This document shows, one piece after another, positions 1 to 64,000 of a stretch of 64,000 bases of DNA. Below the pieces are notes generated by a model that saw only the letters and a program-made list of their open reading frames with translations, was not told the origin of the DNA and did no database searches. The stretch is from Litoreibacter roseus. Its GTDB lineage: Bacteria > Pseudomonadota > Alphaproteobacteria > Rhodobacterales > Rhodobacteraceae. Each line of letters opens with the position of its first letter. Positions within the stretch are counted from its first letter, which is position 1. The stretch covers positions 806,001-870,000 of the forward strand of contig NZ_BLJE01000002.1 of the NCBI RefSeq assembly GCF_009811795.1. The letters are read 5' to 3'. A program made the translations under genes and the position numbers.

Positions 1-167
1 AGGAACATGGCGTGAAGACGCTTGAGGTTGAAGTGCAGGGTCCGGGTTCTGGCCGTGAAAGTGCATTGCGCGCTTTGGCTGCCATCGGGTTCCAGATCTC
101 CGCAATCCGCGACGTGACGCCGATGGCCCATAACGGGTGCCGTCCGCCGAAGCGCCGCCGCGTTTAA
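1..167 (+). CDS. rpsK: 30S ribosomal protein S11, C-terminal part
   Basis: The reading frame is open from the window edge to a TAA at 165-167 and encodes the last ~54 residues of S11, ending in the family's typical tail ([10 protein letters not shown]). S11 sits on the platform of the 30S subunit and helps bind the 3' end of 16S rRNA. The gene is cut by the window start. It lies directly upstream of rpoA, the usual alpha-operon order in alphaproteobacteria. Confidence 0.97.
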
Positions 168-278
168 TCCACCAACTCTCTCGGGGTCTGCACAGCGCAG
201 TGCCCCGAGTCTGTCATTTTAACCTCGGGCGTCCCCGTTTTTGGACATGAAACAGGGACTGGTATGGAGGCGACACAC

Positions 279-1295
279 ATGATCCATAAGAATTGGCAAG
301 AGCTGATCAAACCGACGCAACTGGACATCAAGCCAGGCAACGATCCCGCACGCAAGGCCACCGTCGTGGCCGAGCCGCTGGAGCGCGGGTTTGGCCTGAC
401 CATGGGCAACGCCCTGCGTCGCGTTCTGATGAGCAGCTTGCAAGGGGCGGCCATCACTTCCGTCCAGATCGACAACGTGCTGCACGAGTTCTCTTCGATT
501 GCAGGCGTCCGCGAGGACGTGACAGATGTTGTTCTCAACCTCAAAGGTGTTGCGATCCGTATGGAAGTCGAAGGGCCCAAGCGCCTGTCGATCTCTGCCA
601 AGGGTCCGGCACTGGTCACCGCAGGTGACATCTCCGACAGCGCTGGCATTGAGATCCTGAATCGCGACCACGTCATCTGTCACCTCGACGATGGCGCCGA
701 TCTGTTCATGGAACTGACCGTCAACACCGGCAAGGGCTACGTCTCTGCCGACAAGAACCGTCCGGAAGACGCGCCCATCGGTCTTATCCCGATCGACGCC
801 GTGTATTCGCCGGTCAAGAAAGTCAGCTACGACGTGCAACCTACCCGCGAAGGTCAGGTGCTCGACTATGACAAGCTGACCGTGAAGGTCGAAACAGACG
901 GCTCCATCACGCCGGATGACGCCGTGGCCTACGCTGCGCGGATCCTGCAGGACCAACTTTCGATCTTCGTGAACTTCGACGAACCGGAAAGTGCACGCGC
1001 ACAGGACGATGAGGACGAGCTTGAGTTCAACCCGCTTCTGCTGAAGAAAGTGGATGAGTTGGAACTCAGTGTACGCTCGGCCAACTGCCTGAAGAACGAC
1101 AACATTGTCTACATCGGTGATCTGATCCAAAAGACAGAAGCCGAGATGTTGCGGACGCCGAACTTTGGTCGGAAGTCCCTGAACGAGATCAAGGAAGTGC
1201 TTTCGGGCATGGGTCTGCATCTGGGAATGGACATCGTCGACTGGCCGCCAGAAAATATCGAAGATCTGGCCAAGAAGTTCGAAGACCAATTCTGA
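279..1295 (+). CDS. rpoA: DNA-directed RNA polymerase subunit alpha
   Basis: Alpha subunit of RNA polymerase: the N-terminal domain dimerises and nucleates core assembly, and the C-terminal domain contacts UP elements and activators. The N-terminal part carries the assembly motif around [14 protein letters not shown]. The C-terminal part contains the helix-hairpin-helix region ([12 protein letters not shown] ... [12 protein letters not shown]) and ends in FEDQF, as in Rhodobacter homologues. An in-frame ATG exists at 264, but GGAGG at 266-270 is ideally placed for the ATG at 279, giving 338 aa, the family length. It is followed by rplQ after a ~200 bp spacer with two inverted repeats. Confidence 0.98.
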
Positions 1296-1302
1296 TATGT
1301 GT

Positions 1303-1321
1303 GGCGGGGTTTGGCCCCGCC
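1303..1321 (+). terminator. GC-rich stem-loop after rpoA (attenuator-like)
   Basis: A perfect 7 bp stem, GGCGGGG (1303-1309) with CCCCGCC (1315-1321), encloses a 5-nt loop just after the rpoA stop. There is no U tract, so it may be an mRNA-processing or stability element rather than a full terminator, since rplQ follows in the same direction. Confidence 0.45.
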
Positions 1322-1329
1322 ATGCACTT

Positions 1330-1364
1330 CGGAATACCGCCGAAAGAAGTCCGACGGTATTCCG
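1330..1364 (+). repeat. 10-bp perfect inverted repeat in the rpoA-rplQ spacer
   Basis: CGGAATACCG at 1330-1339 is exactly inverted at 1355-1364 (CGGTATTCCG), with 15 bases between. A related half (ATTCCGATCGG) follows near 1380. It could form an mRNA hairpin or be a protein-binding site. The function is unknown. Confidence 0.5.
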
Positions 1365-1499
1365 ATAAAAGTCCGATAGAATTCCGATCGGCAAAATGCC
1401 CCGCAAAGACGGGGGATCATCTGGGCAATCCTGCCCCAAGGAGAGTGGCCGACACGCATCGGACCGCCAGACAAAGTAAAATGAGAAGGAACTGAAAAC

Positions 1500-1913
1500 A
1501 TGCGTCACGCACGGGGCTACCGCCGCCTGAACCGCACCCATGAGCACCGCAAGGCGCTCTTTTCCAACATGGCCGGATCGCTGATCGAGCACGAGCAGAT
1601 CAAGACGACCTTGCCAAAGGCCAAAGAACTGCGCCCGATCATCGAAAAGATGATCACGCTGGCGAAACGCGGTGATCTGCACGCCCGCCGTCTGGCCGCG
1701 TCCAAGCTGAAGCAGGACAAGGACGTTGCCAAGTTGTTCGACGTTCTTGGGCCACGTTACGCCGAGCGCCAAGGCGGCTATGTTCGTATCCTGAAAGCGG
1801 GCTTCCGCTATGGTGACATGGCACCGATGGCCATCATCGAATTTGTCGACCGCGATGTCGATGCCAAAGGCGCCGCCGACAAGGCCCGTCTTGAGGCTGA
1901 AGACGCCGAATAA
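1500..1913 (+). CDS. rplQ: 50S ribosomal protein L17
   Basis: 137 aa, the normal length for alphaproteobacterial L17, starting with [20 protein letters not shown], the conserved N-terminus of the family. L17 is a component of the large subunit near the exit tunnel. An AGAAGGAA ribosome-binding stretch lies just before the ATG. It closes the alpha operon and is followed by a good intrinsic terminator. Confidence 0.98.
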
Positions 1914-1934
1914 GGTGTTATCGCACTGGTTTTC

Positions 1935-1961
1935 AAGGCCCTGCCATCGGCGGGGCCTTTT
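1935..1961 (+). terminator. Intrinsic terminator of the alpha operon
   Basis: An 11-bp stem with one G-U pair, AAGGCCCTGCC (1935-1945) with GGCGGGGCCTT, has a 3-nt loop and runs into TTTT. It lies 22 bases after the rplQ stop. Confidence 0.85.
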
Positions 1962-2013
1962 GCATTTTGGCTGTCTCAGATAGGCTGTCGGCACCCCAAT
2001 CGAAAGCCCCGCA

Positions 2014-3324
2014 ATGGCAGACCTGTTTAGTCAAGACCCTGTCGCACCACCGAAAATGCAGCCGCTCGCCGACCGGCTCAGACCCAAGTCGCTGGGCGAG
2101 GTCATCGGCCAGGAACAGGTGCTGGGCCCGGACAGCCCGTTGGGTGTCATGCTGGCCAGCGGCACACTGGGCTCGCTTATTTTTTGGGGACCCCCGGGCG
2201 TGGGCAAAACGACCATCGCCCGACTTCTCGCCGACGAAACGGACCTTCATTTTGTTCAGATCAGCGCGATATTCTCAGGCGTGCCCGATCTGAAAAAGGT
2301 TTTCGAAGCTGCAAAGATCAGAGCCGCCAATGGGCAGGGAACACTGTTGTTCGTGGACGAGATCCACCGTTTCAACAAAGCTCAGCAGGACGGGTTTCTG
2401 CCGTATATGGAGGACGGCACCATCCTTTTGGTCGGTGCCACCACAGAAAATCCATCCTTCGAGCTAAACGCCGCCGTCCTGTCCCGCGCGCAAGTACTGG
2501 TGCTGGAGCGGTTGTCGCTGATCGACCTTGAAAAGCTGGCCCAGCGGGCCGAGAAGGAACTGAACAAACCCCTACCACTGACGCCTGCCGCTCGCGATCA
2601 GTTGCTGGAAATGGCCGACGGGGACGGGCGTGCCTTGCTCAACCTGATCGAGCAAATCGCAAGCTGGACGACCGATACAAAGCTCGACCCGGACGGCCTT
2701 GGCAAACGTCTGATGCGCCGCGCGGCGCAATACGACAAATCCGGCGATGCCCATTACAACCTGATAAGTGCGCTGCATAAATCAGTCCGCGGCTCTGATC
2801 CGGATGCCGCGCTCTATTGGTTGGCGCGGATGCTTACGGGCGGCGAGGATCCCCGCTATTTGGCCCGCCGCATCGCTCGGATGTCTGTGGAAGATATCGG
2901 ACTGGCGGACACCAATGCCCACCGCGTCTGCCTTGATGCGTGGGAGACTTATGAACGTCTGGGCAGTCCTGAGGGCGAACTGGCACTGGCACAAGCGGTT
3001 CTTTATCTGGCACTCGCCCCGAAATCGAACGCCGCCTATGTGGCATATAAAGCCGCAATGAGATCGGCGAAAAAGACCGGATCAGAACCACCTCCAAAGC
3101 ATATCCTGAACGCCCCGACGGCGCTTATGAAGGATCAGGGCTATGGTAAGGACTACGCCTATGACCACGACGCGGAGGATGGCTTTTCCGGCCAGAACTA
3201 TTTCCCCGACGATATGAAGCGCGGCGTGTTCTATCAGCCGGTCGAACGCGGGTACGAGCGTGAGTTGAAGAAGCGCCTCGACTATTTCACTAAGCTTCGG
3301 CTGCAACGTCAGTCTGATCCGTGA
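2014..3324 (+). CDS. rarA: Replication-associated recombination protein A (AAA+ ATPase)
   Basis: 436 aa RarA/MgsA/Mgs1-type ATPase, related to clamp-loader subunits, which acts at stalled replication forks. Visible motifs are Walker [10 protein letters not shown] (about residues 59-67), Walker [11 protein letters not shown] (111-120), sensor 1 around GATTENP (141-147), and the C-terminal tetramerisation region with the family block [19 protein letters not shown]. The start at 2014 gives the typical N-terminus (MADLFSQ...[17 protein letters not shown]). It is followed closely by crcB and three more genes in the same direction. Confidence 0.96.
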
Positions 3325-3372
3325 CGCCACTTCGCCTTGACTTACATGCCGCATGATCACAAGAGACCGTCC

Positions 3373-3750
3373 ATGATCTGGACAACGACACAAGTGGCGC
3401 TTGGCGGCGCAATCGGGGCGTCCCTTCGGTTTCTGACCGGCTTGGGAATTGTCCGGCTGGCGGGCCATGGGTTTCCATTGGCCATCATCACAGTGAATGT
3501 GATCGGCAGCTTCCTCATGGGGCTCTTTGTGGTTTACGCCGCACAGCGTGCCGCGACCCACCTGTCGCCCTTCGTGATGACAGGTATTCTGGGCGGGTTC
3601 ACCACATTCTCCGCCTTCTCCCTAGAGGCCTACACCCTGTTCGAGCGCGGTCAGCCGATGTCCGCTGCGATCTACGTGCTGGGCTCAGTCGTCTGTTCCA
3701 TTGGCGGTCTCGTGGCAGGTGTTGTCATAGCGCGGGCGATCTTCGCATGA
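3373..3750 (+). CDS. crcB: Fluoride ion channel CrcB/FluC
   Basis: 125 aa, four predicted membrane segments. FluC forms a dual-topology dimer that exports fluoride. The phenylalanine-box/central break motif GGFTTFSAFS is at residues 74-83 and the conserved NVIGSFLMG at 42-50. An in-frame extension upstream to 3337 adds 12 hydrophilic residues; the ATG at 3373 (MIWTTTQVALGGAIGAS) fits the family better. The stop overlaps the ATG of the next gene (ATGA), so it is cotranslated with the pseudouridine synthase. No fluoride riboswitch is visible, as the gene sits inside an operon. Confidence 0.93.
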   Translation: MIWTTTQVALGGAIGASLRFLTGLGIVRLAGHGFPLAIITVNVIGSFLMGLFVVYAAQRAATHLSPFVMTGILGGFTTFSAFSLEAYTLFERGQPMSAAIYVLGSVVCSIGGLVAGVVIARAIFA

Positions 3751-4805
3751 GCCGGGTGCAAACATTGACCGTCGGCCACGACGAGGCAGAGCAGCGTTTG
3801 GATCGGTGGTTTCGCAGGCACTTCCCCCATGTCAGCCAAGTCCGCATTGAGAAGATGTGCCGCAAAGGCGAAATCCGCGTCGATGGCGGCCGCGTCAAAA
3901 GCAACTCTCGCGTCGGACCTGGGCAGGCGGTGCGCATCCCGCCGCTGCCAACCGCAGAAGAGGTAGAGGCGCAAGCCAAGACCGCTCATATCTCAAAGGC
4001 TGATGCCGAGATGATCCGGTCCTGCGTGATCTACAAGGACGACCACATCATTGCGCTGAACAAGCCGCCCGGCCTGCCAGTCCAAGGGGGCAGCAAGCAG
4101 ACCCGCCATGTTGACGGTATGGCCGCTGCCCTCAGTTTTGAGCGGGAGGATGTCCCACGACTTGTCCACCGGCTCGACAAGGACACGTCCGGCGTTCTGG
4201 TCCTGGCACGTACACAGGCGATGGCCTCCGCCCTGACAAAGGCGTTCCGCCACAAGAACACCCGTAAGATCTACTGGGCTATGGTGGCTGGCGTTCCATA
4301 TCCCAAGATCGGAACGATCAAATATGGTCTGGTCAAAGCCCCCGGTCACGGGGCCAAAGGGGAGGGTGAGAAGATGCATTGCGTCCACCCCCGCGAGGTC
4401 GATAGCACCTACGGGGCGAAACGAGCCCACACCGACTACGCGACGCTGTGCTTTCTAGGGCAGCGGGCCGCGTGGATGGCACTGGTTCCCGTGACTGGAC
4501 GTACCCACCAACTGCGCGCGCACATGGCCGAGATGGGGCATCCCATCGTCGGCGACGGGAAGTACGGCGGCTCCGGACAGGAAAACCAGGGCGACGGTTG
4601 GGGTTCCCAACTGGGAGACGAAATCAGCAAGAAGCTGCATCTGCACGCTCGTTCGCTCAGTTTCGAACATCCGGTTTCGGGGGCAGAGATGACATTCACC
4701 GCGCCTTTGCCTGCGCATATGAAGCAGACGTGGGATTATCTGGGTTGGACGGAAATGGACGTCCCGAATGATCCGTTTGACAAGGATGAAGAATGGCAGA
4801 GCTGA
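3747..4805 (+). CDS. rluC: RluA-family 23S rRNA pseudouridine synthase (RluC-like)
   Basis: 352 aa. An N-terminal S4 RNA-binding domain (about residues 15-75) is followed by the RluA catalytic domain with motif HRLDKDTSG (141-149), in which Asp144 is the catalytic aspartate. It converts specific uridines in rRNA to pseudouridine. Architecture and length suggest RluC-type, but the exact target cannot be read from sequence. It overlaps crcB by 4 nt and the following HAD gene by 13 nt, indicating translational coupling. Confidence 0.88.
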   Translation: MSRVQTLTVGHDEAEQRLDRWFRRHFPHVSQVRIEKMCRKGEIRVDGGRVKSNSRVGPGQAVRIPPLPTAEEVEAQAKTAHISKADAEMIRSCVIYKDDHIIALNKPPGLPVQGGSKQTRHVDGMAAALSFEREDVPRLVHRLDKDTSGVLVLARTQAMASALTKAFRHKNTRKIYWAMVAGVPYPKIGTIKYGLVKAPGHGAKGEGEKMHCVHPREVDSTYGAKRAHTDYATLCFLGQRAAWMALVPVTGRTHQLRAHMAEMGHPIVGDGKYGGSGQENQGDGWGSQLGDEISKKLHLHARSLSFEHPVSGAEMTFTAPLPAHMKQTWDYLGWTEMDVPNDPFDKDEEWQS

Positions 4806-5479
4806 AGATGGTTGTCTTCGATGTGGACGGAACGCTCATCGACAGCATCGCCCATATTGAAGCCGCGATGTCGGGCGCGTTCGAAGCCTGCGATTTACCA
4901 GCACCAAAACCAGGCGCGGTCCGGGATCTGGTTGGCATTTCTCTGATTGGCCTCTTGGATCGCCTGCAACCAGGATTGTCGGACGCTCAGTTGAACGCTC
5001 TGGCGGAGGCGTATAAGGATCGGTTCTCTTCGATGCGGGCATCTACGCGGGTCAGCGACACCGCCCCCCTGTTTGACGGTGCGCTGGACGCGCTCGAGCG
5101 GCTGTCGCGCCGGGACGACACGTTACTGGGCATTGCAACAGGCAAATCGCGGCGCGGCCTCGACTATCTTCTGGATGGCCACGGACTGCGAGACTACTTC
5201 GTAACGGCGCAGGTTGCCGATGATCATCCGTCCAAACCACACCCTGCGATGCTGGAGGCCGCCTTGCGCGAAACTGGCGTCGATAAGAAAGACGCGGTGA
5301 TCGTGGGTGACACGAGCTATGACATGCAGATGGGGCGGTCCGCCGGCGTGGCGACGATTGGTGTGGAATGGGGCAATCACCCGACAGATCAATTGACACC
5401 GCTTGCCGACCATATCTTGGCGGATTTTGCCCAAATTGATAGCGCTTTGGACCAGCTGTGGGGGGGCGTTCGTGGCTGA
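4793..5479 (+). CDS. HAD-superfamily phosphatase (phosphoglycolate-phosphatase-like)
   Basis: 228 aa HAD-IA hydrolase. Motif I FDVDGT gives nucleophile Asp10 and acid Asp12. Motif II threonine lies in IATGKS (114-119), the motif III lysine in SKPHP (147-151), and motif IV GDTSYDM is at 172-178. A helical cap lies between motifs I and II. The family dephosphorylates small metabolites such as phosphoglycolate or nucleotides; the true substrate is not evident. It overlaps the upstream gene by 13 nt and the downstream ATP12 gene by 8 nt. Confidence 0.88.
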   Translation: MAELKMVVFDVDGTLIDSIAHIEAAMSGAFEACDLPAPKPGAVRDLVGISLIGLLDRLQPGLSDAQLNALAEAYKDRFSSMRASTRVSDTAPLFDGALDALERLSRRDDTLLGIATGKSRRGLDYLLDGHGLRDYFVTAQVADDHPSKPHPAMLEAALRETGVDKKDAVIVGDTSYDMQMGRSAGVATIGVEWGNHPTDQLTPLADHILADFAQIDSALDQLWGGVRG

Positions 5480-6179
5480 CTGGGCGGCGAAGAGATTCTG
5501 GAAAAAATCAGACGTTGTTGACGTGGATGGCGGCTTCGGAATTGTCCTCGATGATCGGCCGTTGCGGACCCCTGCGAAATCCTCTTTGGTTCTGCCAACC
5601 CGAGACATGGCCACTGAGGTCGCGCGGGAATGGGACGCTCAGGACGGCAAGATCGAGCCGCTGACAATGCCGTTCACTCGCTCTGCCAATGCCGCGGTTG
5701 ACAAGGTCGCGACCCAGCATGCCGAGGTCGTGGATCTGCTGGCGGCGTATGGTGATGCTGACTTGATCTGTTATCGGGCTGACGGCCCCGAAGGTCTTGT
5801 TCACCGGCAGGCAGAACATTGGGATCCGCTCGTAGATTGGGCGGCCACCGACCTCAAGGCGCCGCTCTGCGTCCAGTTGGGCGTCATGCATGAGCCACAG
5901 GCGCCCGACAGTCTGGCGCGACTGCGCACGCAGGTCGCCGCGCTTGATGCGTTTCAGCTTACGGCATTCCACGACCTTGTTTCTCTTTCTGGGTCACTGG
6001 TCATCGGCTTGGCGGCGATCAAAGGATTTGAAACACCGGAGCAACTCTGGACCATCAGCCGAATCGATGAGGATTGGCAGATCGAGCAATGGGGCGAGGA
6101 CGAGGAAGCGAGTGAGCTTGCCGAGACGAAAAGAAACAGCTTTCTGCACGCGCACAGATTTTACACTTTGAGTGTCTGA
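5472..6179 (+). CDS. ATP12-family F1 ATP synthase assembly chaperone
   Basis: 235 aa ATP12 homologue. In mitochondria and alphaproteobacteria ATP12 binds free F1 alpha subunit during assembly of ATP synthase. Family signatures are visible: VVDVDGGFGIVLDDRPLRTP near the N-terminus, EWDAQDGKIEPLTMPFTR, and the C-terminal QIEQWGEDEEA region. The reading frame extends upstream to 5403, but the GTG at 5472, preceded by a G-rich Shine-Dalgarno (GGGGGGCG), gives the expected N-terminus MADWAAKRFWK. It is the last gene of the rarA-crcB-rluC-HAD-ATP12 run. Confidence 0.9.
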   Translation: MADWAAKRFWKKSDVVDVDGGFGIVLDDRPLRTPAKSSLVLPTRDMATEVAREWDAQDGKIEPLTMPFTRSANAAVDKVATQHAEVVDLLAAYGDADLICYRADGPEGLVHRQAEHWDPLVDWAATDLKAPLCVQLGVMHEPQAPDSLARLRTQVAALDAFQLTAFHDLVSLSGSLVIGLAAIKGFETPEQLWTISRIDEDWQIEQWGEDEEASELAETKRNSFLHAHRFYTLSV

Positions 6180-6205
6180 ACAAAGCCGTCTCGCGCCGGT
6201 TTTGT
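6180..6205 (+). terminator. Possible terminator after the ATP12 gene
   Basis: ACAAAGCCG (6180-6188) pairs with CGGTTTTGT (6197-6205) through nine pairs, one of them G-U, around an 8-nt loop. The U-rich side is inside the stem, so termination strength is uncertain. Confidence 0.4.
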
Positions 6206-6261
6206 AACCTTTCGACGAACAATGGCCAAAAAACCTGAAAAATCAGGCCAAAACGGTGTAT

Positions 6262-6321
6262 TTGCCCCTAGGGCAAGCTCTTAAATCGCCTTGACGACAG
6301 GGCAGCGATTTGGCCTTATTC
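6262..6321 (+). promoter_or_regulatory. Candidate control region of bztABCD
   Basis: The 241-bp spacer before bztA contains a 6-bp inverted repeat TTGCCC/GGGCAA at 6262-6276, followed by TTGACG (6291-6296) and TTATTC (6316-6321) with 19 bases between, a weak match to a sigma-70 promoter. Neither element is proven. Confidence 0.3.
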
Positions 6322-6420
6322 GCACCTATCGGGGGAGTGACTTCCCTGCACATAGTTTCCGGTCAGTATGTGACCGGTTAAACCGCCTGAAACTAGGCGG
6401 ACCATCAGGAAGAGGTAAAC

Positions 6421-7437
6421 ATGAAAAAATCCGTATTTTTTGGCGCTCTGGCCGTTGCTGGGGCCGCGGCTACGGCGTCTGCGGCAGCGACGCTCGATGA
6501 GGTCAAATCGCGCGGCAAGTTGAACTGTGGTGTGACGACCGGTGTTCCCGGTTTTGCTGAGCCAGATGCGAATGGCGAATGGCAGGGCTTTGACGTTGCC
6601 GTATGCCGCGCTGTTGCTGCGGCTGTATTGGGCGACTCCACCGCAGTTGAGTTTGTACCGACAACCGGCAAGACGCGCTTCACCGCGCTTGCATCCGGCG
6701 AAATTGACATGCTGGCCCGGAACACAACTTGGACGTTCAGCCGCGACGTCGATCTGAAGTTCGAATTCACCGGCGTGAACTACTACGACGGTCAAGGCTT
6801 TATGGTTCCCAAGGATCTTGGCGTTTCGTCCGCGAAGGACCTCGACGGTGCGACCGTCTGCATCCAGACCGGCACAACAACAGAGCTGAACTTGGCGGAC
6901 TTCTTCCGCTCCAACAACATCAGCTATGAGCCTGTTCCAATCGAGACGGGCGCTGAAGCTGTTCAACAGTACATCGCGGGCGCTTGCGACGTTTATACGA
7001 CTGACGCATCCGCTTTGGCTGCGCAGCGTGCAAACTTCGAAAGCCCAGACGATCACGTCCTTCTGCCTGAAATCGTCTCCAAAGAGCCACTCGGGCCGCT
7101 GGTCCGTCATGGCGATAACGAATGGGCAGATATCGTTCGCTGGACACTGAACGCACTGATCACAGCCGAAGAGCTTGGCGTCACATCCGTGAACGTTGAA
7201 GAACTGGCTGCTGGTACAGAAAACCCCGAAGTGAACCGCTTGCTCGGCTCCGAGGGCGATCTTGGCGGCATGCTGGGCCTGGAAGCTGATTGGGCGAAAA
7301 ACGCCATCAGCGTTGCTGGTAACTACGGCGAAATCTTCGAGAAGAACATCGGAGCTTCCACGCCAATCGGTCTTGCGCGCGGTCTTAACGCACAGTGGAC
7401 CAACGGCGGTCTGATCTACTCGCCACCGTTCCGGTAA
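6421..7437 (+). CDS. bztA: Amino-acid ABC transporter, periplasmic binding protein (BztA/AapJ)
   Basis: 338 aa with a Sec signal peptide (basic MKK, hydrophobic stretch, cleavage near ASA at about residue 21). The mature part is a family-3 extracellular solute-binding protein with the signatures GKLNCGVTTGVPGFAEPD and GFDVAVCRAVAAAVLGD. In Rhodobacter, BztABCD imports glutamate, glutamine, aspartate and asparagine; in Rhizobium the homologue AapJQMP is a general amino-acid importer. Which range applies here cannot be told. An AGGA-type ribosome site (AGGAAGAGG) precedes the ATG. Confidence 0.93.
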   Translation: MKKSVFFGALAVAGAAATASAAATLDEVKSRGKLNCGVTTGVPGFAEPDANGEWQGFDVAVCRAVAAAVLGDSTAVEFVPTTGKTRFTALASGEIDMLARNTTWTFSRDVDLKFEFTGVNYYDGQGFMVPKDLGVSSAKDLDGATVCIQTGTTTELNLADFFRSNNISYEPVPIETGAEAVQQYIAGACDVYTTDASALAAQRANFESPDDHVLLPEIVSKEPLGPLVRHGDNEWADIVRWTLNALITAEELGVTSVNVEELAAGTENPEVNRLLGSEGDLGGMLGLEADWAKNAISVAGNYGEIFEKNIGASTPIGLARGLNAQWTNGGLIYSPPFR

Positions 7438-7452
7438 ACATATTCAAGGTCT

Positions 7453-7478
7453 AGGGCGCGGTCATTCCGCGCCCTTTT
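7453..7478 (+). terminator. Partial terminator between bztA and bztB
   Basis: GGGCGCGG (7454-7461) pairs perfectly with CCGCGCCC (7467-7474) around a 5-nt loop and runs into TTTT. Placed after the binding-protein gene, it probably lets more bztA than bztBCD mRNA accumulate, a common arrangement in ABC operons. Confidence 0.8.
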
Positions 7479-7561
7479 CCTATCTGACGACAAGAACCGG
7501 CATTTCCGCACGCGCCAAATGACGTGCACACCAACCGCCGGTCAAACACAGGGAACGTCCG

Positions 7562-8776
7562 ATGACGACAGTTACCGACCCCGAGACGGAGTCGTTCCGT
7601 TTCTCCATGCTCTTCAACGACACGCGATACCGATCGTTAACGTTCCAGTTCATTGCGCTCATCCTCTTGATCGTTGCGATGGCCTATCTGGGCAACAACC
7701 TGTTGAGCAATCTGGCGCAGGCCGGGCTCAACATTTCCTACGATTTTCTCGGCGCGCCGGCGGGATACGACATCAACCAGCGCCCGATTGACTATAATAG
7801 CCAATCCACACATGGCCGCGCCGCGATGGTCGGCCTTTTAAACACCTTGATCGTCTCGGGCCTGGCCTGCGTGACGGCGACTGTCCTCGGGGTGTTTGCG
7901 GGCGTCATGCGTCTGTCGCCCAATTGGCTCGTCCGTAAGATCATGTCCGTCTACGTGGAGATCTTCCGCAATGTGCCGGTTCTGATCTGGATCCTGATCA
8001 TCTTCTTCATCATGACGGCTGCGATGCCCGCGCCCAGGGATTTCCGGGGGGATGATCCATCAGCCTCCATGCTTTTCGATATGTTCGCCTTTACCAATCG
8101 GGGGGTTTACATACCGAAACCCATTTGGGGCGAGGGATCAATGATCGTAGTGGGCACGTTCTTTGCGTCGATCATTGGCGTCTTCCTTTACCGTCGATAT
8201 GCTCGCACTCAGCTTTATCAGCATGGTCGTTTGCTTCCGACGTTGTGGCCATCGCTTGCTATTTTCTTTGTCCCGACGATCCTGATCTACTACCTCGCGG
8301 GCCAGCCCGTTACGCTGCAATATCCAGAACTCAGTGGTTTTAACTTCCGCGGCGGGATTACAATTCTTGGCTCGTTGATCGCACTTTGGTTTGCCCTCGC
8401 GATCTACACCGGCGCCTTCATCGCTGAGAACGTTCGGGCAGGTATTCTGGCGATCGACAAAGGTCAGACGGAGGCCGCAGCAGCCTTGGGATTGCGGCCG
8501 GGTCGCATCATGAACCTCGTCGTTCTACCACAGGCACTGCGGGTGATCATTCCGCCACTGATCTCGCAATATCTGAACATCACGAAGAACTCGTCACTGG
8601 CGATTGCAGTAGGATACATGGACCTCACCGGTACATTGGGCGGTATCACGTTGCTCCAGACTGGCCGCGCTATCGAAAGCATTCTGCTCTTGATGCTGTT
8701 CTACCTGACGATCTCGCTTTTGATTTCGTTGTTCATGAACATCTACAACAATTCCATGAAACTGAAGGAGCGTTGA
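7562..8776 (+). CDS. bztB: Amino-acid ABC transporter permease BztB/AapQ
   Basis: 404 aa polytopic membrane protein, longer than ordinary HisMQ-type permeases, as is usual for BztB/AapQ. It has a large insert after the first helices (SYDFLGAPAGYDINQ). The C-terminal EAA loop that contacts the ATPase is visible (EAAAALGLRPGRIMNLVVLPQ), and the conserved HisM block FIAENVRAGILAIDKGQ precedes it. It forms the channel together with BztC, whose gene starts 3 nt after its stop. Confidence 0.94.
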   Translation: MTTVTDPETESFRFSMLFNDTRYRSLTFQFIALILLIVAMAYLGNNLLSNLAQAGLNISYDFLGAPAGYDINQRPIDYNSQSTHGRAAMVGLLNTLIVSGLACVTATVLGVFAGVMRLSPNWLVRKIMSVYVEIFRNVPVLIWILIIFFIMTAAMPAPRDFRGDDPSASMLFDMFAFTNRGVYIPKPIWGEGSMIVVGTFFASIIGVFLYRRYARTQLYQHGRLLPTLWPSLAIFFVPTILIYYLAGQPVTLQYPELSGFNFRGGITILGSLIALWFALAIYTGAFIAENVRAGILAIDKGQTEAAAALGLRPGRIMNLVVLPQALRVIIPPLISQYLNITKNSSLAIAVGYMDLTGTLGGITLLQTGRAIESILLLMLFYLTISLLISLFMNIYNNSMKLKER

Positions 8777-8779
8777 GGC

Positions 8780-10078
8780 ATGTCTGATACACACGCGCAA
8801 AGCGTCGCCTTCGTACGAGAAACTGAAATCCCACCGGCCCCGCCCCCTGAGGCACAAAGTGGTGCCGTCAGATGGATGCAGCAGAACCTCTTTTCGTCGG
8901 TTTTCAATAGCATTCTGACAGTAATATCCTTCACGTTCATCGCGTGGCTGGTGATCAATGTGTACCCTTGGTTTGCTAATGGCATATGGCAGGCGGACAG
9001 TATTCGCGAATGCCGAGAGCTGCTCGATGGAAAGACAGGCGCTTGTTTCGCGGTCCTGACGGAGCGCTGGAACCAGTTGCTCTTTGGGTTCAGCTATCCG
9101 GTTGAGGGCTACTGGCGTCCAACGACAGCGTTCGTATTGCTGCTGGTCTCGATTGCGCCCGTATTGGCGCGGGGACGATTGCCCAACGCGATGTTCATCC
9201 TGACGGCGATCTACCCCTTCCTGGCCTATTGGCTGATCTGGGGCGGTACAATCATGACGCCTGTGGTCGCGCTAGTGGGCTTTGTCGTCGGCTACATGGC
9301 GTACAGCAGACTTGTGACCCGGTCTTTTGCTATGGGCGCCTTCGGGGGAACAGCAGCGGCGATCGTGACGTGGTATCTGGGCGGGTTTCTCGTGGACGCC
9401 ATGCCGAACTTTCTGGCTCTGGCGGAGGTGCCAAGCCGTAGTATGGGCGGGTTCATGTTGAACCTGATCCTCGGCACCGTCTGCGTATCCTTGTCGATCC
9501 CGCTGGGCATATTGCTGGCTTTAGGACGTCAGTCGAACATGCCCATCGTGAAAGGCATCTGCGTTGTCTTCATCGAGTTCATTCGGGGGGTGCCGCTCAT
9601 CACACTGCTTTTTGTGGCGAACGTGGTTCTGGCTTATTTCCTGCCACCCGGCACGACATTTGACCTGATCTTGCGCGTGATCATCATGATCACCATGTTC
9701 TCGGCGGCTTATATCGCCGAGGTGGTGCGCGGCGGTTTGGCGGCTTTGCCACGGGGCCAATACGAGGCAGCAGACAGTCTGGGGCTCGACTACCCCCAGG
9801 CGATGCGCCTGATCATCCTGCCACAAGCGTTGAAAATCTCCATTCCGGGGATCGTGAACGTTGCAGTTGGGCTGTTTAAGGACACCGTGCTGGTGTCGGT
9901 GATCTCCATGTTCGACACAGTCGGCATGATCCGGGGCCCTATCCAGCAATCGACGAATTGGCTTGGCATCTACTGGGAACTGTTCGGCTTCGCGGCCCTG
10001 CTGTTCTTCATCGTCTGCTATTCGATCTCTCAATATTCTCAATGGCTGGAGCGTCAGCTTCAGACAGACCACCGCTAA
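8780..10078 (+). CDS. bztC: Amino-acid ABC transporter permease BztC/AapM
   Basis: 432 aa permease partner of BztB. A long N-terminal membrane region precedes the HisM-type core, with the EAA loop EAADSLGLDYPQAMRLIILPQ near the C-terminus and YIAEVVRGGLAALPRGQ just before it. The start at 8780 follows TGAGGC. It is part of the bztABCD operon. Confidence 0.94.
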   Translation: MSDTHAQSVAFVRETEIPPAPPPEAQSGAVRWMQQNLFSSVFNSILTVISFTFIAWLVINVYPWFANGIWQADSIRECRELLDGKTGACFAVLTERWNQLLFGFSYPVEGYWRPTTAFVLLLVSIAPVLARGRLPNAMFILTAIYPFLAYWLIWGGTIMTPVVALVGFVVGYMAYSRLVTRSFAMGAFGGTAAAIVTWYLGGFLVDAMPNFLALAEVPSRSMGGFMLNLILGTVCVSLSIPLGILLALGRQSNMPIVKGICVVFIEFIRGVPLITLLFVANVVLAYFLPPGTTFDLILRVIIMITMFSAAYIAEVVRGGLAALPRGQYEAADSLGLDYPQAMRLIILPQALKISIPGIVNVAVGLFKDTVLVSVISMFDTVGMIRGPIQQSTNWLGIYWELFGFAALLFFIVCYSISQYSQWLERQLQTDHR

Positions 10079-10093
10079 GAAAGGGTCTGAGAC

Positions 10094-10861
10094 ATGACTG
10101 AAAACACAGCAATGCAGGTCTCTGAAGAGGTCGCTATTGAAATCCGCAATATGAACAAGTGGTACGGCACGTTCCACGTTCTGCGCGACATTGACCTGAC
10201 CGTACAGCGGGGTGAGCGGATCGTGATTTGTGGCCCGTCTGGGTCCGGGAAATCCACGCTGATCCGCTGCATCAACGCACTGGAAGAGCATCAGAAGGGG
10301 TCCATCGTCGTGGATGGAACTGTTCTGTCGTCCGATCTTAAGAACATCGACAAAATCCGGTCGGAGGTCGGCATGTGCTTTCAGCACTTCAACCTTTTCC
10401 CGCACCTTACGATCCTTGAGAACTGCACCCTCGCGCCGATTTGGGTTCGCAAAACCCCCAAGCGGGAGGCCGAAGAGACGGCGATGCACTTCCTTGAGAA
10501 GGTGAAGATCCCCGATCAGGCGAACAAGTATCCCGGTCAGCTGTCAGGTGGGCAGCAGCAGCGGGTGGCCATCGCACGATCCCTGTGCATGCGCCCGCGG
10601 ATCATGCTGTTTGACGAACCGACCTCTGCTCTTGACCCCGAGATGATCAAAGAGGTGCTCGACACCATGATCGAGTTGGCGGAAGAGGGGATGACAATGC
10701 TCTGCGTCACGCACGAGATGGGGTTCGCCCGCCAAGTGGCCAACCGTGTGATTTTCATGGATGCAGGGCAGATCGTGGAGCAGAACGAGCCAGAAGAGTT
10801 CTTCAACAACCCGCAGTCAGATCGGACCAAATTGTTCCTGAGCCAGATCCTCGGCCACTGA
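10094..10861 (+). CDS. bztD: Amino-acid ABC transporter ATP-binding protein BztD/AapP
   Basis: 255 aa ATPase with Walker [10 protein letters not shown] (47-55), ABC signature LSGGQQQR (150-157), Walker [14 protein letters not shown] (170-182) and the switch histidine in CVTHEMGFA. It powers BztBC. Last gene of the operon, followed 18 nt later by a strong terminator. Confidence 0.96.
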
Positions 10862-10878
10862 TTTCAAAGAAGTTCTGG

Positions 10879-10909
10879 AAGGCCTCAGCGGTTATGCGGA
10901 GGCCTTTTT
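10879..10909 (+). terminator. Intrinsic terminator of bztABCD
   Basis: AAGGCCTC (10879-10886) pairs with GAGGCCTT (10899-10906) around a 12-nt loop and is followed by a T run. It separates the operon from the convergent phosphatase gene. Confidence 0.85.
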
Positions 10910-11413
10910 CTATTCCACGCCAAGCTCGCGCGGTACAACGAACGCCAATGATCTTGAAACATTTCGTTCCAAATCCGACCACGCTTTGATCTCGCACTCC
11001 AGGACCAGCGTCGCGGCCGTCGGGAAACGGCGAAACTGGGGGTGTGCCGGTCGATTGGTGCAAAGTGCCATGGCCAGCTCCGCAAATCCGGGGTTGTGAC
11101 CGACAACCATCAGATCGCCTTTGGGAGCCTCGCCAATAATCGCCAAAATACGATCCAATGACGCATGGTAGAGACCGGCATGAAACGAAACGGATGGTTT
11201 TGGAGTCAACTCCTCAACGGCAAGGGCAGTCGTCCATTTTGCACGTTGTGCAGTGGAACTGTAGACTTTTGAAGGAACGAACCCCTCGCGCTGTAGCCAT
11301 GCCCCGATTGCCGCCGCAGACCGCTTGCCGCGCCCGGTCAGACCCCGATCGTGATCGGACACCATAGGGTCATCCCAGTCTGATTTCGCATGTCGCGTAA
11401 GGATCAGTTTCAC
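10910..11413 (-). CDS. SixA-like histidine phosphatase
   Basis: 167 aa, branch-1 histidine phosphatase (phosphoglycerate-mutase fold). The N-terminal RHAK motif supplies the catalytic His8 and neighbouring Arg7; the second catalytic histidine is His106 in VVGHNPGF. E. coli SixA dephosphorylates the phosphohistidine of phosphotransfer proteins; for short relatives like this the substrate is usually unknown. It stands alone and converges on the bzt operon. Confidence 0.85.
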   Translation of the reverse strand: MKLILTRHAKSDWDDPMVSDHDRGLTGRGKRSAAAIGAWLQREGFVPSKVYSSTAQRAKWTTALAVEELTPKPSVSFHAGLYHASLDRILAIIGEAPKGDLMVVGHNPGFAELAMALCTNRPAHPQFRRFPTAATLVLECEIKAWSDLERNVSRSLAFVVPRELGVE

Positions 11414-11505
11414 AATGCTCTCGATGCAGCGACGGATCTGAATAGTCTTTGACCCGCTCTAACATCCGCGCGTGGCGCGCATCAAGGATCGGTGAAGCTG
11501 AGCGG

Positions 11506-12300
11506 CTATTTTCGACTGAATGGCAGCGCGAGGCTCCATCCCAGTCGCGACGGGCGATCGTCTTGCCATTGCAACCCGATCTTCATCTCGTCATGCCCAT
11601 CATCGGGTTGCGCAATGTAGGTCCCGAACATCTTGTCCCAGATCGATAAGGCGAAACCATAGTTGCTGTCATGCTCATCGCGCAAAACCGAATGGTGGAC
11701 CCGGTGCATATCAGGTGTCACGAGCACCAATCGCACAATTTTGTCCAGCCAAAGCGGGAGTTTTATATTGGCATGGTTGAACATTGCAGTTCCGTTCAGA
11801 ATGATCTCGAACAGGATCACTGCAAGTGCTGCTGGGCCCATCAGATATACCAAACCAATCTTCAAGAGCATGGACAGTGCAATCTCGACCGGATGAAAGC
11901 GGATCGCGGTTGTCACATCAATGTCCACATCCGCGTGATGGACCTGATGCAATCGCCAGAGGATCGGCACTTTGTGCGTGATCAGGTGCTGTAGCCAGAT
12001 CGCGAAATCGAGGATCAGGATTGCCAGCAAAACCTCCAGGACGAACGGCCAGTCCGTTTGGTTGAACAGCCCCCACCCGTTCGCGCCCGCATCGGCAGCG
12101 GCCCCTACAGCCAGCAGGGGCAGACCAAATGCCAGCGCGCGCAAGGTGAGTGTGTCGATCACGGTGATCGCCCAATTGGTCGTCCAACGGGCTTTGCGGG
12201 TCTGTGTGCGTTGCCTACGGGGGGCCCATGCCTCAAGCGCGGCAAAGAGTGAGAACAGTCCAAGGAACACACCAAGGCGGATGAGCGCTTCATTTTCCAT
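11506..12300 (-). CDS. Sterol desaturase / fatty-acid hydroxylase family membrane protein
   Basis: 264 aa with several membrane segments and the eight-histidine di-iron clusters of the superfamily: HLITH (105-109), HQVHH (118-122), His136 in RFHP, and a late HRVHHS. These integral enzymes hydroxylate or desaturate lipids such as sterols, carotenoids or fatty acids. The substrate here is not evident and no lipid gene is adjacent. The ribosome-binding site is weak. Confidence 0.87.
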   Translation of the reverse strand: MENEALIRLGVFLGLFSLFAALEAWAPRRQRTQTRKARWTTNWAITVIDTLTLRALAFGLPLLAVGAAADAGANGWGLFNQTDWPFVLEVLLAILILDFAIWLQHLITHKVPILWRLHQVHHADVDIDVTTAIRFHPVEIALSMLLKIGLVYLMGPAALAVILFEIILNGTAMFNHANIKLPLWLDKIVRLVLVTPDMHRVHHSVLRDEHDSNYGFALSIWDKMFGTYIAQPDDGHDEMKIGLQWQDDRPSRLGWSLALPFSRK

Positions 12301-12376
12301 CGTTAGGAAGATACGGCCCGTGCTTTATCACACAAGAGGCACGAAGCCGCAGCGCAGCCAACTTATCGTGAGCCCC

Positions 12377-13240
12377 CTACGCCCGTATCAATGACCCTGC
12401 GCCGTAATCGGTGAAAAGCTCAAGCAGGCAGGCATTGGGGGACCTGCCATCAAGGATCACCACTGCACGCACGCCGCCGTTCAGCGCGGCAAGGGCGGTT
12501 TCGGTTTTTGGGATCATGCCGCCTGCGATGGTGCCGTCTTCCGTCATCCGCCTTATGTGATCGGCTGTCAGTTCTGTTACGACCTCGCCTGTCGCATCCT
12601 TCACGCCGGACACGTCCGTCAGCAGCAGAAGGCGATCCGCGTTAAGCGCCGCGGCAATCGCGCCCGCAGCCGTATCGCCGTTTATGTTGAACGTTTCGCC
12701 GTTCCGCCCGGCCCCGAGAGGAGCAACGACAGGAATGATGTTGGACGAAAACATAGAATGCAAAACCGTCGTATCCACCTCTGAAGGCTCACCGACGAAT
12801 TGCAGATCGGGGTCAGCGGCGTCACAGGTGATCATACCGGCGTCTTTGCCTGAAAGCCCGACAGCACGTCCCCCTTGGGCGTTTATCGCCTGCACGATCC
12901 GTTTGTTCACGCGCCCCGACAGAACCATTTCTACGACCTCAACGGTCTCTGCATCCGTGATCCGCTTGCCGTTCTTGAATTCGGACGTCACGCCAAGCTT
13001 TGCCAACATCTCGTTGATCATAGGTCCGCCGCCATGCACGATCACCGGATTCACGCCGACTTGCTGCATCAGCGTGATATCCCGCGCAAAGCTTTCCATG
13101 CCTTCGTCGCTGCCCATCGCATGGCCGCCCAGCTTGATCACGACGGTCGCGCCCGCGTAGCGCTGCAGATAGGGTAGGGCCTCTGACAAAGTGCGGGCAG
13201 TGGAAAGCGGGTCGCGTTGCATATCGGTTCTGATCTTCAT
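12377..13240 (-). CDS. argB: Acetylglutamate kinase
   Basis: 287 aa amino-acid kinase that phosphorylates N-acetyl-L-glutamate, the second step of arginine synthesis. Visible are the N-terminal [10 protein letters not shown], the glycine loop [10 protein letters not shown], the substrate-binding block [10 protein letters not shown], the nucleotide region [10 protein letters not shown] and [11 protein letters not shown]. The frame is open upstream to 13423, but the ATG at 13240 is preceded by AAGGA at a good distance and gives the family length. It is divergent from an SDR gene. Confidence 0.96.
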
Positions 13241-13366
13241 TCTGCGGTCCTTGCGGCTAGGGGGTGTGTTAACCAAACCGGAACCGACTGCCAAGGGAGC
13301 GTTGTTGATTGCATCACGCTGGGGTCCGGGTAAGCTGCCGCAACTTCCTTCAAAACGGGTGCGCGC

Positions 13367-14101
13367 ATGTCTGACGACAGAAAAACCCTTCTCCTGACTG
13401 GTGCGAGCCGTGGCATCGGCCACGCCACTGTCCAGCGGTTCAATTCAGAAGGCTGGCGCGTGCTGACCTGTTCGCGTCATCCGTTTCCCGCCGAGTGTCC
13501 ATGGGGTGGCGGCGAAGAGAACCATATCCAGATCGATTTGGCCGATCCCAAGAATACGATTGAAGCCATTGAATTGATCCGAAACCGTCTGGGCGGGCGT
13601 TTGAACGCGCTGGTCAACAATGCCGGAATTTCCCCAAAAGGCGACGACGGCGCGCGGCTGAATACTTTGGATACTGACTTGCGCACGTGGGGACGGGTGT
13701 TCCACGTGAATTTCTTTGCATCCGTCGTTTTGGCCCGCGGATTGAAGGAGGAATTGGCGCAGGCCAAGGGATCAGTGGTGAATGTGACTTCAATCGCGGG
13801 CTCTCGCGTTCATCCTTTTGCGGGGGCTGCGTACTCCACATCCAAGGCTGCACTGGCCGCGCTCACACGCGAGATGGCTCACGATTTTGGACCTCTGGGT
13901 GTGAGGGTGAACGCCATCGCACCGGGCGAGGTCGAAACGGCGATCCTGAGCCCTGGGACTGATGCAATCGTTGAGAAGTTACCGATGCAACGATTGGGTC
14001 AGCCTGAGGAGGTTGCGGCGGCCATCCTATTCTTATGCTCGGAGGAAAGCAGCTACATCTCCGGCGCGGAGATCGAGGTGAACGGCGCGCAGCACGTCTG
14101 A
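13367..14101 (+). CDS. Short-chain dehydrogenase/reductase
   Basis: 244 aa classical SDR, NAD(P)-dependent. Cofactor motif TGASRGIG (11-18), NNAG (84-87), and the catalytic Ser142, Tyr156 and Lys160 (YSTSK) are all present. The C-terminal [14 protein letters not shown] and [10 protein letters not shown] are typical of 3-oxoacyl-ACP-reductase-like members, but the substrate is unknown. It ends 2 bases before the convergent yihA gene. Confidence 0.9.
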
Positions 14102-14103
14102 GA

Positions 14104-14757
14104 TCAGACCAGCGTTCCGACGATGTGTCGCAGCGTGCCGATGCCTGTTCCTTTTTCCGAAGAGGTCAGGACAATCTGCGGAAAGGCTGCCGGATACTTA
14201 GACAACTCGCCGCTGACCTGCTCAATGACTTTATTCATTTCGCCCGCTTTGATCTTGTCTGCTTTTGTCAGAACGACCTGAAACGTCACTGCTGACCGGT
14301 TCAGCAGGTCCAGAATATCGTGATCCACCTTTTTGATCCCATGGCGGCTGTCGATCAGAACAAACGCGCGCCGCAGGGTCTGGCGACCAGACAGGTACGC
14401 CTTCAAAAGCCTTTGCCATTTCTCAACGATAGCCAGAGGGGCCTCCGCAAAACCGTAGCCGGGAAGGTCCACGAGGTAGTGGCTGTCCTCCAATGTGAAG
14501 AAGTTGATTTCTTGCGTGCGGCCCGGCGTGTTTGAAGTGCGCGCCAGTGCCTTTCGACCAGTCAAAGCGTTTATAAGGCTGGACTTGCCAACATTGGAGC
14601 GTCCCGCGAAACACACCTCAATGCGATCTGCCGGGGGCATGCCGTCCATCGCGACGACGCCTTTCAAAAAATCGGTCTGCCCTGCAAAGAGCTTTCGGCC
14701 AGCTTCGATCTCACCGGGCTCAGGATCGTCAACGACGCTGAAGGTAAACGCGCTCAT
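14104..14757 (-). CDS. engB: Ribosome-biogenesis GTP-binding protein YihA/YsxC (EngB)
   Basis: 217 aa Era-like GTPase needed for maturation of the large ribosomal subunit. G1 GRSNVGKSS is at about 52-60, G3 DLPGYG near 97-102, and G4 TKADK near the middle of the second half. The N-terminal extension (about 45 residues) is usual in alphaproteobacteria. It lies downstream of the MOSC gene in the yidC-MOSC-engB run. Confidence 0.95.
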   Translation of the reverse strand: MSAFTFSVVDDPEPGEIEAGRKLFAGQTDFLKGVVAMDGMPPADRIEVCFAGRSNVGKSSLINALTGRKALARTSNTPGRTQEINFFTLEDSHYLVDLPGYGFAEAPLAIVEKWQRLLKAYLSGRQTLRRAFVLIDSRHGIKKVDHDILDLLNRSAVTFQVVLTKADKIKAGEMNKVIEQVSGELSKYPAAFPQIVLTSSEKGTGIGTLRHIVGTLV

Positions 14758-14792
14758 AGTTTAATTCCTGCTGTCCCATGGTGCGGCGGGGG

Positions 14793-15533
14793 TCAAAGAA
14801 CCGCCACGCTGTCGCCGGCGTGTATCGTTCCAGTCTTGGATACAACACCATATACGCCGAAGTTCTGATGGCCCCAACTTTGAAGCAAGGCGAGTGTGTC
14901 GATGTCCCGTTCGCCGGTCTGCGGATTGGCGGTTGTCGCCATGCAGCGCTCTATCGGTTCGCGAACCTCGATCTCCGCGTTGCCAAGACGGAGCGTTTTA
15001 CCGATCCAGTTGCTCTCTTCCCACGCTTCGGTACCAGACAACCAGATGTTTCCACGCCAGCGTTCTTTTTCCAGCGTTTTACCAGCTTTTTTGGAGACGG
15101 CGTTGTGACTTGCCAATGTATTGATCGAGATCGTGGGATAATCGCTGTCCGTCATGCCGCGCCCCGGCACCGATACTAAACCGCAAGACTGAGCACGGTT
15201 TTCCGGCATCAAGTCTTTAACCCAGTCTAGAAGTAAATCTGGCTCCTCGTCGGGGCGGAACGTCAGATCGGTTCGCTTGGGGTGGCGAAGTGTCACCGTG
15301 CGGGTTGGGGTATCGAGTGTGGCGGTTATCGCCATCAACTCCGGCGCTTTGGACACTCTGGAAAAATTGGCGCACGGTGCCCATGCGCGTCCATCGGTTC
15401 TACTGCCTGCGTGGGTCACCGCCCAGGTTCTGTCCCAGGGAAAGGTGGCGCCTTCGGTCAATTCGACGCTCTGCACCTCTTCGCGGCCATGTGATTTGAT
15501 CGGATGACGCCAAAGATGTGCGACGGTGATCAT
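14793..15533 (-). CDS. MOSC-domain protein (molybdenum-cofactor sulfurase C-terminal-like)
   Basis: 246 aa with an N-terminal beta-barrel part (VAHLWRHPIKSH) and a C-terminal MOSC domain with the conserved cysteine in the EPIERCMATT block. MOSC proteins handle metal-sulfur cofactor chemistry, such as molybdenum-cofactor-dependent N-hydroxylated base reduction (YiiM/YcbX types). The target is unknown. Its start overlaps the end of yidC by 4 nt, so the two are translationally coupled. Confidence 0.86.
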   Translation of the reverse strand: MITVAHLWRHPIKSHGREEVQSVELTEGATFPWDRTWAVTHAGSRTDGRAWAPCANFSRVSKAPELMAITATLDTPTRTVTLRHPKRTDLTFRPDEEPDLLLDWVKDLMPENRAQSCGLVSVPGRGMTDSDYPTISINTLASHNAVSKKAGKTLEKERWRGNIWLSGTEAWEESNWIGKTLRLGNAEIEVREPIERCMATTANPQTGERDIDTLALLQSWGHQNFGVYGVVSKTGTIHAGDSVAVL

Positions 15534-17347
15534 CCCGCGTCATCCTTCGGCGTTCGCTTGAAGCCGGATTTGATGTTCCCGAAGATATCCGGCTTGTAAC
15601 CTTGGCTCCGCATAATTGCGTATTGCTGCGTAAACGTAATGATGTTGTTGGCGATCCAGTACAGAACCAGTCCACTCGCGAAGCTGCCAAGCATAAACAT
15701 GAAGACCCAGGGCATCCACGCGAACACCATCGCTTGTGTCGGATCGGTGGGCGCCGGGTTCAATTTCTGTTGCAGCCACATAGAGATGCCAAGCAGGATT
15801 GGCAGCACGCCCAAAGAGAAGATGAAGAAGATAGATCCGGCCTCCGGTGTGCCCCAGGGCAGCAAGCCAAACAGGTTAAGGATGGAGGACGGGTCCGGCG
15901 CGCTGAGGTCGCGGATCCATCCGAGCCAAGGGGCGTGCCGCAACTCAATCGTGACGAAAATCACCTTATAGAGTGAGAAGAAGATCGGGATCTGCATCAG
16001 GATCGGCAAGCACCCGGCGGCCGGATTGACCTTCTCTTTCTTATAAAGCGCCATCATCTCTTGCTGGAGCTTCTGCCGGTCGTCGCCAGCGCGTTCCTTG
16101 ATTTTCTCCATCTCCGGCTGAAGCTCTTTCATCTTAGCCATCGAGACGTAAGACTTATACGCCAGTGGCAAGAGAACGGCCTTGATCAAAAGTGTCAGGA
16201 CGATGATCGACCAGCCCATGTTGCCAATGAATGCGTTGAGCCAATGGAGCACGGCGAAGATCGGTTTGGTTAGGAAGAAGAACCAGCCCCAGTCAATGGA
16301 ATCGAGAAATTTCTGAATGCCACCCTGCTCATAGTTCCGGATCGGCTCCCACTCCTTTGCGCCTGCAAAAAGATGCATTGAGGCGGTTGCGGTCTCACCG
16401 GCCGCCACAGACATCGTCGGCAGCCGAACTTGAGTCTGGTAAATCTCTTGACCCGGAATGTAGCGTTGAACTGATTTGAACGCGCTGTCCGCAGAGGGGA
16501 TGAGGGTGGTCATCCAATACTTATCCGTAAAGCCGATCCAGCCGCCTTCCGTCACATCGGTTGTCTCGGATCGTGCAGCACCGCCTGCCTCGGCTGGCAG
16601 GTCCGGCATATCGTCATAGTCGACCTCTGCAAGTTCCCCGTCCGACATCGCGACGACGCCTTCGTGAAGGATGAAGAAGCCAACGACATCCGGCTCACCG
16701 TGTCGCGAGATCAGCCCGTAGGGTTGTGCTCTGACCGCCCCGTCCGTTGTGTTCTGAACGCTTTGCTTGATGTCAAACATATAGTTTTCATCAACTGAGA
16801 TTTCGCGCCGAAAGATGAGTCCGGCACCGTTGTCCCAGACCAGTGTGACAGGTGTCTCTTGCGTCAGCGTTTCACCGGATTCGACGGACCAGATCGTGTC
16901 CGGTCCAGGGACTTCGTCGGAAGAGAGATCACCCGCAGGCGCCCAACCATAAAGCGTATAATAAGCGTTCTCCGCACCAACACGGGTCAACAGGCGGACG
17001 GTGTCTGCGTCCGGCTCCAGCGTCTCTCGGTATTTATTCAGGGAAAGGTCATCGAAGCGACCCCCCAGAAGGTAAATCGAGCCGCTCAGCGCGTCCGTTT
17101 CAATCGGCACGCGCCCCACATCCGCGGTCTCTGATGTGGGCGTTTGGACCGGTGCAGTTGCCTCGCCACCGTCGGGCGTTGCAACGGTTGGGGCGGTCGT
17201 TGTGATATCGGCCGCATCGCCCTGAGACGCCGGTGTGGCATTGGGATCAGTGATCGGGTCCGGCGGCGGAAAAAAGAGGGTCCACCCGATGATTACAAGA
17301 AAACTGAGGGCCGTGGCCAAGATGAGGTTCTTGTTCTGATCGTCCAT
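15530..17347 (-). CDS. yidC: Membrane protein insertase YidC
   Basis: 605 aa, Gram-negative-type YidC: N-terminal helix (LILATALSFLVIIGWTLFF), a large periplasmic domain of about 300 residues, then five helices with the hydrophilic groove. It inserts membrane proteins alone or with SecYEG. The conserved cytoplasmic loop (KSYVSMAKMKELQPEMEKIK) and NPAAGCLPILMQIPIFFSLY are present. In relatives the order rpmH-rnpA-yidD-yidC is compact; here an EAL gene, a VOC gene, ttcA and a DUF3833 gene lie between yidD and yidC. Confidence 0.97.
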   Translation of the reverse strand: MDDQNKNLILATALSFLVIIGWTLFFPPPDPITDPNATPASQGDAADITTTAPTVATPDGGEATAPVQTPTSETADVGRVPIETDALSGSIYLLGGRFDDLSLNKYRETLEPDADTVRLLTRVGAENAYYTLYGWAPAGDLSSDEVPGPDTIWSVESGETLTQETPVTLVWDNGAGLIFRREISVDENYMFDIKQSVQNTTDGAVRAQPYGLISRHGEPDVVGFFILHEGVVAMSDGELAEVDYDDMPDLPAEAGGAARSETTDVTEGGWIGFTDKYWMTTLIPSADSAFKSVQRYIPGQEIYQTQVRLPTMSVAAGETATASMHLFAGAKEWEPIRNYEQGGIQKFLDSIDWGWFFFLTKPIFAVLHWLNAFIGNMGWSIIVLTLLIKAVLLPLAYKSYVSMAKMKELQPEMEKIKERAGDDRQKLQQEMMALYKKEKVNPAAGCLPILMQIPIFFSLYKVIFVTIELRHAPWLGWIRDLSAPDPSSILNLFGLLPWGTPEAGSIFFIFSLGVLPILLGISMWLQQKLNPAPTDPTQAMVFAWMPWVFMFMLGSFASGLVLYWIANNIITFTQQYAIMRSQGYKPDIFGNIKSGFKRTPKDDAG

Positions 17348-17476
17348 GAAGAATGGCGCCGCCTGCTTGTGGAATACGCACGTGGTTCAATAGGCTGACG
17401 TGGTAAAGGTCAAGCGGTTTTCCAAGGACAATTGACCTATTCAGGTGCTTGGAAGGATCAAAATTCTCTGGGTGCT

Positions 17477-18994
17477 CTAGCGGGAGTTTCGCAAAAGTTC
17501 CGACGATTTCGCGCGCTCGGCTGCGTGCGCTTTGAGCCAGGCGGCCGTTTCTTCCACCGCCATTGGGCGTGCAATCGAAAAACCTTGCAGTTCGCTGCAC
17601 CCGAGTTGTGACAGAATGCTTTTCTCGCCGACAGTTTCAACACCTTCCGCGACTGTCTGTATTTCCAGTTGCTCGGCCATGCTGACGATCGCAGCGATCA
17701 TCTTTTGCTGTTCGGGGTCGTCGTCGACCCGGGTTACAAAAGAACGGTCAATCTTGACGCGGCCCACCTTGAAGCGACGAATATTCGACAGAGAGGCATG
17801 ACCGCGGCCGAAGTCATCAAGATCAATACGAAACCCTTGTGCGCCCAACGCGCGGATATTCCGCGTTATGACATCATCTTCCGCTTGGGAAACCACCGTC
17901 TCAAGTATCTCGATGGTCAGTCGGCTTGGATCCAGATCGAACCGATCCACGTCCCACTTAATTCTTTCGACCAAGCCTGGATTTCGCAATTCTTGTGTCG
18001 CGAAATTCACGGCAACATGCGGCACGTCCAAATGCTGCTCGTCCCAAGATTTGAGCGCGCGCAGGGCATGCTGCAGAATTGCTTCGCTCAAATCCTCCAT
18101 TTTTCCTGCTGCTTCCAACTCAGGCAGGAAATCTGCGGGTTGGATCAACCCCTTCTCCGGGTGATACCATCTGGAGAGCGCTTCAAAGCCAGTGACCATT
18201 CCGGTATCCGTGGAAACCTGAGGCTGGAACCATGGTTTTATCTGCCCTTCGCGGAGCGCGGCCAGCACATTTTCCATTGTGGCCTTCAGTTGGATCGGCT
18301 GCGCGGGTGTCTGGCTGGAATAGCCGCGTGCGGCGCCCGGCCCATAGGTGCGCGCATCGGTCAGCGCACTGATGGCCGACGATAAAAACGCCTCGCCCGT
18401 ATCGCCGGACAATTGTGCGCTCAGACAAAAGCCTGCAGACAAGGAAACATGCAGCGAGGCTTCGTCCACTTCGATTACGTCGGTCGCGGCATCCTGTAGT
18501 CTGTGAACCATATTTATAACGGCGCCAAGCTCGGGTTGCCTGATGTTGCCAATCGCGATCGCAAATCGGTTTTCCGCCAGTTTTGCAAGGGTGTCTGCGC
18601 CCCGCAGAAAGGTTTTCAAGCGTTGCTCGGTTTCGCCTGAGGCGGTTTCCGCAGCTTCCCGTCCCCAGCTCATCTTCAGATCATCGAAGTCGTCGATCTC
18701 GAGCACGATACACGCGCTTCGTCCGAGCTTGCTGTCTGGGTTCATTAGGGTATCAAGGTGCTTCACAAACTGTGTTCGGTCCATAACGGGTGTCGATGGT
18801 CCGGCGAGGATTTTGTTGAGACCTTCATGTACGATGAGCATTGCCGTGGCCAGCACGAGTGTTGATACACTCAGCGTTGTACCGCCGTCTGCGAAAAAGA
18901 AGAACACAGCGCTTAGGCTCAAGATCGCCAGCATAACCCGCTGAGCCCATACGCATGCCCCGATCAATTTGGAGCGTGAGGCGGTGTCAAACAT
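17477..18994 (-). CDS. Cyclic-di-GMP phosphodiesterase (degenerate GGDEF plus EAL)
   Basis: 505 aa. Two N-terminal membrane segments (about 10-60), a degenerate GGDEF domain in which the signature reads AENRF, and a complete EAL domain. EAL motifs needed for catalysis are visible: FEALSRW, NFATQEL, EILETV, DDFGRGHASL, KIDRSFV, AEGVET and QGFSIARP. It should hydrolyse c-di-GMP, with the GGDEF remnant probably regulatory. Although the frame opens at 19009, AGAGGT just before the ATG at 18994 supports that start. Confidence 0.88.
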   Translation of the reverse strand: MFDTASRSKLIGACVWAQRVMLAILSLSAVFFFFADGGTTLSVSTLVLATAMLIVHEGLNKILAGPSTPVMDRTQFVKHLDTLMNPDSKLGRSACIVLEIDDFDDLKMSWGREAAETASGETEQRLKTFLRGADTLAKLAENRFAIAIGNIRQPELGAVINMVHRLQDAATDVIEVDEASLHVSLSAGFCLSAQLSGDTGEAFLSSAISALTDARTYGPGAARGYSSQTPAQPIQLKATMENVLAALREGQIKPWFQPQVSTDTGMVTGFEALSRWYHPEKGLIQPADFLPELEAAGKMEDLSEAILQHALRALKSWDEQHLDVPHVAVNFATQELRNPGLVERIKWDVDRFDLDPSRLTIEILETVVSQAEDDVITRNIRALGAQGFRIDLDDFGRGHASLSNIRRFKVGRVKIDRSFVTRVDDDPEQQKMIAAIVSMAEQLEIQTVAEGVETVGEKSILSQLGCSELQGFSIARPMAVEETAAWLKAHAAERAKSSELLRNSR

Positions 18995-19121
18995 CAAATG
19001 ACCTCTCATAACTTTGACGAGAGGTAGTAAGACCCGTGAGTGTTCTTTTTCTTAATCTGTCGGGCGGAATTGCATCGTATTGTTCTGAAAATCTTCAGAA
19101 CTCATAAAGGCTGAAGTTGGG

Positions 19122-19529
<408 letters not shown>

Positions 19530-20372
19530 TTATTCGTCGGGTGCGCTGGTGGTCCGTGTCAAAGCGTCAAAGTCGAATATTTTCGGGTCAAGCAGGTGCG
19601 ATGGGCGCGCATTCATAAGGGCACGAAACATCACCTGTCGGCGTCCGGGCGCGTTCGCTTCCCATCCATCAAGGATCTGCTTGACTTGCTGGCGCTGCAG
19701 GCCGTCTTGGGACCCACACAAGTCACAGGGAATAATTGGGTAGTTCATGGCCTGCGCGAAGCGGGCGCAATCGGCCTCTGCCACATGGGCGAGGGGACGG
19801 TACACGAACAGATCGCCATCTTCATTCAGAAGCTTCGGCGGCATCGTCGCCAACCTGCCGCCGTGGAACAAATTCATCATGAATGTTTCGAGAATATCGT
19901 CGCGATGATGACCCAGAATAACTGCACTGCAGCCTTCCTCGCGCGCGATCCGATACAGATTTCCCCGGCGCAGCCGGGAGCAGAGCGCGCAATAGGTTCG
20001 ACCGGCGGGAACCTTGTCCACGACGATGGAATAGGTGTCTTGATACTCAATCCGATGCGGCACGCCCATCTGTTCGAGAAACGCAGGTAGGACGGTTGCC
20101 GGGAAGTTCGGTTGGCCCTGATCAAGATTGCAGGCCAGTATGTCCACAGGCAGCAACCCGCGCCATTGGAGTTCGTAGAGGACCGCAAGCAATGTGTAGC
20201 TGTCCTTTCCACCGGAAAGGCAAACCAGCCAGCGGGCGTCACGCTCGATCATGCCGTACTGGTCGATGGCTTCGCGCGCATATTTTACAATACGCTTCCG
20301 CAGTTTCTTAAATTCGGTGCTTTTCGGTGCACCGTGAAAGAGTGGGTGGATATCATCCTGATCATCAAGCAT
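19530..20372 (-). CDS. ttcA: tRNA 2-thiocytidine(32) synthetase TtcA
   Basis: 280 aa PP-loop ATPase with an iron-sulfur cluster that thiolates C32 of certain tRNAs. The PP-loop SGGKDS is at 53-58, the first CxxC (TYCALC) at 128-131 and the second (PCDLCG) at 216-219, the TtcA arrangement. ILGHHRDD is also conserved. The frame continues upstream to 20477, but [12 protein letters not shown] from 20372 is the natural start. It overlaps nothing and is divergent from the lipoprotein gene at 20492. Confidence 0.94.
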
Positions 20373-20491
20373 GGGGTTCCATAGCCACCTATCCGAGGCC
20401 AGACAACCCGCCGCCAAAGCCGGATGATCGCCTGACAAGATACATCCGAACCGCTGTTCAGAACGTACTCTATCCAAACGGGAGATATCTC

Positions 20492-21016
20492 ATGCGCGCA
20501 ATTTTACTGTTTATGGTTTTGTTTCTGGCAGCGTGCACGGGAAAACCGGGCTTCAACGACGCAAGCCTGAGTGACCGGGAGTTTCAGCTTGAAGAGTTCT
20601 TCGAAGGCGATCTTGTGGCTTACGGCCATTTTCAGGATGTATTGGGCACTGTCCGGCGTCGGTTCGAAGTGAAACTGAACGGCACATGGGATGGCACCAA
20701 TCTGCGGCTTCAGGAAGATTTCGTATATGAAGATGGTGAGACCGAGCGGCGCATCTGGGTTTTCACAAAGACAGGCCCGGACACGTGGGACGGTCGCGCA
20801 GATGGCGTAAAGGGTGTAGCAAAAGGAATTGAGAACGGAGATCGCTTCAACTTCCGGTATACGATTGACCTGCCGGTCGGCGATGGTGAAACCGTGCGGT
20901 TGAGCTTCAACGATTGGCTCTGGCAGGTCAGCGAAGACCGGGTGCTGAACAAGGCCTACGTGAAACGGTTCGGGGTCGATGTCGGTGAATTGATCATCTG
21001 GTTTGAAAAACTCTAG
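20492..21016 (+). CDS. Lipoprotein of the DUF3833 type
   Basis: 174 aa with a lipoprotein signal ending LAAC (Cys15), so it is probably anchored to a membrane from the periplasmic side. The mature part ([17 protein letters not shown] ... FNDWLWQV ... [11 protein letters not shown]) matches my memory of DUF3833, whose function is unknown. The ATG at 20492 follows GGGAG at 20480-20484; the longer upstream frame is not credible. Its last 4 bases overlap the end of the convergent yidD. Confidence 0.8.
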
Positions 21017-21234
21017 TCTGGCACGTTGTCGATGCCAGAACCGCCCCATGGATGACAGCGGCCTATCCGTCTAACGGTAAGAAGAGACCCCCTAAGTGCT
21101 CCGTGTTTCTCCAGCGCTTCCAGCGCGTAGGCCGAGCATGTGGGGTGGTAGCGGCAATTAAACCCGACCCAAGGCGAGAAGATCAGCCGATAGGCCCGGA
21201 CAGGCGCAGCGATAATATGTGCAGCGGGGCTCAT
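21013..21234 (-). CDS. yidD: Membrane protein insertion efficiency factor YidD
   Basis: 73 aa. YidD is a small amphipathic protein that assists YidC. The signature is complete: [19 protein letters not shown], then [14 protein letters not shown] and [13 protein letters not shown]. Its start overlaps the rnpA stop by 4 nt, the usual rnpA-yidD coupling. Confidence 0.95.
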
Positions 21235-21632
21235 TGGTGGATCTTACGCAGCGCGCGTGTGATGTCGCCCTTCAAGTCTTCAAACTCCCGCGCGACGGTC
21301 ACCTGAGGCCGGCCAACCAAAACATAGTCCCATCCCGCATGGCCAGCACTTGGCAGGATATCCCGGGCCGCTTCCCGCAAACGGCGCTTGGCGCGGTTTC
21401 GGGTCACGGCATTGCCCAGTTTTTTCGAGCAGGTGAAACCGATCCTAATTGCTGGATCCCCATCATCCCGAGGTCTGGCTTGCAACATCAGTCCTGGTTG
21501 CCCTGCGCGACGCGCCTTCGCAGTATGCAAGAAATCAGCGCGCTTGCGTAAAACATGCAGACAAACGGAAGCCGCCGGTGGTTCTTCAGCAACCGGACTG
21601 TCTTGTCCTGTCACGTCGGCCACCGGCGGCAT
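21231..21632 (-). CDS. rnpA: Ribonuclease P protein component
   Basis: 133 aa basic protein that binds the RNase P RNA for 5' tRNA processing. The RNR motif region is clear ([20 protein letters not shown]), and [11 protein letters not shown] matches the family N-terminus after a short leading extension of about 25 residues. It lies 25 bases downstream of rpmH. Confidence 0.95.
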
Positions 21633-21657
21633 AATTCTGTCTCGGAAAGAGCGGCGC

Positions 21658-21792
21658 TTATGCGCTCAGCGATTTCCGGCCCTTTGCGCGACGCGCGTTC
21701 AGGATTTTACGACCAGCCTTGGTTGCCATGCGCGCGCGAAAGCCGTGGCGACGTTTGCGAACCAGGTTCGAAGGTTGAAATGTACGTTTCAT
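21658..21792 (-). CDS. rpmH: 50S ribosomal protein L34
   Basis: 44 aa: begins [18 protein letters not shown] and continues [19 protein letters not shown] before ending KSLSA, the complete L34 sequence pattern. It is very basic and starts at the ATG read from 21792. It heads the rpmH-rnpA-yidD operon. Confidence 0.98.
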
Positions 21793-22072
21793 GAGCGAAG
21801 CTCCAGCGGATAGGGCGAGGTTTGGATTCGCCTCAGTTTGTTCGAGACCTGCGTCTTAGACAGGTGACAGCGGCAGGTCAACGGCTGTCGCCCCATTGTT
21901 TTGCAACAAAAATGACCCCTGCGCCTGTCTTTTGTTACGGTTGCCCCACTTAAAGCGAGAAATGCCGCTACGTCCGATCACCTGCTATCAAGCCGTTGTG
22001 AGGCAGGTATCGCAACGCACGTCAAACAGGCAAGACATCAGAACAGAGTTTCTTGAGGCGAAAGGCCATCCC
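21793..22072. other. Divergent spacer between rpmH and the TVP38 gene
   Basis: About 280 bases that must contain the promoters of the rpmH operon (leftward) and the TVP38 gene (rightward). An in-frame extension of the TVP38 frame runs back to 21896 but encodes no membrane-protein-like sequence. I see no clear motif. Confidence 0.4.
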
Positions 22073-22813
22073 ATGACCGAGATCACCGAAGCCGAGCCGC
22101 AGCAAAAGTCGGCCTTTCAAAGGCGGTTGCCGATCATCTTGATCGCGGTTGCGGCCATTTTGGGGTTCATCTTTCTCCGGGACTACTTGAGCTTTCAGAC
22201 GCTCAGCGAAAACCGGGAAGCCTTGATTGCGTTTCGGGATGAAAACTACGTCGTCGCCGTCCTGGCATTCATGGCGATCTACGTCGCCATTGTCGCGTTT
22301 TCTCTGCCCGGAGCTGCCATTGCGACACTGACTGGCGGTTTTCTTTTCGCGACATTCCCCGGGGCGCTGTTCAACGTCGCTGCCGCCACGATCGGGGCCA
22401 CAGCGATTTTTATGGCCGCACGTCTGGGCTTCGGCGAGCGTTTGGCTGCGAAGATGGAAGCTGGTGATGGCATGATCAAACGGATCAAGGACGGCATCGA
22501 TGAAAACCAATGGTCCGTGTTATTTCTGATCCGGCTGGTTCCTGCTGTGCCATTCTTTGTGGCAAATCTCGTCCCGGCACTTGTGGATGTGCCTGTGCGC
22601 CGCTTCGTAATCTCGACCTTTCTAGGGATCATCCCCGGTTCCGTCGTGTACACCTCGGTCGGTGCTGGGTTGGGTGAAGTGTTTGAGCGGGGTGAAACTC
22701 CCAATTTAGGCATCATCTTCGAGCCACATATTCTGTTGCCAATTCTTGGTCTCTGCGCGTTGGCGGCTTTGCCAATTGCTCTGAAAGCGATCCGCGGAAA
22801 AGAAGGACTTTAA
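22073..22813 (+). CDS. TVP38/TMEM64 (DedA-superfamily) membrane protein
   Basis: 246 aa, about six membrane segments. The SNARE-associated/VTT domain block is visible: FSLPGAAIATLTGGFLFA, then RLVPAVPFFVANLVPAL and FLGIIPGSVVYTSVGAGLG. Relatives of the superfamily flip or transport lipids and other small molecules; this member's role is unknown. The ATG at 22073 was chosen because the preceding 59 codons look non-coding. Only 4 bases separate it from the following oxidoreductase gene. Confidence 0.88.
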   Translation: MTEITEAEPQQKSAFQRRLPIILIAVAAILGFIFLRDYLSFQTLSENREALIAFRDENYVVAVLAFMAIYVAIVAFSLPGAAIATLTGGFLFATFPGALFNVAAATIGATAIFMAARLGFGERLAAKMEAGDGMIKRIKDGIDENQWSVLFLIRLVPAVPFFVANLVPALVDVPVRRFVISTFLGIIPGSVVYTSVGAGLGEVFERGETPNLGIIFEPHILLPILGLCALAALPIALKAIRGKEGL

Positions 22814-22817
22814 TCCC

Positions 22818-24236
22818 ATGAAGAAACTCAAGACTGACCTGCTCGTGATCGGCGCAGGATCCGGTGGTCTGTCTGTCGCTGCGGGCGCGGTGCAGATGGG
22901 GGCGGATGTTGTCCTTTTGGAAAAACATAAGATGGGCGGCGACTGCCTGAACTACGGTTGTGTCCCATCCAAGGCGCTGATCGCGGCGGGCAAGCAGGCC
23001 TATACTCTACGACATGGTGCAGACTTTGGCGTGGCGGATGTCGAGCCTGAGATTGATTATGCCGTCGCGAAAGATCACGTCCATCAGGTGATAGAAACTA
23101 TCGCACCCGTTGACAGTCAGGAACGGTTCGAAGGACTTGGTGTCAACGTCATCCGCGAAAGCGGGATTTTCACGGGGCCAGACACCGTTCAAGCGGGCGA
23201 GACCGAAGTGACGGCTCGTCGGATCGTCATAGCAACGGGGTCTGCCCCTTTTATTCCGCCCATTCCCGGTCTTGACGAAGTTCCCTATCTGACGAACGAG
23301 ACCCTTTGGGATCTGCGCGAGCGCCCGGATCATCTGTTGATCATTGGCGGCGGTCCGATCGGCATTGAAATGGCGCAGGCGCATTTACGGCTAGGATCAA
23401 GGGTCACCGTCATCGAGGGCGAAACTGCGATGGGAAAGGATGATCCGGAACTGGCCAAGATCGTTCTGGACCGCTTGCAGGATGAAGGCATGGTTTTAGA
23501 AGAGGGTGCACTCGCTGAGAAAGTGACCGGCAAAGACGGTGAGATCAAAGTCCATGCAAAAGACGGGCGTAGTTTCACCGGATCCCATCTTTTGGTGGCT
23601 GTCGGACGGGCAGCGAATGTCGATGGGTTGGGCTTGAAAGAGGCCGGCATCAAGTATGACCGCAAGGGGATCAAGGTGGACGCAGGTCTGCGGACGACAA
23701 ACCGGCGCGTCTACGCAATCGGGGATGTGGCAGGTCAGCTGCAATTCACGCATGTTGCCGGGTACCATGCGGGCGTCGTGATCCGATCGATACTTTTTGG
23801 TCTGCCAGCAAAGGCGAAACAGAACCATATTCCGTGGGCAACCTACACCGACCCCGAGCTTGCGCAGGTCGGCTTGACAGAAGCGCAGGCCAAGAAAGAG
23901 CACGGTATAAACATGGAAGTGGCGCGCTTTGAATTTCAAGAAAACGATCGGGCCATCGCGGAACGTAAGACCACCGGTCTGATCAAGGTGATGGTTGTCA
24001 AAGGTCGTCCCGTCGGTGCGTCTATCGTAGGTGCTGGGGCGGGTGATCTTATCGGCGTCTGGGCACTGGCCATCGCAAGCAATCTTAAGATGAGCCAGAT
24101 TTCTGGGATGGTTGCCCCCTATCCCACGCTTGGCGAGGTTAACAAAAGGGCCGCCGGTGCCTATTTCTCGCCAAGGCTGTTCGAAAGCGATATGGTCAAG
24201 CGCGTGGTGGGCTTCGTTCAAAAATATCTGCCCTAA
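22818..24236 (+). CDS. FAD-dependent pyridine-nucleotide disulfide oxidoreductase
   Basis: 472 aa. FAD-binding GAGSGG (12-17) and the redox-active cysteine pair GGDCLNYGCVP (Cys43, Cys48) put it with mercuric reductase and dihydrolipoamide dehydrogenase. A second Rossmann motif IIGGGPIGIE binds NAD(P)H. It lacks the N-terminal HMA domain and the C-terminal cysteine pair of MerA, and the usual His before the C-terminal Glu is a Tyr (PYPTLGE), so mercury reduction is unlikely. It is paired with the TVP38 gene, an association seen in many bacteria; the substrate is unknown. Confidence 0.87.
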   Translation: MKKLKTDLLVIGAGSGGLSVAAGAVQMGADVVLLEKHKMGGDCLNYGCVPSKALIAAGKQAYTLRHGADFGVADVEPEIDYAVAKDHVHQVIETIAPVDSQERFEGLGVNVIRESGIFTGPDTVQAGETEVTARRIVIATGSAPFIPPIPGLDEVPYLTNETLWDLRERPDHLLIIGGGPIGIEMAQAHLRLGSRVTVIEGETAMGKDDPELAKIVLDRLQDEGMVLEEGALAEKVTGKDGEIKVHAKDGRSFTGSHLLVAVGRAANVDGLGLKEAGIKYDRKGIKVDAGLRTTNRRVYAIGDVAGQLQFTHVAGYHAGVVIRSILFGLPAKAKQNHIPWATYTDPELAQVGLTEAQAKKEHGINMEVARFEFQENDRAIAERKTTGLIKVMVVKGRPVGASIVGAGAGDLIGVWALAIASNLKMSQISGMVAPYPTLGEVNKRAAGAYFSPRLFESDMVKRVVGFVQKYLP

Positions 24237-24266
24237 CAAAGTGATAGCGTTGTCGGGAGGCCAGAT

Positions 24267-25670
24267 TTGATCAACTCGCTGTCAGGACGGTTTCTGATTT
24301 TATCGGTCATCTTCGTGATGCTCGCCGAAATCCTGATCTTTGTGCCGTCCATCGCACGGTTTCGGGAAGAGTACCTGATCTCGCGTCTCGAAAAGGCGCA
24401 GATTGCATCTCTTTCCGTTTTGGCGTCGCAGGACCAGCGTGTCTCGTCCGCGCTGGCACAAGAGCTTCTGGACAATGCCGGAGTTTACAATGTCGTGCTT
24501 CGGCGGGACGCCGTCAGCCAACTGGTTCTCTCCTCCCCCGTGCCCGGGCCCATCACGACAGAGGTCAACCTGCGCGACCCGTCCGCATTTTACTTGATCC
24601 AAGGCGCGCTTCAGCAATTGCTCTCTCCGGCAGAAGGGGTGATCCGGGTAATGGGGTCGCCGACAAACGAAGCGGGCATGACTATCGACGTGGCGATGCC
24701 GCAGGCGCCCTTAAGGGCGGCCATGGTCGACTACGGATTACGTATTCTGGCGCTCTCTCTTGTTATCTCGGTGATCTCTGCCTGCCTGCTGTTTTTGGCA
24801 GTTCGAAGTTTCATGGTGCGGCCAATCAAGCGGGTTGTGCATCACATGCAATCCTACGCGTCGGCCCCGGAGGACGCCCGCCGGATCATCATGCCGAAGG
24901 GCCGGATTAAAGAGCTTCGTCGTGCAGAAGAGGCGTTGGCAGAGCTTCAGACCCAGTTGACGGGGTCGCTTCGTCAGAAAGAGCGGTTGGCACAGCTTGG
25001 AAGCGCTGTTGCCAAAATCAGCCATGACCTGCGCAACATCCTCACCACAGCAACGCTGCTGGCCGACCGTATGGAGCGCAGCGAAGACCCGGCCGTCAAA
25101 CGTTCTGCTCCCAAATTGGTTAATTCGCTCTCGCGAGCCGTCAATCTTTGCGAAAGTACATTGGCGTTCGGACGTGCTGAGGAAGCGCCGCCCACACTGA
25201 CCATGGTCCGGCTAACAAGCCTAGTGGAAGATGTCTTGGAAAGCGAACGATTGGCATCGTCAGACCTGGTCAGCTTTCACTCCGAAGTCCCAATCGGAAT
25301 GGTCATGCGTGCAGATCAGGAGCAGGTGTTTCGGATCCTCGGAAACCTCGTACGCAACGCCCGGCAGGCCATTGAGGCCACGGGAAAGCCCGGTGAGATC
25401 ACAATCAGAGCCGAGGAGGATGACAGTTGGTGGAAGATCCATGTCTGCGACACCGGACCGGGCCTACCCCCAAAGGCGCAAGAAAATTTATTCACAGCCT
25501 TCGAAGGGGGCGTTCGCAAAGGGGGTACGGGTTTGGGCCTTGTGATCGCCGCAGATCTGGTGCGCGGGCACGGGGGAGAGCTCAATCTTCTTGAAACAAG
25601 CGAAGAGGGGACATCTTTCACGATGTCGCTGCCCAAGGAAATCGCTCTTTTCGATCAGGCGGCACAGTAG
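24267..25670 (+). CDS. Orphan sensor histidine kinase
   Basis: 467 aa membrane kinase: TM1 about 8-28, an extracytoplasmic sensor of ~130 residues, TM2 about 158-180, a HAMP linker (181-235) with coiled-coil character, a HisKA box with His253 (AKISHDLRNI) and an HATPase_c domain with NLVRNARQAIEA (N box), DTGPGLPP (G1) and GGTGLGL (G2). No response regulator is encoded nearby. The start is the ATG at 24267, preceded by GGGAGG. Confidence 0.9.
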   Translation: MINSLSGRFLILSVIFVMLAEILIFVPSIARFREEYLISRLEKAQIASLSVLASQDQRVSSALAQELLDNAGVYNVVLRRDAVSQLVLSSPVPGPITTEVNLRDPSAFYLIQGALQQLLSPAEGVIRVMGSPTNEAGMTIDVAMPQAPLRAAMVDYGLRILALSLVISVISACLLFLAVRSFMVRPIKRVVHHMQSYASAPEDARRIIMPKGRIKELRRAEEALAELQTQLTGSLRQKERLAQLGSAVAKISHDLRNILTTATLLADRMERSEDPAVKRSAPKLVNSLSRAVNLCESTLAFGRAEEAPPTLTMVRLTSLVEDVLESERLASSDLVSFHSEVPIGMVMRADQEQVFRILGNLVRNARQAIEATGKPGEITIRAEEDDSWWKIHVCDTGPGLPPKAQENLFTAFEGGVRKGGTGLGLVIAADLVRGHGGELNLLETSEEGTSFTMSLPKEIALFDQAAQ

Positions 25671-25732
25671 GGCACCCTCGTGGTTTTGCTCTTGCAAAGC
25701 CCAAGCCGCAGCGCTACATCCGCCACACCCGC

Positions 25733-25809
25733 GCGCTGGTAGCTCAGTTGGATAGAGTACTTGACTACGAATCAAGGGGTCGGGGGTTCGAATCCTCCCC
25801 AGCGCGCCA
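25733..25809 (+). tRNA. tRNA-Arg (anticodon ACG)
   Basis: 77 nt cloverleaf. Acceptor GCGCTGG (25733-25739) pairs with CCAGCGC (25799-25805), discriminator G, CCA encoded (25807-25809). The anticodon arm CTTGA-CTACGAA-TCAAG gives anticodon ACG, and the T loop is TTCGAAT. It sits at the border between dense core genes and the accessory stretch downstream, a common integration site. Confidence 0.95.
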
Positions 25810-26768
25810 TTTAGTTTTTTGTCGAACGCAGATGTAAGTTGCTTTTTTGAGCACAAATTTGCCTGTTCATTGAGAATTTCCAGCTCTTGTCGGCGTTGGT
25901 GGTCAAATCAGTTGTCTAACGGCTCGGAGGCAAGACGCTGTATCGGTTGAGCTTCGTTGGCACGAACGGTCCAAAGCTGCCGTTCACTCGACTCAATCGC
26001 CGCTGCAGTGCGGCCCGTCAGACCGGACTTTCGCTGCAGGTGCAAATCTTCGATGCCTTAGAAGTCAACAATGCGGGGCGAAGCTGAGCTTTTCGCTACG
26101 ACCGGTGTGAGAGAACCACTCAGGCACTTTGTAACGCTCTAGGGCAGCCCGCCTTTTTGCGATAAGAAAACTCAGCCTTAACCCATGAACTTCTTGCGTT
26201 GCGAGTTCCTATGGATTCTAATGGTAGCGAGCAGTTCAGACTGGCGCAGCGAATTTTCAACTGAGATTTTTGGGGGCATCATGGCGGAGGACTTCGTCCC
26301 GTTAACGATTCAACAGTATTCGAAGGATGCACTGGCGACTCCTATCTTCTTCATAGTCGAACTTATGCACGTGATTTTTGCACGCAAGCAGACTGTCAGA
26401 GAATTTGCGGCGAAGGTCTCAAACGAGCCCACAGCAGAAGTCTTGAATTTGTGCTGCGCGCGCACGCAGCGTAAAAAACTTGTGCACTCGCGCAGAGTGC
26501 TTTGCCGCGAAGCAGCGGCCTAACCAAACATCTGAGCAGCGCGCGGCGAAGAATCTGAAGCTAATAATCATGTTGCGGACTAGTGAGAGGATCCGCCCGG
26601 TGAAACTACGTCTATTTTTCGCACCTTAATGCAATGCAAATGCCAGAGATAGTGAAACAGCTTTCGAGTACAAGTGTGCCGCTGAGACAAAGTGTTGGAC
26701 TTCTCTAACAAGCCAAAGCAGCGCTTTTCACGGCATTGCGAACTCGAGTCACCGGTTTGAAATCTTGG
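25810..26768. other. Gene-poor stretch downstream of tRNA-Arg
   Basis: About 960 bases without a convincing gene. The best frame is 26185-26523 (112 codons, or 80 from the ATG at 26281, which has GGGGG five bases before it), but its sequence matches nothing I know and its C-terminal part is arginine- and cysteine-rich noise. No integrase, inverted-repeat pair or copy of the tRNA 3' end was seen. Confidence 0.5.
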
Positions 26769-27608
26769 TCACTTTGTCCTAAATGCCGAAGGGGTAAGCC
26801 CAGTCAGCGATTTCACGGCGGCACCCATTCCGCTTTGATCGGAAAAACCGCACTTTTCTGCGATGACTGCGAGCGACAGAGTTGAGTAGCGGATTAGCTC
26901 CACGGCTTTTTCCGCTCTGCGCGTTTGAATCCATCGGTATGGTGGTTCTCCGACAACTTCGCTGAAACACCGGGAGAAATGCCACGGGCTCATGCAAGCA
27001 ACATCGGCCAATTTTGTGACAGTCAACGGTTTGTGGATATAGGTCTCCGCGTACTCGATTGCTCTTGCAATCCGGTCATCGGTGCCTGCGACGGACACCG
27101 ATGTTGAAAAGCCGTTCACGGATTTCTCAAATGCAAGTCCAACGATCAGAAGGCTCAGACCTTCGGCGACCAGCGGGTTGATGCTGGGGCCGCGCAGGTG
27201 TTGTCTGAGCGTGCGCGCAAATGCGGCGGCTTGGGCCTCGGGCGTGCACATGACCGGCTCCAACGCGCCCATCTGGTCCGTTAAGGCTTCCGTGACAAGG
27301 CATTTGAGACGCTCTGGGTCAATCTCTATGGCGACCCCCCAACCCGTGTTTTCCGCCGAAAGACGAAAATCAGTACCAGCGGGATACAGGGCGAAGGTGT
27401 CCTGCTCGCAAATGTTCTCTCGCGCGCGGTCGGAATTCACCTCCTGCACCGACGCGCCTTGCTCGATGTTGACATAGAGCAGATGTTTATGCGGAACGAG
27501 GTGCATCCGCACTGGACCAGGCGGGATAGCCTGCACGGCCAGCGCCTCGGTCTGCACACCGAAAGGCGAGCCGGGTAGCGCAGTCAGACGCGTACTAAGA
27601 GCGGGCAT
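26769..27608 (-). CDS. AraC-family transcriptional regulator
   Basis: 279 aa. The N-terminal ~170 residues form a ligand/cupin-like half and the C-terminal ~100 residues form the two-helix-turn-helix AraC domain (KPLTVTKLADVACMSPWHF then IAEKCGFSDQSGMGAAVKSLTGLTPSAFR). A strong AGGAGG lies four bases before the ATG. It is divergent from the Tat-SDR gene at 27850, which it probably controls. Confidence 0.92.
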   Translation of the reverse strand: MPALSTRLTALPGSPFGVQTEALAVQAIPPGPVRMHLVPHKHLLYVNIEQGASVQEVNSDRARENICEQDTFALYPAGTDFRLSAENTGWGVAIEIDPERLKCLVTEALTDQMGALEPVMCTPEAQAAAFARTLRQHLRGPSINPLVAEGLSLLIVGLAFEKSVNGFSTSVSVAGTDDRIARAIEYAETYIHKPLTVTKLADVACMSPWHFSRCFSEVVGEPPYRWIQTRRAEKAVELIRYSTLSLAVIAEKCGFSDQSGMGAAVKSLTGLTPSAFRTK

Positions 27609-27849
27609 TTGGCCTCCTGGTCGCAGTCAAAGCTGATCTTTCGTTCAACAGCCTAGCCCCCAAACCAGCCTTTCAGACAGTAGTTTCCGCATTCAGCAGC
27701 AAAGATCACCCAAACAATAGCACGTATCGCGGATGCCCACGCGATCTTTCCAACCCATCCTTCTGGAAGGCGCACCTCGCCAGGCTTGCATCGGTCGTCA
27801 AATGATCGACGCAAAACCGTTCTGCACACTAAGCCAGAAAGGAATTCTG

Positions 27850-28734
27850 ATGTCTGATGACATGAACCCCTCCCGCCGCACGCTCCTTACCGGAGGAGCC
27901 GCTGTCGCCGCCACGATGGCAGCATCCGCTGCCGCCGCGAACAGCATGGACCCGGTCGAGGCCCCGTCGGCGGTCAATCCCGATGGCCGTTTCGCAGGCA
28001 AGGTCATTGCAGTCACTGGTGGCAATTCCGGGATCGGCGCCGCGACCGTGCGGGCCTTTGCCATGGAAGGCGGTCAGGTGGTCTTTGGCGCGCGGCGTGA
28101 TGAGCTCGGGCGTCAGGTCGAGGCAGAAATCCGTGAAGCGGGTGGCGATGTGACTTGGGTGCAAACGGACGTTCGGGACCCGGCTCAGGTCGAACGCTTC
28201 GTCAATGCGACAACGGACACTTATGGCCGTCTGGATGTCCTTTTCAACAATGCCGGGATCTTCATGACACCGGCCTTGATCGAGGACATTGCCATCGAAA
28301 ACTTTGACGACATGATGTTGACCAATGCAAACGGCGTCTTCTACGGCATGAAGTACGCCATCCCCGTCATGAAGGCGCAGGGCAACGGTGTCATTGTCAA
28401 CATGGCGTCGGTCGCAGCGCATCGCGGGTTTCCCAACACCGCGCACTACAACGCCTCGAAGCATGCCGTTCTGGGCCTGACCCGCGCCGGCGCGCAACTC
28501 GCAAAGGACAACATCCGCGTCACTTCCATTTCTCCGCTCGCCGTGGATACTCCCATGCTGGAAGAGAGTTTCGAGTTTCAGGGCCTGACCTACGAGGGCA
28601 TGGCGGATTTCTTTGTGACACCACGGATCATGGATCCGAACGAGATGGCCGAGGGCATCCTGTTTCTCGCCTCCGATGCTGCCACCGCTTTCAACGGCAT
28701 GGACTTCGACGCCACCGGTGGTCAGCTCGCCTGA
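27850..28734 (+). CDS. Tat-exported short-chain dehydrogenase/reductase
   Basis: 294 aa. The N-terminus is a twin-arginine signal (SRRTLLTGG, Arg9-Arg10, then an alanine-rich hydrophobic stretch to about residue 30), so a folded, cofactor-loaded enzyme would be exported. The rest is a classical SDR with TGGNSGIG (56-63), NNAG and catalytic YNASK. Export is unusual for this cytosolic family. AAGGA precedes the ATG at 27850; the frame further upstream is not needed. A SnoaL-like exported protein follows 22 bases later. Confidence 0.87.
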   Translation: MSDDMNPSRRTLLTGGAAVAATMAASAAAANSMDPVEAPSAVNPDGRFAGKVIAVTGGNSGIGAATVRAFAMEGGQVVFGARRDELGRQVEAEIREAGGDVTWVQTDVRDPAQVERFVNATTDTYGRLDVLFNNAGIFMTPALIEDIAIENFDDMMLTNANGVFYGMKYAIPVMKAQGNGVIVNMASVAAHRGFPNTAHYNASKHAVLGLTRAGAQLAKDNIRVTSISPLAVDTPMLEESFEFQGLTYEGMADFFVTPRIMDPNEMAEGILFLASDAATAFNGMDFDATGGQLA

Positions 28735-28756
28735 GGCGGTTCACAAGGAGAACATC

Positions 28757-29263
28757 ATGAAACACACATTTCTTTCGACGCTCGCAGCGGCAACACTTAT
28801 CGGAGGCGGCGCCATGGCAGACCCTACCGAGATCACACGATCAATCACGGACATCGCTGCGGGGGCTGATCGTGGCGATTGGGACCGCGTCCGAAGCGCA
28901 TTCGCCGAAACGGTGACGACCGACTACACAAGCCTATGGGGCGGAGACCCCGCAACGCAGTCTGCCGATGAACTGGTTGGCGGCTGGTCGACCTTCCTGC
29001 CCGGCTTCGACAACACGCACCACATGGTGACGAACCACACGATCACACCCGTCGGCGAAGCCTTCGCGATCGCAGAAGCGGATTTCACCGCAACCCATCG
29101 GATCGACGATGATCTTTGGACGCTCGGCGGGCGCTACGCCTACGAGCTGGAACAGTCCGGCGATCGTTGGCTTGTGACGTCGATGACCATGACCGCACTT
29201 TGGGAAACCGGAGATCGTGGATTGGTCGGTATTGCCGGCGAACGTGCAGGCCAGGCCAACTAA
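28757..29263 (+). CDS. Exported SnoaL/NTF2-like protein
   Basis: 168 aa with a Sec signal peptide (MKHTFLSTLAAATLIGGGAMA, cleavage near residue 21). The mature domain has the NTF2/SnoaL pattern (DIAAGADRGDWDRVRSAFAE ... FLPGFDNTHHMVTNHTI ... GGRYAYELEQSGDRWLVTSM). The fold covers small-molecule isomerases, cyclases and binding proteins. AAGGAG at 28745-28750 sets the start. Cotranscribed with the exported SDR, it may act on the same periplasmic substrate. Confidence 0.8.
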   Translation: MKHTFLSTLAAATLIGGGAMADPTEITRSITDIAAGADRGDWDRVRSAFAETVTTDYTSLWGGDPATQSADELVGGWSTFLPGFDNTHHMVTNHTITPVGEAFAIAEADFTATHRIDDDLWTLGGRYAYELEQSGDRWLVTSMTMTALWETGDRGLVGIAGERAGQAN

Positions 29264-29815
29264 AGTCGAGGCTTTGGACCTTACCTCCCATGGTCCAGAC
29301 CTCGTTCCTGAGCCCGGTCACATAGAGCGACCAGGCGTGCCCCGCCGAAGGCTGTTCGGGAAACCAGGTATGACCACTCACCGCCGAACGCGTTTCTGAA
29401 TACTCTGGCAGGCGTGGATATACACTATGCATTAGGCTGGGTAAGTGGTTTAGAAGCGCATTGCGAAGACGGCCCTTTCCCGCCGTTGACCGACACACGT
29501 CAATCCTGCGCTCGCAGCCGGCTTTGCGGTCATTCGCCGTAAGCGCGAAATCTGGGGTTTAGCGAACCCACAGTCTGCGGACAAACCAGACTTATGCAGC
29601 AGCAGCTATTGCTGGCGCAGCATTTCTTGGCAGTAGAGGCAAGCGTATTGCCGTGCTGCAGCCTTGTCGTCATAGAAGCCTTTCAAAGCTATCCTTGGTC
29701 AGACATCTTAGTCTGAAACGCCTTTGATATAAGTTGCAAAAAATTTTGCGAGCATCCAAGGAATGCCCCATCCACGACGTCGACCCTTAGTGCAACCCAA
29801 AAGAAGGCGTATAAC
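29264..29815. other. Non-coding stretch
   Basis: About 550 bases. A leftward frame (29085-29498) covers part of it; its central section (about 29280-29400) reads like real protein, with many W, G and P residues, so it could be a gene remnant. Its other half only shadows the SnoaL-like gene. Nothing else is recognisable. Confidence 0.4.
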
Positions 29816-30328
29816 ATGACAAGACCCTTTGCTGTTATAGCTATGATGTCGGTTGCTTTCTGGGTCCCGTTGCAGGCGACTGCGCTGTCCTGCGCTCCTT
29901 TGCCAGACCCTGTTCTGATTTTAAACGAAACAAGACTAGCGCCCGACGAAGTGATTGTTGGCTACGGCGCGTTCTCGGCAGCGACGGAGAGGCGCAGTCC
30001 TGTGGCAAGTTCATTGGATGCTGGGACGTCTGAATTTGAATTCCAAGGCGTTATGTTCGCCGAAGGTGCCGTCATTCCAACCGATCCAGTGACCTCTGTT
30101 ATCAGCACTGAATGTACCCATGAAATCTGGTGCAATGGGCTTGGGCATCCGATTATCGGTGTACCCTATGTGGTCGTGTTTGACCGCGCACCATCGACCG
30201 GGCAATTATCGATTTTTTCGGGCCTGTGCGGATCAAGCATAATGTTGTCGGTGGCAAATTTGAGAGTTGAAGACCTGGCTTCGTGCCTCGCGAGCGGAAG
30301 TTGTACGCAAGCGGACTTTGGCTATTGA
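29816..30328 (+). CDS. Hypothetical exported protein
   Basis: 170 aa with a Sec-type signal peptide (hydrophobic about residues 5-23, mature from LSCAPLPDP). It contains six cysteines in the mature region, mostly in the C-terminal half, suggesting disulfides. I do not recognise a family. A weak AAGG ribosome site precedes the ATG. It begins an AT-richer stretch of unknown genes. Confidence 0.65.
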   Translation: MTRPFAVIAMMSVAFWVPLQATALSCAPLPDPVLILNETRLAPDEVIVGYGAFSAATERRSPVASSLDAGTSEFEFQGVMFAEGAVIPTDPVTSVISTECTHEIWCNGLGHPIIGVPYVVVFDRAPSTGQLSIFSGLCGSSIMLSVANLRVEDLASCLASGSCTQADFGY

Positions 30329-30381
30329 TCGGGATTGTGCTGTGATGCCTAGGTTTTTTCGAAGAATTGAATGGGCCTCAT

Positions 30382-31239
30382 ATGAATAATGTGTTGAAAG
30401 CTGGTCTTCTTTTGGGGTTGTGTGTTCCGCTCGGGTGGTTTGCATATGAACAGCTTCGTTCAAAGGATGGTGATTGGGGACCAGTTCCTTGCCAGTTAAT
30501 ATCTGGCATGAGTTCGTTCGCAACACCTAATGATTGGCCGGGCGATATGCTTGAGAACTGGGAAAACGATTACCCGGACGCGCTAAACGGTCTTATGGAT
30601 GTGAAAACGGGCATGAAGAGCGTGAATGCCTGCATCGCCTTGTATGAACAAGGGTTAGAGCTCGTTCTGGAAGAAAAAAGCACTGAGCTGCTCGCTTCTC
30701 CTGTTCCAACTAAATATGAGTATGCGCATACAATCCATTTCGCGGGGATGCACCGCACCATCGGCGCGCGATCTGAAAGCAAGGTTGATGTCGTATTGCA
30801 TTTGGGCATGCCGTCAGCCCGTCATACGGTCGAACACATTGATATAAGATATTTTTTCGCTGATCAGGACACGCCGGAGCCAGATATGGATCAGCTGCGC
30901 GACGACGTGATTGACCGCTTTGGCACGCCGAGTGTGGAAGTTCAGACTGATGCTAATGTCTTTATGTATTGGTTGATTGCAGAAGGTAGCCTGTCCGCGC
31001 TCGGTTTTGAAGAAACATGCGGCTTCAGTGCTTCACCAGATGATTCACTCTGGTGGAAAATTAATGACACCGACAATGCCGATCCGACCAAGTGTTCAGG
31101 GATCTTGCATGTCTCGTTTGGCGGCAATCATGGTGACGACGCGCCAAATACTTCCCGCTATCTGAATTTGAAACTGTATGACACCGTCCGAATGATGCGA
31201 AACAAGCTACACGAAGACGCAATTCGCGAGGCTCATTGA
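30382..31239 (+). CDS. Hypothetical membrane-anchored protein
   Basis: 285 aa with one N-terminal hydrophobic segment (about residues 4-22, an anchor or uncleaved signal) and an otherwise hydrophilic, acidic body. No family recognised. A TTG start at 30367 is possible, but the ATG at 30382 is more likely; no clear Shine-Dalgarno is visible for either. The base composition is more AT-rich than that of the core genes, suggesting recent acquisition. Confidence 0.6.
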   Translation: MNNVLKAGLLLGLCVPLGWFAYEQLRSKDGDWGPVPCQLISGMSSFATPNDWPGDMLENWENDYPDALNGLMDVKTGMKSVNACIALYEQGLELVLEEKSTELLASPVPTKYEYAHTIHFAGMHRTIGARSESKVDVVLHLGMPSARHTVEHIDIRYFFADQDTPEPDMDQLRDDVIDRFGTPSVEVQTDANVFMYWLIAEGSLSALGFEETCGFSASPDDSLWWKINDTDNADPTKCSGILHVSFGGNHGDDAPNTSRYLNLKLYDTVRMMRNKLHEDAIREAH

Positions 31240-31508
31240 TAGCTAATATACGAACAAAAGTAATCTTCTGGCTTGCCATAGCTGGACGCATGTTTGCCCC
31301 GGTAATGTGCCGCTGATATGGGCCTCGGTTGTTGATGTAGGAAGAACTCAACGCGGTTGTCAGATACGACATTTCCACAGACTTCATGAGTTGAGGGTAG
31401 GCAAATGCTGGACTGAGTGAAAGGTCTTTGCGATCGTATTAAGTTATTTGGAAGTTGATTTCAGGCTGCGTCGCCCAAACTTCGTGCATCGCGCAGCGTG
31501 GACCACTC

Positions 31509-31796
31509 TTAACTGTAATAACTAAAAACCGCGTCGCAAATTTCAAAGTCCGCCTCGAACAGTTGATAGATCACCGCGTCATCATCGCCATCTTCCATCG
31601 TCTTAACAAACCTTGTGCGATATGATTGCTCATAGGCGATCATGATCAGGCCGCTCTCGTAATTTGCAGCTTCTGAAACAAGTCCTGCACGCATTTTCAT
31701 TGCTTGGGTTTGAGCCTGAAAGTAGCTGTACATAGCACTGACAAGCTCAATATCCTCAGAGAGGCTATGATGACCATTCCGTGCAACAGTGTGCAT
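31509..31796 (-). CDS. Hypothetical small protein
   Basis: 95 aa, acidic and probably helical, cytoplasmic by composition (MHTVARNGHHSLSEDIELVS at the start, ending DFEICDAVFSYYS). No family recognised. Residue use looks protein-like (few Arg/Pro runs), which favours a real gene, but the ribosome-binding site is weak and it is isolated. Confidence 0.4.
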   Translation of the reverse strand: MHTVARNGHHSLSEDIELVSAMYSYFQAQTQAMKMRAGLVSEAANYESGLIMIAYEQSYRTRFVKTMEDGDDDAVIYQLFEADFEICDAVFSYYS

Positions 31797-32653
31797 CCAT
31801 TATTTGTCGTTTCAACGCTGGGGTGAAGTAGCATCAGTTCGCATGTGCGGCACCAAATCTGCCGGTATGCGGCAAGTGTCGTCACAGCGTTCATTCAAAC
31901 TGTCGCAAACGGTCATGAATGAAACTACGCTTTCGCCGTGTCACTAATCGTGACCAAAGACGCGAACAAAGCAACGTTTTACTCAACGATGAAACTCTGG
32001 CCGCACATCAAAACGGAAAACTGCAGGGTTGGTGCTTAAAATTCTCGCAGTCTCAGTCTTGACGCTCAATACTACGAGTAAGCCATTTGGCAGGTGAGCG
32101 GTATACTCCCAATGTCGGTAGCTACTATGAAATTTTCCAAGAGTAAATTACGAATAGGTGACATAATCGAGTGAATAATTTGGAAACGGCTTGTCAGCTC
32201 ACGGAATCGTCTAAAAATAAGTTTTGTTGGTACCTGGCATGATTGCCGACGAAGTGTACAATTTTAGATCACCGGCCTGTCCGTCATCAGAATTTTTAGA
32301 ACCACAGTGTCTGACGTTAGCGTAGTCAGTTCCGAGTCAGGCCTTTTCACCTAGTTACACACAGTTGATCCATCAAATGTAATGCCGCATTTGGCGGGCA
32401 GATCGACGCCATCCTGATAGGACAACGGTTGGCGCAGATAAGAACGCGCGGTGCAGAGAATGATATCGAAGGGGAAACGGTGATACTTGAACGGAAATCT
32501 ACGCGGAATACTTAACCTCAAGGGCGTTAAAGAGCCTACCGCCAGCGATTAATCCAATAGTCCTATCAGAACCAGGTTCCGCAAATTTTCATAGTAACGA
32601 AAGCGCAGGAGTCACGCAGAGATCGTTACCAATGTGATCACGGTCGTGATCGG
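31797..32653. other. AT-richer gene-free stretch
   Basis: About 860 bases with no frame that looks coding on either strand. The composition is clearly more AT-rich than the flanking core genome. No repeats or RNA gene recognised. It may be decayed island DNA. Confidence 0.5.
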
Positions 32654-33088
32654 TTATTTCTCAATGGAGCCGTTCTTTGGGTCGACCGCGTCTGTGGTCT
32701 GCCTGACTGCTGCCGTGGCTTCTATTTCAACGACGAATTCCGGCCGGGTGAAGCCGATGACGATAACAAGTGTCGAAGCGGGCGGCGGTGAGATGTTGGC
32801 GAGCCAGGCGTCCCGCGCCGCCATGTAGCCTGCCATGTGCGCTCGGTCCGTGACGTAGGCATTCAGCCGCAGAACGTCTTCCCGACCCGCGCCCGCCTCT
32901 GCGAGGACGGCATCGATATTCGCAAAGCAGATCTTGGCCTGAGCCTCTGCGCCCTCAGGGACTGTTCCATCTGCCGTCATCCCCAATTGGCCTGAGGTTG
33001 CGATCAACTGGCATCCCGGTGCGGCCGCAGCGCCGTGGGAGTAGCGCGCGAAGGGTGGTGCGATGGAGTTCGGGTTTAATGCTTTCAT
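32654..33088 (-). CDS. RidA/YjgF-family protein (atypical, lacks the catalytic Arg)
   Basis: 144 aa with the Rid fold signatures: SGQLGMTADG, ICFANIDAVLAEAGAGREDVLRL, and the C-terminal VVEIEATAAVR. True RidA enzymes deaminate reactive enamine/imine intermediates using an Arg in a PAR motif. Here the motif reads PPPAS, with Ser105 in place of that Arg, so it belongs to another Rid subgroup, many of which sit in catabolic clusters. GGGGGA precedes the ATG at 33088. It is divergent from the operon starting at 33294, and probably works with it. Confidence 0.85.
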   Translation of the reverse strand: MKALNPNSIAPPFARYSHGAAAAPGCQLIATSGQLGMTADGTVPEGAEAQAKICFANIDAVLAEAGAGREDVLRLNAYVTDRAHMAGYMAARDAWLANISPPPASTLVIVIGFTRPEFVVEIEATAAVRQTTDAVDPKNGSIEK

Positions 33089-33293
33089 GGCTGATCCCCC
33101 TATGCGTATCCGGGCGACGGTGCCCGAGATTACGCGCAGATCAAACACGAAGCGGGTATCAAATATGCGCCAGCCTATGTTCTGCTCAATTTTTCAGCAT
33201 TTACTCTTGTTGTGACCGCGCAATGGCAGGACCGGTCTTTGCACCCGTTAACGAACGCAGATGCTGTGTCCGACGGGAAAATGGGAGAATGAG

Positions 33294-34286
33294 ATGTCGA
33301 AAAGACTAGCAGCGATTGCGGTTGCGACCTTCATCGCGCAAGGGGCGCTGGCCGATGGAGATGCTGAGAAAGTCGTTTTTGGGACCAACTGGCTTGCGCA
33401 AGCCGAACATGGCGGTTTCTACCAATCTGTGGCGGACGGCACGTATGAGGCGTGCGGGCTAGATGTGGAGATCATTTCCGGGGGACCGCAGGTCAACAAC
33501 CGGGCCCTCATGCTGGCGGGTCGCATCGATTTTCACATGGGCGGTGACATGCTGCAGGCCTTCAACGCCGTGAAAGAAGGCATACCTGTCGTTGCGGTCG
33601 CCGCGATTTTCCAGAAACATCCGCAGGTCATCTTGGCCCATCCGGGTGAAGCTGACAGCTGGGACGAGCTGAAAGATCTCACCCTCCTGATTGGGGACAA
33701 TGGGTTCACCAGCTATTATCAATGGATGATCGCCGAACATGGCTTTACCGTTGAACAGCGCGAGCCCTACACCTTTAATCCGGCCCCGTTCATTGCGGAT
33801 AAGGGCAAAGGGATGCAGGGCTACCTGTCCTCTGAGCCATATGTGGTGGAGAAAGAAGCGGGATTTAAACCGAATGTCTTTCTGATCGCTGATGCTGGAT
33901 ACTCATCCTACGCCACGACAATCGAGACCATGGCCGAGACCATTGAAACACGCCCTGAAGTCGTGAAATGCTTTGTCGATGGTTCGCTGACTGGTTGGTA
34001 CAACTATCTCTACGGTGACAGCGCTGCGGCAGATGAACTGATCCTCGCGGCCAATCCTGACATGAGCCAGGACAAAATCGATTTTGCCAAGAACATGATG
34101 CTGGAACAGGAAATCGTAGACAGCGGCGCCGCGCTGGAAACCGGGATTGGCTCGATGACGGACGAAGTGATCGGTGATTTCTACGAAAAGATGGTGGCAT
34201 CGGGCGTGATCGAGGACGAACTTGACTGGAAGGCCTCCTACACGCTTGAATTCACCAATCAAAAGGTTGGAATGGACCTGAAGTAA
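33294..34286 (+). CDS. ABC transporter substrate-binding protein, NMT1/THI5 type
   Basis: 330 aa with a Sec signal (cleavage near ALA at about residue 20). The mature protein has the NMT1/THI5-like pattern KVVFGTNWLAQAEHGGFYQS and VEIISGGPQVNNRALMLAGR. Known relatives bind pyrimidine thiamine precursors, riboflavin, taurine or other small nitrogen compounds; the ligand here is not evident. GGGAG lies before the ATG at 33294. It heads the catabolic operon ending at 41559. Confidence 0.9.
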   Translation: MSKRLAAIAVATFIAQGALADGDAEKVVFGTNWLAQAEHGGFYQSVADGTYEACGLDVEIISGGPQVNNRALMLAGRIDFHMGGDMLQAFNAVKEGIPVVAVAAIFQKHPQVILAHPGEADSWDELKDLTLLIGDNGFTSYYQWMIAEHGFTVEQREPYTFNPAPFIADKGKGMQGYLSSEPYVVEKEAGFKPNVFLIADAGYSSYATTIETMAETIETRPEVVKCFVDGSLTGWYNYLYGDSAAADELILAANPDMSQDKIDFAKNMMLEQEIVDSGAALETGIGSMTDEVIGDFYEKMVASGVIEDELDWKASYTLEFTNQKVGMDLK

Positions 34287-34352
34287 GGTTCGGTCACGAT
34301 GATGGCGGGTGGCTCTGCAAGGGCTACCCGTAAACGCCAAGGGACCAACTTA

Positions 34353-35141
34353 ATGCCAAGCCAGACACCGCTGCCACTGGGCGCGCGCCCCGAATTGCTG
34401 AAAATGGAAGGGATCGACAAAACCTTCAACGGTGATGTTGTTGCGCTGAAAGGCCTTTCCTTGCAAGTAAACGAAGGCGATTTCATCTCGCTGCTTGGGC
34501 CGTCAGGATGTGGAAAGTCCACCGCCCTTCGCCTGATCGCGGAATTGTCCCATCCAACGCGCGGTCGCATCACCTGGGCCGGCGGGCATGACACTGGCGA
34601 TTTGGGCGTTGTTTTTCAGGAGCCTACCCTGATGCCGTGGGCAACCGTCGCCGAAAATGTGTGGCTGCCGTTCCGGTTGCGGGGGGCCAGTTACGCATCG
34701 GTCAAGGATGAGGTGCTACAAGCCTTACGGCTTGTTGGGCTAGAGCGGTTTCAAACCGTCTACCCGCGGGAGTTGTCTGGCGGCATGAAGATGCGGGTGT
34801 CGATTGCGCGGGCCATGGTTACCCGGCCCCGCCTGATCTTGATGGATGAACCATTCGCCGCATTGGATGAAATCACACGGTTTCGGCTGAACAACGATTT
34901 GCTGGCGTTGAAAGAGAAGATCGGTTGCACGGTGATCTTCGTCACCCATTCGGTCTTTGAATCGGTGTTTCTGAGCGACCGGATCGTGGTGATGGCCGCA
35001 CGGCCGGGGCGTGTGATCCGTGAGTTGACGGTGGACGAAAGCTATCCGCGCGATGAAGACTTTCGAACCTCCTCGGACTACGCCGCGCACTGCCGGTCCG
35101 CATCCGACGCGTTGCACGAAGCGATGGGGATAGCCGCATGA
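34353..35141 (+). CDS. ABC transporter ATP-binding protein (NMT1-type system)
   Basis: 262 aa from the ATG at 34353, preceded by AAGGGA; a longer frame from 34299 is open but less likely. Walker A GPSGCGKST (49-57), ABC signature LSGGMKMR, Walker B LILMDEPFAALDE and the switch histidine in FVTHSVFE. The NitT/TauT-type ATPases look like this. Its stop overlaps the start of the permease gene by 4 nt. Confidence 0.92.
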   Translation: MPSQTPLPLGARPELLKMEGIDKTFNGDVVALKGLSLQVNEGDFISLLGPSGCGKSTALRLIAELSHPTRGRITWAGGHDTGDLGVVFQEPTLMPWATVAENVWLPFRLRGASYASVKDEVLQALRLVGLERFQTVYPRELSGGMKMRVSIARAMVTRPRLILMDEPFAALDEITRFRLNNDLLALKEKIGCTVIFVTHSVFESVFLSDRIVVMAARPGRVIRELTVDESYPRDEDFRTSSDYAAHCRSASDALHEAMGIAA

Positions 35142-36001
35142 GCATTGCCGAAGATCGCGGTGCGGATCCTGCACCCATCGTTGACGCAGACGAAGCGCGG
35201 CGTGCGCGTGCGCGGCGGCTTGACCAGATTGGCAAGTGGACGCTGCCCGCTCTGGTTTTGCTGGTGTCCTTGTTCCTGTGGGATCGGGTCGTCGTTTGGA
35301 ATGAGATACCTCATTACATTCTGCCCGGTCCGGGGCTCGTCTTCGAGACACTGATCAAGGACTGGGCGATGCTGTTTGACGCAGCATTGGTGACACTGCA
35401 AATCACGCTTATGGCGCTCGCCGTTGCTGTCTTGGGCGGGGTAGGGCTGGCAATCCTATTTACGCAATCGCGCTGGATCGAGATGTCATTCTACCCGTAC
35501 GCCGTCATTTTGCAGGTCACGCCGATCGTGGCGATTGCGCCGCTGATCTTCATCTACGTGGACAGTCGCATTGCGGGGCTTTTGCTTTGTGCATGGCTGG
35601 TGGCGTTTTTTCCAGTCTTGTCCAACACCACGCTCGGGCTGAACTCGGCCGACCACAACCTGCGCGATCTGTTTCGCATCATGGGCGCGACGCGATGGCA
35701 GCGGCTGCGGTATCTGCAACTGCCCTCTGCCTTGCCCTACTTTCTGGGCGGCTTGCGGATTGCTGGCGGTCTGTCTCTGATCGGGGCTGTAGTTGCGGAA
35801 TACGTTGCGGGCACAGGTGGCATCGGATCTGGGCTGGCGTTCCGCATTCTCGAAGCGGGCTACAGGCTCAACATCCCGCGTATGTTTGCGGCGCTTATCC
35901 TGATCGCCGGAATGGGGGTGATCATTTTTGCGGGGCTTAGCTTCCTCAGTCATATGCTGCTGCGAAAGTGGCACGAAAGCGCGCTGAAGCGGGAGCGGTG
36001 A
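35138..36001 (+). CDS. ABC transporter permease (NMT1-type system)
   Basis: 287 aa, about six membrane segments and the EAA-type coupling loop (LFRIMGATRWQRLRYLQLPSALPYFLGGLR). It resembles SsuC/TauC/ThiX-like permeases. It overlaps the ATPase gene by 4 nt and shares one base with the start of the amidohydrolase gene (TGATG), so the transporter and first enzyme are translated together. Confidence 0.92.
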   Translation: MSIAEDRGADPAPIVDADEARRARARRLDQIGKWTLPALVLLVSLFLWDRVVVWNEIPHYILPGPGLVFETLIKDWAMLFDAALVTLQITLMALAVAVLGGVGLAILFTQSRWIEMSFYPYAVILQVTPIVAIAPLIFIYVDSRIAGLLLCAWLVAFFPVLSNTTLGLNSADHNLRDLFRIMGATRWQRLRYLQLPSALPYFLGGLRIAGGLSLIGAVVAEYVAGTGGIGSGLAFRILEAGYRLNIPRMFAALILIAGMGVIIFAGLSFLSHMLLRKWHESALKRER

Positions 36002-37266
36002 TGGATTTCATGACGCTGCCCGACGGGCCGGTTCGCTTGAAGAACCTCACCGTGCCCGCTTGTCTGATGGACCGACCGGGCGACTTGCTACGGGTCGATT
36101 TCAGTCTGTCCGGTGGCCAGATCGCCATTGAAGGCGGCACCGAATTCGACATGCAGGGCGCGATGGTTTTTCCGGCCTTTGTCGATATGCACACCCATCT
36201 CGACAAGGGCCACATCTGGGACCGCGCGCCAAACCCGGACGGGACTTTTCCAGGTGCCCTGTCCACAGTTACGGCAGATCGCGAGGCAAACTGGTGCGCT
36301 GAGGATGTCCGCACGCGCATGGAGTTTGCGCTGAAATGTGCCTACGCACACGGCACCCGCGCGATCCGTACGCATCTTGATAGTATTCCGCCGCAGGACG
36401 AGATTTCCTGGGCCGTGTTCCGGGAGCTTCGCGATGAATGGGCTGGACGGATCGATCTGCAGGCGGCGTGTCTGGTCGGCTGTGACAGAATGGAGGCGAA
36501 CGGCGCCTTCCGGAAAACCGCCGACATCGTGGCCGAAAGTGGCGGGGTTCTTGGCATGGTACTTTACCCCGCCTTCGATCTGCGCGAGCGGCTCGCAGGA
36601 TTCCTACGCCTCGCCACCGAGCGGGGTTTGGCCGTCGACTTTCACGTTGATGAAACGATGGACCCCGAAAGCGAAACCCTGCGCCTGCTTGGCGAAACCG
36701 TGCTTGAAACGGGGTTCAGTGCGGCTGTGACGGTCGGCCATTGCTGCTCGCTCTCCACGCAGGACACGACGCGGGCGTTCGATACACTTGATCTGGTTGC
36801 GAAGGCCGGGTTTTCCGTAGTCAGCCTGCCCATGTGCAACCTCTATCTCCAAGACCGCCACCGGGACCGCACGCCAAGGGCGCGCGGGATCACACTGGTC
36901 CATGAGATGAAAGCACGTGGGATAAACGTGTCCTTCGCCTCGGACAACACGCGTGACCCATTCTACGCCTACGGTGATCTGGACATGCTGGAGGTTATGC
37001 GCCAAGCCACCCGGATCGGGCATCTGGACCATTCCGCCGATGACTGGAGCCATGCTTTCATTGGCAACCCGGCTCACGCCTGTGGTTTTGACAAACCGAC
37101 GCTCGTCCCAGGGGAACCGGCGGACCTGGTGATTTTCAAGGCCCGTTCGTGGACTGAGCTTTTCGCGCGCCCGCAGATGGACCGGATCGTCCTACGTGCG
37201 GGCCGACAGATCGACCGCACCCTGCCGAGCTATTGCGAACTGGACCACCTGATGAGGACCCAATGA
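36001..37266 (+). CDS. CodA-like amidohydrolase (cytosine-deaminase family, altered active site)
   Basis: 421 aa metal-dependent amidohydrolase. Ligands expected for the CodA group are His64 and His66 (HTHLDK), His215 with catalytic Glu218 (FHVDE), His247 (VGHCC) and Asp315. The residue after that Asp, an Asp in E. coli CodA, is Asn316 here, and the CodA glutamine that contacts the base amide is not conserved (LVGCDR). It should therefore deaminate or hydrolyse a ring other than cytosine. GGGAGCG precedes the start. It overlaps the following oxidase gene by 4 nt. Confidence 0.87.
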   Translation: MDFMTLPDGPVRLKNLTVPACLMDRPGDLLRVDFSLSGGQIAIEGGTEFDMQGAMVFPAFVDMHTHLDKGHIWDRAPNPDGTFPGALSTVTADREANWCAEDVRTRMEFALKCAYAHGTRAIRTHLDSIPPQDEISWAVFRELRDEWAGRIDLQAACLVGCDRMEANGAFRKTADIVAESGGVLGMVLYPAFDLRERLAGFLRLATERGLAVDFHVDETMDPESETLRLLGETVLETGFSAAVTVGHCCSLSTQDTTRAFDTLDLVAKAGFSVVSLPMCNLYLQDRHRDRTPRARGITLVHEMKARGINVSFASDNTRDPFYAYGDLDMLEVMRQATRIGHLDHSADDWSHAFIGNPAHACGFDKPTLVPGEPADLVIFKARSWTELFARPQMDRIVLRAGRQIDRTLPSYCELDHLMRTQ

Positions 37267-38660
37267 CACCAAACGTTGCCGCCGCCAAAGCCGCCCTGTC
37301 GCATCTGGATGTCGAAGAGAAGGAGGCGAACATCCGGGCCTCGTCTCGCGATTTCTTTTGGTATTCGCCTGTTTTGAAGGACCGGCTGGATCACGTAGTC
37401 GCCGATTTCGTTGTGCGTCCACGCACTGAGGCCGAGGTGATCGAGGTGCTGAAGACCTGCTACGCCCATGACTGCCCTGTGACCACACGCGGCGCGGGCA
37501 CGGGCAATTACGGTCAAGCGATGCCCCTTGCGGGCGGTTGCGTGATGCATCTCAAGCATATGGCTGAGGTCAAAGCGGTGCATCCGGGTCGCGTGATTGT
37601 AGAGCCGGGATGCCTGCTGAAAGACCTCGATATGGTCTGCAGGGACACCGGGCAGGAAATACGGATGTTCTCCTCAACTTGGGCTACGGCAACCATTGGC
37701 GGTTTCATCGCAGGTGGTTCAGGTGGTGTGGGGTCCTGTACATGGGGCTCGCTCCGAGATTTGGGCAACATCATCCGCTTGCGCGTCGTCACCATGGAGG
37801 AAGAGCCGCGCGTGCTTGACTTCCGCGGCGAGGAGTTGGCCCGTGTCAGCCATGCCTACGGCACGAACGGCATCATCACAGAGATCGAGATACCGTTGGC
37901 TCCTGCCTATGACTGGGTCGAGATGTTTGTGGCCTGTGACGATTTCATGGAGGCTGCGCACTTTGCCGAGCAACTGGCCAACGAGGATGGCATACTGATC
38001 AAGCTTGCGACCGTGTTCGAAGCGCCTGCGGCCTTTGAGTATTTCCAACGGGTCAAACCCCACGTGGAGCCGGCGACGCATCTGATCGCGCTGATGGTGG
38101 CGCCGCATTCGATGGATGGCTTTCTGACCTTCTTGTCGCGGCGGAACGATGCGCGTCTGATCTATCGTAATGACGATCATGACTGGGACCGCGAGCCGGG
38201 ATCGGTCTTCGAATACGGGTGGAATCACACGACCCTGCGCGCGCTCAAGGTGGATCCGTCGATCACCTATCTGCAGGTCCGCTATGGCTTCCCCGATCAC
38301 CTGCGCTTGATCGAAGAGATGCAGCAGGAGTTTTCGCCAGAAGTTCTGCAGCACCTCGAAGTACTCAAGGAAAACGGTAAGGTGATGTTCGCGGGCCTGA
38401 GCTTGGTGAAATTCAGCAGCGAAGCGCGACTGGACGAGATTATTCGCCGCCATGAAGAGGCGGGCGCGATGATCTTCAATCCGCACCGTTACACGCTAGA
38501 GGAAGGCGGTCGGCAGACCGTCGATGACAGGCAGTTGGCATTCAAGCGCGAGGCTGATCCCAAGGGGCTGCTGAACCCGGGTAAGATGATCGCATGGGAC
38601 GACCCGGACTGGCGTTATGACCGCATGTACAGTTATCCCAAACTGCAGGCGGCAGAATAG
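37263..38660 (+). CDS. FAD-binding oxidoreductase (VAO/PCMH, GlcD-like)
   Basis: 465 aa. The PCMH-type FAD domain is visible: VTTRGAGTGNYGQAMPLAGG, VEPGCLLKDLD and TIGGFIAGGSGGVGSCTWGS. The C-terminal half is the substrate domain, ending in DPKGLLNPGKMI, typical of GlcD/DLD-type oxidases. It would oxidise a hydroxy- or amine-bearing intermediate. The ATG at 37263 overlaps the amidohydrolase stop; three bases separate its stop from the next gene. Confidence 0.88.
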   Translation: MTPNVAAAKAALSHLDVEEKEANIRASSRDFFWYSPVLKDRLDHVVADFVVRPRTEAEVIEVLKTCYAHDCPVTTRGAGTGNYGQAMPLAGGCVMHLKHMAEVKAVHPGRVIVEPGCLLKDLDMVCRDTGQEIRMFSSTWATATIGGFIAGGSGGVGSCTWGSLRDLGNIIRLRVVTMEEEPRVLDFRGEELARVSHAYGTNGIITEIEIPLAPAYDWVEMFVACDDFMEAAHFAEQLANEDGILIKLATVFEAPAAFEYFQRVKPHVEPATHLIALMVAPHSMDGFLTFLSRRNDARLIYRNDDHDWDREPGSVFEYGWNHTTLRALKVDPSITYLQVRYGFPDHLRLIEEMQQEFSPEVLQHLEVLKENGKVMFAGLSLVKFSSEARLDEIIRRHEEAGAMIFNPHRYTLEEGGRQTVDDRQLAFKREADPKGLLNPGKMIAWDDPDWRYDRMYSYPKLQAAE

Positions 38661-38663
38661 GCG

Positions 38664-39245
38664 ATGGCGCGCGCTTTGGTTCTTTATGCACATCCCTGTC
38701 CAGAAAGCTTCGGAGCGGCCGTGCATGGAACCGTCGTGCAACGCCTGACAGATGGCGGATGGGATGTGGACGACTGCGACTTGAATGCCGAAGGCTTCAA
38801 TCCCGTTCTCAGTGAGCCTGAGCGTCGCGGATATCATGCTGAACCAGAAAATTGCACGCCGGTTCAGACCTATGTCGACCGCCTTCGCGCGGCAGACGCG
38901 CTGATCATGGTCTTTCCGGTCTGGAATTTTGGTTACCCGGCCATCCTCAAAGGGTTTCTGGACCGCGTGTTTCTGCCCGGCGTTTCCTTCAAGCTCGTGG
39001 ACGGCAAGGTCAGGCCAAATCTGACGCATATTCGCAAACTGGCAGCTGTGACCACGTATGGCGGTACACGCATGCGTGCGCTTCTGGCGGGTGACCCGCC
39101 GCGCAAATGTGTGACGCGAGCTGTCTGGCATGTCTGTCGGCCAGCCAAGATGCGGTATCTGGCGCTATATGACATGAACCGAGCCGATAATCGAAAACGG
39201 GGGCAGTTCCTCAAGAGGGTTGGCCAAGAAATGGAAGGTCTTTGA
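38664..39245 (+). CDS. NAD(P)H-dependent FMN reductase, flavodoxin-like fold (copy 1)
   Basis: 193 aa of the NQO1/KefF/MdaB-like flavodoxin_2 family: LVLYAHPCPESFGAAVHG at the N-terminus, FPVWNFGYPAILKGFLDRVF and VTTYGGTRMRALLAG. Such enzymes reduce quinones or supply reduced flavin. It is followed without a gap by a paralogue of the same fold (TGA then ATG). Two copies in a row suggest either a heteromer or two reductive steps. Confidence 0.86.
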   Translation: MARALVLYAHPCPESFGAAVHGTVVQRLTDGGWDVDDCDLNAEGFNPVLSEPERRGYHAEPENCTPVQTYVDRLRAADALIMVFPVWNFGYPAILKGFLDRVFLPGVSFKLVDGKVRPNLTHIRKLAAVTTYGGTRMRALLAGDPPRKCVTRAVWHVCRPAKMRYLALYDMNRADNRKRGQFLKRVGQEMEGL

Positions 39246-39875
39246 ATGCGCGCGCTTGTGATCTATGCGCATCCCCGCGAGGGCAGTTTCAACGCCGCCG
39301 TGCGGGACGTGGTATTGGATCGGCTGGTCGAGGCGGGCGCGGAGGTCCGGCTCATCGACCTTTACAAGCGAGGCTTTGATCCCTGTCTGACGGAAGCTGA
39401 GCTGGAATGCTACGAAGACATGAAGCGAAACTGTGCACCGGTCGAAAGTGACGTGGATGATTTGCGATGGTGCGATACACTGATCTTTGTGTATCCAACG
39501 TGGTGGTATGGCCTGCCCGCGATCCTCAAAGGATGGCTGGACCGGGTGCTTGTGCCCGGGGTAGCGTTTCTGATGCCTGATGACGAGCACAAGGACATAC
39601 GACCCGGCTTGACCCATATCACCCGGCTTGGTGTCTTCACGACGTGCGGGGCCAGTTGGTGGTTAACGCGTTTTATCGGCGCGCCAGGTCGGCGCACGTT
39701 GATGCGCGGAGTGCGTCTGATCTGCGCGAAGAGATGCAAAACAGCCTACGCCGCACACCACTTGATGGACAGTTCCACTCAAGCGTCACGCGAGGCACAT
39801 CTGAATAAGGTCGCGCGTGCGATGAACCGGTTCGTCGCACGAGGTGCCACAGCGCGCAAAGAGGCACGTGCATGA
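39246..39875 (+). CDS. NAD(P)H-dependent FMN reductase, flavodoxin-like fold (copy 2)
   Basis: 209 aa, the paralogue of the preceding gene: LVIYAHPREGSFNAAVRD, FVYPTWWYGLPAILKGWLDRV and LGVFTTCGASWW align block by block with it. It begins directly after the first copy's stop and overlaps the oxygenase gene by 4 nt. The likely role is quinone or flavin reduction using NAD(P)H; the physiological partner is unknown. Confidence 0.86.
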   Translation: MRALVIYAHPREGSFNAAVRDVVLDRLVEAGAEVRLIDLYKRGFDPCLTEAELECYEDMKRNCAPVESDVDDLRWCDTLIFVYPTWWYGLPAILKGWLDRVLVPGVAFLMPDDEHKDIRPGLTHITRLGVFTTCGASWWLTRFIGAPGRRTLMRGVRLICAKRCKTAYAAHHLMDSSTQASREAHLNKVARAMNRFVARGATARKEARA

Positions 39876-40783
39876 TCCCGGTTCTGGACTGGCAACGCTT
39901 TGAGGCCGACTCGGTAGGTTTCGCGGCTGAGTTGGGTGCGGCCTGCCGTGGATCGGGATTTTTCCTGCTGCAGAACCATCCGGTCACGCCTGCCCTGATT
40001 GATGCCACATTTGACACGGCAGACACGTTCTTTGCGTTAGATCCGGCTGAGAAGTCCGCGCTCTCCATCGGTTTGAACGACCATAACCGCGGGTGGGTTG
40101 GACAGGGACACGAAAAGCTCGCCGGCGCACATAGCCCCGCGGATCAGAAAGAGGCGTTCAACATCGGCCTTGATCTCGCCCCTGACGATGCGCGCGTTCT
40201 GGCGGGCGAGCCGTTTCGCGGCGTCAATGTCTGGCCTGACCTCGACGGCTTCAAGGACACGACACTTGCCTATTTCGATGCCTGCTTGGACCTGAGTACG
40301 GCATTGATGCAGGCGGTTGCACTTGACCTGCAATTACTGCGCGCCCATTTTGCTCCGCATTTTACCGCGCCGCTCGCCACGCTGCGGTTGTTGCACTATC
40401 CCGCATCCCAGAACGGCGCGGGTATCGGTGCGGGCGCACATACGGACTACGGCGCTCTGACGCTTTTGATGACCGATGGGGAGGCAGGGCTTCAGGTTCA
40501 GCCCCGAGGGCAGGACTGGACCGATGTTCCGCATGTGCCGGGCGCGTTCATTGTGAATATCGGGGACTGTCTCATGCGTTGGACGAACGACATCTACATC
40601 TCCACACCCCATCGCGTGTTGCCGCCCCGCAATCAAAGACGCTCAATCGCTTTCTTTCTTGACCCGAACCCTGACACCCTTGTCGAAACCTTGCCGGGCA
40701 CTGGTACGCCGCGTTACGCACCGATCACCGGGGCTGACTATCTTCGCATGCGGTTGGACGCCACCTACGAGCCAGCCCAATGA
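39872..40783 (+). CDS. Isopenicillin-N-synthase-like 2-oxoglutarate/Fe(II) oxygenase
   Basis: 303 aa. The iron triad is His190, Asp192 (HTDYG) and His247, and the 2-oxoglutarate-binding RxS is Arg257-Ser259-like in QRRSIAFF. The N-terminal DIOX_N block (RGSGFFLLQNHPV) is present. Bacterial members hydroxylate or demethylate small molecules, nucleobases among them. It overlaps neighbours by 4 nt on both sides. Confidence 0.88.
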   Translation: MIPVLDWQRFEADSVGFAAELGAACRGSGFFLLQNHPVTPALIDATFDTADTFFALDPAEKSALSIGLNDHNRGWVGQGHEKLAGAHSPADQKEAFNIGLDLAPDDARVLAGEPFRGVNVWPDLDGFKDTTLAYFDACLDLSTALMQAVALDLQLLRAHFAPHFTAPLATLRLLHYPASQNGAGIGAGAHTDYGALTLLMTDGEAGLQVQPRGQDWTDVPHVPGAFIVNIGDCLMRWTNDIYISTPHRVLPPRNQRRSIAFFLDPNPDTLVETLPGTGTPRYAPITGADYLRMRLDATYEPAQ

Positions 40784-41559
40784 ACCGCCGACTTGACTGG
40801 GCCGAGTTTCGCGCCTCGGAATTCGCCGACATTGATCCGATGCGCACAATTGCGATCCTACCAACTGCGGCGATCGAACAACATGGACCCCATTTGCCGG
40901 TCGGAACCGACACGATGATCGCCGACGGCATGCTTGATGTCTTGCGTATGACTTGTCCGGACGATCTCGACATTCGCATCCTGCCCGTTCAGGCGGTCGG
41001 CAAGTCGAACGAACACCTCTGGGCGGCAGGCACGCTGACGCTCACGGCAGCAACCGCTCTGCAGGTCTGGACCGAGATTGGCTTGTCCGTTGCGCAGGCT
41101 GGCGTGCGCAAGCTGGTTATCGTGAACTCCCACGGTGGCAATCTGGATCTGGTGTCGATCCTCTCCCGTGAGCTAAGAGTTCAGGCGAATATGCTCGCCG
41201 TGAAGTGCCAGTGGTCGAGCTTCAGTGCGCCCGAGGGCATGTATCCGCCCGAGGAACTGCAGTTTGGTATTCACGGGGGTGACGTCGAAACGTCGCTGAT
41301 GTTGGCTTTTCAGCCGACGACCGTCGATATGACCCGCGCCGCACACAATCGATCAAGCGCAGAGGCGTCGCCCATTTCGCCTATTGGTCCTGTGAGCTAT
41401 GGATGGATCGCCAGCGATCTGAATGCGACCGGCGTAGTCGGTGACGCCTCGAAAGCCACTGCCGAAAAAGGCCATGCTACGGCCCGTCATCAAGTGTCGG
41501 GCTTCATCGATTTGCTACGCGATGTCGCGATGGCCGAGCTTTTTGATAATGATGTGTAA
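40780..41559 (+). CDS. Creatininase-family amidohydrolase
   Basis: 259 aa. Metal ligands of the family are visible: Glu33 and His35 (EQHGPHLP), Asp44 (GTD), His118 (NSHGGN) and Glu170 (HGGDVETS). Members open cyclic amides (creatinine) or remove formyl groups from pyrimidine precursors. As the last gene of the operon it is the natural ring-opening or amide-hydrolysing step. It overlaps the oxygenase gene by 4 nt and converges on the minus-strand hydrolase. Confidence 0.88.
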   Translation: MNRRLDWAEFRASEFADIDPMRTIAILPTAAIEQHGPHLPVGTDTMIADGMLDVLRMTCPDDLDIRILPVQAVGKSNEHLWAAGTLTLTAATALQVWTEIGLSVAQAGVRKLVIVNSHGGNLDLVSILSRELRVQANMLAVKCQWSSFSAPEGMYPPEELQFGIHGGDVETSLMLAFQPTTVDMTRAAHNRSSAEASPISPIGPVSYGWIASDLNATGVVGDASKATAEKGHATARHQVSGFIDLLRDVAMAELFDNDV

Positions 41560-41589
41560 GACCGAAAGGACTTCTCTGACGGGATCCTC

Positions 41590-42318
41590 TCAAAGATCCA
41601 ACCTAAGGTAGTCACGTAATAGAATGTTAAACGCGGTTGGGTTCTCAAGATGGGCTGCGTGGGCGCAGGCTGGAAGAACGGCAAGGTGTGTTTGGGGAAT
41701 TGTTTTCCAAAGCATCTCAGTTTGGCTCCACGGGTAGGTACGGTCGCAGTCCCCCCATATGATCAGGGTGCTCTGCTGAATTTCTGACAGCGCGGCGCCC
41801 CCGGACCAGGATTGCATCGCGTCCAGCCCAGATAGAATTGCGTCAAGACTGGCTTGCTCCGCAACGGCAGCGCAGCTTTCGTAGGTCAGTGCGCTCTCGC
41901 CTTGAAGAAACCAGCTTGCGGTGATGCGACGGGCCGTCACCCGCGCGCCGTCTCTAGTGGCACGAGTACGGCTTTCGGTGATTGTCTCAAACCGTCCCGG
42001 CAGAACACCAAATGCACCCGTCGCGTAGAGCACGAGCTTTTCAACTTGCTTCGGGATACGACGCGCGACCTCTTGCACGATCATACCCCCCATTGAGTGG
42101 CCGAGCAGATTGAACTGGTCCACACCCTTATCATGCAAGTCAGTTATCACCCAATCGGCGAAGCCTTCGATTGTGCTGATTGCAGGCAGGTGGCTATTCT
42201 CGCCGAAGCCCGGAAGGTCCAAGGTGATCACATCCCATGTATCGGACAGAGCTTCACGCTGTCCGTCCCACTGCGCACCTCCGCCCAGAAATCCATGGAC
42301 CATCACAAGCGGTGTCAC
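41590..42318 (-). CDS. Alpha/beta-fold hydrolase
   Basis: 242 aa. The oxyanion block VMVHGFLGGGAQW is near the N-terminus, the nucleophile elbow GHSMGG puts the catalytic serine at Ser75, and a late Asp and His (ACAHAAHLE) complete the triad. It resembles small carboxylesterases and lactonases. It is the last gene of the cuyA-transporter operon and overlaps the permease gene by 4 nt, so it probably hydrolyses the imported compound or its ester. Confidence 0.87.
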   Translation of the reverse strand: MTPLVMVHGFLGGGAQWDGQREALSDTWDVITLDLPGFGENSHLPAISTIEGFADWVITDLHDKGVDQFNLLGHSMGGMIVQEVARRIPKQVEKLVLYATGAFGVLPGRFETITESRTRATRDGARVTARRITASWFLQGESALTYESCAAVAEQASLDAILSGLDAMQSWSGGAALSEIQQSTLIIWGDCDRTYPWSQTEMLWKTIPQTHLAVLPACAHAAHLENPTAFNILLRDYLRLDL

Positions 42319-43856
42319 TTGCGCTGACCCTGCACGATACGATCAAGGATCATGGCGCAAAACAAGATCGCAAAACCCGCGAGGATGCCTTGGCCGACAT
42401 TGGCGTATTGTAGGGCTTCCAGAACGTCTTCGCCGAGGCCCTTCGCACCGATCAGGGAAGCCACCACGACCATTGCAAGAGACAGCATGATGGTCTGATT
42501 GATGCCCGCACGAATGGACGGACTGGCGAGCGGGAGGTCCACACGCGTGAGCAGATACCATTTGTTTGCCCCGAACGAGATTGCAGCCTCCCGCACGCTT
42601 TCGGGCACCCCGCGCAGCCCCAAAACTGTCAGGCGCACAACAGGCGTCCCGCCAAAGATCATCGTGGTTACAACGGCGGCGGGTTTTCCGGTGCCAAAGA
42701 AGGCAATGACTGGGATCATGAAGACGAACGCTGGCATGGTCTGCATGAAATCCATAATCGGTTGAATTGTAGCGTAAAACCGGGGTCGGCGCGCCGCAAA
42801 CATGCCCAACGGGATCCCGATCAGGATCGATAGACAGGCTGCAGTGCCCAGCAGGGCAAGCGTGGTCATTGCCTTCTCCCAAAACCCAAGCAAGCCCATA
42901 TAGGACAAGAACGCCCCGGAATAGATTGCCATCCTGACGCCAGCGGTTAGCCAAGTGAGAAGGATAATCAGCGCAGCGATCACAATCCATGGGGTGCTGA
43001 CGAATACGATCTCAAGAGCGTCCAAAACGAGACGTATGACAAAGGTGATCCCGTCAAACAGGGCTTCGCCGTTTAATACGGCCCAATTGAAAAAGTTTTC
43101 GACCCAATCAATGCTCGTCAGGCGAATGTCGGGATCCGTAGGGAACTTGCTCAGTAGATCGAACCGGCCCGGAAGACTGTAGTGCAGCATGGCGGCCAAG
43201 ACGATCAGGGCCATGAAAACTGCACTAAAGACAATCTGCGATACGGGCATGCCAGACCGAACCGAGCGATCAGACAGCCAATCCGAAAACCGTGCCTCTA
43301 GGGCCCAGTTGGCCACCGTTGCCTGCGCCACCTTAGCAATCAGCAAAAGACCCAAGCCGATGAGCGCAATCTGTGGACCTTGTGCGGCGAGAGCCGCCGC
43401 CTCGTCGCGAATGCCGCCGATGTTCGCCTCCAGTCCGTCGACGGCGCGCTGGAAGGCATCGACGCGGTCAGAACCCGTTTCAACGGCGGCCGCCAGTTGT
43501 TGGCGGCGTAGCTCTAGCGTGCCTTCGATCGACGCGATCCGGTCCATGGCGTCGGCCCCAAGATCACCAAAGAGACCGCGCGCGATTTGTACGAAGGCCA
43601 GAGCCTCGATGATCAGAAACGGCAATGCCCACGACCAAAGCCCCCGCGCCCCGAACCAGATCGGACCAAAAAGACCTGCCATCAGGTTCATCGTTGGCGT
43701 GAACCGGGAAGATGCGCCGATCTTGTCGAAGTTCCTGATGTAGTACTCCGGGCTGGTCCGCACAAAGGTCCGAATGTTGTCGTGCCGTTCTTGTGCGTAG
43801 GCAATTGCGGCGTCACTGTTCGGATCATCAAGCGGATTTATGGTGCCGTCCATCAT
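42315..43856 (-). CDS. Betaine/TMAO-type ABC permease with an N-terminal extra domain
   Basis: 513 aa, much longer than a simple ProW/OpuAB permease. Residues ~1-90 look like a DUF2628-type membrane domain (SPEYYIRNFDKIGASSRFTP and FGPIWFGARGLW). Residues ~105-155 are heptad-like coiled coil with many Ala/Glu/Arg. The C-terminal ~300 residues are the ProW permease with a clear EAA-like loop (EAAISFGANKWYLLTRVDLP). Long permeases of this sort occur in TMAO/betaine importers of Roseobacters (TmoW-like, from memory). It overlaps its neighbours by 4 nt. Confidence 0.85.
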   Translation of the reverse strand: MMDGTINPLDDPNSDAAIAYAQERHDNIRTFVRTSPEYYIRNFDKIGASSRFTPTMNLMAGLFGPIWFGARGLWSWALPFLIIEALAFVQIARGLFGDLGADAMDRIASIEGTLELRRQQLAAAVETGSDRVDAFQRAVDGLEANIGGIRDEAAALAAQGPQIALIGLGLLLIAKVAQATVANWALEARFSDWLSDRSVRSGMPVSQIVFSAVFMALIVLAAMLHYSLPGRFDLLSKFPTDPDIRLTSIDWVENFFNWAVLNGEALFDGITFVIRLVLDALEIVFVSTPWIVIAALIILLTWLTAGVRMAIYSGAFLSYMGLLGFWEKAMTTLALLGTAACLSILIGIPLGMFAARRPRFYATIQPIMDFMQTMPAFVFMIPVIAFFGTGKPAAVVTTMIFGGTPVVRLTVLGLRGVPESVREAAISFGANKWYLLTRVDLPLASPSIRAGINQTIMLSLAMVVVASLIGAKGLGEDVLEALQYANVGQGILAGFAILFCAMILDRIVQGQRK

Positions 43857-44929
43857 GAGACTTCAGTCCCTTCGATAACCGTGCGTAAAAGATCTGCGCG
43901 GGTGATGATGCCAATGTCGCTACCATTTTCCTCCACCAGAATTGGGTTGGCGTCGTCGATGGCGAGGTTGATCAGGTTGCTCAGCGTCTCTTGTCCTTTG
44001 ACGCGTGGTGCGCTGGCAGGAACAGCGCCATTGGCGGTCGTGTAAGCGCTTATGGGCTGCATGACGGCATGGGCATGCACAACTTTCAGGCGTGAGATGC
44101 CCGCGACGAAATCCGATACGTAGTTATCGGCCGGGTGCATCACGATATCCTCCGCTGTTCCGATTTGAACCATTTTTCCGTCGCGCATAATCGCGATACG
44201 GTCGCCAATGCGAACGGCCTCATCAAGGTCGTGAGTGATGAAAATCGTGGTCTTCTTCAGGATCTTCGACAGCCGGATGAATTCGTCCTGCAATTGCCTG
44301 CGGATCAGCGGATCAAGTGCGGAAAACGGCTCGTCCATCAATAGAACATCAGGGTTGGCCGCAAGCGCGCGCGCCAGTCCCACGCGCTGCTGCATTCCGC
44401 CTGACAATTCATGGGCGAACTTTGCGCCCCACGCGCCAAGCTCGACAATGTCCAGAATGGCAGCGGCCTGCCGCATCCTTTCGTTTTTTGACACCTGCCG
44501 AATTTCCAACGGCATAGCGACGTTATCCAGAACCGAGCGGTGGGGCATCAGGGCGAAGTTCTGAAACACCATACCAATCTTTCGGTTGCGGAATTTCTGC
44601 AGCTCTTGAGGCCCAAGCGCCATCACGTCGGTGCCTTCGATTTTGATCTTACCAGCCGTTGGTTCCAGCAGACGGTTGAAATGGCGCACCAAGGTCGACT
44701 TTCCGCTGCCGGACAGACCCATGATGCAGAAGATCTCACCCCGCTTCACCGACAAGCTGACGTCTGCGACGCCGACAACTGCGTTGTATTCAGACAGAAC
44801 ATCGGCCTTGGACAGCCCACGCTCCCGTATTGCCGTCAGCGCTTGGTCCGGATTCGCGCCAAAGATCTTCCAGACGTTTGAGATTTCGATGACATGGTCG
44901 TCGCGTTGCGTCATAGCTTTGCCAATCAT
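43853..44929 (-). CDS. Betaine/TMAO-type ABC transporter ATP-binding protein
   Basis: 358 aa from the ATG read at 44929 (44914 is an alternative; neither has a strong ribosome site, and the frame extends without good reason to 45100). It is a ProV/OpuAA-type ATPase with Walker A GLSGSGKST (71-79), signature LSGGMQQR, Walker B DVLLMDEPFSALDP and a C-terminal CBS-like regulatory tail ending DIGIITRADLLRTVIEG. The tail in this class can sense ionic strength or nucleotides. Second transporter gene of the cuyA operon. Confidence 0.9.
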   Translation of the reverse strand: MIGKAMTQRDDHVIEISNVWKIFGANPDQALTAIRERGLSKADVLSEYNAVVGVADVSLSVKRGEIFCIMGLSGSGKSTLVRHFNRLLEPTAGKIKIEGTDVMALGPQELQKFRNRKIGMVFQNFALMPHRSVLDNVAMPLEIRQVSKNERMRQAAAILDIVELGAWGAKFAHELSGGMQQRVGLARALAANPDVLLMDEPFSALDPLIRRQLQDEFIRLSKILKKTTIFITHDLDEAVRIGDRIAIMRDGKMVQIGTAEDIVMHPADNYVSDFVAGISRLKVVHAHAVMQPISAYTTANGAVPASAPRVKGQETLSNLINLAIDDANPILVEENGSDIGIITRADLLRTVIEGTEVS

Positions 44930-44984
44930 CAGAGGCGCCGACCCGGACTGCCCGCGCCAGCGCCGTTTCGCACGGATTGGGCCC

Positions 44985-45944
44985 TCAGAGCCCCAACATC
45001 GCGTCAACGCGATCAGAGTTGGCCGCGACCCAGTCCTTCGCAACATCTGCCGGATCACGCCCATTGGCGCTGATCTCAAAGGCAAGGTTGCTGACGTCAT
45101 CCGCGGTCAGCCCGAAATTCGCAAAGAACTCCGCAATTGCGGGGGATCGGTCGGCAAGGGAGTTCGACCATGCAATTTGTACCTGCTTGAGATCGTCCTT
45201 CGTGGCGACCGTAGACTTTTCATACCAATCAGCGTCATCCGACGGTTGAACCATGATATATTTCTCCGGATCAAACGTCGGTTCGGTCAGCATGGTCACA
45301 TCGAACATGTACCAGACAGCGTGTGGTTCGTAGCAGTAGAACGCATAGCCTTCCCCCTTGGCGATGCTGTCTTTGATGCGGGCCGTCTTGACCGCTTCCT
45401 CGGCGCGGATGGGCTCGATGAAATCAAGCAAGCCGTAGTCGCGAACTTTAACTTCGTTTACATTGGCGGAGGCCCAGCCGGGCGCGCCGATCCACATCTC
45501 CCCTCGGCCGTTTCCATCACTGTCCATCAGGGTAGCCACGTCGGGACGACCCAGATCCGCGATATCGGTGATGCTGTTGGCGGCTGCAAAATCCTTCGAG
45601 ACGCAAAAGCCCTGATTGCCTTGGTAGGGGTTTGACGACAGTGTCACCGTCCCGGCCTCGTCCACGTATTGCTTCGTGAAGCTTTCCTGATTGGGCAGCC
45701 ACACATCCGGATGGACGTCGATATCCCCTTCGCCCTGATCCATCGCCTGAAAAATGGTTGCGTTGTTCCCCGGCACGTAATCGACCGTGCCGCCAATGCG
45801 GGTCGTGACAACTTCCCCCAGAACATACGCAATTGCCTGTGCGCCGGTCCAAGATGGTACGCCAATCTTAACGTCCTCGGCGAACACTGGCGCACCGATG
45901 ACGCTCATCAGTGCCGCCGCCATCAAGTTCTTTTTCAGTATCAT
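44985..45944 (-). CDS. Betaine/TMAO-type ABC substrate-binding protein (TmoX/OpuAC family)
   Basis: 319 aa with a Sec signal (cleavage near VFA-ED, residue 22). The mature part (VKIGVPSWTGAQAIAYVLGE, YVPGNNATIFQAMDQGEGDI, WLPNQE, WIGAPGW) is tryptophan-rich at the positions where this family builds an aromatic box for quaternary amines. It strongly recalls TmoX, the TMAO-binding protein of Ruegeria, but no TMAO-degrading enzyme is nearby. AAGGAG sits nine bases before the ATG at 45944; the longer frame to 45977 is unlikely. Confidence 0.88.
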   Translation of the reverse strand: MILKKNLMAAALMSVIGAPVFAEDVKIGVPSWTGAQAIAYVLGEVVTTRIGGTVDYVPGNNATIFQAMDQGEGDIDVHPDVWLPNQESFTKQYVDEAGTVTLSSNPYQGNQGFCVSKDFAAANSITDIADLGRPDVATLMDSDGNGRGEMWIGAPGWASANVNEVKVRDYGLLDFIEPIRAEEAVKTARIKDSIAKGEGYAFYCYEPHAVWYMFDVTMLTEPTFDPEKYIMVQPSDDADWYEKSTVATKDDLKQVQIAWSNSLADRSPAIAEFFANFGLTADDVSNLAFEISANGRDPADVAKDWVAANSDRVDAMLGL

Positions 45945-45973
45945 TTCGGTTGTCTCCTTGCTGGTCAGTTTTT

Positions 45974-47071
45974 TCAACGTGGCGCATAGCCTGGTAAATC
46001 GAAGGTCTCAGGGTAGCCGAACAGGGCAGCACTTCCGCCGGTATGCAAGAAAGCGACATTGCTCATGCCGTCAAAATAGCCTTTCCGGATCAGGTCGATC
46101 AGCCCATCAAGGCCCTTGCCGGAATAGACAGGGTCAAAGAGCAAACCTTCGGTTTCCGCCAGCAGCTTGAGTGCTGCGATCATGCCATCTGTCGGCAAGC
46201 CATAGCCCGGCCCCACGTAATCGCAGTTGGCGCGCACATCAGACCGTTTGATCTCTGCGGGTGCCCCAAGGTACGCGTTCGTGCGGTTGGCAAGGTCGTA
46301 GACCATACCCTCTTGCTTTTCTTGCGGTGCCCGAACACCAATTCCCAGAAGGTGAATATCTCTTTGGATCGCAGCTAATCCGGCCACCAAACCAGCTTGG
46401 GTTCCAGAGCTTCCGGTCGCATGTAGAAGGGCTTCGAGCTGCAAACCCATCCCATTGGCCTGCTCAACCAGCTCACGCGCGCAATTGACATATCCAAGGG
46501 CGCCAATGGCATTTGAGCCGCCGCCCGGAATGACGTAGGGGGTCTTGCCCTGTTCAAGCAATTCTTCAGCCATATCCGCCATCTCGACGTTCATGTCACT
46601 GCCACCGCTTCGTTTGGAGACAGTTGCGCCATGAAGGCGGTCAAGCAGGACGTTGCCATTCAGAATGTAGCTCTCGTCGTTTGACCCGGTGCGATCTTCG
46701 AGCAGGATGTGGCAAGCCATACCCAGCTTTGCCGCCGCGGCTGCGGTCTGGCGCGCATGGTTTGACTGGGTCGCGCCTTGGGTGATGATCGTGTCTGCAC
46801 CTTGCGCTTGTGCATCCGCCATCAGAAATTCCAGTTTCCGGGTCTTGTTGCCGCCAGACGAAAGCCCCGTGCAGTCGTCCCGCTTCACCCAAAGCCGTGG
46901 GCCCCCCAGAATCTCGCTGAGCCGGTCCATGGGTTCTAGCGGTGTGGGCAAATGCCCTAACGTGACGCGCGGAAATTTAGCCAACCGAATGGCAAGATCC
47001 TTGCAGCGGCTCGCCGTCATATCCGCCGATCCCGAAACGCCTTGCTCCGTCATTTGATCAGTTGCAGTCAC
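45974..47071 (-). CDS. cuyA: L-cysteate sulfo-lyase CuyA (D-cysteine desulfhydrase family)
   Basis: 365 aa PLP enzyme of the ACC-deaminase/D-cysteine-desulfhydrase family. The PLP lysine is Lys76 in [11 protein letters not shown], and [15 protein letters not shown] plus [15 protein letters not shown] are typical. The blocks IKRDD-like [10 protein letters not shown] and [13 protein letters not shown] match, from memory, CuyA of Ruegeria and Roseovarius, which splits cysteate into pyruvate, sulfite and ammonia. D-cysteine desulfhydrase remains the alternative. The GTG at 47071 has a strong GGAGGG just before it and is the best start. First gene of the transporter operon. Confidence 0.75.
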
Positions 47072-47181
47072 GATTGCCCTCCATTTCGCGCCTAGCCAAA
47101 GCATCATCTGGAGTCTGCTAAATAAACAGTGCTTTTTCCTATGGCCGCTCATACCTATGGTTTGGGTGGCTGGGGGAAACT
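47072..47181. promoter_or_regulatory. Divergent promoter region, cuyA operon / LysR gene
   Basis: 110 bases between the leftward cuyA and rightward LysR starts. Regulators of this family normally bind such an intergenic region at a T-N11-A site; no copy is clear enough to place. A ribosome site for the LysR gene (GGGGGAAA) is at the right end. Confidence 0.45.
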
Positions 47182-48072
47182 ATGCACTTACAATGGCTCG
47201 ACGATGTTCTTGTACTGCTTGAGGAGGGCAACCTGTCCCGGGCTGCCGCGCGCCGAAACATCACGCAGCCCGCATTTTCAAGGCGGATCCGTGGGTTCGA
47301 GGATTGGTTGGGGGTGGATATTCTGGAGCGCCGCACCAATCGGGTGGAGATCAGCCAAGCGCTTGTGTCCAACGAGGGGGAGATCCGGGCACTGATTGCC
47401 CGGCTCAGAGAGTTGCGTACAAAAATCAGGCATTTTGAGGAAAACAGGAGCACATTGGCGATCGCTGCGCAGCACGCACCAGCCTGCTCAACGTTTCCCG
47501 ACATGGCGTTGCGCGCGAGGTCCCGGTTCCCGGGTATTCAGTTCCGCATTCGCGCTGGCAACCTAAATGATTGCGTGTCCCTGTTTCTGCGAGGCGATAC
47601 CAGCATGTTGTTATGCTATGAGGCAGAAAGCGTAGGACCGCTTCAATTCGGTCCCGCAATCCAGCGCGGGCTGTGGGGAAACGACTACCTGATCCCGGTC
47701 GTTGGCGGCGCGTTGCGCTACAAGGTCAGAGATTCTGGCGATATTGCCAACGACACACCGGCGATCGTCTATCCAGAAGACAGCTACTTTGGCCAAGTGC
47801 TCCAGAAAAACGAGCGCGCTTTCGGCACATCTGGTTTCAGCGCAAACCCGTTCAGTGTGATGGCATTCTCAAGTGGCACGCGGGAGTTGGTTCTAAAGGG
47901 CCTGGGCGTCGGTTGGCTTCCTTTCAGCATGGCGCATCAAGAGATCGAAAGCGGGGCGTTGATTTCGCTGGCTCATCGGTACGGCAAGGAGGCACTTCAA
48001 GTCGCAATCTATGCAGACACAAAGGTCGAAATGGCAAAATCGCTGATGAAGGTCTGGATAAACGAAGTATAG
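47182..48072 (+). CDS. LysR-family regulator, probable controller of the cuyA operon
   Basis: 296 aa. N-terminal winged helix-turn-helix (LQWLDDVLVLLEEGNLSRAA ... NITQPAFSRRIRGFEDWLG) and a C-terminal periplasmic-binding-type effector domain. It is divergent from cuyA, the classical layout for a LysR protein that senses a pathway metabolite. The inducer is likely the imported compound or cysteate; this is inference. Confidence 0.9.
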   Translation: MHLQWLDDVLVLLEEGNLSRAAARRNITQPAFSRRIRGFEDWLGVDILERRTNRVEISQALVSNEGEIRALIARLRELRTKIRHFEENRSTLAIAAQHAPACSTFPDMALRARSRFPGIQFRIRAGNLNDCVSLFLRGDTSMLLCYEAESVGPLQFGPAIQRGLWGNDYLIPVVGGALRYKVRDSGDIANDTPAIVYPEDSYFGQVLQKNERAFGTSGFSANPFSVMAFSSGTRELVLKGLGVGWLPFSMAHQEIESGALISLAHRYGKEALQVAIYADTKVEMAKSLMKVWINEV

Positions 48073-48279
48073 CAAAGGGTTTTGCGTATAAAGACCAGGC
48101 TTCCGCAAAGCTCGGTCTCTCTTCGTCCTCTAGAAGACGGGGTGGAAAAGAACGCCAAGTTCCGGCTCTGGTTCAATGCAGAGAGTAAGGAACGTCTCAG
48201 CTGACTGGGTCTTCCATCGAATGCAGTTGGCCCGTTGCCTGAGAAAAGTCATTTTTTTGAAAAATAACATGGCGCAGAT

Positions 48280-49674
48280 ATGCATCTAAATGTGGTTCGT
48301 CTTTTGGATCACCTCATGCGCAACGATTGGAGAACGGTCTTGGCTGCTATGGAGCACCTGTATCGCTACGCCAGTTCTTCGCGGCTGGCACCTGTCGCAA
48401 GCGGGGCGAACTTGCGATTGGCTGCGGAGACGACAGAAAAGCCTTGTTTTTTCGAAGGTGACCTGAATGATCCCTTGATTTCAGCCCAGTGTTTGCGGGC
48501 TGTGTCGGAACTGGTGGGCACCCGTTTCTATGTTCCGCCGTCTATGCTGGCCCGCATCTTACGGGAGGCGGATCCGGTCGTGACTGTCGCAGAGGATGTC
48601 CTTAGGTTTGAGGGGTTTTCCGCATGCTGTAGCACTTATATCCGCCATGACATCGACGCAGGCGGGTTTTCGGCGAAGCGTGTGAGGTCCGGGACTGTGA
48701 ATGTCGATTTCCGGGACGAGATGCGCGCCGCGCTTGCCGATGTCCGAGCAAATGAGCGGCTGCAGATGACCATTTCATCTGATGCTTTGGCGATCGATCA
48801 TCGCGAGGATCATGTCATTGAACGGAAAGTCCCGCTTCCCGTGCGATGGGTTAAGGGCTTTGCGGAAGTGCAGGCGCATCAGGCGGGGATGGCACATGCG
48901 ATCTGTCTCGGCAGAATTGCCGCGCAGCGCTTTCTGCGCGGTCTGCCGTGTGCGGCGTCAAACCGGCCGCAATGGGTTGTCGCACATGCCGCGTCTGCGC
49001 GTTTGTCCACACGCGAGGTCGACGGCGCGGTGAAGATTGCAGGAACACAACGACTTCGCATTCTCGAACGGCTGGCCAACCATGCCGAGCAGCTTGATGT
49101 GTATTTCAACCCGTCTCGGGGAAGTTCTGCGTGGGTTCTGCGGTTTGGATCGCAGCGCCTGACAGTAGTGCTCAATGCCGAACCTTGGCGCGGGTTTTCG
49201 GGTGATGGGCAAGTCCTGAGCGACCTCGTGTCCCCAGGCGACACCAGCATGTCTGACCTTAGGGCCCAACTGCATTGGCAATCGGTGCTGAACCGAGATG
49301 ATCTTGCCCGGAAATGCGACCTAACGGTCGCGCAGGTTGATAAAGGATTGGCCCAATTCGCGGCATCTGGCCTTCTTGGGTATGATCTACAGCGAGCGCG
49401 CTATTTCCATCGGGTATTGCCGTTTGATCTGAAACAACTTGAGGCGATGAACCCCCGTCTGGAAAGTGCACGCAAATTGGTTCACGCAGGTGCCGTCACC
49501 TGCATGTCTGATGAGGGTGCAGACGTGATCAGCAATGATGTTGTGCATCGCGTTCGCAAAGTGTCAGGCGAACTTACCTGTACATGCCCTTGGTTCGCCA
49601 AACATCGAGTAGACCGTGGACCTTGCAAGCATATGCTTGCTGTCGAAATGCAAGCGGATGTCGATTATGGATAG
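48280..49674 (+). CDS. SWIM zinc-finger protein
   Basis: 464 aa. The only recognised motif is a C-terminal SWIM zinc finger with Cys434, Cys436, Cys449 and His451 (CTC...PCKH), a fold that binds DNA or protein. A helix-turn-helix-like stretch (VLNRDDLARKCDLTVAQVDKGLAQ) lies around residues 345-370. It overlaps the next gene, a ~910-residue repeat protein, and such pairs recur in other bacteria, often with MoxR ATPase and vWA genes. Neither is present here. The function is unknown. Confidence 0.8.
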   Translation: MHLNVVRLLDHLMRNDWRTVLAAMEHLYRYASSSRLAPVASGANLRLAAETTEKPCFFEGDLNDPLISAQCLRAVSELVGTRFYVPPSMLARILREADPVVTVAEDVLRFEGFSACCSTYIRHDIDAGGFSAKRVRSGTVNVDFRDEMRAALADVRANERLQMTISSDALAIDHREDHVIERKVPLPVRWVKGFAEVQAHQAGMAHAICLGRIAAQRFLRGLPCAASNRPQWVVAHAASARLSTREVDGAVKIAGTQRLRILERLANHAEQLDVYFNPSRGSSAWVLRFGSQRLTVVLNAEPWRGFSGDGQVLSDLVSPGDTSMSDLRAQLHWQSVLNRDDLARKCDLTVAQVDKGLAQFAASGLLGYDLQRARYFHRVLPFDLKQLEAMNPRLESARKLVHAGAVTCMSDEGADVISNDVVHRVRKVSGELTCTCPWFAKHRVDRGPCKHMLAVEMQADVDYG

Positions 49675-52405
49675 TACCTTAGACGCGGACCGGCTGACCG
49701 AGATCATCAAGAGTGGCTCCCCGGCTGAATGCATCAAGTACTTGGCGCCGCACGGTCCCAAAGAACGTCGCGCGCTGTCGAAAACCGCAGTGGCCTTGTT
49801 CAAGGATGGACAAAACGCGTACTTCAATTCCGCCTCCTCTGGGAATGACGTTCGTATTGACAACGCACGTGTAGCGGTTTTCGCGACCGCATCATTGTCG
49901 CAAATGAAGTCTTGTGGATGGTATGTCATCTTGTCCAAGGATCTTCTGCTCGAGACAGTGAGGCAGTTTCAACCTGATTGGTTGAACGACTGGGTTCAAC
50001 ATATGCTTGATGACAGTCCGCATCACTTTCAGAAACTGCACTGGCTCTGGGCGGCGGACCTGTGCGAAAAGCCCTCTGGCGATGGCTACATGCTGGGTGT
50101 GATGATTGCACCGATGCATGTCCATTGGCCGAAGGGCAGTTCCAACGATGCGAAGGGTCTCGTTGACGAGAAGCGGGACGCATTTCTCCGTGATCTTTGG
50201 CGACTCTTCGAAGTGGAGGGCAGCAGCGAGTTCAACCTCGCCGGTATTGCCAAATATGCGAATGGACAAGATCCGTGGGCGGAGGATTTACGTGATCTCA
50301 GCGAGGCGGGCTGGATGGATCGGGACGCGCTGCTTGATGCAGCGCTCGACGCTCTGGCCCGGGATTTCGTGCAATTCCGCGCCGGATGGTTTTCGCGGTT
50401 TTACCTGTTCATGGAGCCAACATTGGACGAACAATTGGCGCGCAAGGATCGCTTTTTGCGGCTGCTTGGCAGCGCAAACCCACCTACAGTGTCATTCGCG
50501 CTGAAAGCCATCAAGCAGATCGACAAGGCAAACCCGATCCCCGAAGCGGAAATTTTGGCGGCAATTGTGCCGGTTCTACAGGCCCGACAGAAGGGCACCG
50601 TCATTCTGGGTCTTCGCCTGGTCGGGGCTGCTGTCAAACGGGCACCGGACCGCCGCCGCGCCGCTCTGGATGTTATCCTTGGCGCGCTGATCCATGAAGC
50701 TGCCGATGTTCAGGCCATGGCGCTGGACATGCTTGACACCTTTGGCATCGCGGACCACCCGGACCTGCGTGAGGTATTGAGCGGCTACGTCAACGGTCTT
50801 GCCCCGTCGTTGCGGGAGCGTGCCGCTGACTTATGTGGCGGTGAGGTCGACCGGCCACCAGAAGCAGAAATGCATACTGCCTATGCCCCGACGTCGCTCC
50901 AGCCGATTGTTGACTATGATGCGTTCATCACCGAATTTCTCCATGCGCTGGAGGACACGAGTGATCCATTAAGGGTCGAATTGCTGATTGACGGTCTGGC
51001 GCGCTACGGTGCGGATCTACCTCCTGATTTTGACAGGATTGTCAGTCCGTTGGCGAAGCGTGCGGAACAAATCCTGAAATCTGCAAACGACACAACACTG
51101 AGGGTCGGCCTCGCCCAACTCGCCCTGTGCTACTGCAGGCAAAGCCCGCCGAAGCTGCCAGAGCGGCTGCTGTTTGGAAGCATGGTTTCTCTCGGATGGT
51201 CACACAAAAGTACTTCTCTGGGGTCTGAAAGTTTCGTCACCCTATTCATGCGACGCAACAATGACGTCCTGGCGCAAGTACAGCAAGGCTTGCGGCTGCC
51301 GCTACTCTGTCGCCCTACAGATGATCGCGGGTTCGTTTCTGCCGACGCTTTGTCGGATCTGGTGTCGGCTTACGAGGATGCAGGCGTCTCGCCTAGCCCG
51401 TATGATTTGAGTTTGGCGCTGATGCGTTTGGCGCCCGAAGGACGCGAAGACACGCTGAAGGATCTCAAGCCAAGCTGCGAGGTTACCCGCGCGCTTCGTT
51501 TCGCTTTGGGCGGGCCGTTGGAGATCGGGTCCGGCGACGCAGATTGGCTGTGGGTCGCCGCGGCAGCAGGGCGTATCCCGCGCGTTGATGTGCCCCAAAT
51601 CGCTGAGCTTGCTCAGGTCAAAGCGCCTGATGTCGGGCTTTGCGCCAAATACACAGTCTCGATTTCATCGCACACCCTCGACGTCTATACCTATCCGGAG
51701 GTGAGTGTGAAAACATCGCCCCGCATCACGGAAAGGCCACCCGATACTTATCTGACCAGCCTTTTTCATTTAACCACCGCTGGCGATTTTTCCGGCTCTA
51801 TCTGCGGGCATAGTGCTGATGAAATTCGATGGTCTTCATTGGTTTGGCCCCAAAACCTTCGACCTTTCTTTATGCAGGGGTCGCAGGTTTTTGACCCTGA
51901 TCAGAAACTCTCAAATTCGCCCTACGCCGCGTTTCTTGAGCCTATGCTCATGCCGTATGTGTCCCTCGATGATACCGGCACCTTGCTTCTGGCGCAGTCG
52001 CTGGGTGGGACGGATCCCGCCGTGCGCAGTTTGGCGATCGATGTGCTGATTGCCACCATTACCGAAGATCGGCTTGCGCCCGATGTCTTCGCCAAGGTGA
52101 CGATTGATCTGATCGCGCAGGCGTTTTTGCCTGCAGCGCGGTGGACTCGTGCCTTTGGTGAGGTTGCTGGCATATCCCGTCAGCATGCAGTCTTCATCTG
52201 CAATGTGGTCACACGGATGATGCGGTTCGACGCCACGGAGCCACCGCGCGATATCGGCGGTTTGGTGGAACTCCTGTTCGAGTTGCATGTGGAAACTGGA
52301 GCAACGCTTGTTGATCCGGAGGCACGTGCTTGTCTGGGTTCAGTTACCGCTGGCGGCAAGCTGGGCAAGTTCGCTAAGCGGCTGCTGTCTCACCAGCAGT
52401 CCTAG
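49667..52405 (+). CDS. Large helical-repeat protein paired with SWIM protein (DUF6493-like)
   Basis: 912 aa from the ATG at 49667 (an in-frame ATG at 49658 is possible). The N-terminal block (IIKSGSPAECIKYLAPHGPKERRAL style) and the repeated helical units with ILAAIVPVLQARQKG and RRAALDVILGAL look like HEAT-type repeats. From memory this resembles DUF6493, encoded next to SWIM proteins in actinobacteria. No catalytic motif and no membrane segment is seen. It overlaps the SWIM gene by 8 nt, so the two are made together and probably interact. Confidence 0.72.
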   Translation: MDSTLDADRLTEIIKSGSPAECIKYLAPHGPKERRALSKTAVALFKDGQNAYFNSASSGNDVRIDNARVAVFATASLSQMKSCGWYVILSKDLLLETVRQFQPDWLNDWVQHMLDDSPHHFQKLHWLWAADLCEKPSGDGYMLGVMIAPMHVHWPKGSSNDAKGLVDEKRDAFLRDLWRLFEVEGSSEFNLAGIAKYANGQDPWAEDLRDLSEAGWMDRDALLDAALDALARDFVQFRAGWFSRFYLFMEPTLDEQLARKDRFLRLLGSANPPTVSFALKAIKQIDKANPIPEAEILAAIVPVLQARQKGTVILGLRLVGAAVKRAPDRRRAALDVILGALIHEAADVQAMALDMLDTFGIADHPDLREVLSGYVNGLAPSLRERAADLCGGEVDRPPEAEMHTAYAPTSLQPIVDYDAFITEFLHALEDTSDPLRVELLIDGLARYGADLPPDFDRIVSPLAKRAEQILKSANDTTLRVGLAQLALCYCRQSPPKLPERLLFGSMVSLGWSHKSTSLGSESFVTLFMRRNNDVLAQVQQGLRLPLLCRPTDDRGFVSADALSDLVSAYEDAGVSPSPYDLSLALMRLAPEGREDTLKDLKPSCEVTRALRFALGGPLEIGSGDADWLWVAAAAGRIPRVDVPQIAELAQVKAPDVGLCAKYTVSISSHTLDVYTYPEVSVKTSPRITERPPDTYLTSLFHLTTAGDFSGSICGHSADEIRWSSLVWPQNLRPFFMQGSQVFDPDQKLSNSPYAAFLEPMLMPYVSLDDTGTLLLAQSLGGTDPAVRSLAIDVLIATITEDRLAPDVFAKVTIDLIAQAFLPAARWTRAFGEVAGISRQHAVFICNVVTRMMRFDATEPPRDIGGLVELLFELHVETGATLVDPEARACLGSVTAGGKLGKFAKRLLSHQQS

Positions 52406-52453
52406 GCTTGATGTCGGCAGCACGCCTGGAACTCTGGGCTTTGTAACGTACTG

Positions 52454-53362
52454 CTACGCTAAGACAGTTTCTGCCTTTTGGCCCAAGCCTTTGACGATAG
52501 TCCCGATTTGCATGAATTGATCTGACAGGGGGTTCGTCTTGCGCCAGACCATTCCAACCACACGGGAAGGGCTTGGGGCAGGAAACCGTGAAACCGCAAC
52601 GTCGGCAGACCGTGTTTCTAGACCAAGCGCCATTTCCGGGATGAGCGTGACGCCCATACCCGCATCGACCATCTGCACAAGTGTGGATAAAGAACTGCCT
52701 TCCATCATCTGCCGTGGTTGAGCTTCGGTAAACTTGCAAAACGAGAGCGCTTGATCGCGGAAGCAGTGCCCCTCTTCGAGCAGAAGCAGGCGCATCGCTT
52801 GAAGCTTTTCGGGGCTTGGTACTGGTTTTCCCGCGTCCTCAGATGGCCGCACCAATAAGAAGTCTTCCTCGAAAAGAGCGAACTCCTGTAGGGCCGGTTC
52901 AGAAATTGGCAGCGCCACAATCGCAAGGTCTAGCCGTGCCTCAAGCAAATCTTCAATTAGAGATCGGGTGACGGACTCCCGCAACTCTACGTCGAGTGCT
53001 GGGAATCGCGTTGATAAGGCCTTTACGATATCGGGTAGAAGGTAAGGTGCGATGGTCGGGATGACGCCAAGCCTGAGCCGGCCCGCAAGTGGTCCCCGCG
53101 ACGCGCGAACAAGTTCTTCCAGCTCATCAATCCCAAGCAGGATCGTCCGAGTTCTAAGCACGAAATCCTCGCCCAGGGGTGTCAATCGTATCTGTCGGGA
53201 GCCGCGTTCGACCAGTGGGGCGCCGACCATTGCCTCCAATTCTTTGATCTGTAACGAAAGCGCGGGCTGGGTGATTGCGCAGGCTTCTGCCGCCCGACCA
53301 AAGTGCCCGTGCCGCGCGAGCGCATCCAAATAACGTAGCTGTTTTAGGGTCAAACCAATCAT
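52454..53362 (-). CDS. oxyR: Hydrogen-peroxide-responsive regulator OxyR
   Basis: 302 aa LysR protein with the two redox cysteines of OxyR in place, Cys200 and Cys209 (EEGHCFRDQALSFC), which form a disulfide on oxidation. The N-terminal helix-turn-helix (HFGRAAEACAITQPALSLQI) binds DNA. It is divergent from katG, the standard layout and a strong functional argument. Confidence 0.95.
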   Translation of the reverse strand: MIGLTLKQLRYLDALARHGHFGRAAEACAITQPALSLQIKELEAMVGAPLVERGSRQIRLTPLGEDFVLRTRTILLGIDELEELVRASRGPLAGRLRLGVIPTIAPYLLPDIVKALSTRFPALDVELRESVTRSLIEDLLEARLDLAIVALPISEPALQEFALFEEDFLLVRPSEDAGKPVPSPEKLQAMRLLLLEEGHCFRDQALSFCKFTEAQPRQMMEGSSLSTLVQMVDAGMGVTLIPEMALGLETRSADVAVSRFPAPSPSRVVGMVWRKTNPLSDQFMQIGTIVKGLGQKAETVLA

Positions 53363-55656
<2,294 letters not shown>

Positions 55657-55664
55657 ACGCTTTC

Positions 55665-55691
55665 CGCTCGGGCGGCCTAGCTGCCCGAGCG
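55665..55691 (+). terminator. Hairpin after katG
   Basis: CGCTCGGGC (55665-55673) pairs perfectly with GCCCGAGCG (55683-55691) around a 9-nt loop, nine bases after the katG stop. No U run follows, so it may act as a factor-assisted terminator or a 3'-end stabiliser. Confidence 0.55.
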
Positions 55692-55732
55692 CTCATGGCT
55701 GAAAAAACTCACCGCCGGGATGTCATAGAAAG

Positions 55733-56170
55733 TTACGGTATTCCAACAAAGCGCGCAAAGGCCCGGCGAAACCCATGTCCCGGTGAATAGCCAACTGCTC
55801 TGGCCGCTGCACTGACAGACTGCCGTTCGGACAAAAGAACCTGCGCGCGTGCCATGCGCCAGCCTGTTTGGAACTGATGTGGGGTCAGACCCGTCGCGGT
55901 TTGAAAGGCTCGATGGAAGGTGAAGAGGCTCATGGCCGCGATACCAGCAAGATCCGACAGCACCAGATTATCCGCTACATGAGCGTCGAGAAAATCGATC
56001 ACGCGGGACAGGCGGGCAGGGTCAAGGGAATGGTCATTCACGCGCGGCACGTGCCCGCCAAACCGGGTCAGCACGAGATGCCGGGTCATACCACGCGCCA
56101 ATTCATCAAGCTCCAGCGATGACATTTGCAAGCCGCCGCGCCCTGCCGCCCTCATGCGTATGGCAAAGGC
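55733..56170 (-). pseudogene. Remnant of an AraC-family regulator (C-terminal half)
   Basis: The frame runs 55733-56284 (183 codons), but only the part from about 56170 leftward is AraC-like: a linker, then the DNA-binding domain (DAHVADNLVLSDLAGIAAMS, FHRAFQTATGLTPHQF, AARAVGYSPGHGFRRAFARF). The ligand-binding half is missing and the C-terminus stops a few residues short. The right end abuts an SDR remnant on the opposite strand, as if one deletion removed the start of both genes. Confidence 0.7.
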
Positions 56171-56199
56171 ATGAAATACACCGCCGGTCACTGACCGGC

Positions 56200-56720
56200 A
56201 ATGCACCTCTGGCTGAAATTGAGACCGCTGATTTCGACGACGTATGGGCCACAAATACGCGCGGGATGGTTTTCTATCGATCAAGCATCAGGTCCCGTCG
56301 ATGCTGCGGAATGACCCGTGGCGGCGAGGTGCTGTTAGCGGTGTGATCATCAATAATTCATCTGTCTCTGCGCACGGTGGGTTCCCTACAATCAGCCCCT
56401 ATTCGGTTAGCAAACACGGTGTCTTAGGCCTGACCCGACGCGCGTCCATGGACTATGGCGGGCTTGGCATCAGGGTCGTGGGTATCGCACCGGGCGGTGT
56501 AGACACGCCAATGCGGCGTGCGTCAATCGAAGCACAGGGTCGAGATCCGGATGAAGCGCAGGCCCTGAACATGAGCCATCGCACCAATACGCCGGATGAA
56601 ATGGCCGACGTTGTCATGTTTCTCGCCACCGATGCTGCATCTTCGCTGCAGGGCACAGATCTTGACGTGACCATGGGGATGTTGACCGGGCCGTTCGCGC
56701 CGCCGAACCGAAATTCCTAA
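56200..56720 (+). pseudogene. Remnant of a short-chain dehydrogenase (frameshifted, N-terminus lost)
   Basis: SDR sequence begins at about 56203 (APLAEIETADFDDVWATNTR), downstream of where the cofactor-binding half should be. It changes frame near 56275 (two bases extra or one missing) and continues to 56720 with VIINNSSVSAHGG, catalytic YSVSKHG, and GIRVVGIAPGGVDTPM. No Rossmann glycine motif is present, so it cannot be a working enzyme. Confidence 0.8.
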
Positions 56721-57159
56721 AACCATAAAAGCTCGGCGGAGCAAACGTCACGAGCACTGGTGAGATCGAGAAAGAACCATAGCGTCGTTCTATTTTGACA
56801 GCTGGTATCCTCGCGCCGGTTGTGGCTGGGTTACTGTGTCCCGTAGTGTTCCTCAAAGCACCGCTGCGCGCGAGTCCTGTGGTTCGCTCACAGAGATTTC
56901 AATCCAACAGTGGCAGGACTGCATTGATGTCAACCTCGTCGGGGTCGGGTCTGGTACCCTTCGCACGTGGTGAGCTGCAAGTATACCTTGCCGCAAGACT
57001 GCATCAGAGTACGCACCGCTCAGACCTTGTTAAGACTTGCGAGATTAAGCATCAGTCAGCTTGATACCTATATGCCAAATGCTAGCTGGCTCATTGGCGC
57101 GCTGCAGATATAATGAAGCGCAAGCAAGCAACAGAACCAGAAGCGCGACAGGGCATACT
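56721..57159. other. Spacer upstream of the phytochrome gene
   Basis: About 440 bases. A frame at 56795-57064 (89 codons) looks random after a short hydrophobic start, and the phytochrome frame is open from 57061 without coding character. The phytochrome promoter must lie here; no clear motif is visible. Confidence 0.4.
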
Positions 57160-59724
57160 ATGGATGATTATCGGGATCAAAGCGGCATTCAGCTGGACTT
57201 GAACACCTGTGATCTGGAACCTATCCACACGCCCGGTCGTATTCAGCCCTTTGGCGTGCTCTTGGCCGGTCCAAGCGATTTTTCCAAGATCGACTACTGC
57301 AGTGCAAACGTCGTCGAGTACTTTGATGTCACGCCCAAGACGATACTTGGCAGTCCCTTTGCAGAGCTTTTTGGCGTCCAGCTTGTGCATGATTTGCGCA
57401 ACCTCGCCAGCATTTCGACGGCGCGCACACAGCGTGAACGGGTTGGCCGCTATGACCTTCCGCAAGGGGAATTTGAGGTCTACCTCCATGTAAATTCCTC
57501 CGATCAGGCTGTTGTAGAGTTTGAAACCTGCGTCGAAGACGTCGGCCAGAGTTTACAATCGCCGATTGATCAAACGCGCAAATACCTGTCGGCCGTAAGC
57601 GCGCGTGAAACGATTGCCCAAATGCTTGAGGTAAGCGTTTCCGCCCTAAGTGCTCTTACCGGCTTTGATCGTGTGATGGCGTATCGCTACGAGGCCAACG
57701 GTGACGGCGAAGTTGTCGCGGAACGACGCAACAGCAGCGTGGATAGCTTTTTGGGCTTGCGATATCCGGCTTGGGATGTGCCCGAGCAGGCACGCGCCCT
57801 TCAGGTGAAGAACCCGTTGCGAATGCTCGTGGACGTGGCTCAATCGCCGGTCCCCGTATTCGCCTTTGATGAGAAATCCCCACCGCTGGATATGGCGCTG
57901 GCCCATCTCAGGGGCATATCCCCCATCCACGTTGAATATCTTTCCAACATGGGGGTCGGGGCAACCCTTACGCTTGGCCTCATCGTCGATGGCAAGCTTT
58001 GGGGGATGTTCGCCTGTCACCACCAAAGTTCGAAGATCGTGTCGTCTGATGTTCGTATTGCTGTAGAGCTTTTTGGTCAGATGGTTTCCTTGCTGATCAA
58101 GCAGAGGCTTGATCTCGAGGACACCGTCCGCCGTCATAAAGCGGCGGAAGCGCGGGAGCGGGTGCTGGCGGAAACAGACGCAAAAACTGATCTGCTGCAT
58201 TCCTTTCCCGATCTTGCACCAATTCTCGGCCAAGTCATCGACTGCGATGGTCTGGCGATCACCTACGAAGGCAAGACGCTCACGTACCGGAGCACGCCGA
58301 GCAATGAGGCCATCGCGGCGATTGGCATGCATGACCCGGACAACGAAGACGTGGTCTACGCGGTCACAAATCTATCCCAATGTAAGCTAATCGATAAAGA
58401 GGACCTGGGACACAGCGCAGGCACTTTGCTGATCCGCGCCACGGCGGCCTACCCAATGCAATTGTTCTTCTTCCGCGACGAGAAAATTCGGAAGCTGAAC
58501 TGGGCGGGCAAGCCCGAAAAGCAGATGGAAGCCGGTCCGCTTGGTCCCCGCATCACGCCGCGCGGCTCCTTCGATGCTTATGTCGAAAGCCAAAAGGGAT
58601 TCAGCGATCCATGGGAGTCAGCAGATCTTGCGGCGGCGCGGGAACTGCAGATCCTTTTGACCCAGATCACAGCGAAGGGCGAACGCGTGCAACTGATGCG
58701 GCACAAAGATCTTGTGTCCCATCAACGCCAGCAAGATCTGATGATCGCCGAACTCAATCATCGGGTCAAAAATATCCTCGCCCTTATCAGATCCCTGTCG
58801 CGGCAAGCCAAAGCCTCGTCTGCTTCGCTTGAAAGCTACGCGATCGCATTGGAGCAGCGGATCTCGGCGCTCGCGGCGGCCCACGATCTGGCCGTGTCGA
58901 ATTCCATGAAGGGGGTTTCGTTGCGCGGTATCTTGAAGACCGAGCTTGATCCGTTTTTGGACGAGGACAGTTCGCAAGTTCTGATGTCCGGGCCTCTGGT
59001 CGGGTTGCGGGCTGATGTTGCGCCGATGATCGCACTTGTGCTCCACGAGATCGTCTCGAATGCGGTGAAATACGGTGCGCTCTCTACCGAAGCCGGGATT
59101 GTGCGTATCAAATGGTCTGTCTCGGACAGTAGGCTCCATTTCAGCTGGCGCGAACTTGGGGGCCCCAATGTAGCAGATCCCGAACGCCACGGGTTCGGGC
59201 GTTCGCTGATCGAGAAGGCCATTCCCTTCGAACTTGATGGGGACACCAAGCTGAGCTTTGAGCCAGCGGGCGTTCAGTTCGAATTCGACATCCCAGATGA
59301 GAATCTCGTTGAGTTAGAAGGTGAAACCACCTCGAAGCTTGTTGGCAGTGTGGCCAAGATTGAAAAGGCGGCGACCGGCAAAACGGTTCTTCTGGTGGAA
59401 GACAATGTCGTTCTCGCTATGGACATGATGGAAAGCCTGACGCGCATCGGGACCGAGCATGTCGAGACTGCATCTTCTTATCCGGCGGGGTTGAAGCTTG
59501 TCGAAAAGGGCGGGTTTGATTTCGCCGTTCTCGATATGAACTTACGGGGCACAGTCTCTTTCGGCATCGCGGAGCGTTTGATCGAACAAGGAATTCCGTT
59601 CGTTTTTGTGACAGGCTACGGATCGTCAATTGATTTGCCGAAAAACCTTGGGGCAGTCCCGATCCTGACCAAACCGGTGGATGAAGGCACGCTCTCCAAA
59701 TGCATTCAGGACCTCTTGTCCTGA
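57160..59724 (+). CDS. Bacteriophytochrome hybrid histidine kinase (PAS-GAF-PHY-HWE/HisKA_2-REC)
   Basis: 854 aa red/far-red photoreceptor. Cys17, three residues before PIH in CDLEPIHTPGRIQPFG, is the biliverdin-attaching cysteine of bacterial phytochromes. The GAF domain has the chromophore motifs PAWDVP, SPIHVEYLSNMGVGATL and FACHH; the PHY tongue PRGSF follows. The kinase part has the histidine in ELNHRVKNILALI (HisKA_2/HWE type). A C-terminal receiver domain starts at VLLVEDN with the phospho-acceptor Asp in FAVLDMN. AGGG lies before the ATG at 57160. No haem oxygenase gene is in the window. Confidence 0.92.
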   Translation: MDDYRDQSGIQLDLNTCDLEPIHTPGRIQPFGVLLAGPSDFSKIDYCSANVVEYFDVTPKTILGSPFAELFGVQLVHDLRNLASISTARTQRERVGRYDLPQGEFEVYLHVNSSDQAVVEFETCVEDVGQSLQSPIDQTRKYLSAVSARETIAQMLEVSVSALSALTGFDRVMAYRYEANGDGEVVAERRNSSVDSFLGLRYPAWDVPEQARALQVKNPLRMLVDVAQSPVPVFAFDEKSPPLDMALAHLRGISPIHVEYLSNMGVGATLTLGLIVDGKLWGMFACHHQSSKIVSSDVRIAVELFGQMVSLLIKQRLDLEDTVRRHKAAEARERVLAETDAKTDLLHSFPDLAPILGQVIDCDGLAITYEGKTLTYRSTPSNEAIAAIGMHDPDNEDVVYAVTNLSQCKLIDKEDLGHSAGTLLIRATAAYPMQLFFFRDEKIRKLNWAGKPEKQMEAGPLGPRITPRGSFDAYVESQKGFSDPWESADLAAARELQILLTQITAKGERVQLMRHKDLVSHQRQQDLMIAELNHRVKNILALIRSLSRQAKASSASLESYAIALEQRISALAAAHDLAVSNSMKGVSLRGILKTELDPFLDEDSSQVLMSGPLVGLRADVAPMIALVLHEIVSNAVKYGALSTEAGIVRIKWSVSDSRLHFSWRELGGPNVADPERHGFGRSLIEKAIPFELDGDTKLSFEPAGVQFEFDIPDENLVELEGETTSKLVGSVAKIEKAATGKTVLLVEDNVVLAMDMMESLTRIGTEHVETASSYPAGLKLVEKGGFDFAVLDMNLRGTVSFGIAERLIEQGIPFVFVTGYGSSIDLPKNLGAVPILTKPVDEGTLSKCIQDLLS

Positions 59725-60096
59725 GTAAAATAGGCGGTCTGGTTCGATCAGAATGCGTTAAGTCGCGTTCTTAGGACAGATGGCGCCCGGTAGAATTTTC
59801 TTGCTTTGACGCGAAATACTATCACGATCTGATGTGTTGCCTCGCAATGGGGAGTGCATCGGCATGCTGAGTAAGCATCTGACCAGTCTTATGGCGCACA
59901 TCCCGGCCTCGGATGGCCGCGTTTTTGCCGTGTCAGCGCAAGCGGCCTTGGGTCTGCTTAAGCCAAACAACTACACCACCCAACCGGTAGGCCGCACGTC
60001 GTTCACGTCCCCGTCGCCCGGCGTTCGTATGGCTTTCTGAGGCCCAAAACCAGTGACCCGTAAATAGGGCGCATCAACTGAACTGGGAGGAAAGAC
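59725..60096. other. Spacer before the SBP56 gene
   Basis: About 370 bases. A 58-codon rightward frame (from the ATG at 59864 to 60040) is open but matches nothing and lacks a convincing ribosome site. The promoter of the SBP56 gene should be here; its ribosome site GGGAGGAAAG is just before 60097. Confidence 0.4.
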
Positions 60097-61497
60097 ATGA
60101 ACTTGAGACCTGATCCAACGTTTCACGCATCGCCTAAGCTTGCGATGCAGGCCCCCGTTGAAAACTATGCTTTCACCGTGATGCTCAGTCCCGACGGTTC
60201 TCAATCGGATGGTATCGCGGTGATTGATCTGAAACCGGACTCAGACACCTACGGGCAAATTGTTCACACAGTGATGGTCCCGAACAAAGGTGACGAGTTT
60301 CACCATTTTGGATGGAACGCCTGTTCATCTTCCCTATCTCCGCTTACGGGACATGCGTTTCTGGAGCGCCGCTATCTGATTGTTCCCGGCATCCGCTCAT
60401 CGCGCATTTATGTCATCGACGTGAAAGATCCGCTGAAGGCACATATCCACAAGACGATTGAGCCCGAAGAGGTGTTTGAGAAAACAGGCTATTCCCGGCC
60501 TCACACAATTCATTGCGGACCGGAGGGGATTTACGTCTCGACCTTGGGTGGGGCAGGACCTGATGGCACAGACGGCCCGCCGGGGATCTTTATCATGGAC
60601 TGCGAGACGTTCGAGGTGATCGGGCGCTATGAGATGGATCGTGGTAAGCAGGACAAACACTACGATTTCTGGTGGAACCTGCCTCAGGACTACATGGTCA
60701 GTTCCGAGTGGGGGCTGCCGCCGCAATTTGAAAACGGAGTCGTCGCAGAAGATCTGCTATCGAACAAATACGGGCACTCCATCCATTTCTGGGATCTGCG
60801 GGCCCGCAAGAATATCCAGACCATCGACTTCGGCGAGAACTATCAGATGGCGCTGGAGATACGACCGGCACACGATCCCACGAAGTCCTATGGCTTTTGC
60901 GGCGTGGTTGTGGACACTACGAATTTGCAAGGCGCCATCTTTACATGGTGGCGTGGCGATGACAGAACATGGCAGGCGAAAAAGACGATCACTATAGACC
61001 CCCGTCCAGAGAAACCTGAGAACCTGCCGCCGCTGCTGCAAGGGTTTGAGGCTGTGCCACCTCTGGTTACCGATATCGACCTGAGCCTTGACGACAAATA
61101 TCTCTATGTCGCCTGTTGGGGGCTTGGCGAGATGCATCAATACGACGTCTCGGACCCTATGGACCCGATCTTAGCCGGTAAGGTTGAGATCGGTGGCATC
61201 GCGCGCGGCACGAAACATCCCAATGGCAAGGACTTCGTATATGGCCCTCAAATGGTAGAGGTCAGCCGCGATGGAAAACGCGTATACTGGACAAACTCTC
61301 TGTATTCCACGTGGGACGATCAGTTCTATCCGGATGACGAGGGGGGACAAATGGTCATGGCCCGTGTCGGCGAGGATGGCGGTCTTGAACTCGATGGAGA
61401 CTTTTACATCGATTTTCCCAAGGGCCTCAGGTCGCATCAGATCCGGTTGGAAGGTGGGGACTGCTCGACGGACAGCTTCTGTTATCCGTCAGTTTGA
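60097..61497 (+). CDS. mtoX: Selenium-binding protein SBP56 / methanethiol oxidase (MtoX-like)
   Basis: 466 aa. Landmarks of the SBP56/MTO family are YLIVPGIRSSRIYVIDV, YSRPHTIHCGPEG, GAGPDGTDGPPGIFIMD, FWWNLPQDYMVSSEWG, GHSIHFWDL, and the C-terminal SHQIRLEGGDCSTD. Histidines in these blocks coordinate copper in methanethiol oxidase, which turns methanethiol (a DMSP breakdown product) into formaldehyde, sulfide and peroxide. Unlike the Hyphomicrobium enzyme it shows no signal peptide, so it would be cytoplasmic. A strong GGGAGGAAAG precedes the ATG. A membrane-protein gene follows after 3 bases. Confidence 0.85.
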   Translation: MNLRPDPTFHASPKLAMQAPVENYAFTVMLSPDGSQSDGIAVIDLKPDSDTYGQIVHTVMVPNKGDEFHHFGWNACSSSLSPLTGHAFLERRYLIVPGIRSSRIYVIDVKDPLKAHIHKTIEPEEVFEKTGYSRPHTIHCGPEGIYVSTLGGAGPDGTDGPPGIFIMDCETFEVIGRYEMDRGKQDKHYDFWWNLPQDYMVSSEWGLPPQFENGVVAEDLLSNKYGHSIHFWDLRARKNIQTIDFGENYQMALEIRPAHDPTKSYGFCGVVVDTTNLQGAIFTWWRGDDRTWQAKKTITIDPRPEKPENLPPLLQGFEAVPPLVTDIDLSLDDKYLYVACWGLGEMHQYDVSDPMDPILAGKVEIGGIARGTKHPNGKDFVYGPQMVEVSRDGKRVYWTNSLYSTWDDQFYPDDEGGQMVMARVGEDGGLELDGDFYIDFPKGLRSHQIRLEGGDCSTDSFCYPSV

Positions 61498-61500
61498 CGC

Positions 61501-62169
61501 GTGTCGGACACGACCTCAATGACGGCGCTTTGGTGGGCCGTCATTTTTTCTGGTTTCTATCACGGGGCGAACCCCGGCATGGGGTGGCCGCTTGCAGTCT
61601 CGGCCGCCCTCATGGAACGTCGGCATGGCGCGATGCCGAGGGCGCTTTTGATGCTGGCGGCCGGTCATTTCTTGGCGATGATCGCTATTCTGCTTCCCTT
61701 CTCGTTGATGCTGACGTTGATCACGTGGGCGGTGGAAATACGCATCGGCGCTGGTCTGCTGGTCATCGCAATGGGGGTATATCTGCTGATAAACCGCCGA
61801 CATCCCAAGATCCTCGCGCGCGTCCATCCCACTCGTCTTGTCTTATGGTCGTTTCTCGCGGCGATGGCCCACGGCGCAGGCCTCATGCTGGTTCCTATTT
61901 TTCTCGGTATCTGTGGGATGAGCGCTGACGACATCGGACATCTCGCTGCGCAGAAGTTAATGGGCGATAACGTCAAAACTGCATTTGCGGTCGCGTTTGT
62001 ACACACGCTTGCAATGACATGCGCGGGGGGTGCCATTGCCGCGCTTATCTATGTGTGGTTGGGACTCAAGTTCTTGAGCAGGACATGGTTCAACCTCGAT
62101 TTGGTGTGGGCTCTGAGCCTCATCGCAGTTGGGATACTCGGTGCAAGCACCGCGTATTTCGGCCACTGA
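61501..62169 (+). CDS. Six-TM membrane protein linked to SBP56
   Basis: 222 aa, about six membrane helices. Two similar His-Gly motifs, GFYHGANPGMGWPLAV near the N-terminus and AAMAHGAGLMLVPIFLG in the middle, suggest an internal duplication and possible metal or small-solute transport, in the manner of HupE/NiCoT-type carriers. No family is firmly recognised. It starts with a GTG three bases after the SBP56 stop, so the two are an operon. A copper or sulfur-compound transporter is the natural guess. Confidence 0.75.
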   Translation: MSDTTSMTALWWAVIFSGFYHGANPGMGWPLAVSAALMERRHGAMPRALLMLAAGHFLAMIAILLPFSLMLTLITWAVEIRIGAGLLVIAMGVYLLINRRHPKILARVHPTRLVLWSFLAAMAHGAGLMLVPIFLGICGMSADDIGHLAAQKLMGDNVKTAFAVAFVHTLAMTCAGGAIAALIYVWLGLKFLSRTWFNLDLVWALSLIAVGILGASTAYFGH

Positions 62170-62325
62170 AGCCGATGCTAAGGCCACGTCGCAGGTGATG
62201 GCATTAGCCAGCTGTGGGGGTAAGAAGTCCCCTCAACTGAGCTGCTCGATGATACTGCGCGCTAGTTTAGAATATCATTCTCGCAGTGGTTTGGCACACA
62301 ACAGGGTGGCTGGTGTGCCGACGCA

Positions 62326-63231
62326 CTATGAGGTCAGCGGTGGCCTGTCGTTCACGTATTTCTCGAAAAAGTCCGAGAATGTCGCGACGCGTAGGGGCAA
62401 TTTCTCATACGGTGGATAATACAGCGTCAGCCACAGTTCTGTCGGCTGCCAATCGGGCAGCACGCGGATCAGGGAGCCATTCCGCAGATTTTCCTCAACG
62501 AGAAATTCTGGTAGAAGCGCGACACCCTCGCCATCAACGGCCAACGCGCGCAGCATATCGCCGCTGTTGGAGCTAAATGTCGATCCTGCAACAAGCGTTC
62601 GCGTGCTCTGATCCTTTGACAATGTCCACGTCTCGGTAAGACCACTTTCCGCATAAGCCAGACAGGCCAGCTTGGACAGGTCGTCGGGCATTTGCAGCTT
62701 CGTGCGTTTCTCCAGATATTTGGGGCTTGCAATCAAGCAACGTGGAACAGGACAAATCTTGCGCCATATGGTGGATTTGTCTGTTGGCGCCGTCGAGATC
62801 CGGATGGCCAAATCAAACGCACCCGACAGGATATCGACGAAATGATCGCTCAGGTTCAGTGAGATATGGGTGGCTGGATGCAAGCTTCTGAATTGTCGAA
62901 CAGCGTCGGGCAACAACCGCAACCCCATGGACAGCGGAGCGCTGATCCGGATCAGGCCGGACGTGATCCCGTCCTCTTCTCGGACAGCTTCGGATGCCGC
63001 ATCGAAAGCCAATACCAATGGTTTAACCCGCGCCGCGTAGACCGCCCCAGCAGACGTAAGGGACACTTTCCGCGTAGTCCGCAGCAGCAACTGAACCCCA
63101 AGTTCTGCCTCCAGCCCGGCGATAGCCCTTGTCACGGATGCAGGTGTCATCGACAGGAGTCGTGCCGCGGCTGAGAAGCTCTGCTCTTCTGCCACGGTCA
63201 GAAACACTTTTAGGGTCGCAACATCCGACAT
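62326..63231 (-). CDS. LysR-family transcriptional regulator
   Basis: 301 aa. N-terminal helix-turn-helix (TVAEEQSFSAAARLLSMTPA then SVTRAIAGLEAELGVQL) and an effector domain of the CrgA/PA2220 type (GLIRISAPLSMGLRLLP). It is divergent from the VOC dioxygenase gene at 63373 and may control it. It converges on the membrane-protein gene. Confidence 0.9.
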   Translation of the reverse strand: MSDVATLKVFLTVAEEQSFSAAARLLSMTPASVTRAIAGLEAELGVQLLLRTTRKVSLTSAGAVYAARVKPLVLAFDAASEAVREEDGITSGLIRISAPLSMGLRLLPDAVRQFRSLHPATHISLNLSDHFVDILSGAFDLAIRISTAPTDKSTIWRKICPVPRCLIASPKYLEKRTKLQMPDDLSKLACLAYAESGLTETWTLSKDQSTRTLVAGSTFSSNSGDMLRALAVDGEGVALLPEFLVEENLRNGSLIRVLPDWQPTELWLTLYYPPYEKLPLRVATFSDFFEKYVNDRPPLTS

Positions 63232-63372
63232 CCAATTATTATTTCATAATATGCAATAAACTTCGAACAACTATACGTATTCTCTTTTGCAAAGAAGATG
63301 CCATTTTTTGACCAAGCCAATTGTTCATAGGCGCTCGCACAATAGCTTTTGGGCGCTGGAAAGAGAGAAGCA

Positions 63373-64000
63373 ATGCTTAAAGAGATCAAAGGACTGCATC
63401 ACGTCACTTCCATGGCAGCCGACGCCCAAGAGAACAGTGACTTCTTCACCAAAACGCTGGGACTGCGACGCGTAAAGAAGACCGTCAACTTCGACGCGCC
63501 GGATGTGTACCACCTCTACTATGGGGACGAGCACGGTACGCCGGGCTCAGTGATGACCTATTTCCCGTTTCCTCACATCACGAAGGGCAAACCGGGTGTC
63601 GGTGAGGTCGGCGAAACAACATTTGCCGTCCCGAAGGGGGCGACTGGGTTCTGGAAAGAGCGATTGGTTGAGCATGGTGTAACCGGGCTCGCCCAAGCGG
63701 ATCGGTTTGGTGAGACACGGCTGATGTTTGACGGGCCGGATGGTGACGGGTTTGCGCTGGTGGAGGTGGATGATGATGAACGTGCGCCTTGGACGGGCAA
63801 TGGTGTTGGTTCTGCAGAAGGCATCCATGGGTTCCACGGGGCAAGCATGCGCTTGCGGAATGATGGCGGAACGGATGAGCTGCTCAAATTCATGGGGTAT
63901 GAGAAGGTCGACACGGACGGCGACATCACCCGTTATGCGATTGACGGTGGGAACGGCGCCGATGTCATCGATGTTGATCTGAAGCCAGACGCTGCTGACG
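63373..64000 (+). CDS. Ring-cleaving dioxygenase of the VOC superfamily, N-terminal part
   Basis: At least 209 residues, open to the window end. It starts MLKEIKGLHHVTSMAADAQ with two adjacent histidines, a metal-ligand position. A second VOC module begins at GIHGFHGASMRLRN. The pattern is that of PcpA/LinE-like and YkcA/MhqO-type extradiol dioxygenases (usually ~310 aa). In some bacteria such genes are induced by quinones. Its function here is not proven. The C-terminal third is outside the window. Confidence 0.85.
   Translation, partial: MLKEIKGLHHVTSMAADAQENSDFFTKTLGLRRVKKTVNFDAPDVYHLYYGDEHGTPGSVMTYFPFPHITKGKPGVGEVGETTFAVPKGATGFWKERLVEHGVTGLAQADRFGETRLMFDGPDGDGFALVEVDDDERAPWTGNGVGSAEGIHGFHGASMRLRNDGGTDELLKFMGYEKVDTDGDITRYAIDGGNGADVIDVDLKPDAAD

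Follow-up and report, generated by a model that had tools for sequence, protein, structure and literature searches.

A widespread catabolic operon of Pseudomonadota, most likely for folate-derived pteridines

We describe a real and widespread catabolic operon that most likely serves the breakdown of folate-derived pteridines; for one of its enzyme types the PDB already has a labelled entry. The operon occupies positions 32654..41559 of the window, that is, of the whole 64,000-nt stretch analysed (Litoreibacter roseus, Rhodobacteraceae; NZ_BLJE01000002.1, 806,001-870,000). Judging from sequence, it is fairly probable that the encoded proteins import and oxidatively break down a folate-derived pteridine, such as pterin-6-carboxylate, lumazine-6-carboxylate or pteroate. 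Bacterial breakdown of the pterin portion of folate has been little described; should the proposal hold, experiments could directly address what becomes of vitamin B9 and free pterins in marine and rhizosphere habitats.

Gene content and conservation of the operon

The list of open reading frames and the Pfam and NCBIfam models yield nine co-directional genes and a divergent Rid gene (Table 1). Neighboring genes overlap by 4 nt at 35138-35141, 37263-37266, 39872-39875 and 40780-40783, and by 1 nt at the permease/amidohydrolase junction (36001); the flavoprotein and reductase 1 genes are 3 nt apart (38661-38663), and the two reductase genes abut with a gap of 0 nt (39245/39246). The ten genes, their families and coordinates, the single direction and the tight junctions given in the first-pass annotation were all borne out. 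The amidohydrolase was taken to start at the ATG at 36001, inside a listed ORF beginning at 35968, and a later start of the ATPase, 34347, was used in computations. No riboswitch was found by Rfam matching in window positions 32000-42500 at E ≤ 1. A sigma-70 promoter scan was uninformative, with 0 sites versus 3.1 expected in shuffled sequences.

Table 1. Genes of the operon and the divergent Rid gene, with positions in the window.
Product	Position	Strand	Model match
Rid-family protein, divergent from the operon	32654..33088	-	PF01042, 75 bits
NMT1/THI5-type periplasmic substrate-binding protein	33294..34286	+	NMT1, PF09084
ABC importer ATPase	34299..35141	+	PF00005
ABC importer permease	35138..36001	+	PF00528
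Amidohydrolase (model name 'cytosine deaminase' PRK07583)	36001..37266	+	NF005759, 610.6 bits (cut-off 403); Pfam Amidohydro_3/1
VAO-fold FAD protein (flavoprotein)	37263..38660	+	FAD_binding_4
Flavodoxin-fold NAD(P)H reductase 1	38664..39245	+	PF02525/PF03358
Flavodoxin-fold NAD(P)H reductase 2	39246..39875	+	PF02525/PF03358
IPNS-like Fe(II)/2-oxoglutarate oxygenase	39872..40783	+	PF14226 (DIOX_N) and PF03171 (2OG-FeII_Oxy)
Creatininase-fold metal amide hydrolase	40780..41559	+	PF02633, 220.8 bits

The minus strand of the window carries a convergent operon at 41590-47152, which encodes an alpha/beta hydrolase, a ProX/ProW-type ABC importer and the D-cysteate sulfo-lyase CuyA (NF052482, 529.6 bits, cut-off 450). 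It is a probable system for cysteate import and desulfonation.

The window flavoprotein served as bait for a survey of gene neighborhoods. It has matches at E ≤ 1e-60 in 102 of 295 sampled genomes of the window's family; a close gene (≥67% identity) is present in 68 of the 295, a count that includes the window's own genome and takes in fragments in two genomes. The sole genus-mate among these genomes (G171) has no match, hence the distribution of the gene is patchy. The set of close loci comprises the best 80 of at least 583 loci from a scan of named genomes and is therefore biased to near relatives; 64 of the 80 had enough flank, and presence was called from tblastn matches of ≥40% identity within 7.5 kb. 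In all 64 of these loci the genes for the binding protein, ATPase, permease, amidohydrolase and flavoprotein occur together. Reductase 1 was found in 61 and reductase 2 in 47 of them (17 without), although these separate counts may include cross-hits because the two reductases resemble each other. The creatininase-fold gene is present in 57 of the 64 loci (7 without), Rid in 54 (10 without), and the Fe/2OG oxygenase in 27, with 37 loci where it was not found. Eighteen of the 64 loci come from L107-L128, mostly Rhizobiales; here the oxygenase was found in 0/18 and reductase 2 in 2/18.

Clustering of ORFs in the flanks revealed no further gene family common to the locus set, apart from a LysR family (17 loci); the remaining non-operon families occur in at most six loci, and about seven larger clusters resemble, by eye, antisense ORFs of the operon genes. 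The full operon was found on named plasmids of Paroceanicella and Sulfitobacter, and a Pseudooceanicola plasmid carries it without the oxygenase. A reduced form with one reductase and no oxygenase, in which the creatininase gene lies upstream beside LysR and the Rid gene at the far end, occurs on plasmids of Rhizobium and Agrobacterium. Rhizobium accounts for 109 of the 144 plasmid records with a match.

The gene set is no chance cluster: it is kept in relatives and recurs, reordered, in other groups. These data support the initial proposal of a dedicated uptake-and-degradation operon for an N-containing ring compound that is conserved across genomes, its substrate being inferred.

A recurrent enzyme core and its subtypes

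A flavoprotein profile, run over a sample of the phylum, gave matches at E ≤ 1e-70 in 32 of 398 genomes, among them that of the window. Forty further loci, at least three of them cut by contig ends (L175, L179, L191), were picked by hand; their flavoproteins are 33-55% identical as best hits, or 34-63% identical to the better of two queries. The amidohydrolase and the creatininase-fold protein are each encoded in 35 of the 40 loci, Rid in 27, and all three in 24. An NMT1-type binding protein is present in 25 of the 40, a reductase of either type in 18 (none seen in 22), and the IPNS-type oxygenase in 0/40. The core of flavoprotein, amidohydrolase, creatininase-fold hydrolase and Rid thus recurs in distant operons, with the importer and the oxygenase exchanged.

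One subtype, found also in Ruegeria TM1040, combines a TauD dioxygenase with an SBP_bac_5 binding protein and a DUF2165 membrane protein (in 8, 8 and 9 of the 40 further loci, respectively), and SBP_bac_5 never co-occurs with the NMT1-type protein in these loci. L199, L182, L188, L203 and L206 have TauD and SBP_bac_5 around the enzyme core, and in four of them, going by tblastn or the order of annotated genes, DUF2165 is close by. In the subtype of L045, L129, L131 and L208, the annotation gives a TetR regulator with a C-terminal TetR domain. The regulators of L045, L129 and L131 are RutR-like (3/3), matching PF08362 and scoring 147-156 bits with TIGR03613, below its cut-off of 368. A PDR/VanB-type reductase, together with LysR, marks the enterobacterial subtype. 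Since distant relatives use the SBP_bac_5 importer, other subtypes may handle other compounds. We tentatively consider that the operon encodes a complete pathway of pteridine import and mineralization, whose four-enzyme core could have been re-equipped in several groups of Pseudomonadota for related N-heterocycles; this extended proposal is possible, at somewhat below even chances.

Several loci have other gene contexts. At L126:12240-16484, immediately after the operon, come a guanidine-I riboswitch (Rfam; L126 only, out of six loci) and then an ABC importer and a guanidinase-like gene identified by eye. Plasmids of Aminobacter and Phyllobacterium (L132, L136) encode a 51%-identical amidohydrolase in a different cluster common to both, with annotations of a transhydrogenase, an NMT1-type importer, a GTP-binding protein, RidA, GntR, isochorismatase, and DpsA-like and octopine-dehydrogenase-like proteins; this cluster is perhaps another undescribed pathway. 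Rhizobium ruizarguesonis (L133:4288-10296) has a reduced set comprising an ABC importer, an Fe/2OG oxygenase, LysR and a PRK07583-like amidohydrolase, with no flavoprotein annotated beside them.

Proposed substrate and pathway

The strongest lead to the substrate is the kinship of the flavoprotein to the protein of PDB entry 6v42, entitled "flavin oxygenase ... involved in folate catabolism", and it is this one PDB title that suggests the folate link. The two proteins match over their full length in sequence (55% identity) and fold. The 6v42 protein is 73-75% identical to proteins that include those of L168 and L185, whose neighborhoods have the gene set of the window minus the Fe/2OG oxygenase. 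A primary paper for 6v42 was not found in the open-licence literature. M20 is the fold of carboxypeptidase G. In 9/9 genomes with the flavoprotein gene, no M20 peptidase is encoded less than 10 kb away from it (the nearest, in G035, is at a distance of about 11 kb). The operon would thus not include the known first step of folate breakdown, and free pterins or pterin acids are likelier substrates than intact folate. Among the substrates suggested at first pass, the 6v42 title favors a vitamin-derived ring, and a pyrimidine, hydantoin or creatinine is less supported.

From the observed gene content, conservation, metal and cofactor residues and 6v42 kinship we infer the substrate and all the reactions of the following scheme. 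The NMT1-type binding protein and the ABC importer would take up the pteridine, and removal of its 2-amino group by the amidohydrolase would turn pterin into lumazine. Oxygenation of the ring may then be the task of the VAO-fold flavoprotein, which the flavodoxin-fold reductases would keep reduced. The creatininase-fold hydrolase would open a cyclic amide, and the Rid protein, which lacks the usual arginine, could hydrolyze a labile enamine or imine intermediate. Only some family members have the Fe/2OG oxygenase, which may hydroxylate a substituent or a ring carbon.

The amidohydrolase passes the cut-off of the 'cytosine deaminase' model and fails a test of base-binding residues. Residues were counted in homologues from L039-L128 only, with ≥85% coverage and ≥40% identity. 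The metal and catalytic residues H64, H66, H215, E218, H247 and D315 are present in 85/85 aligned sequences, the window's included. The residues of cytosine deaminase CodA that bind the base are Gln156 and Asp314. The 'PQ' Gln is absent at the aligned place, and positions 155-161 have no Gln in 85/85; Asn316 replaces Asp314 in 85/85, a weak marker, as the aligned CodA 4r7w has Ser there. This alignment of 85 sequences speaks against identity with cytosine deaminase, and the automatic name looks wrong. Arg318 is invariant in the close set (85/85) and may point to an acidic substrate; of eight subtype proteins, three have Cys or Gln at this position. We propose the protein as a candidate pterin deaminase (EC 3.5.4.11).

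The oxygenase bears on another reading, in which a modified pyrimidine (5-methylcytosine or a thymine derivative) would be deaminated, its methyl group oxidized as by thymine-7-hydroxylase, and the opened ring finished by the creatininase-fold and Rid proteins. The metal and 2OG site of the oxygenase (H190, D192, H247, R256, S258) is conserved in 34/34 aligned sequences, window included. Its match to thymine dioxygenase 5c3p has E = 3.6e-41; two better PDB matches bear other names. The metal, 2OG and base-sandwich residues of thymine-7-hydroxylase are given in the available excerpt of PMC4787775. Equivalents of its His/Asp/His, Arg190, Tyr194, Arg286, Ser288, Tyr217 and Phe292 occur in 34/34 oxygenases and that of Asn87 in 22/34; Asn294 is replaced by Asp or Glu, and Glu122 aligns with residues other than Glu. 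The pocket residues Arg190, Tyr217 and Phe292 agree with a pyrimidine substrate but are not diagnostic, because by eye they are common to the two better PDB matches. The RutR-like regulators of one subtype would suit a pyrimidine substrate no less than a pterin. Considering also that the oxygenase is missing from 37 of the 64 close loci (those with enough flank among the best 80 of at least 583), that the Gln of cytosine deaminase has no counterpart in the amidohydrolase and that 6v42 is ascribed to folate, we regard pyrimidine breakdown as unlikely.

The creatininase-fold protein raises the question of a five-membered ring, as in a cyclic guanidine, a hydantoin or a compound resembling creatinine, for whose breakdown the combination of this fold with a cyclic-amidine-type hydrolase would be suitable; in L126 the operon is followed by the guanidine-I riboswitch and guanidinase-like gene. 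Of the loci surveyed by tblastn, however, L126 is the only one with the guanidinase-like neighbor. Residues E33, H35, D44, H118 and E170 of the hydrolase are present in 79/79 aligned sequences, window included, but the protein scores 82.6 bits with the creatininase equivalog TIGR04448, against a cut-off of 235. The creatininase residues compared were Tyr121 and Glu122. GGN stands in place of the YEN of creatininase, with Gly-Gly at the Tyr-Glu place, in 79/79 sequences. Identity with creatininase was rejected on both the score and the Tyr-Glu test. Little support remains for creatinine or hydantoin breakdown, and the five-membered-ring reading as a whole is very unlikely. The CodA-like and creatininase-like assignments, which the first-pass annotation took at face value as clues to the substrate, did not hold up as such, both proteins being without the typical residues or scores.

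The fold of the binding protein is closest to thiamin- and aminopyrimidine (FAMP)-binding proteins, as would be expected if the thiamin pyrimidine (HMP or FAMP) were degraded. However, a search of the window's genome for thiC was negative. Of the 68 carriers of a close flavoprotein gene, 5 have thiC, compared with 38 of all 295 family genomes, a difference that is not significant (Fisher p = 0.15). Most carriers, being without thiC, could not form HMP by this route and would destroy a needed precursor, and this reading is the most improbable of those considered. The homarine and thiamin literature gave no lead for the operon.

Within the proposed pteridine pathway, the Rid step is the least certain, since Ser stands at the position of Arg105 in 65/65 aligned sequences, window included (reference, RidA family protein 6l8p). 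Arg105 is essential for imine hydrolysis by RidA, according to the available part of PMC4433059. The protein fails this residue test of a RidA imine hydrolase.

Comparison with known systems

No paper on the operon or its whole gene set was found in the open-licence literature, in agreement with the first-pass statement that no named pathway has this set; the statement needs amending in that a solved relative of one enzyme is ascribed to folate catabolism. The Rut pathway of pyrimidine breakdown combines flavin chemistry with amide hydrolysis and a Rid protein, and the operon resembles it in these respects by analogy. It differs in that a RutA-type monooxygenase, RutB and RutG are absent from the ten proteins by Pfam and NCBIfam. 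The lumichrome (lum) operon, as described in the excerpt available of PMC12746152, likewise degrades a vitamin ring and has amide-hydrolyzing steps, but employs a P450, a xanthine oxidase, a Rieske protein and a catechol dioxygenase.

Folic acid degradation in Variovorax sp. F1 involves carboxypeptidase G and a pterin deaminase (PMC9513972, seen in part, as throughout). As in the window, there is a cyclic-amidine hydrolase (399 aa versus 421 aa in the window) with an endoribonuclease-type gene downstream. That excerpt follows the route as far as deaminopteroate and mentions neither an importer nor a flavoprotein or ring-opening step; the window type also differs in that a carboxypeptidase G-fold gene is absent within 10 kb of the flavoprotein in 9/9 genomes. 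A published primer for the Variovorax deaminase has only three sites, each with one mismatch, among 299 genomes, and neither primer matches L174-L178 at ≤4 mismatches; among these loci, L175 has a gene for a 400-aa amidohydrolase with a Rid gene after it. The Variovorax strain goes beyond deaminopteroate, and the making of lumazine-6-carboxylate is called elusive in the same excerpt (PMC9513972). The operon supplies candidate enzymes for the pterin steps past deaminopteroate.

The operons of the 6v42/6v43 relatives (L168, L185) share with the window the importer, amidohydrolase, two reductases, creatininase-fold protein and Rid. They differ in that the Fe/2OG oxygenase was not seen there and the creatininase-fold gene is divergent, beside Rid, whereas in the window it is the last gene of the operon. 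The operon of the window is a variant distinguished by an additional oxygenase and by another position of the creatininase gene.
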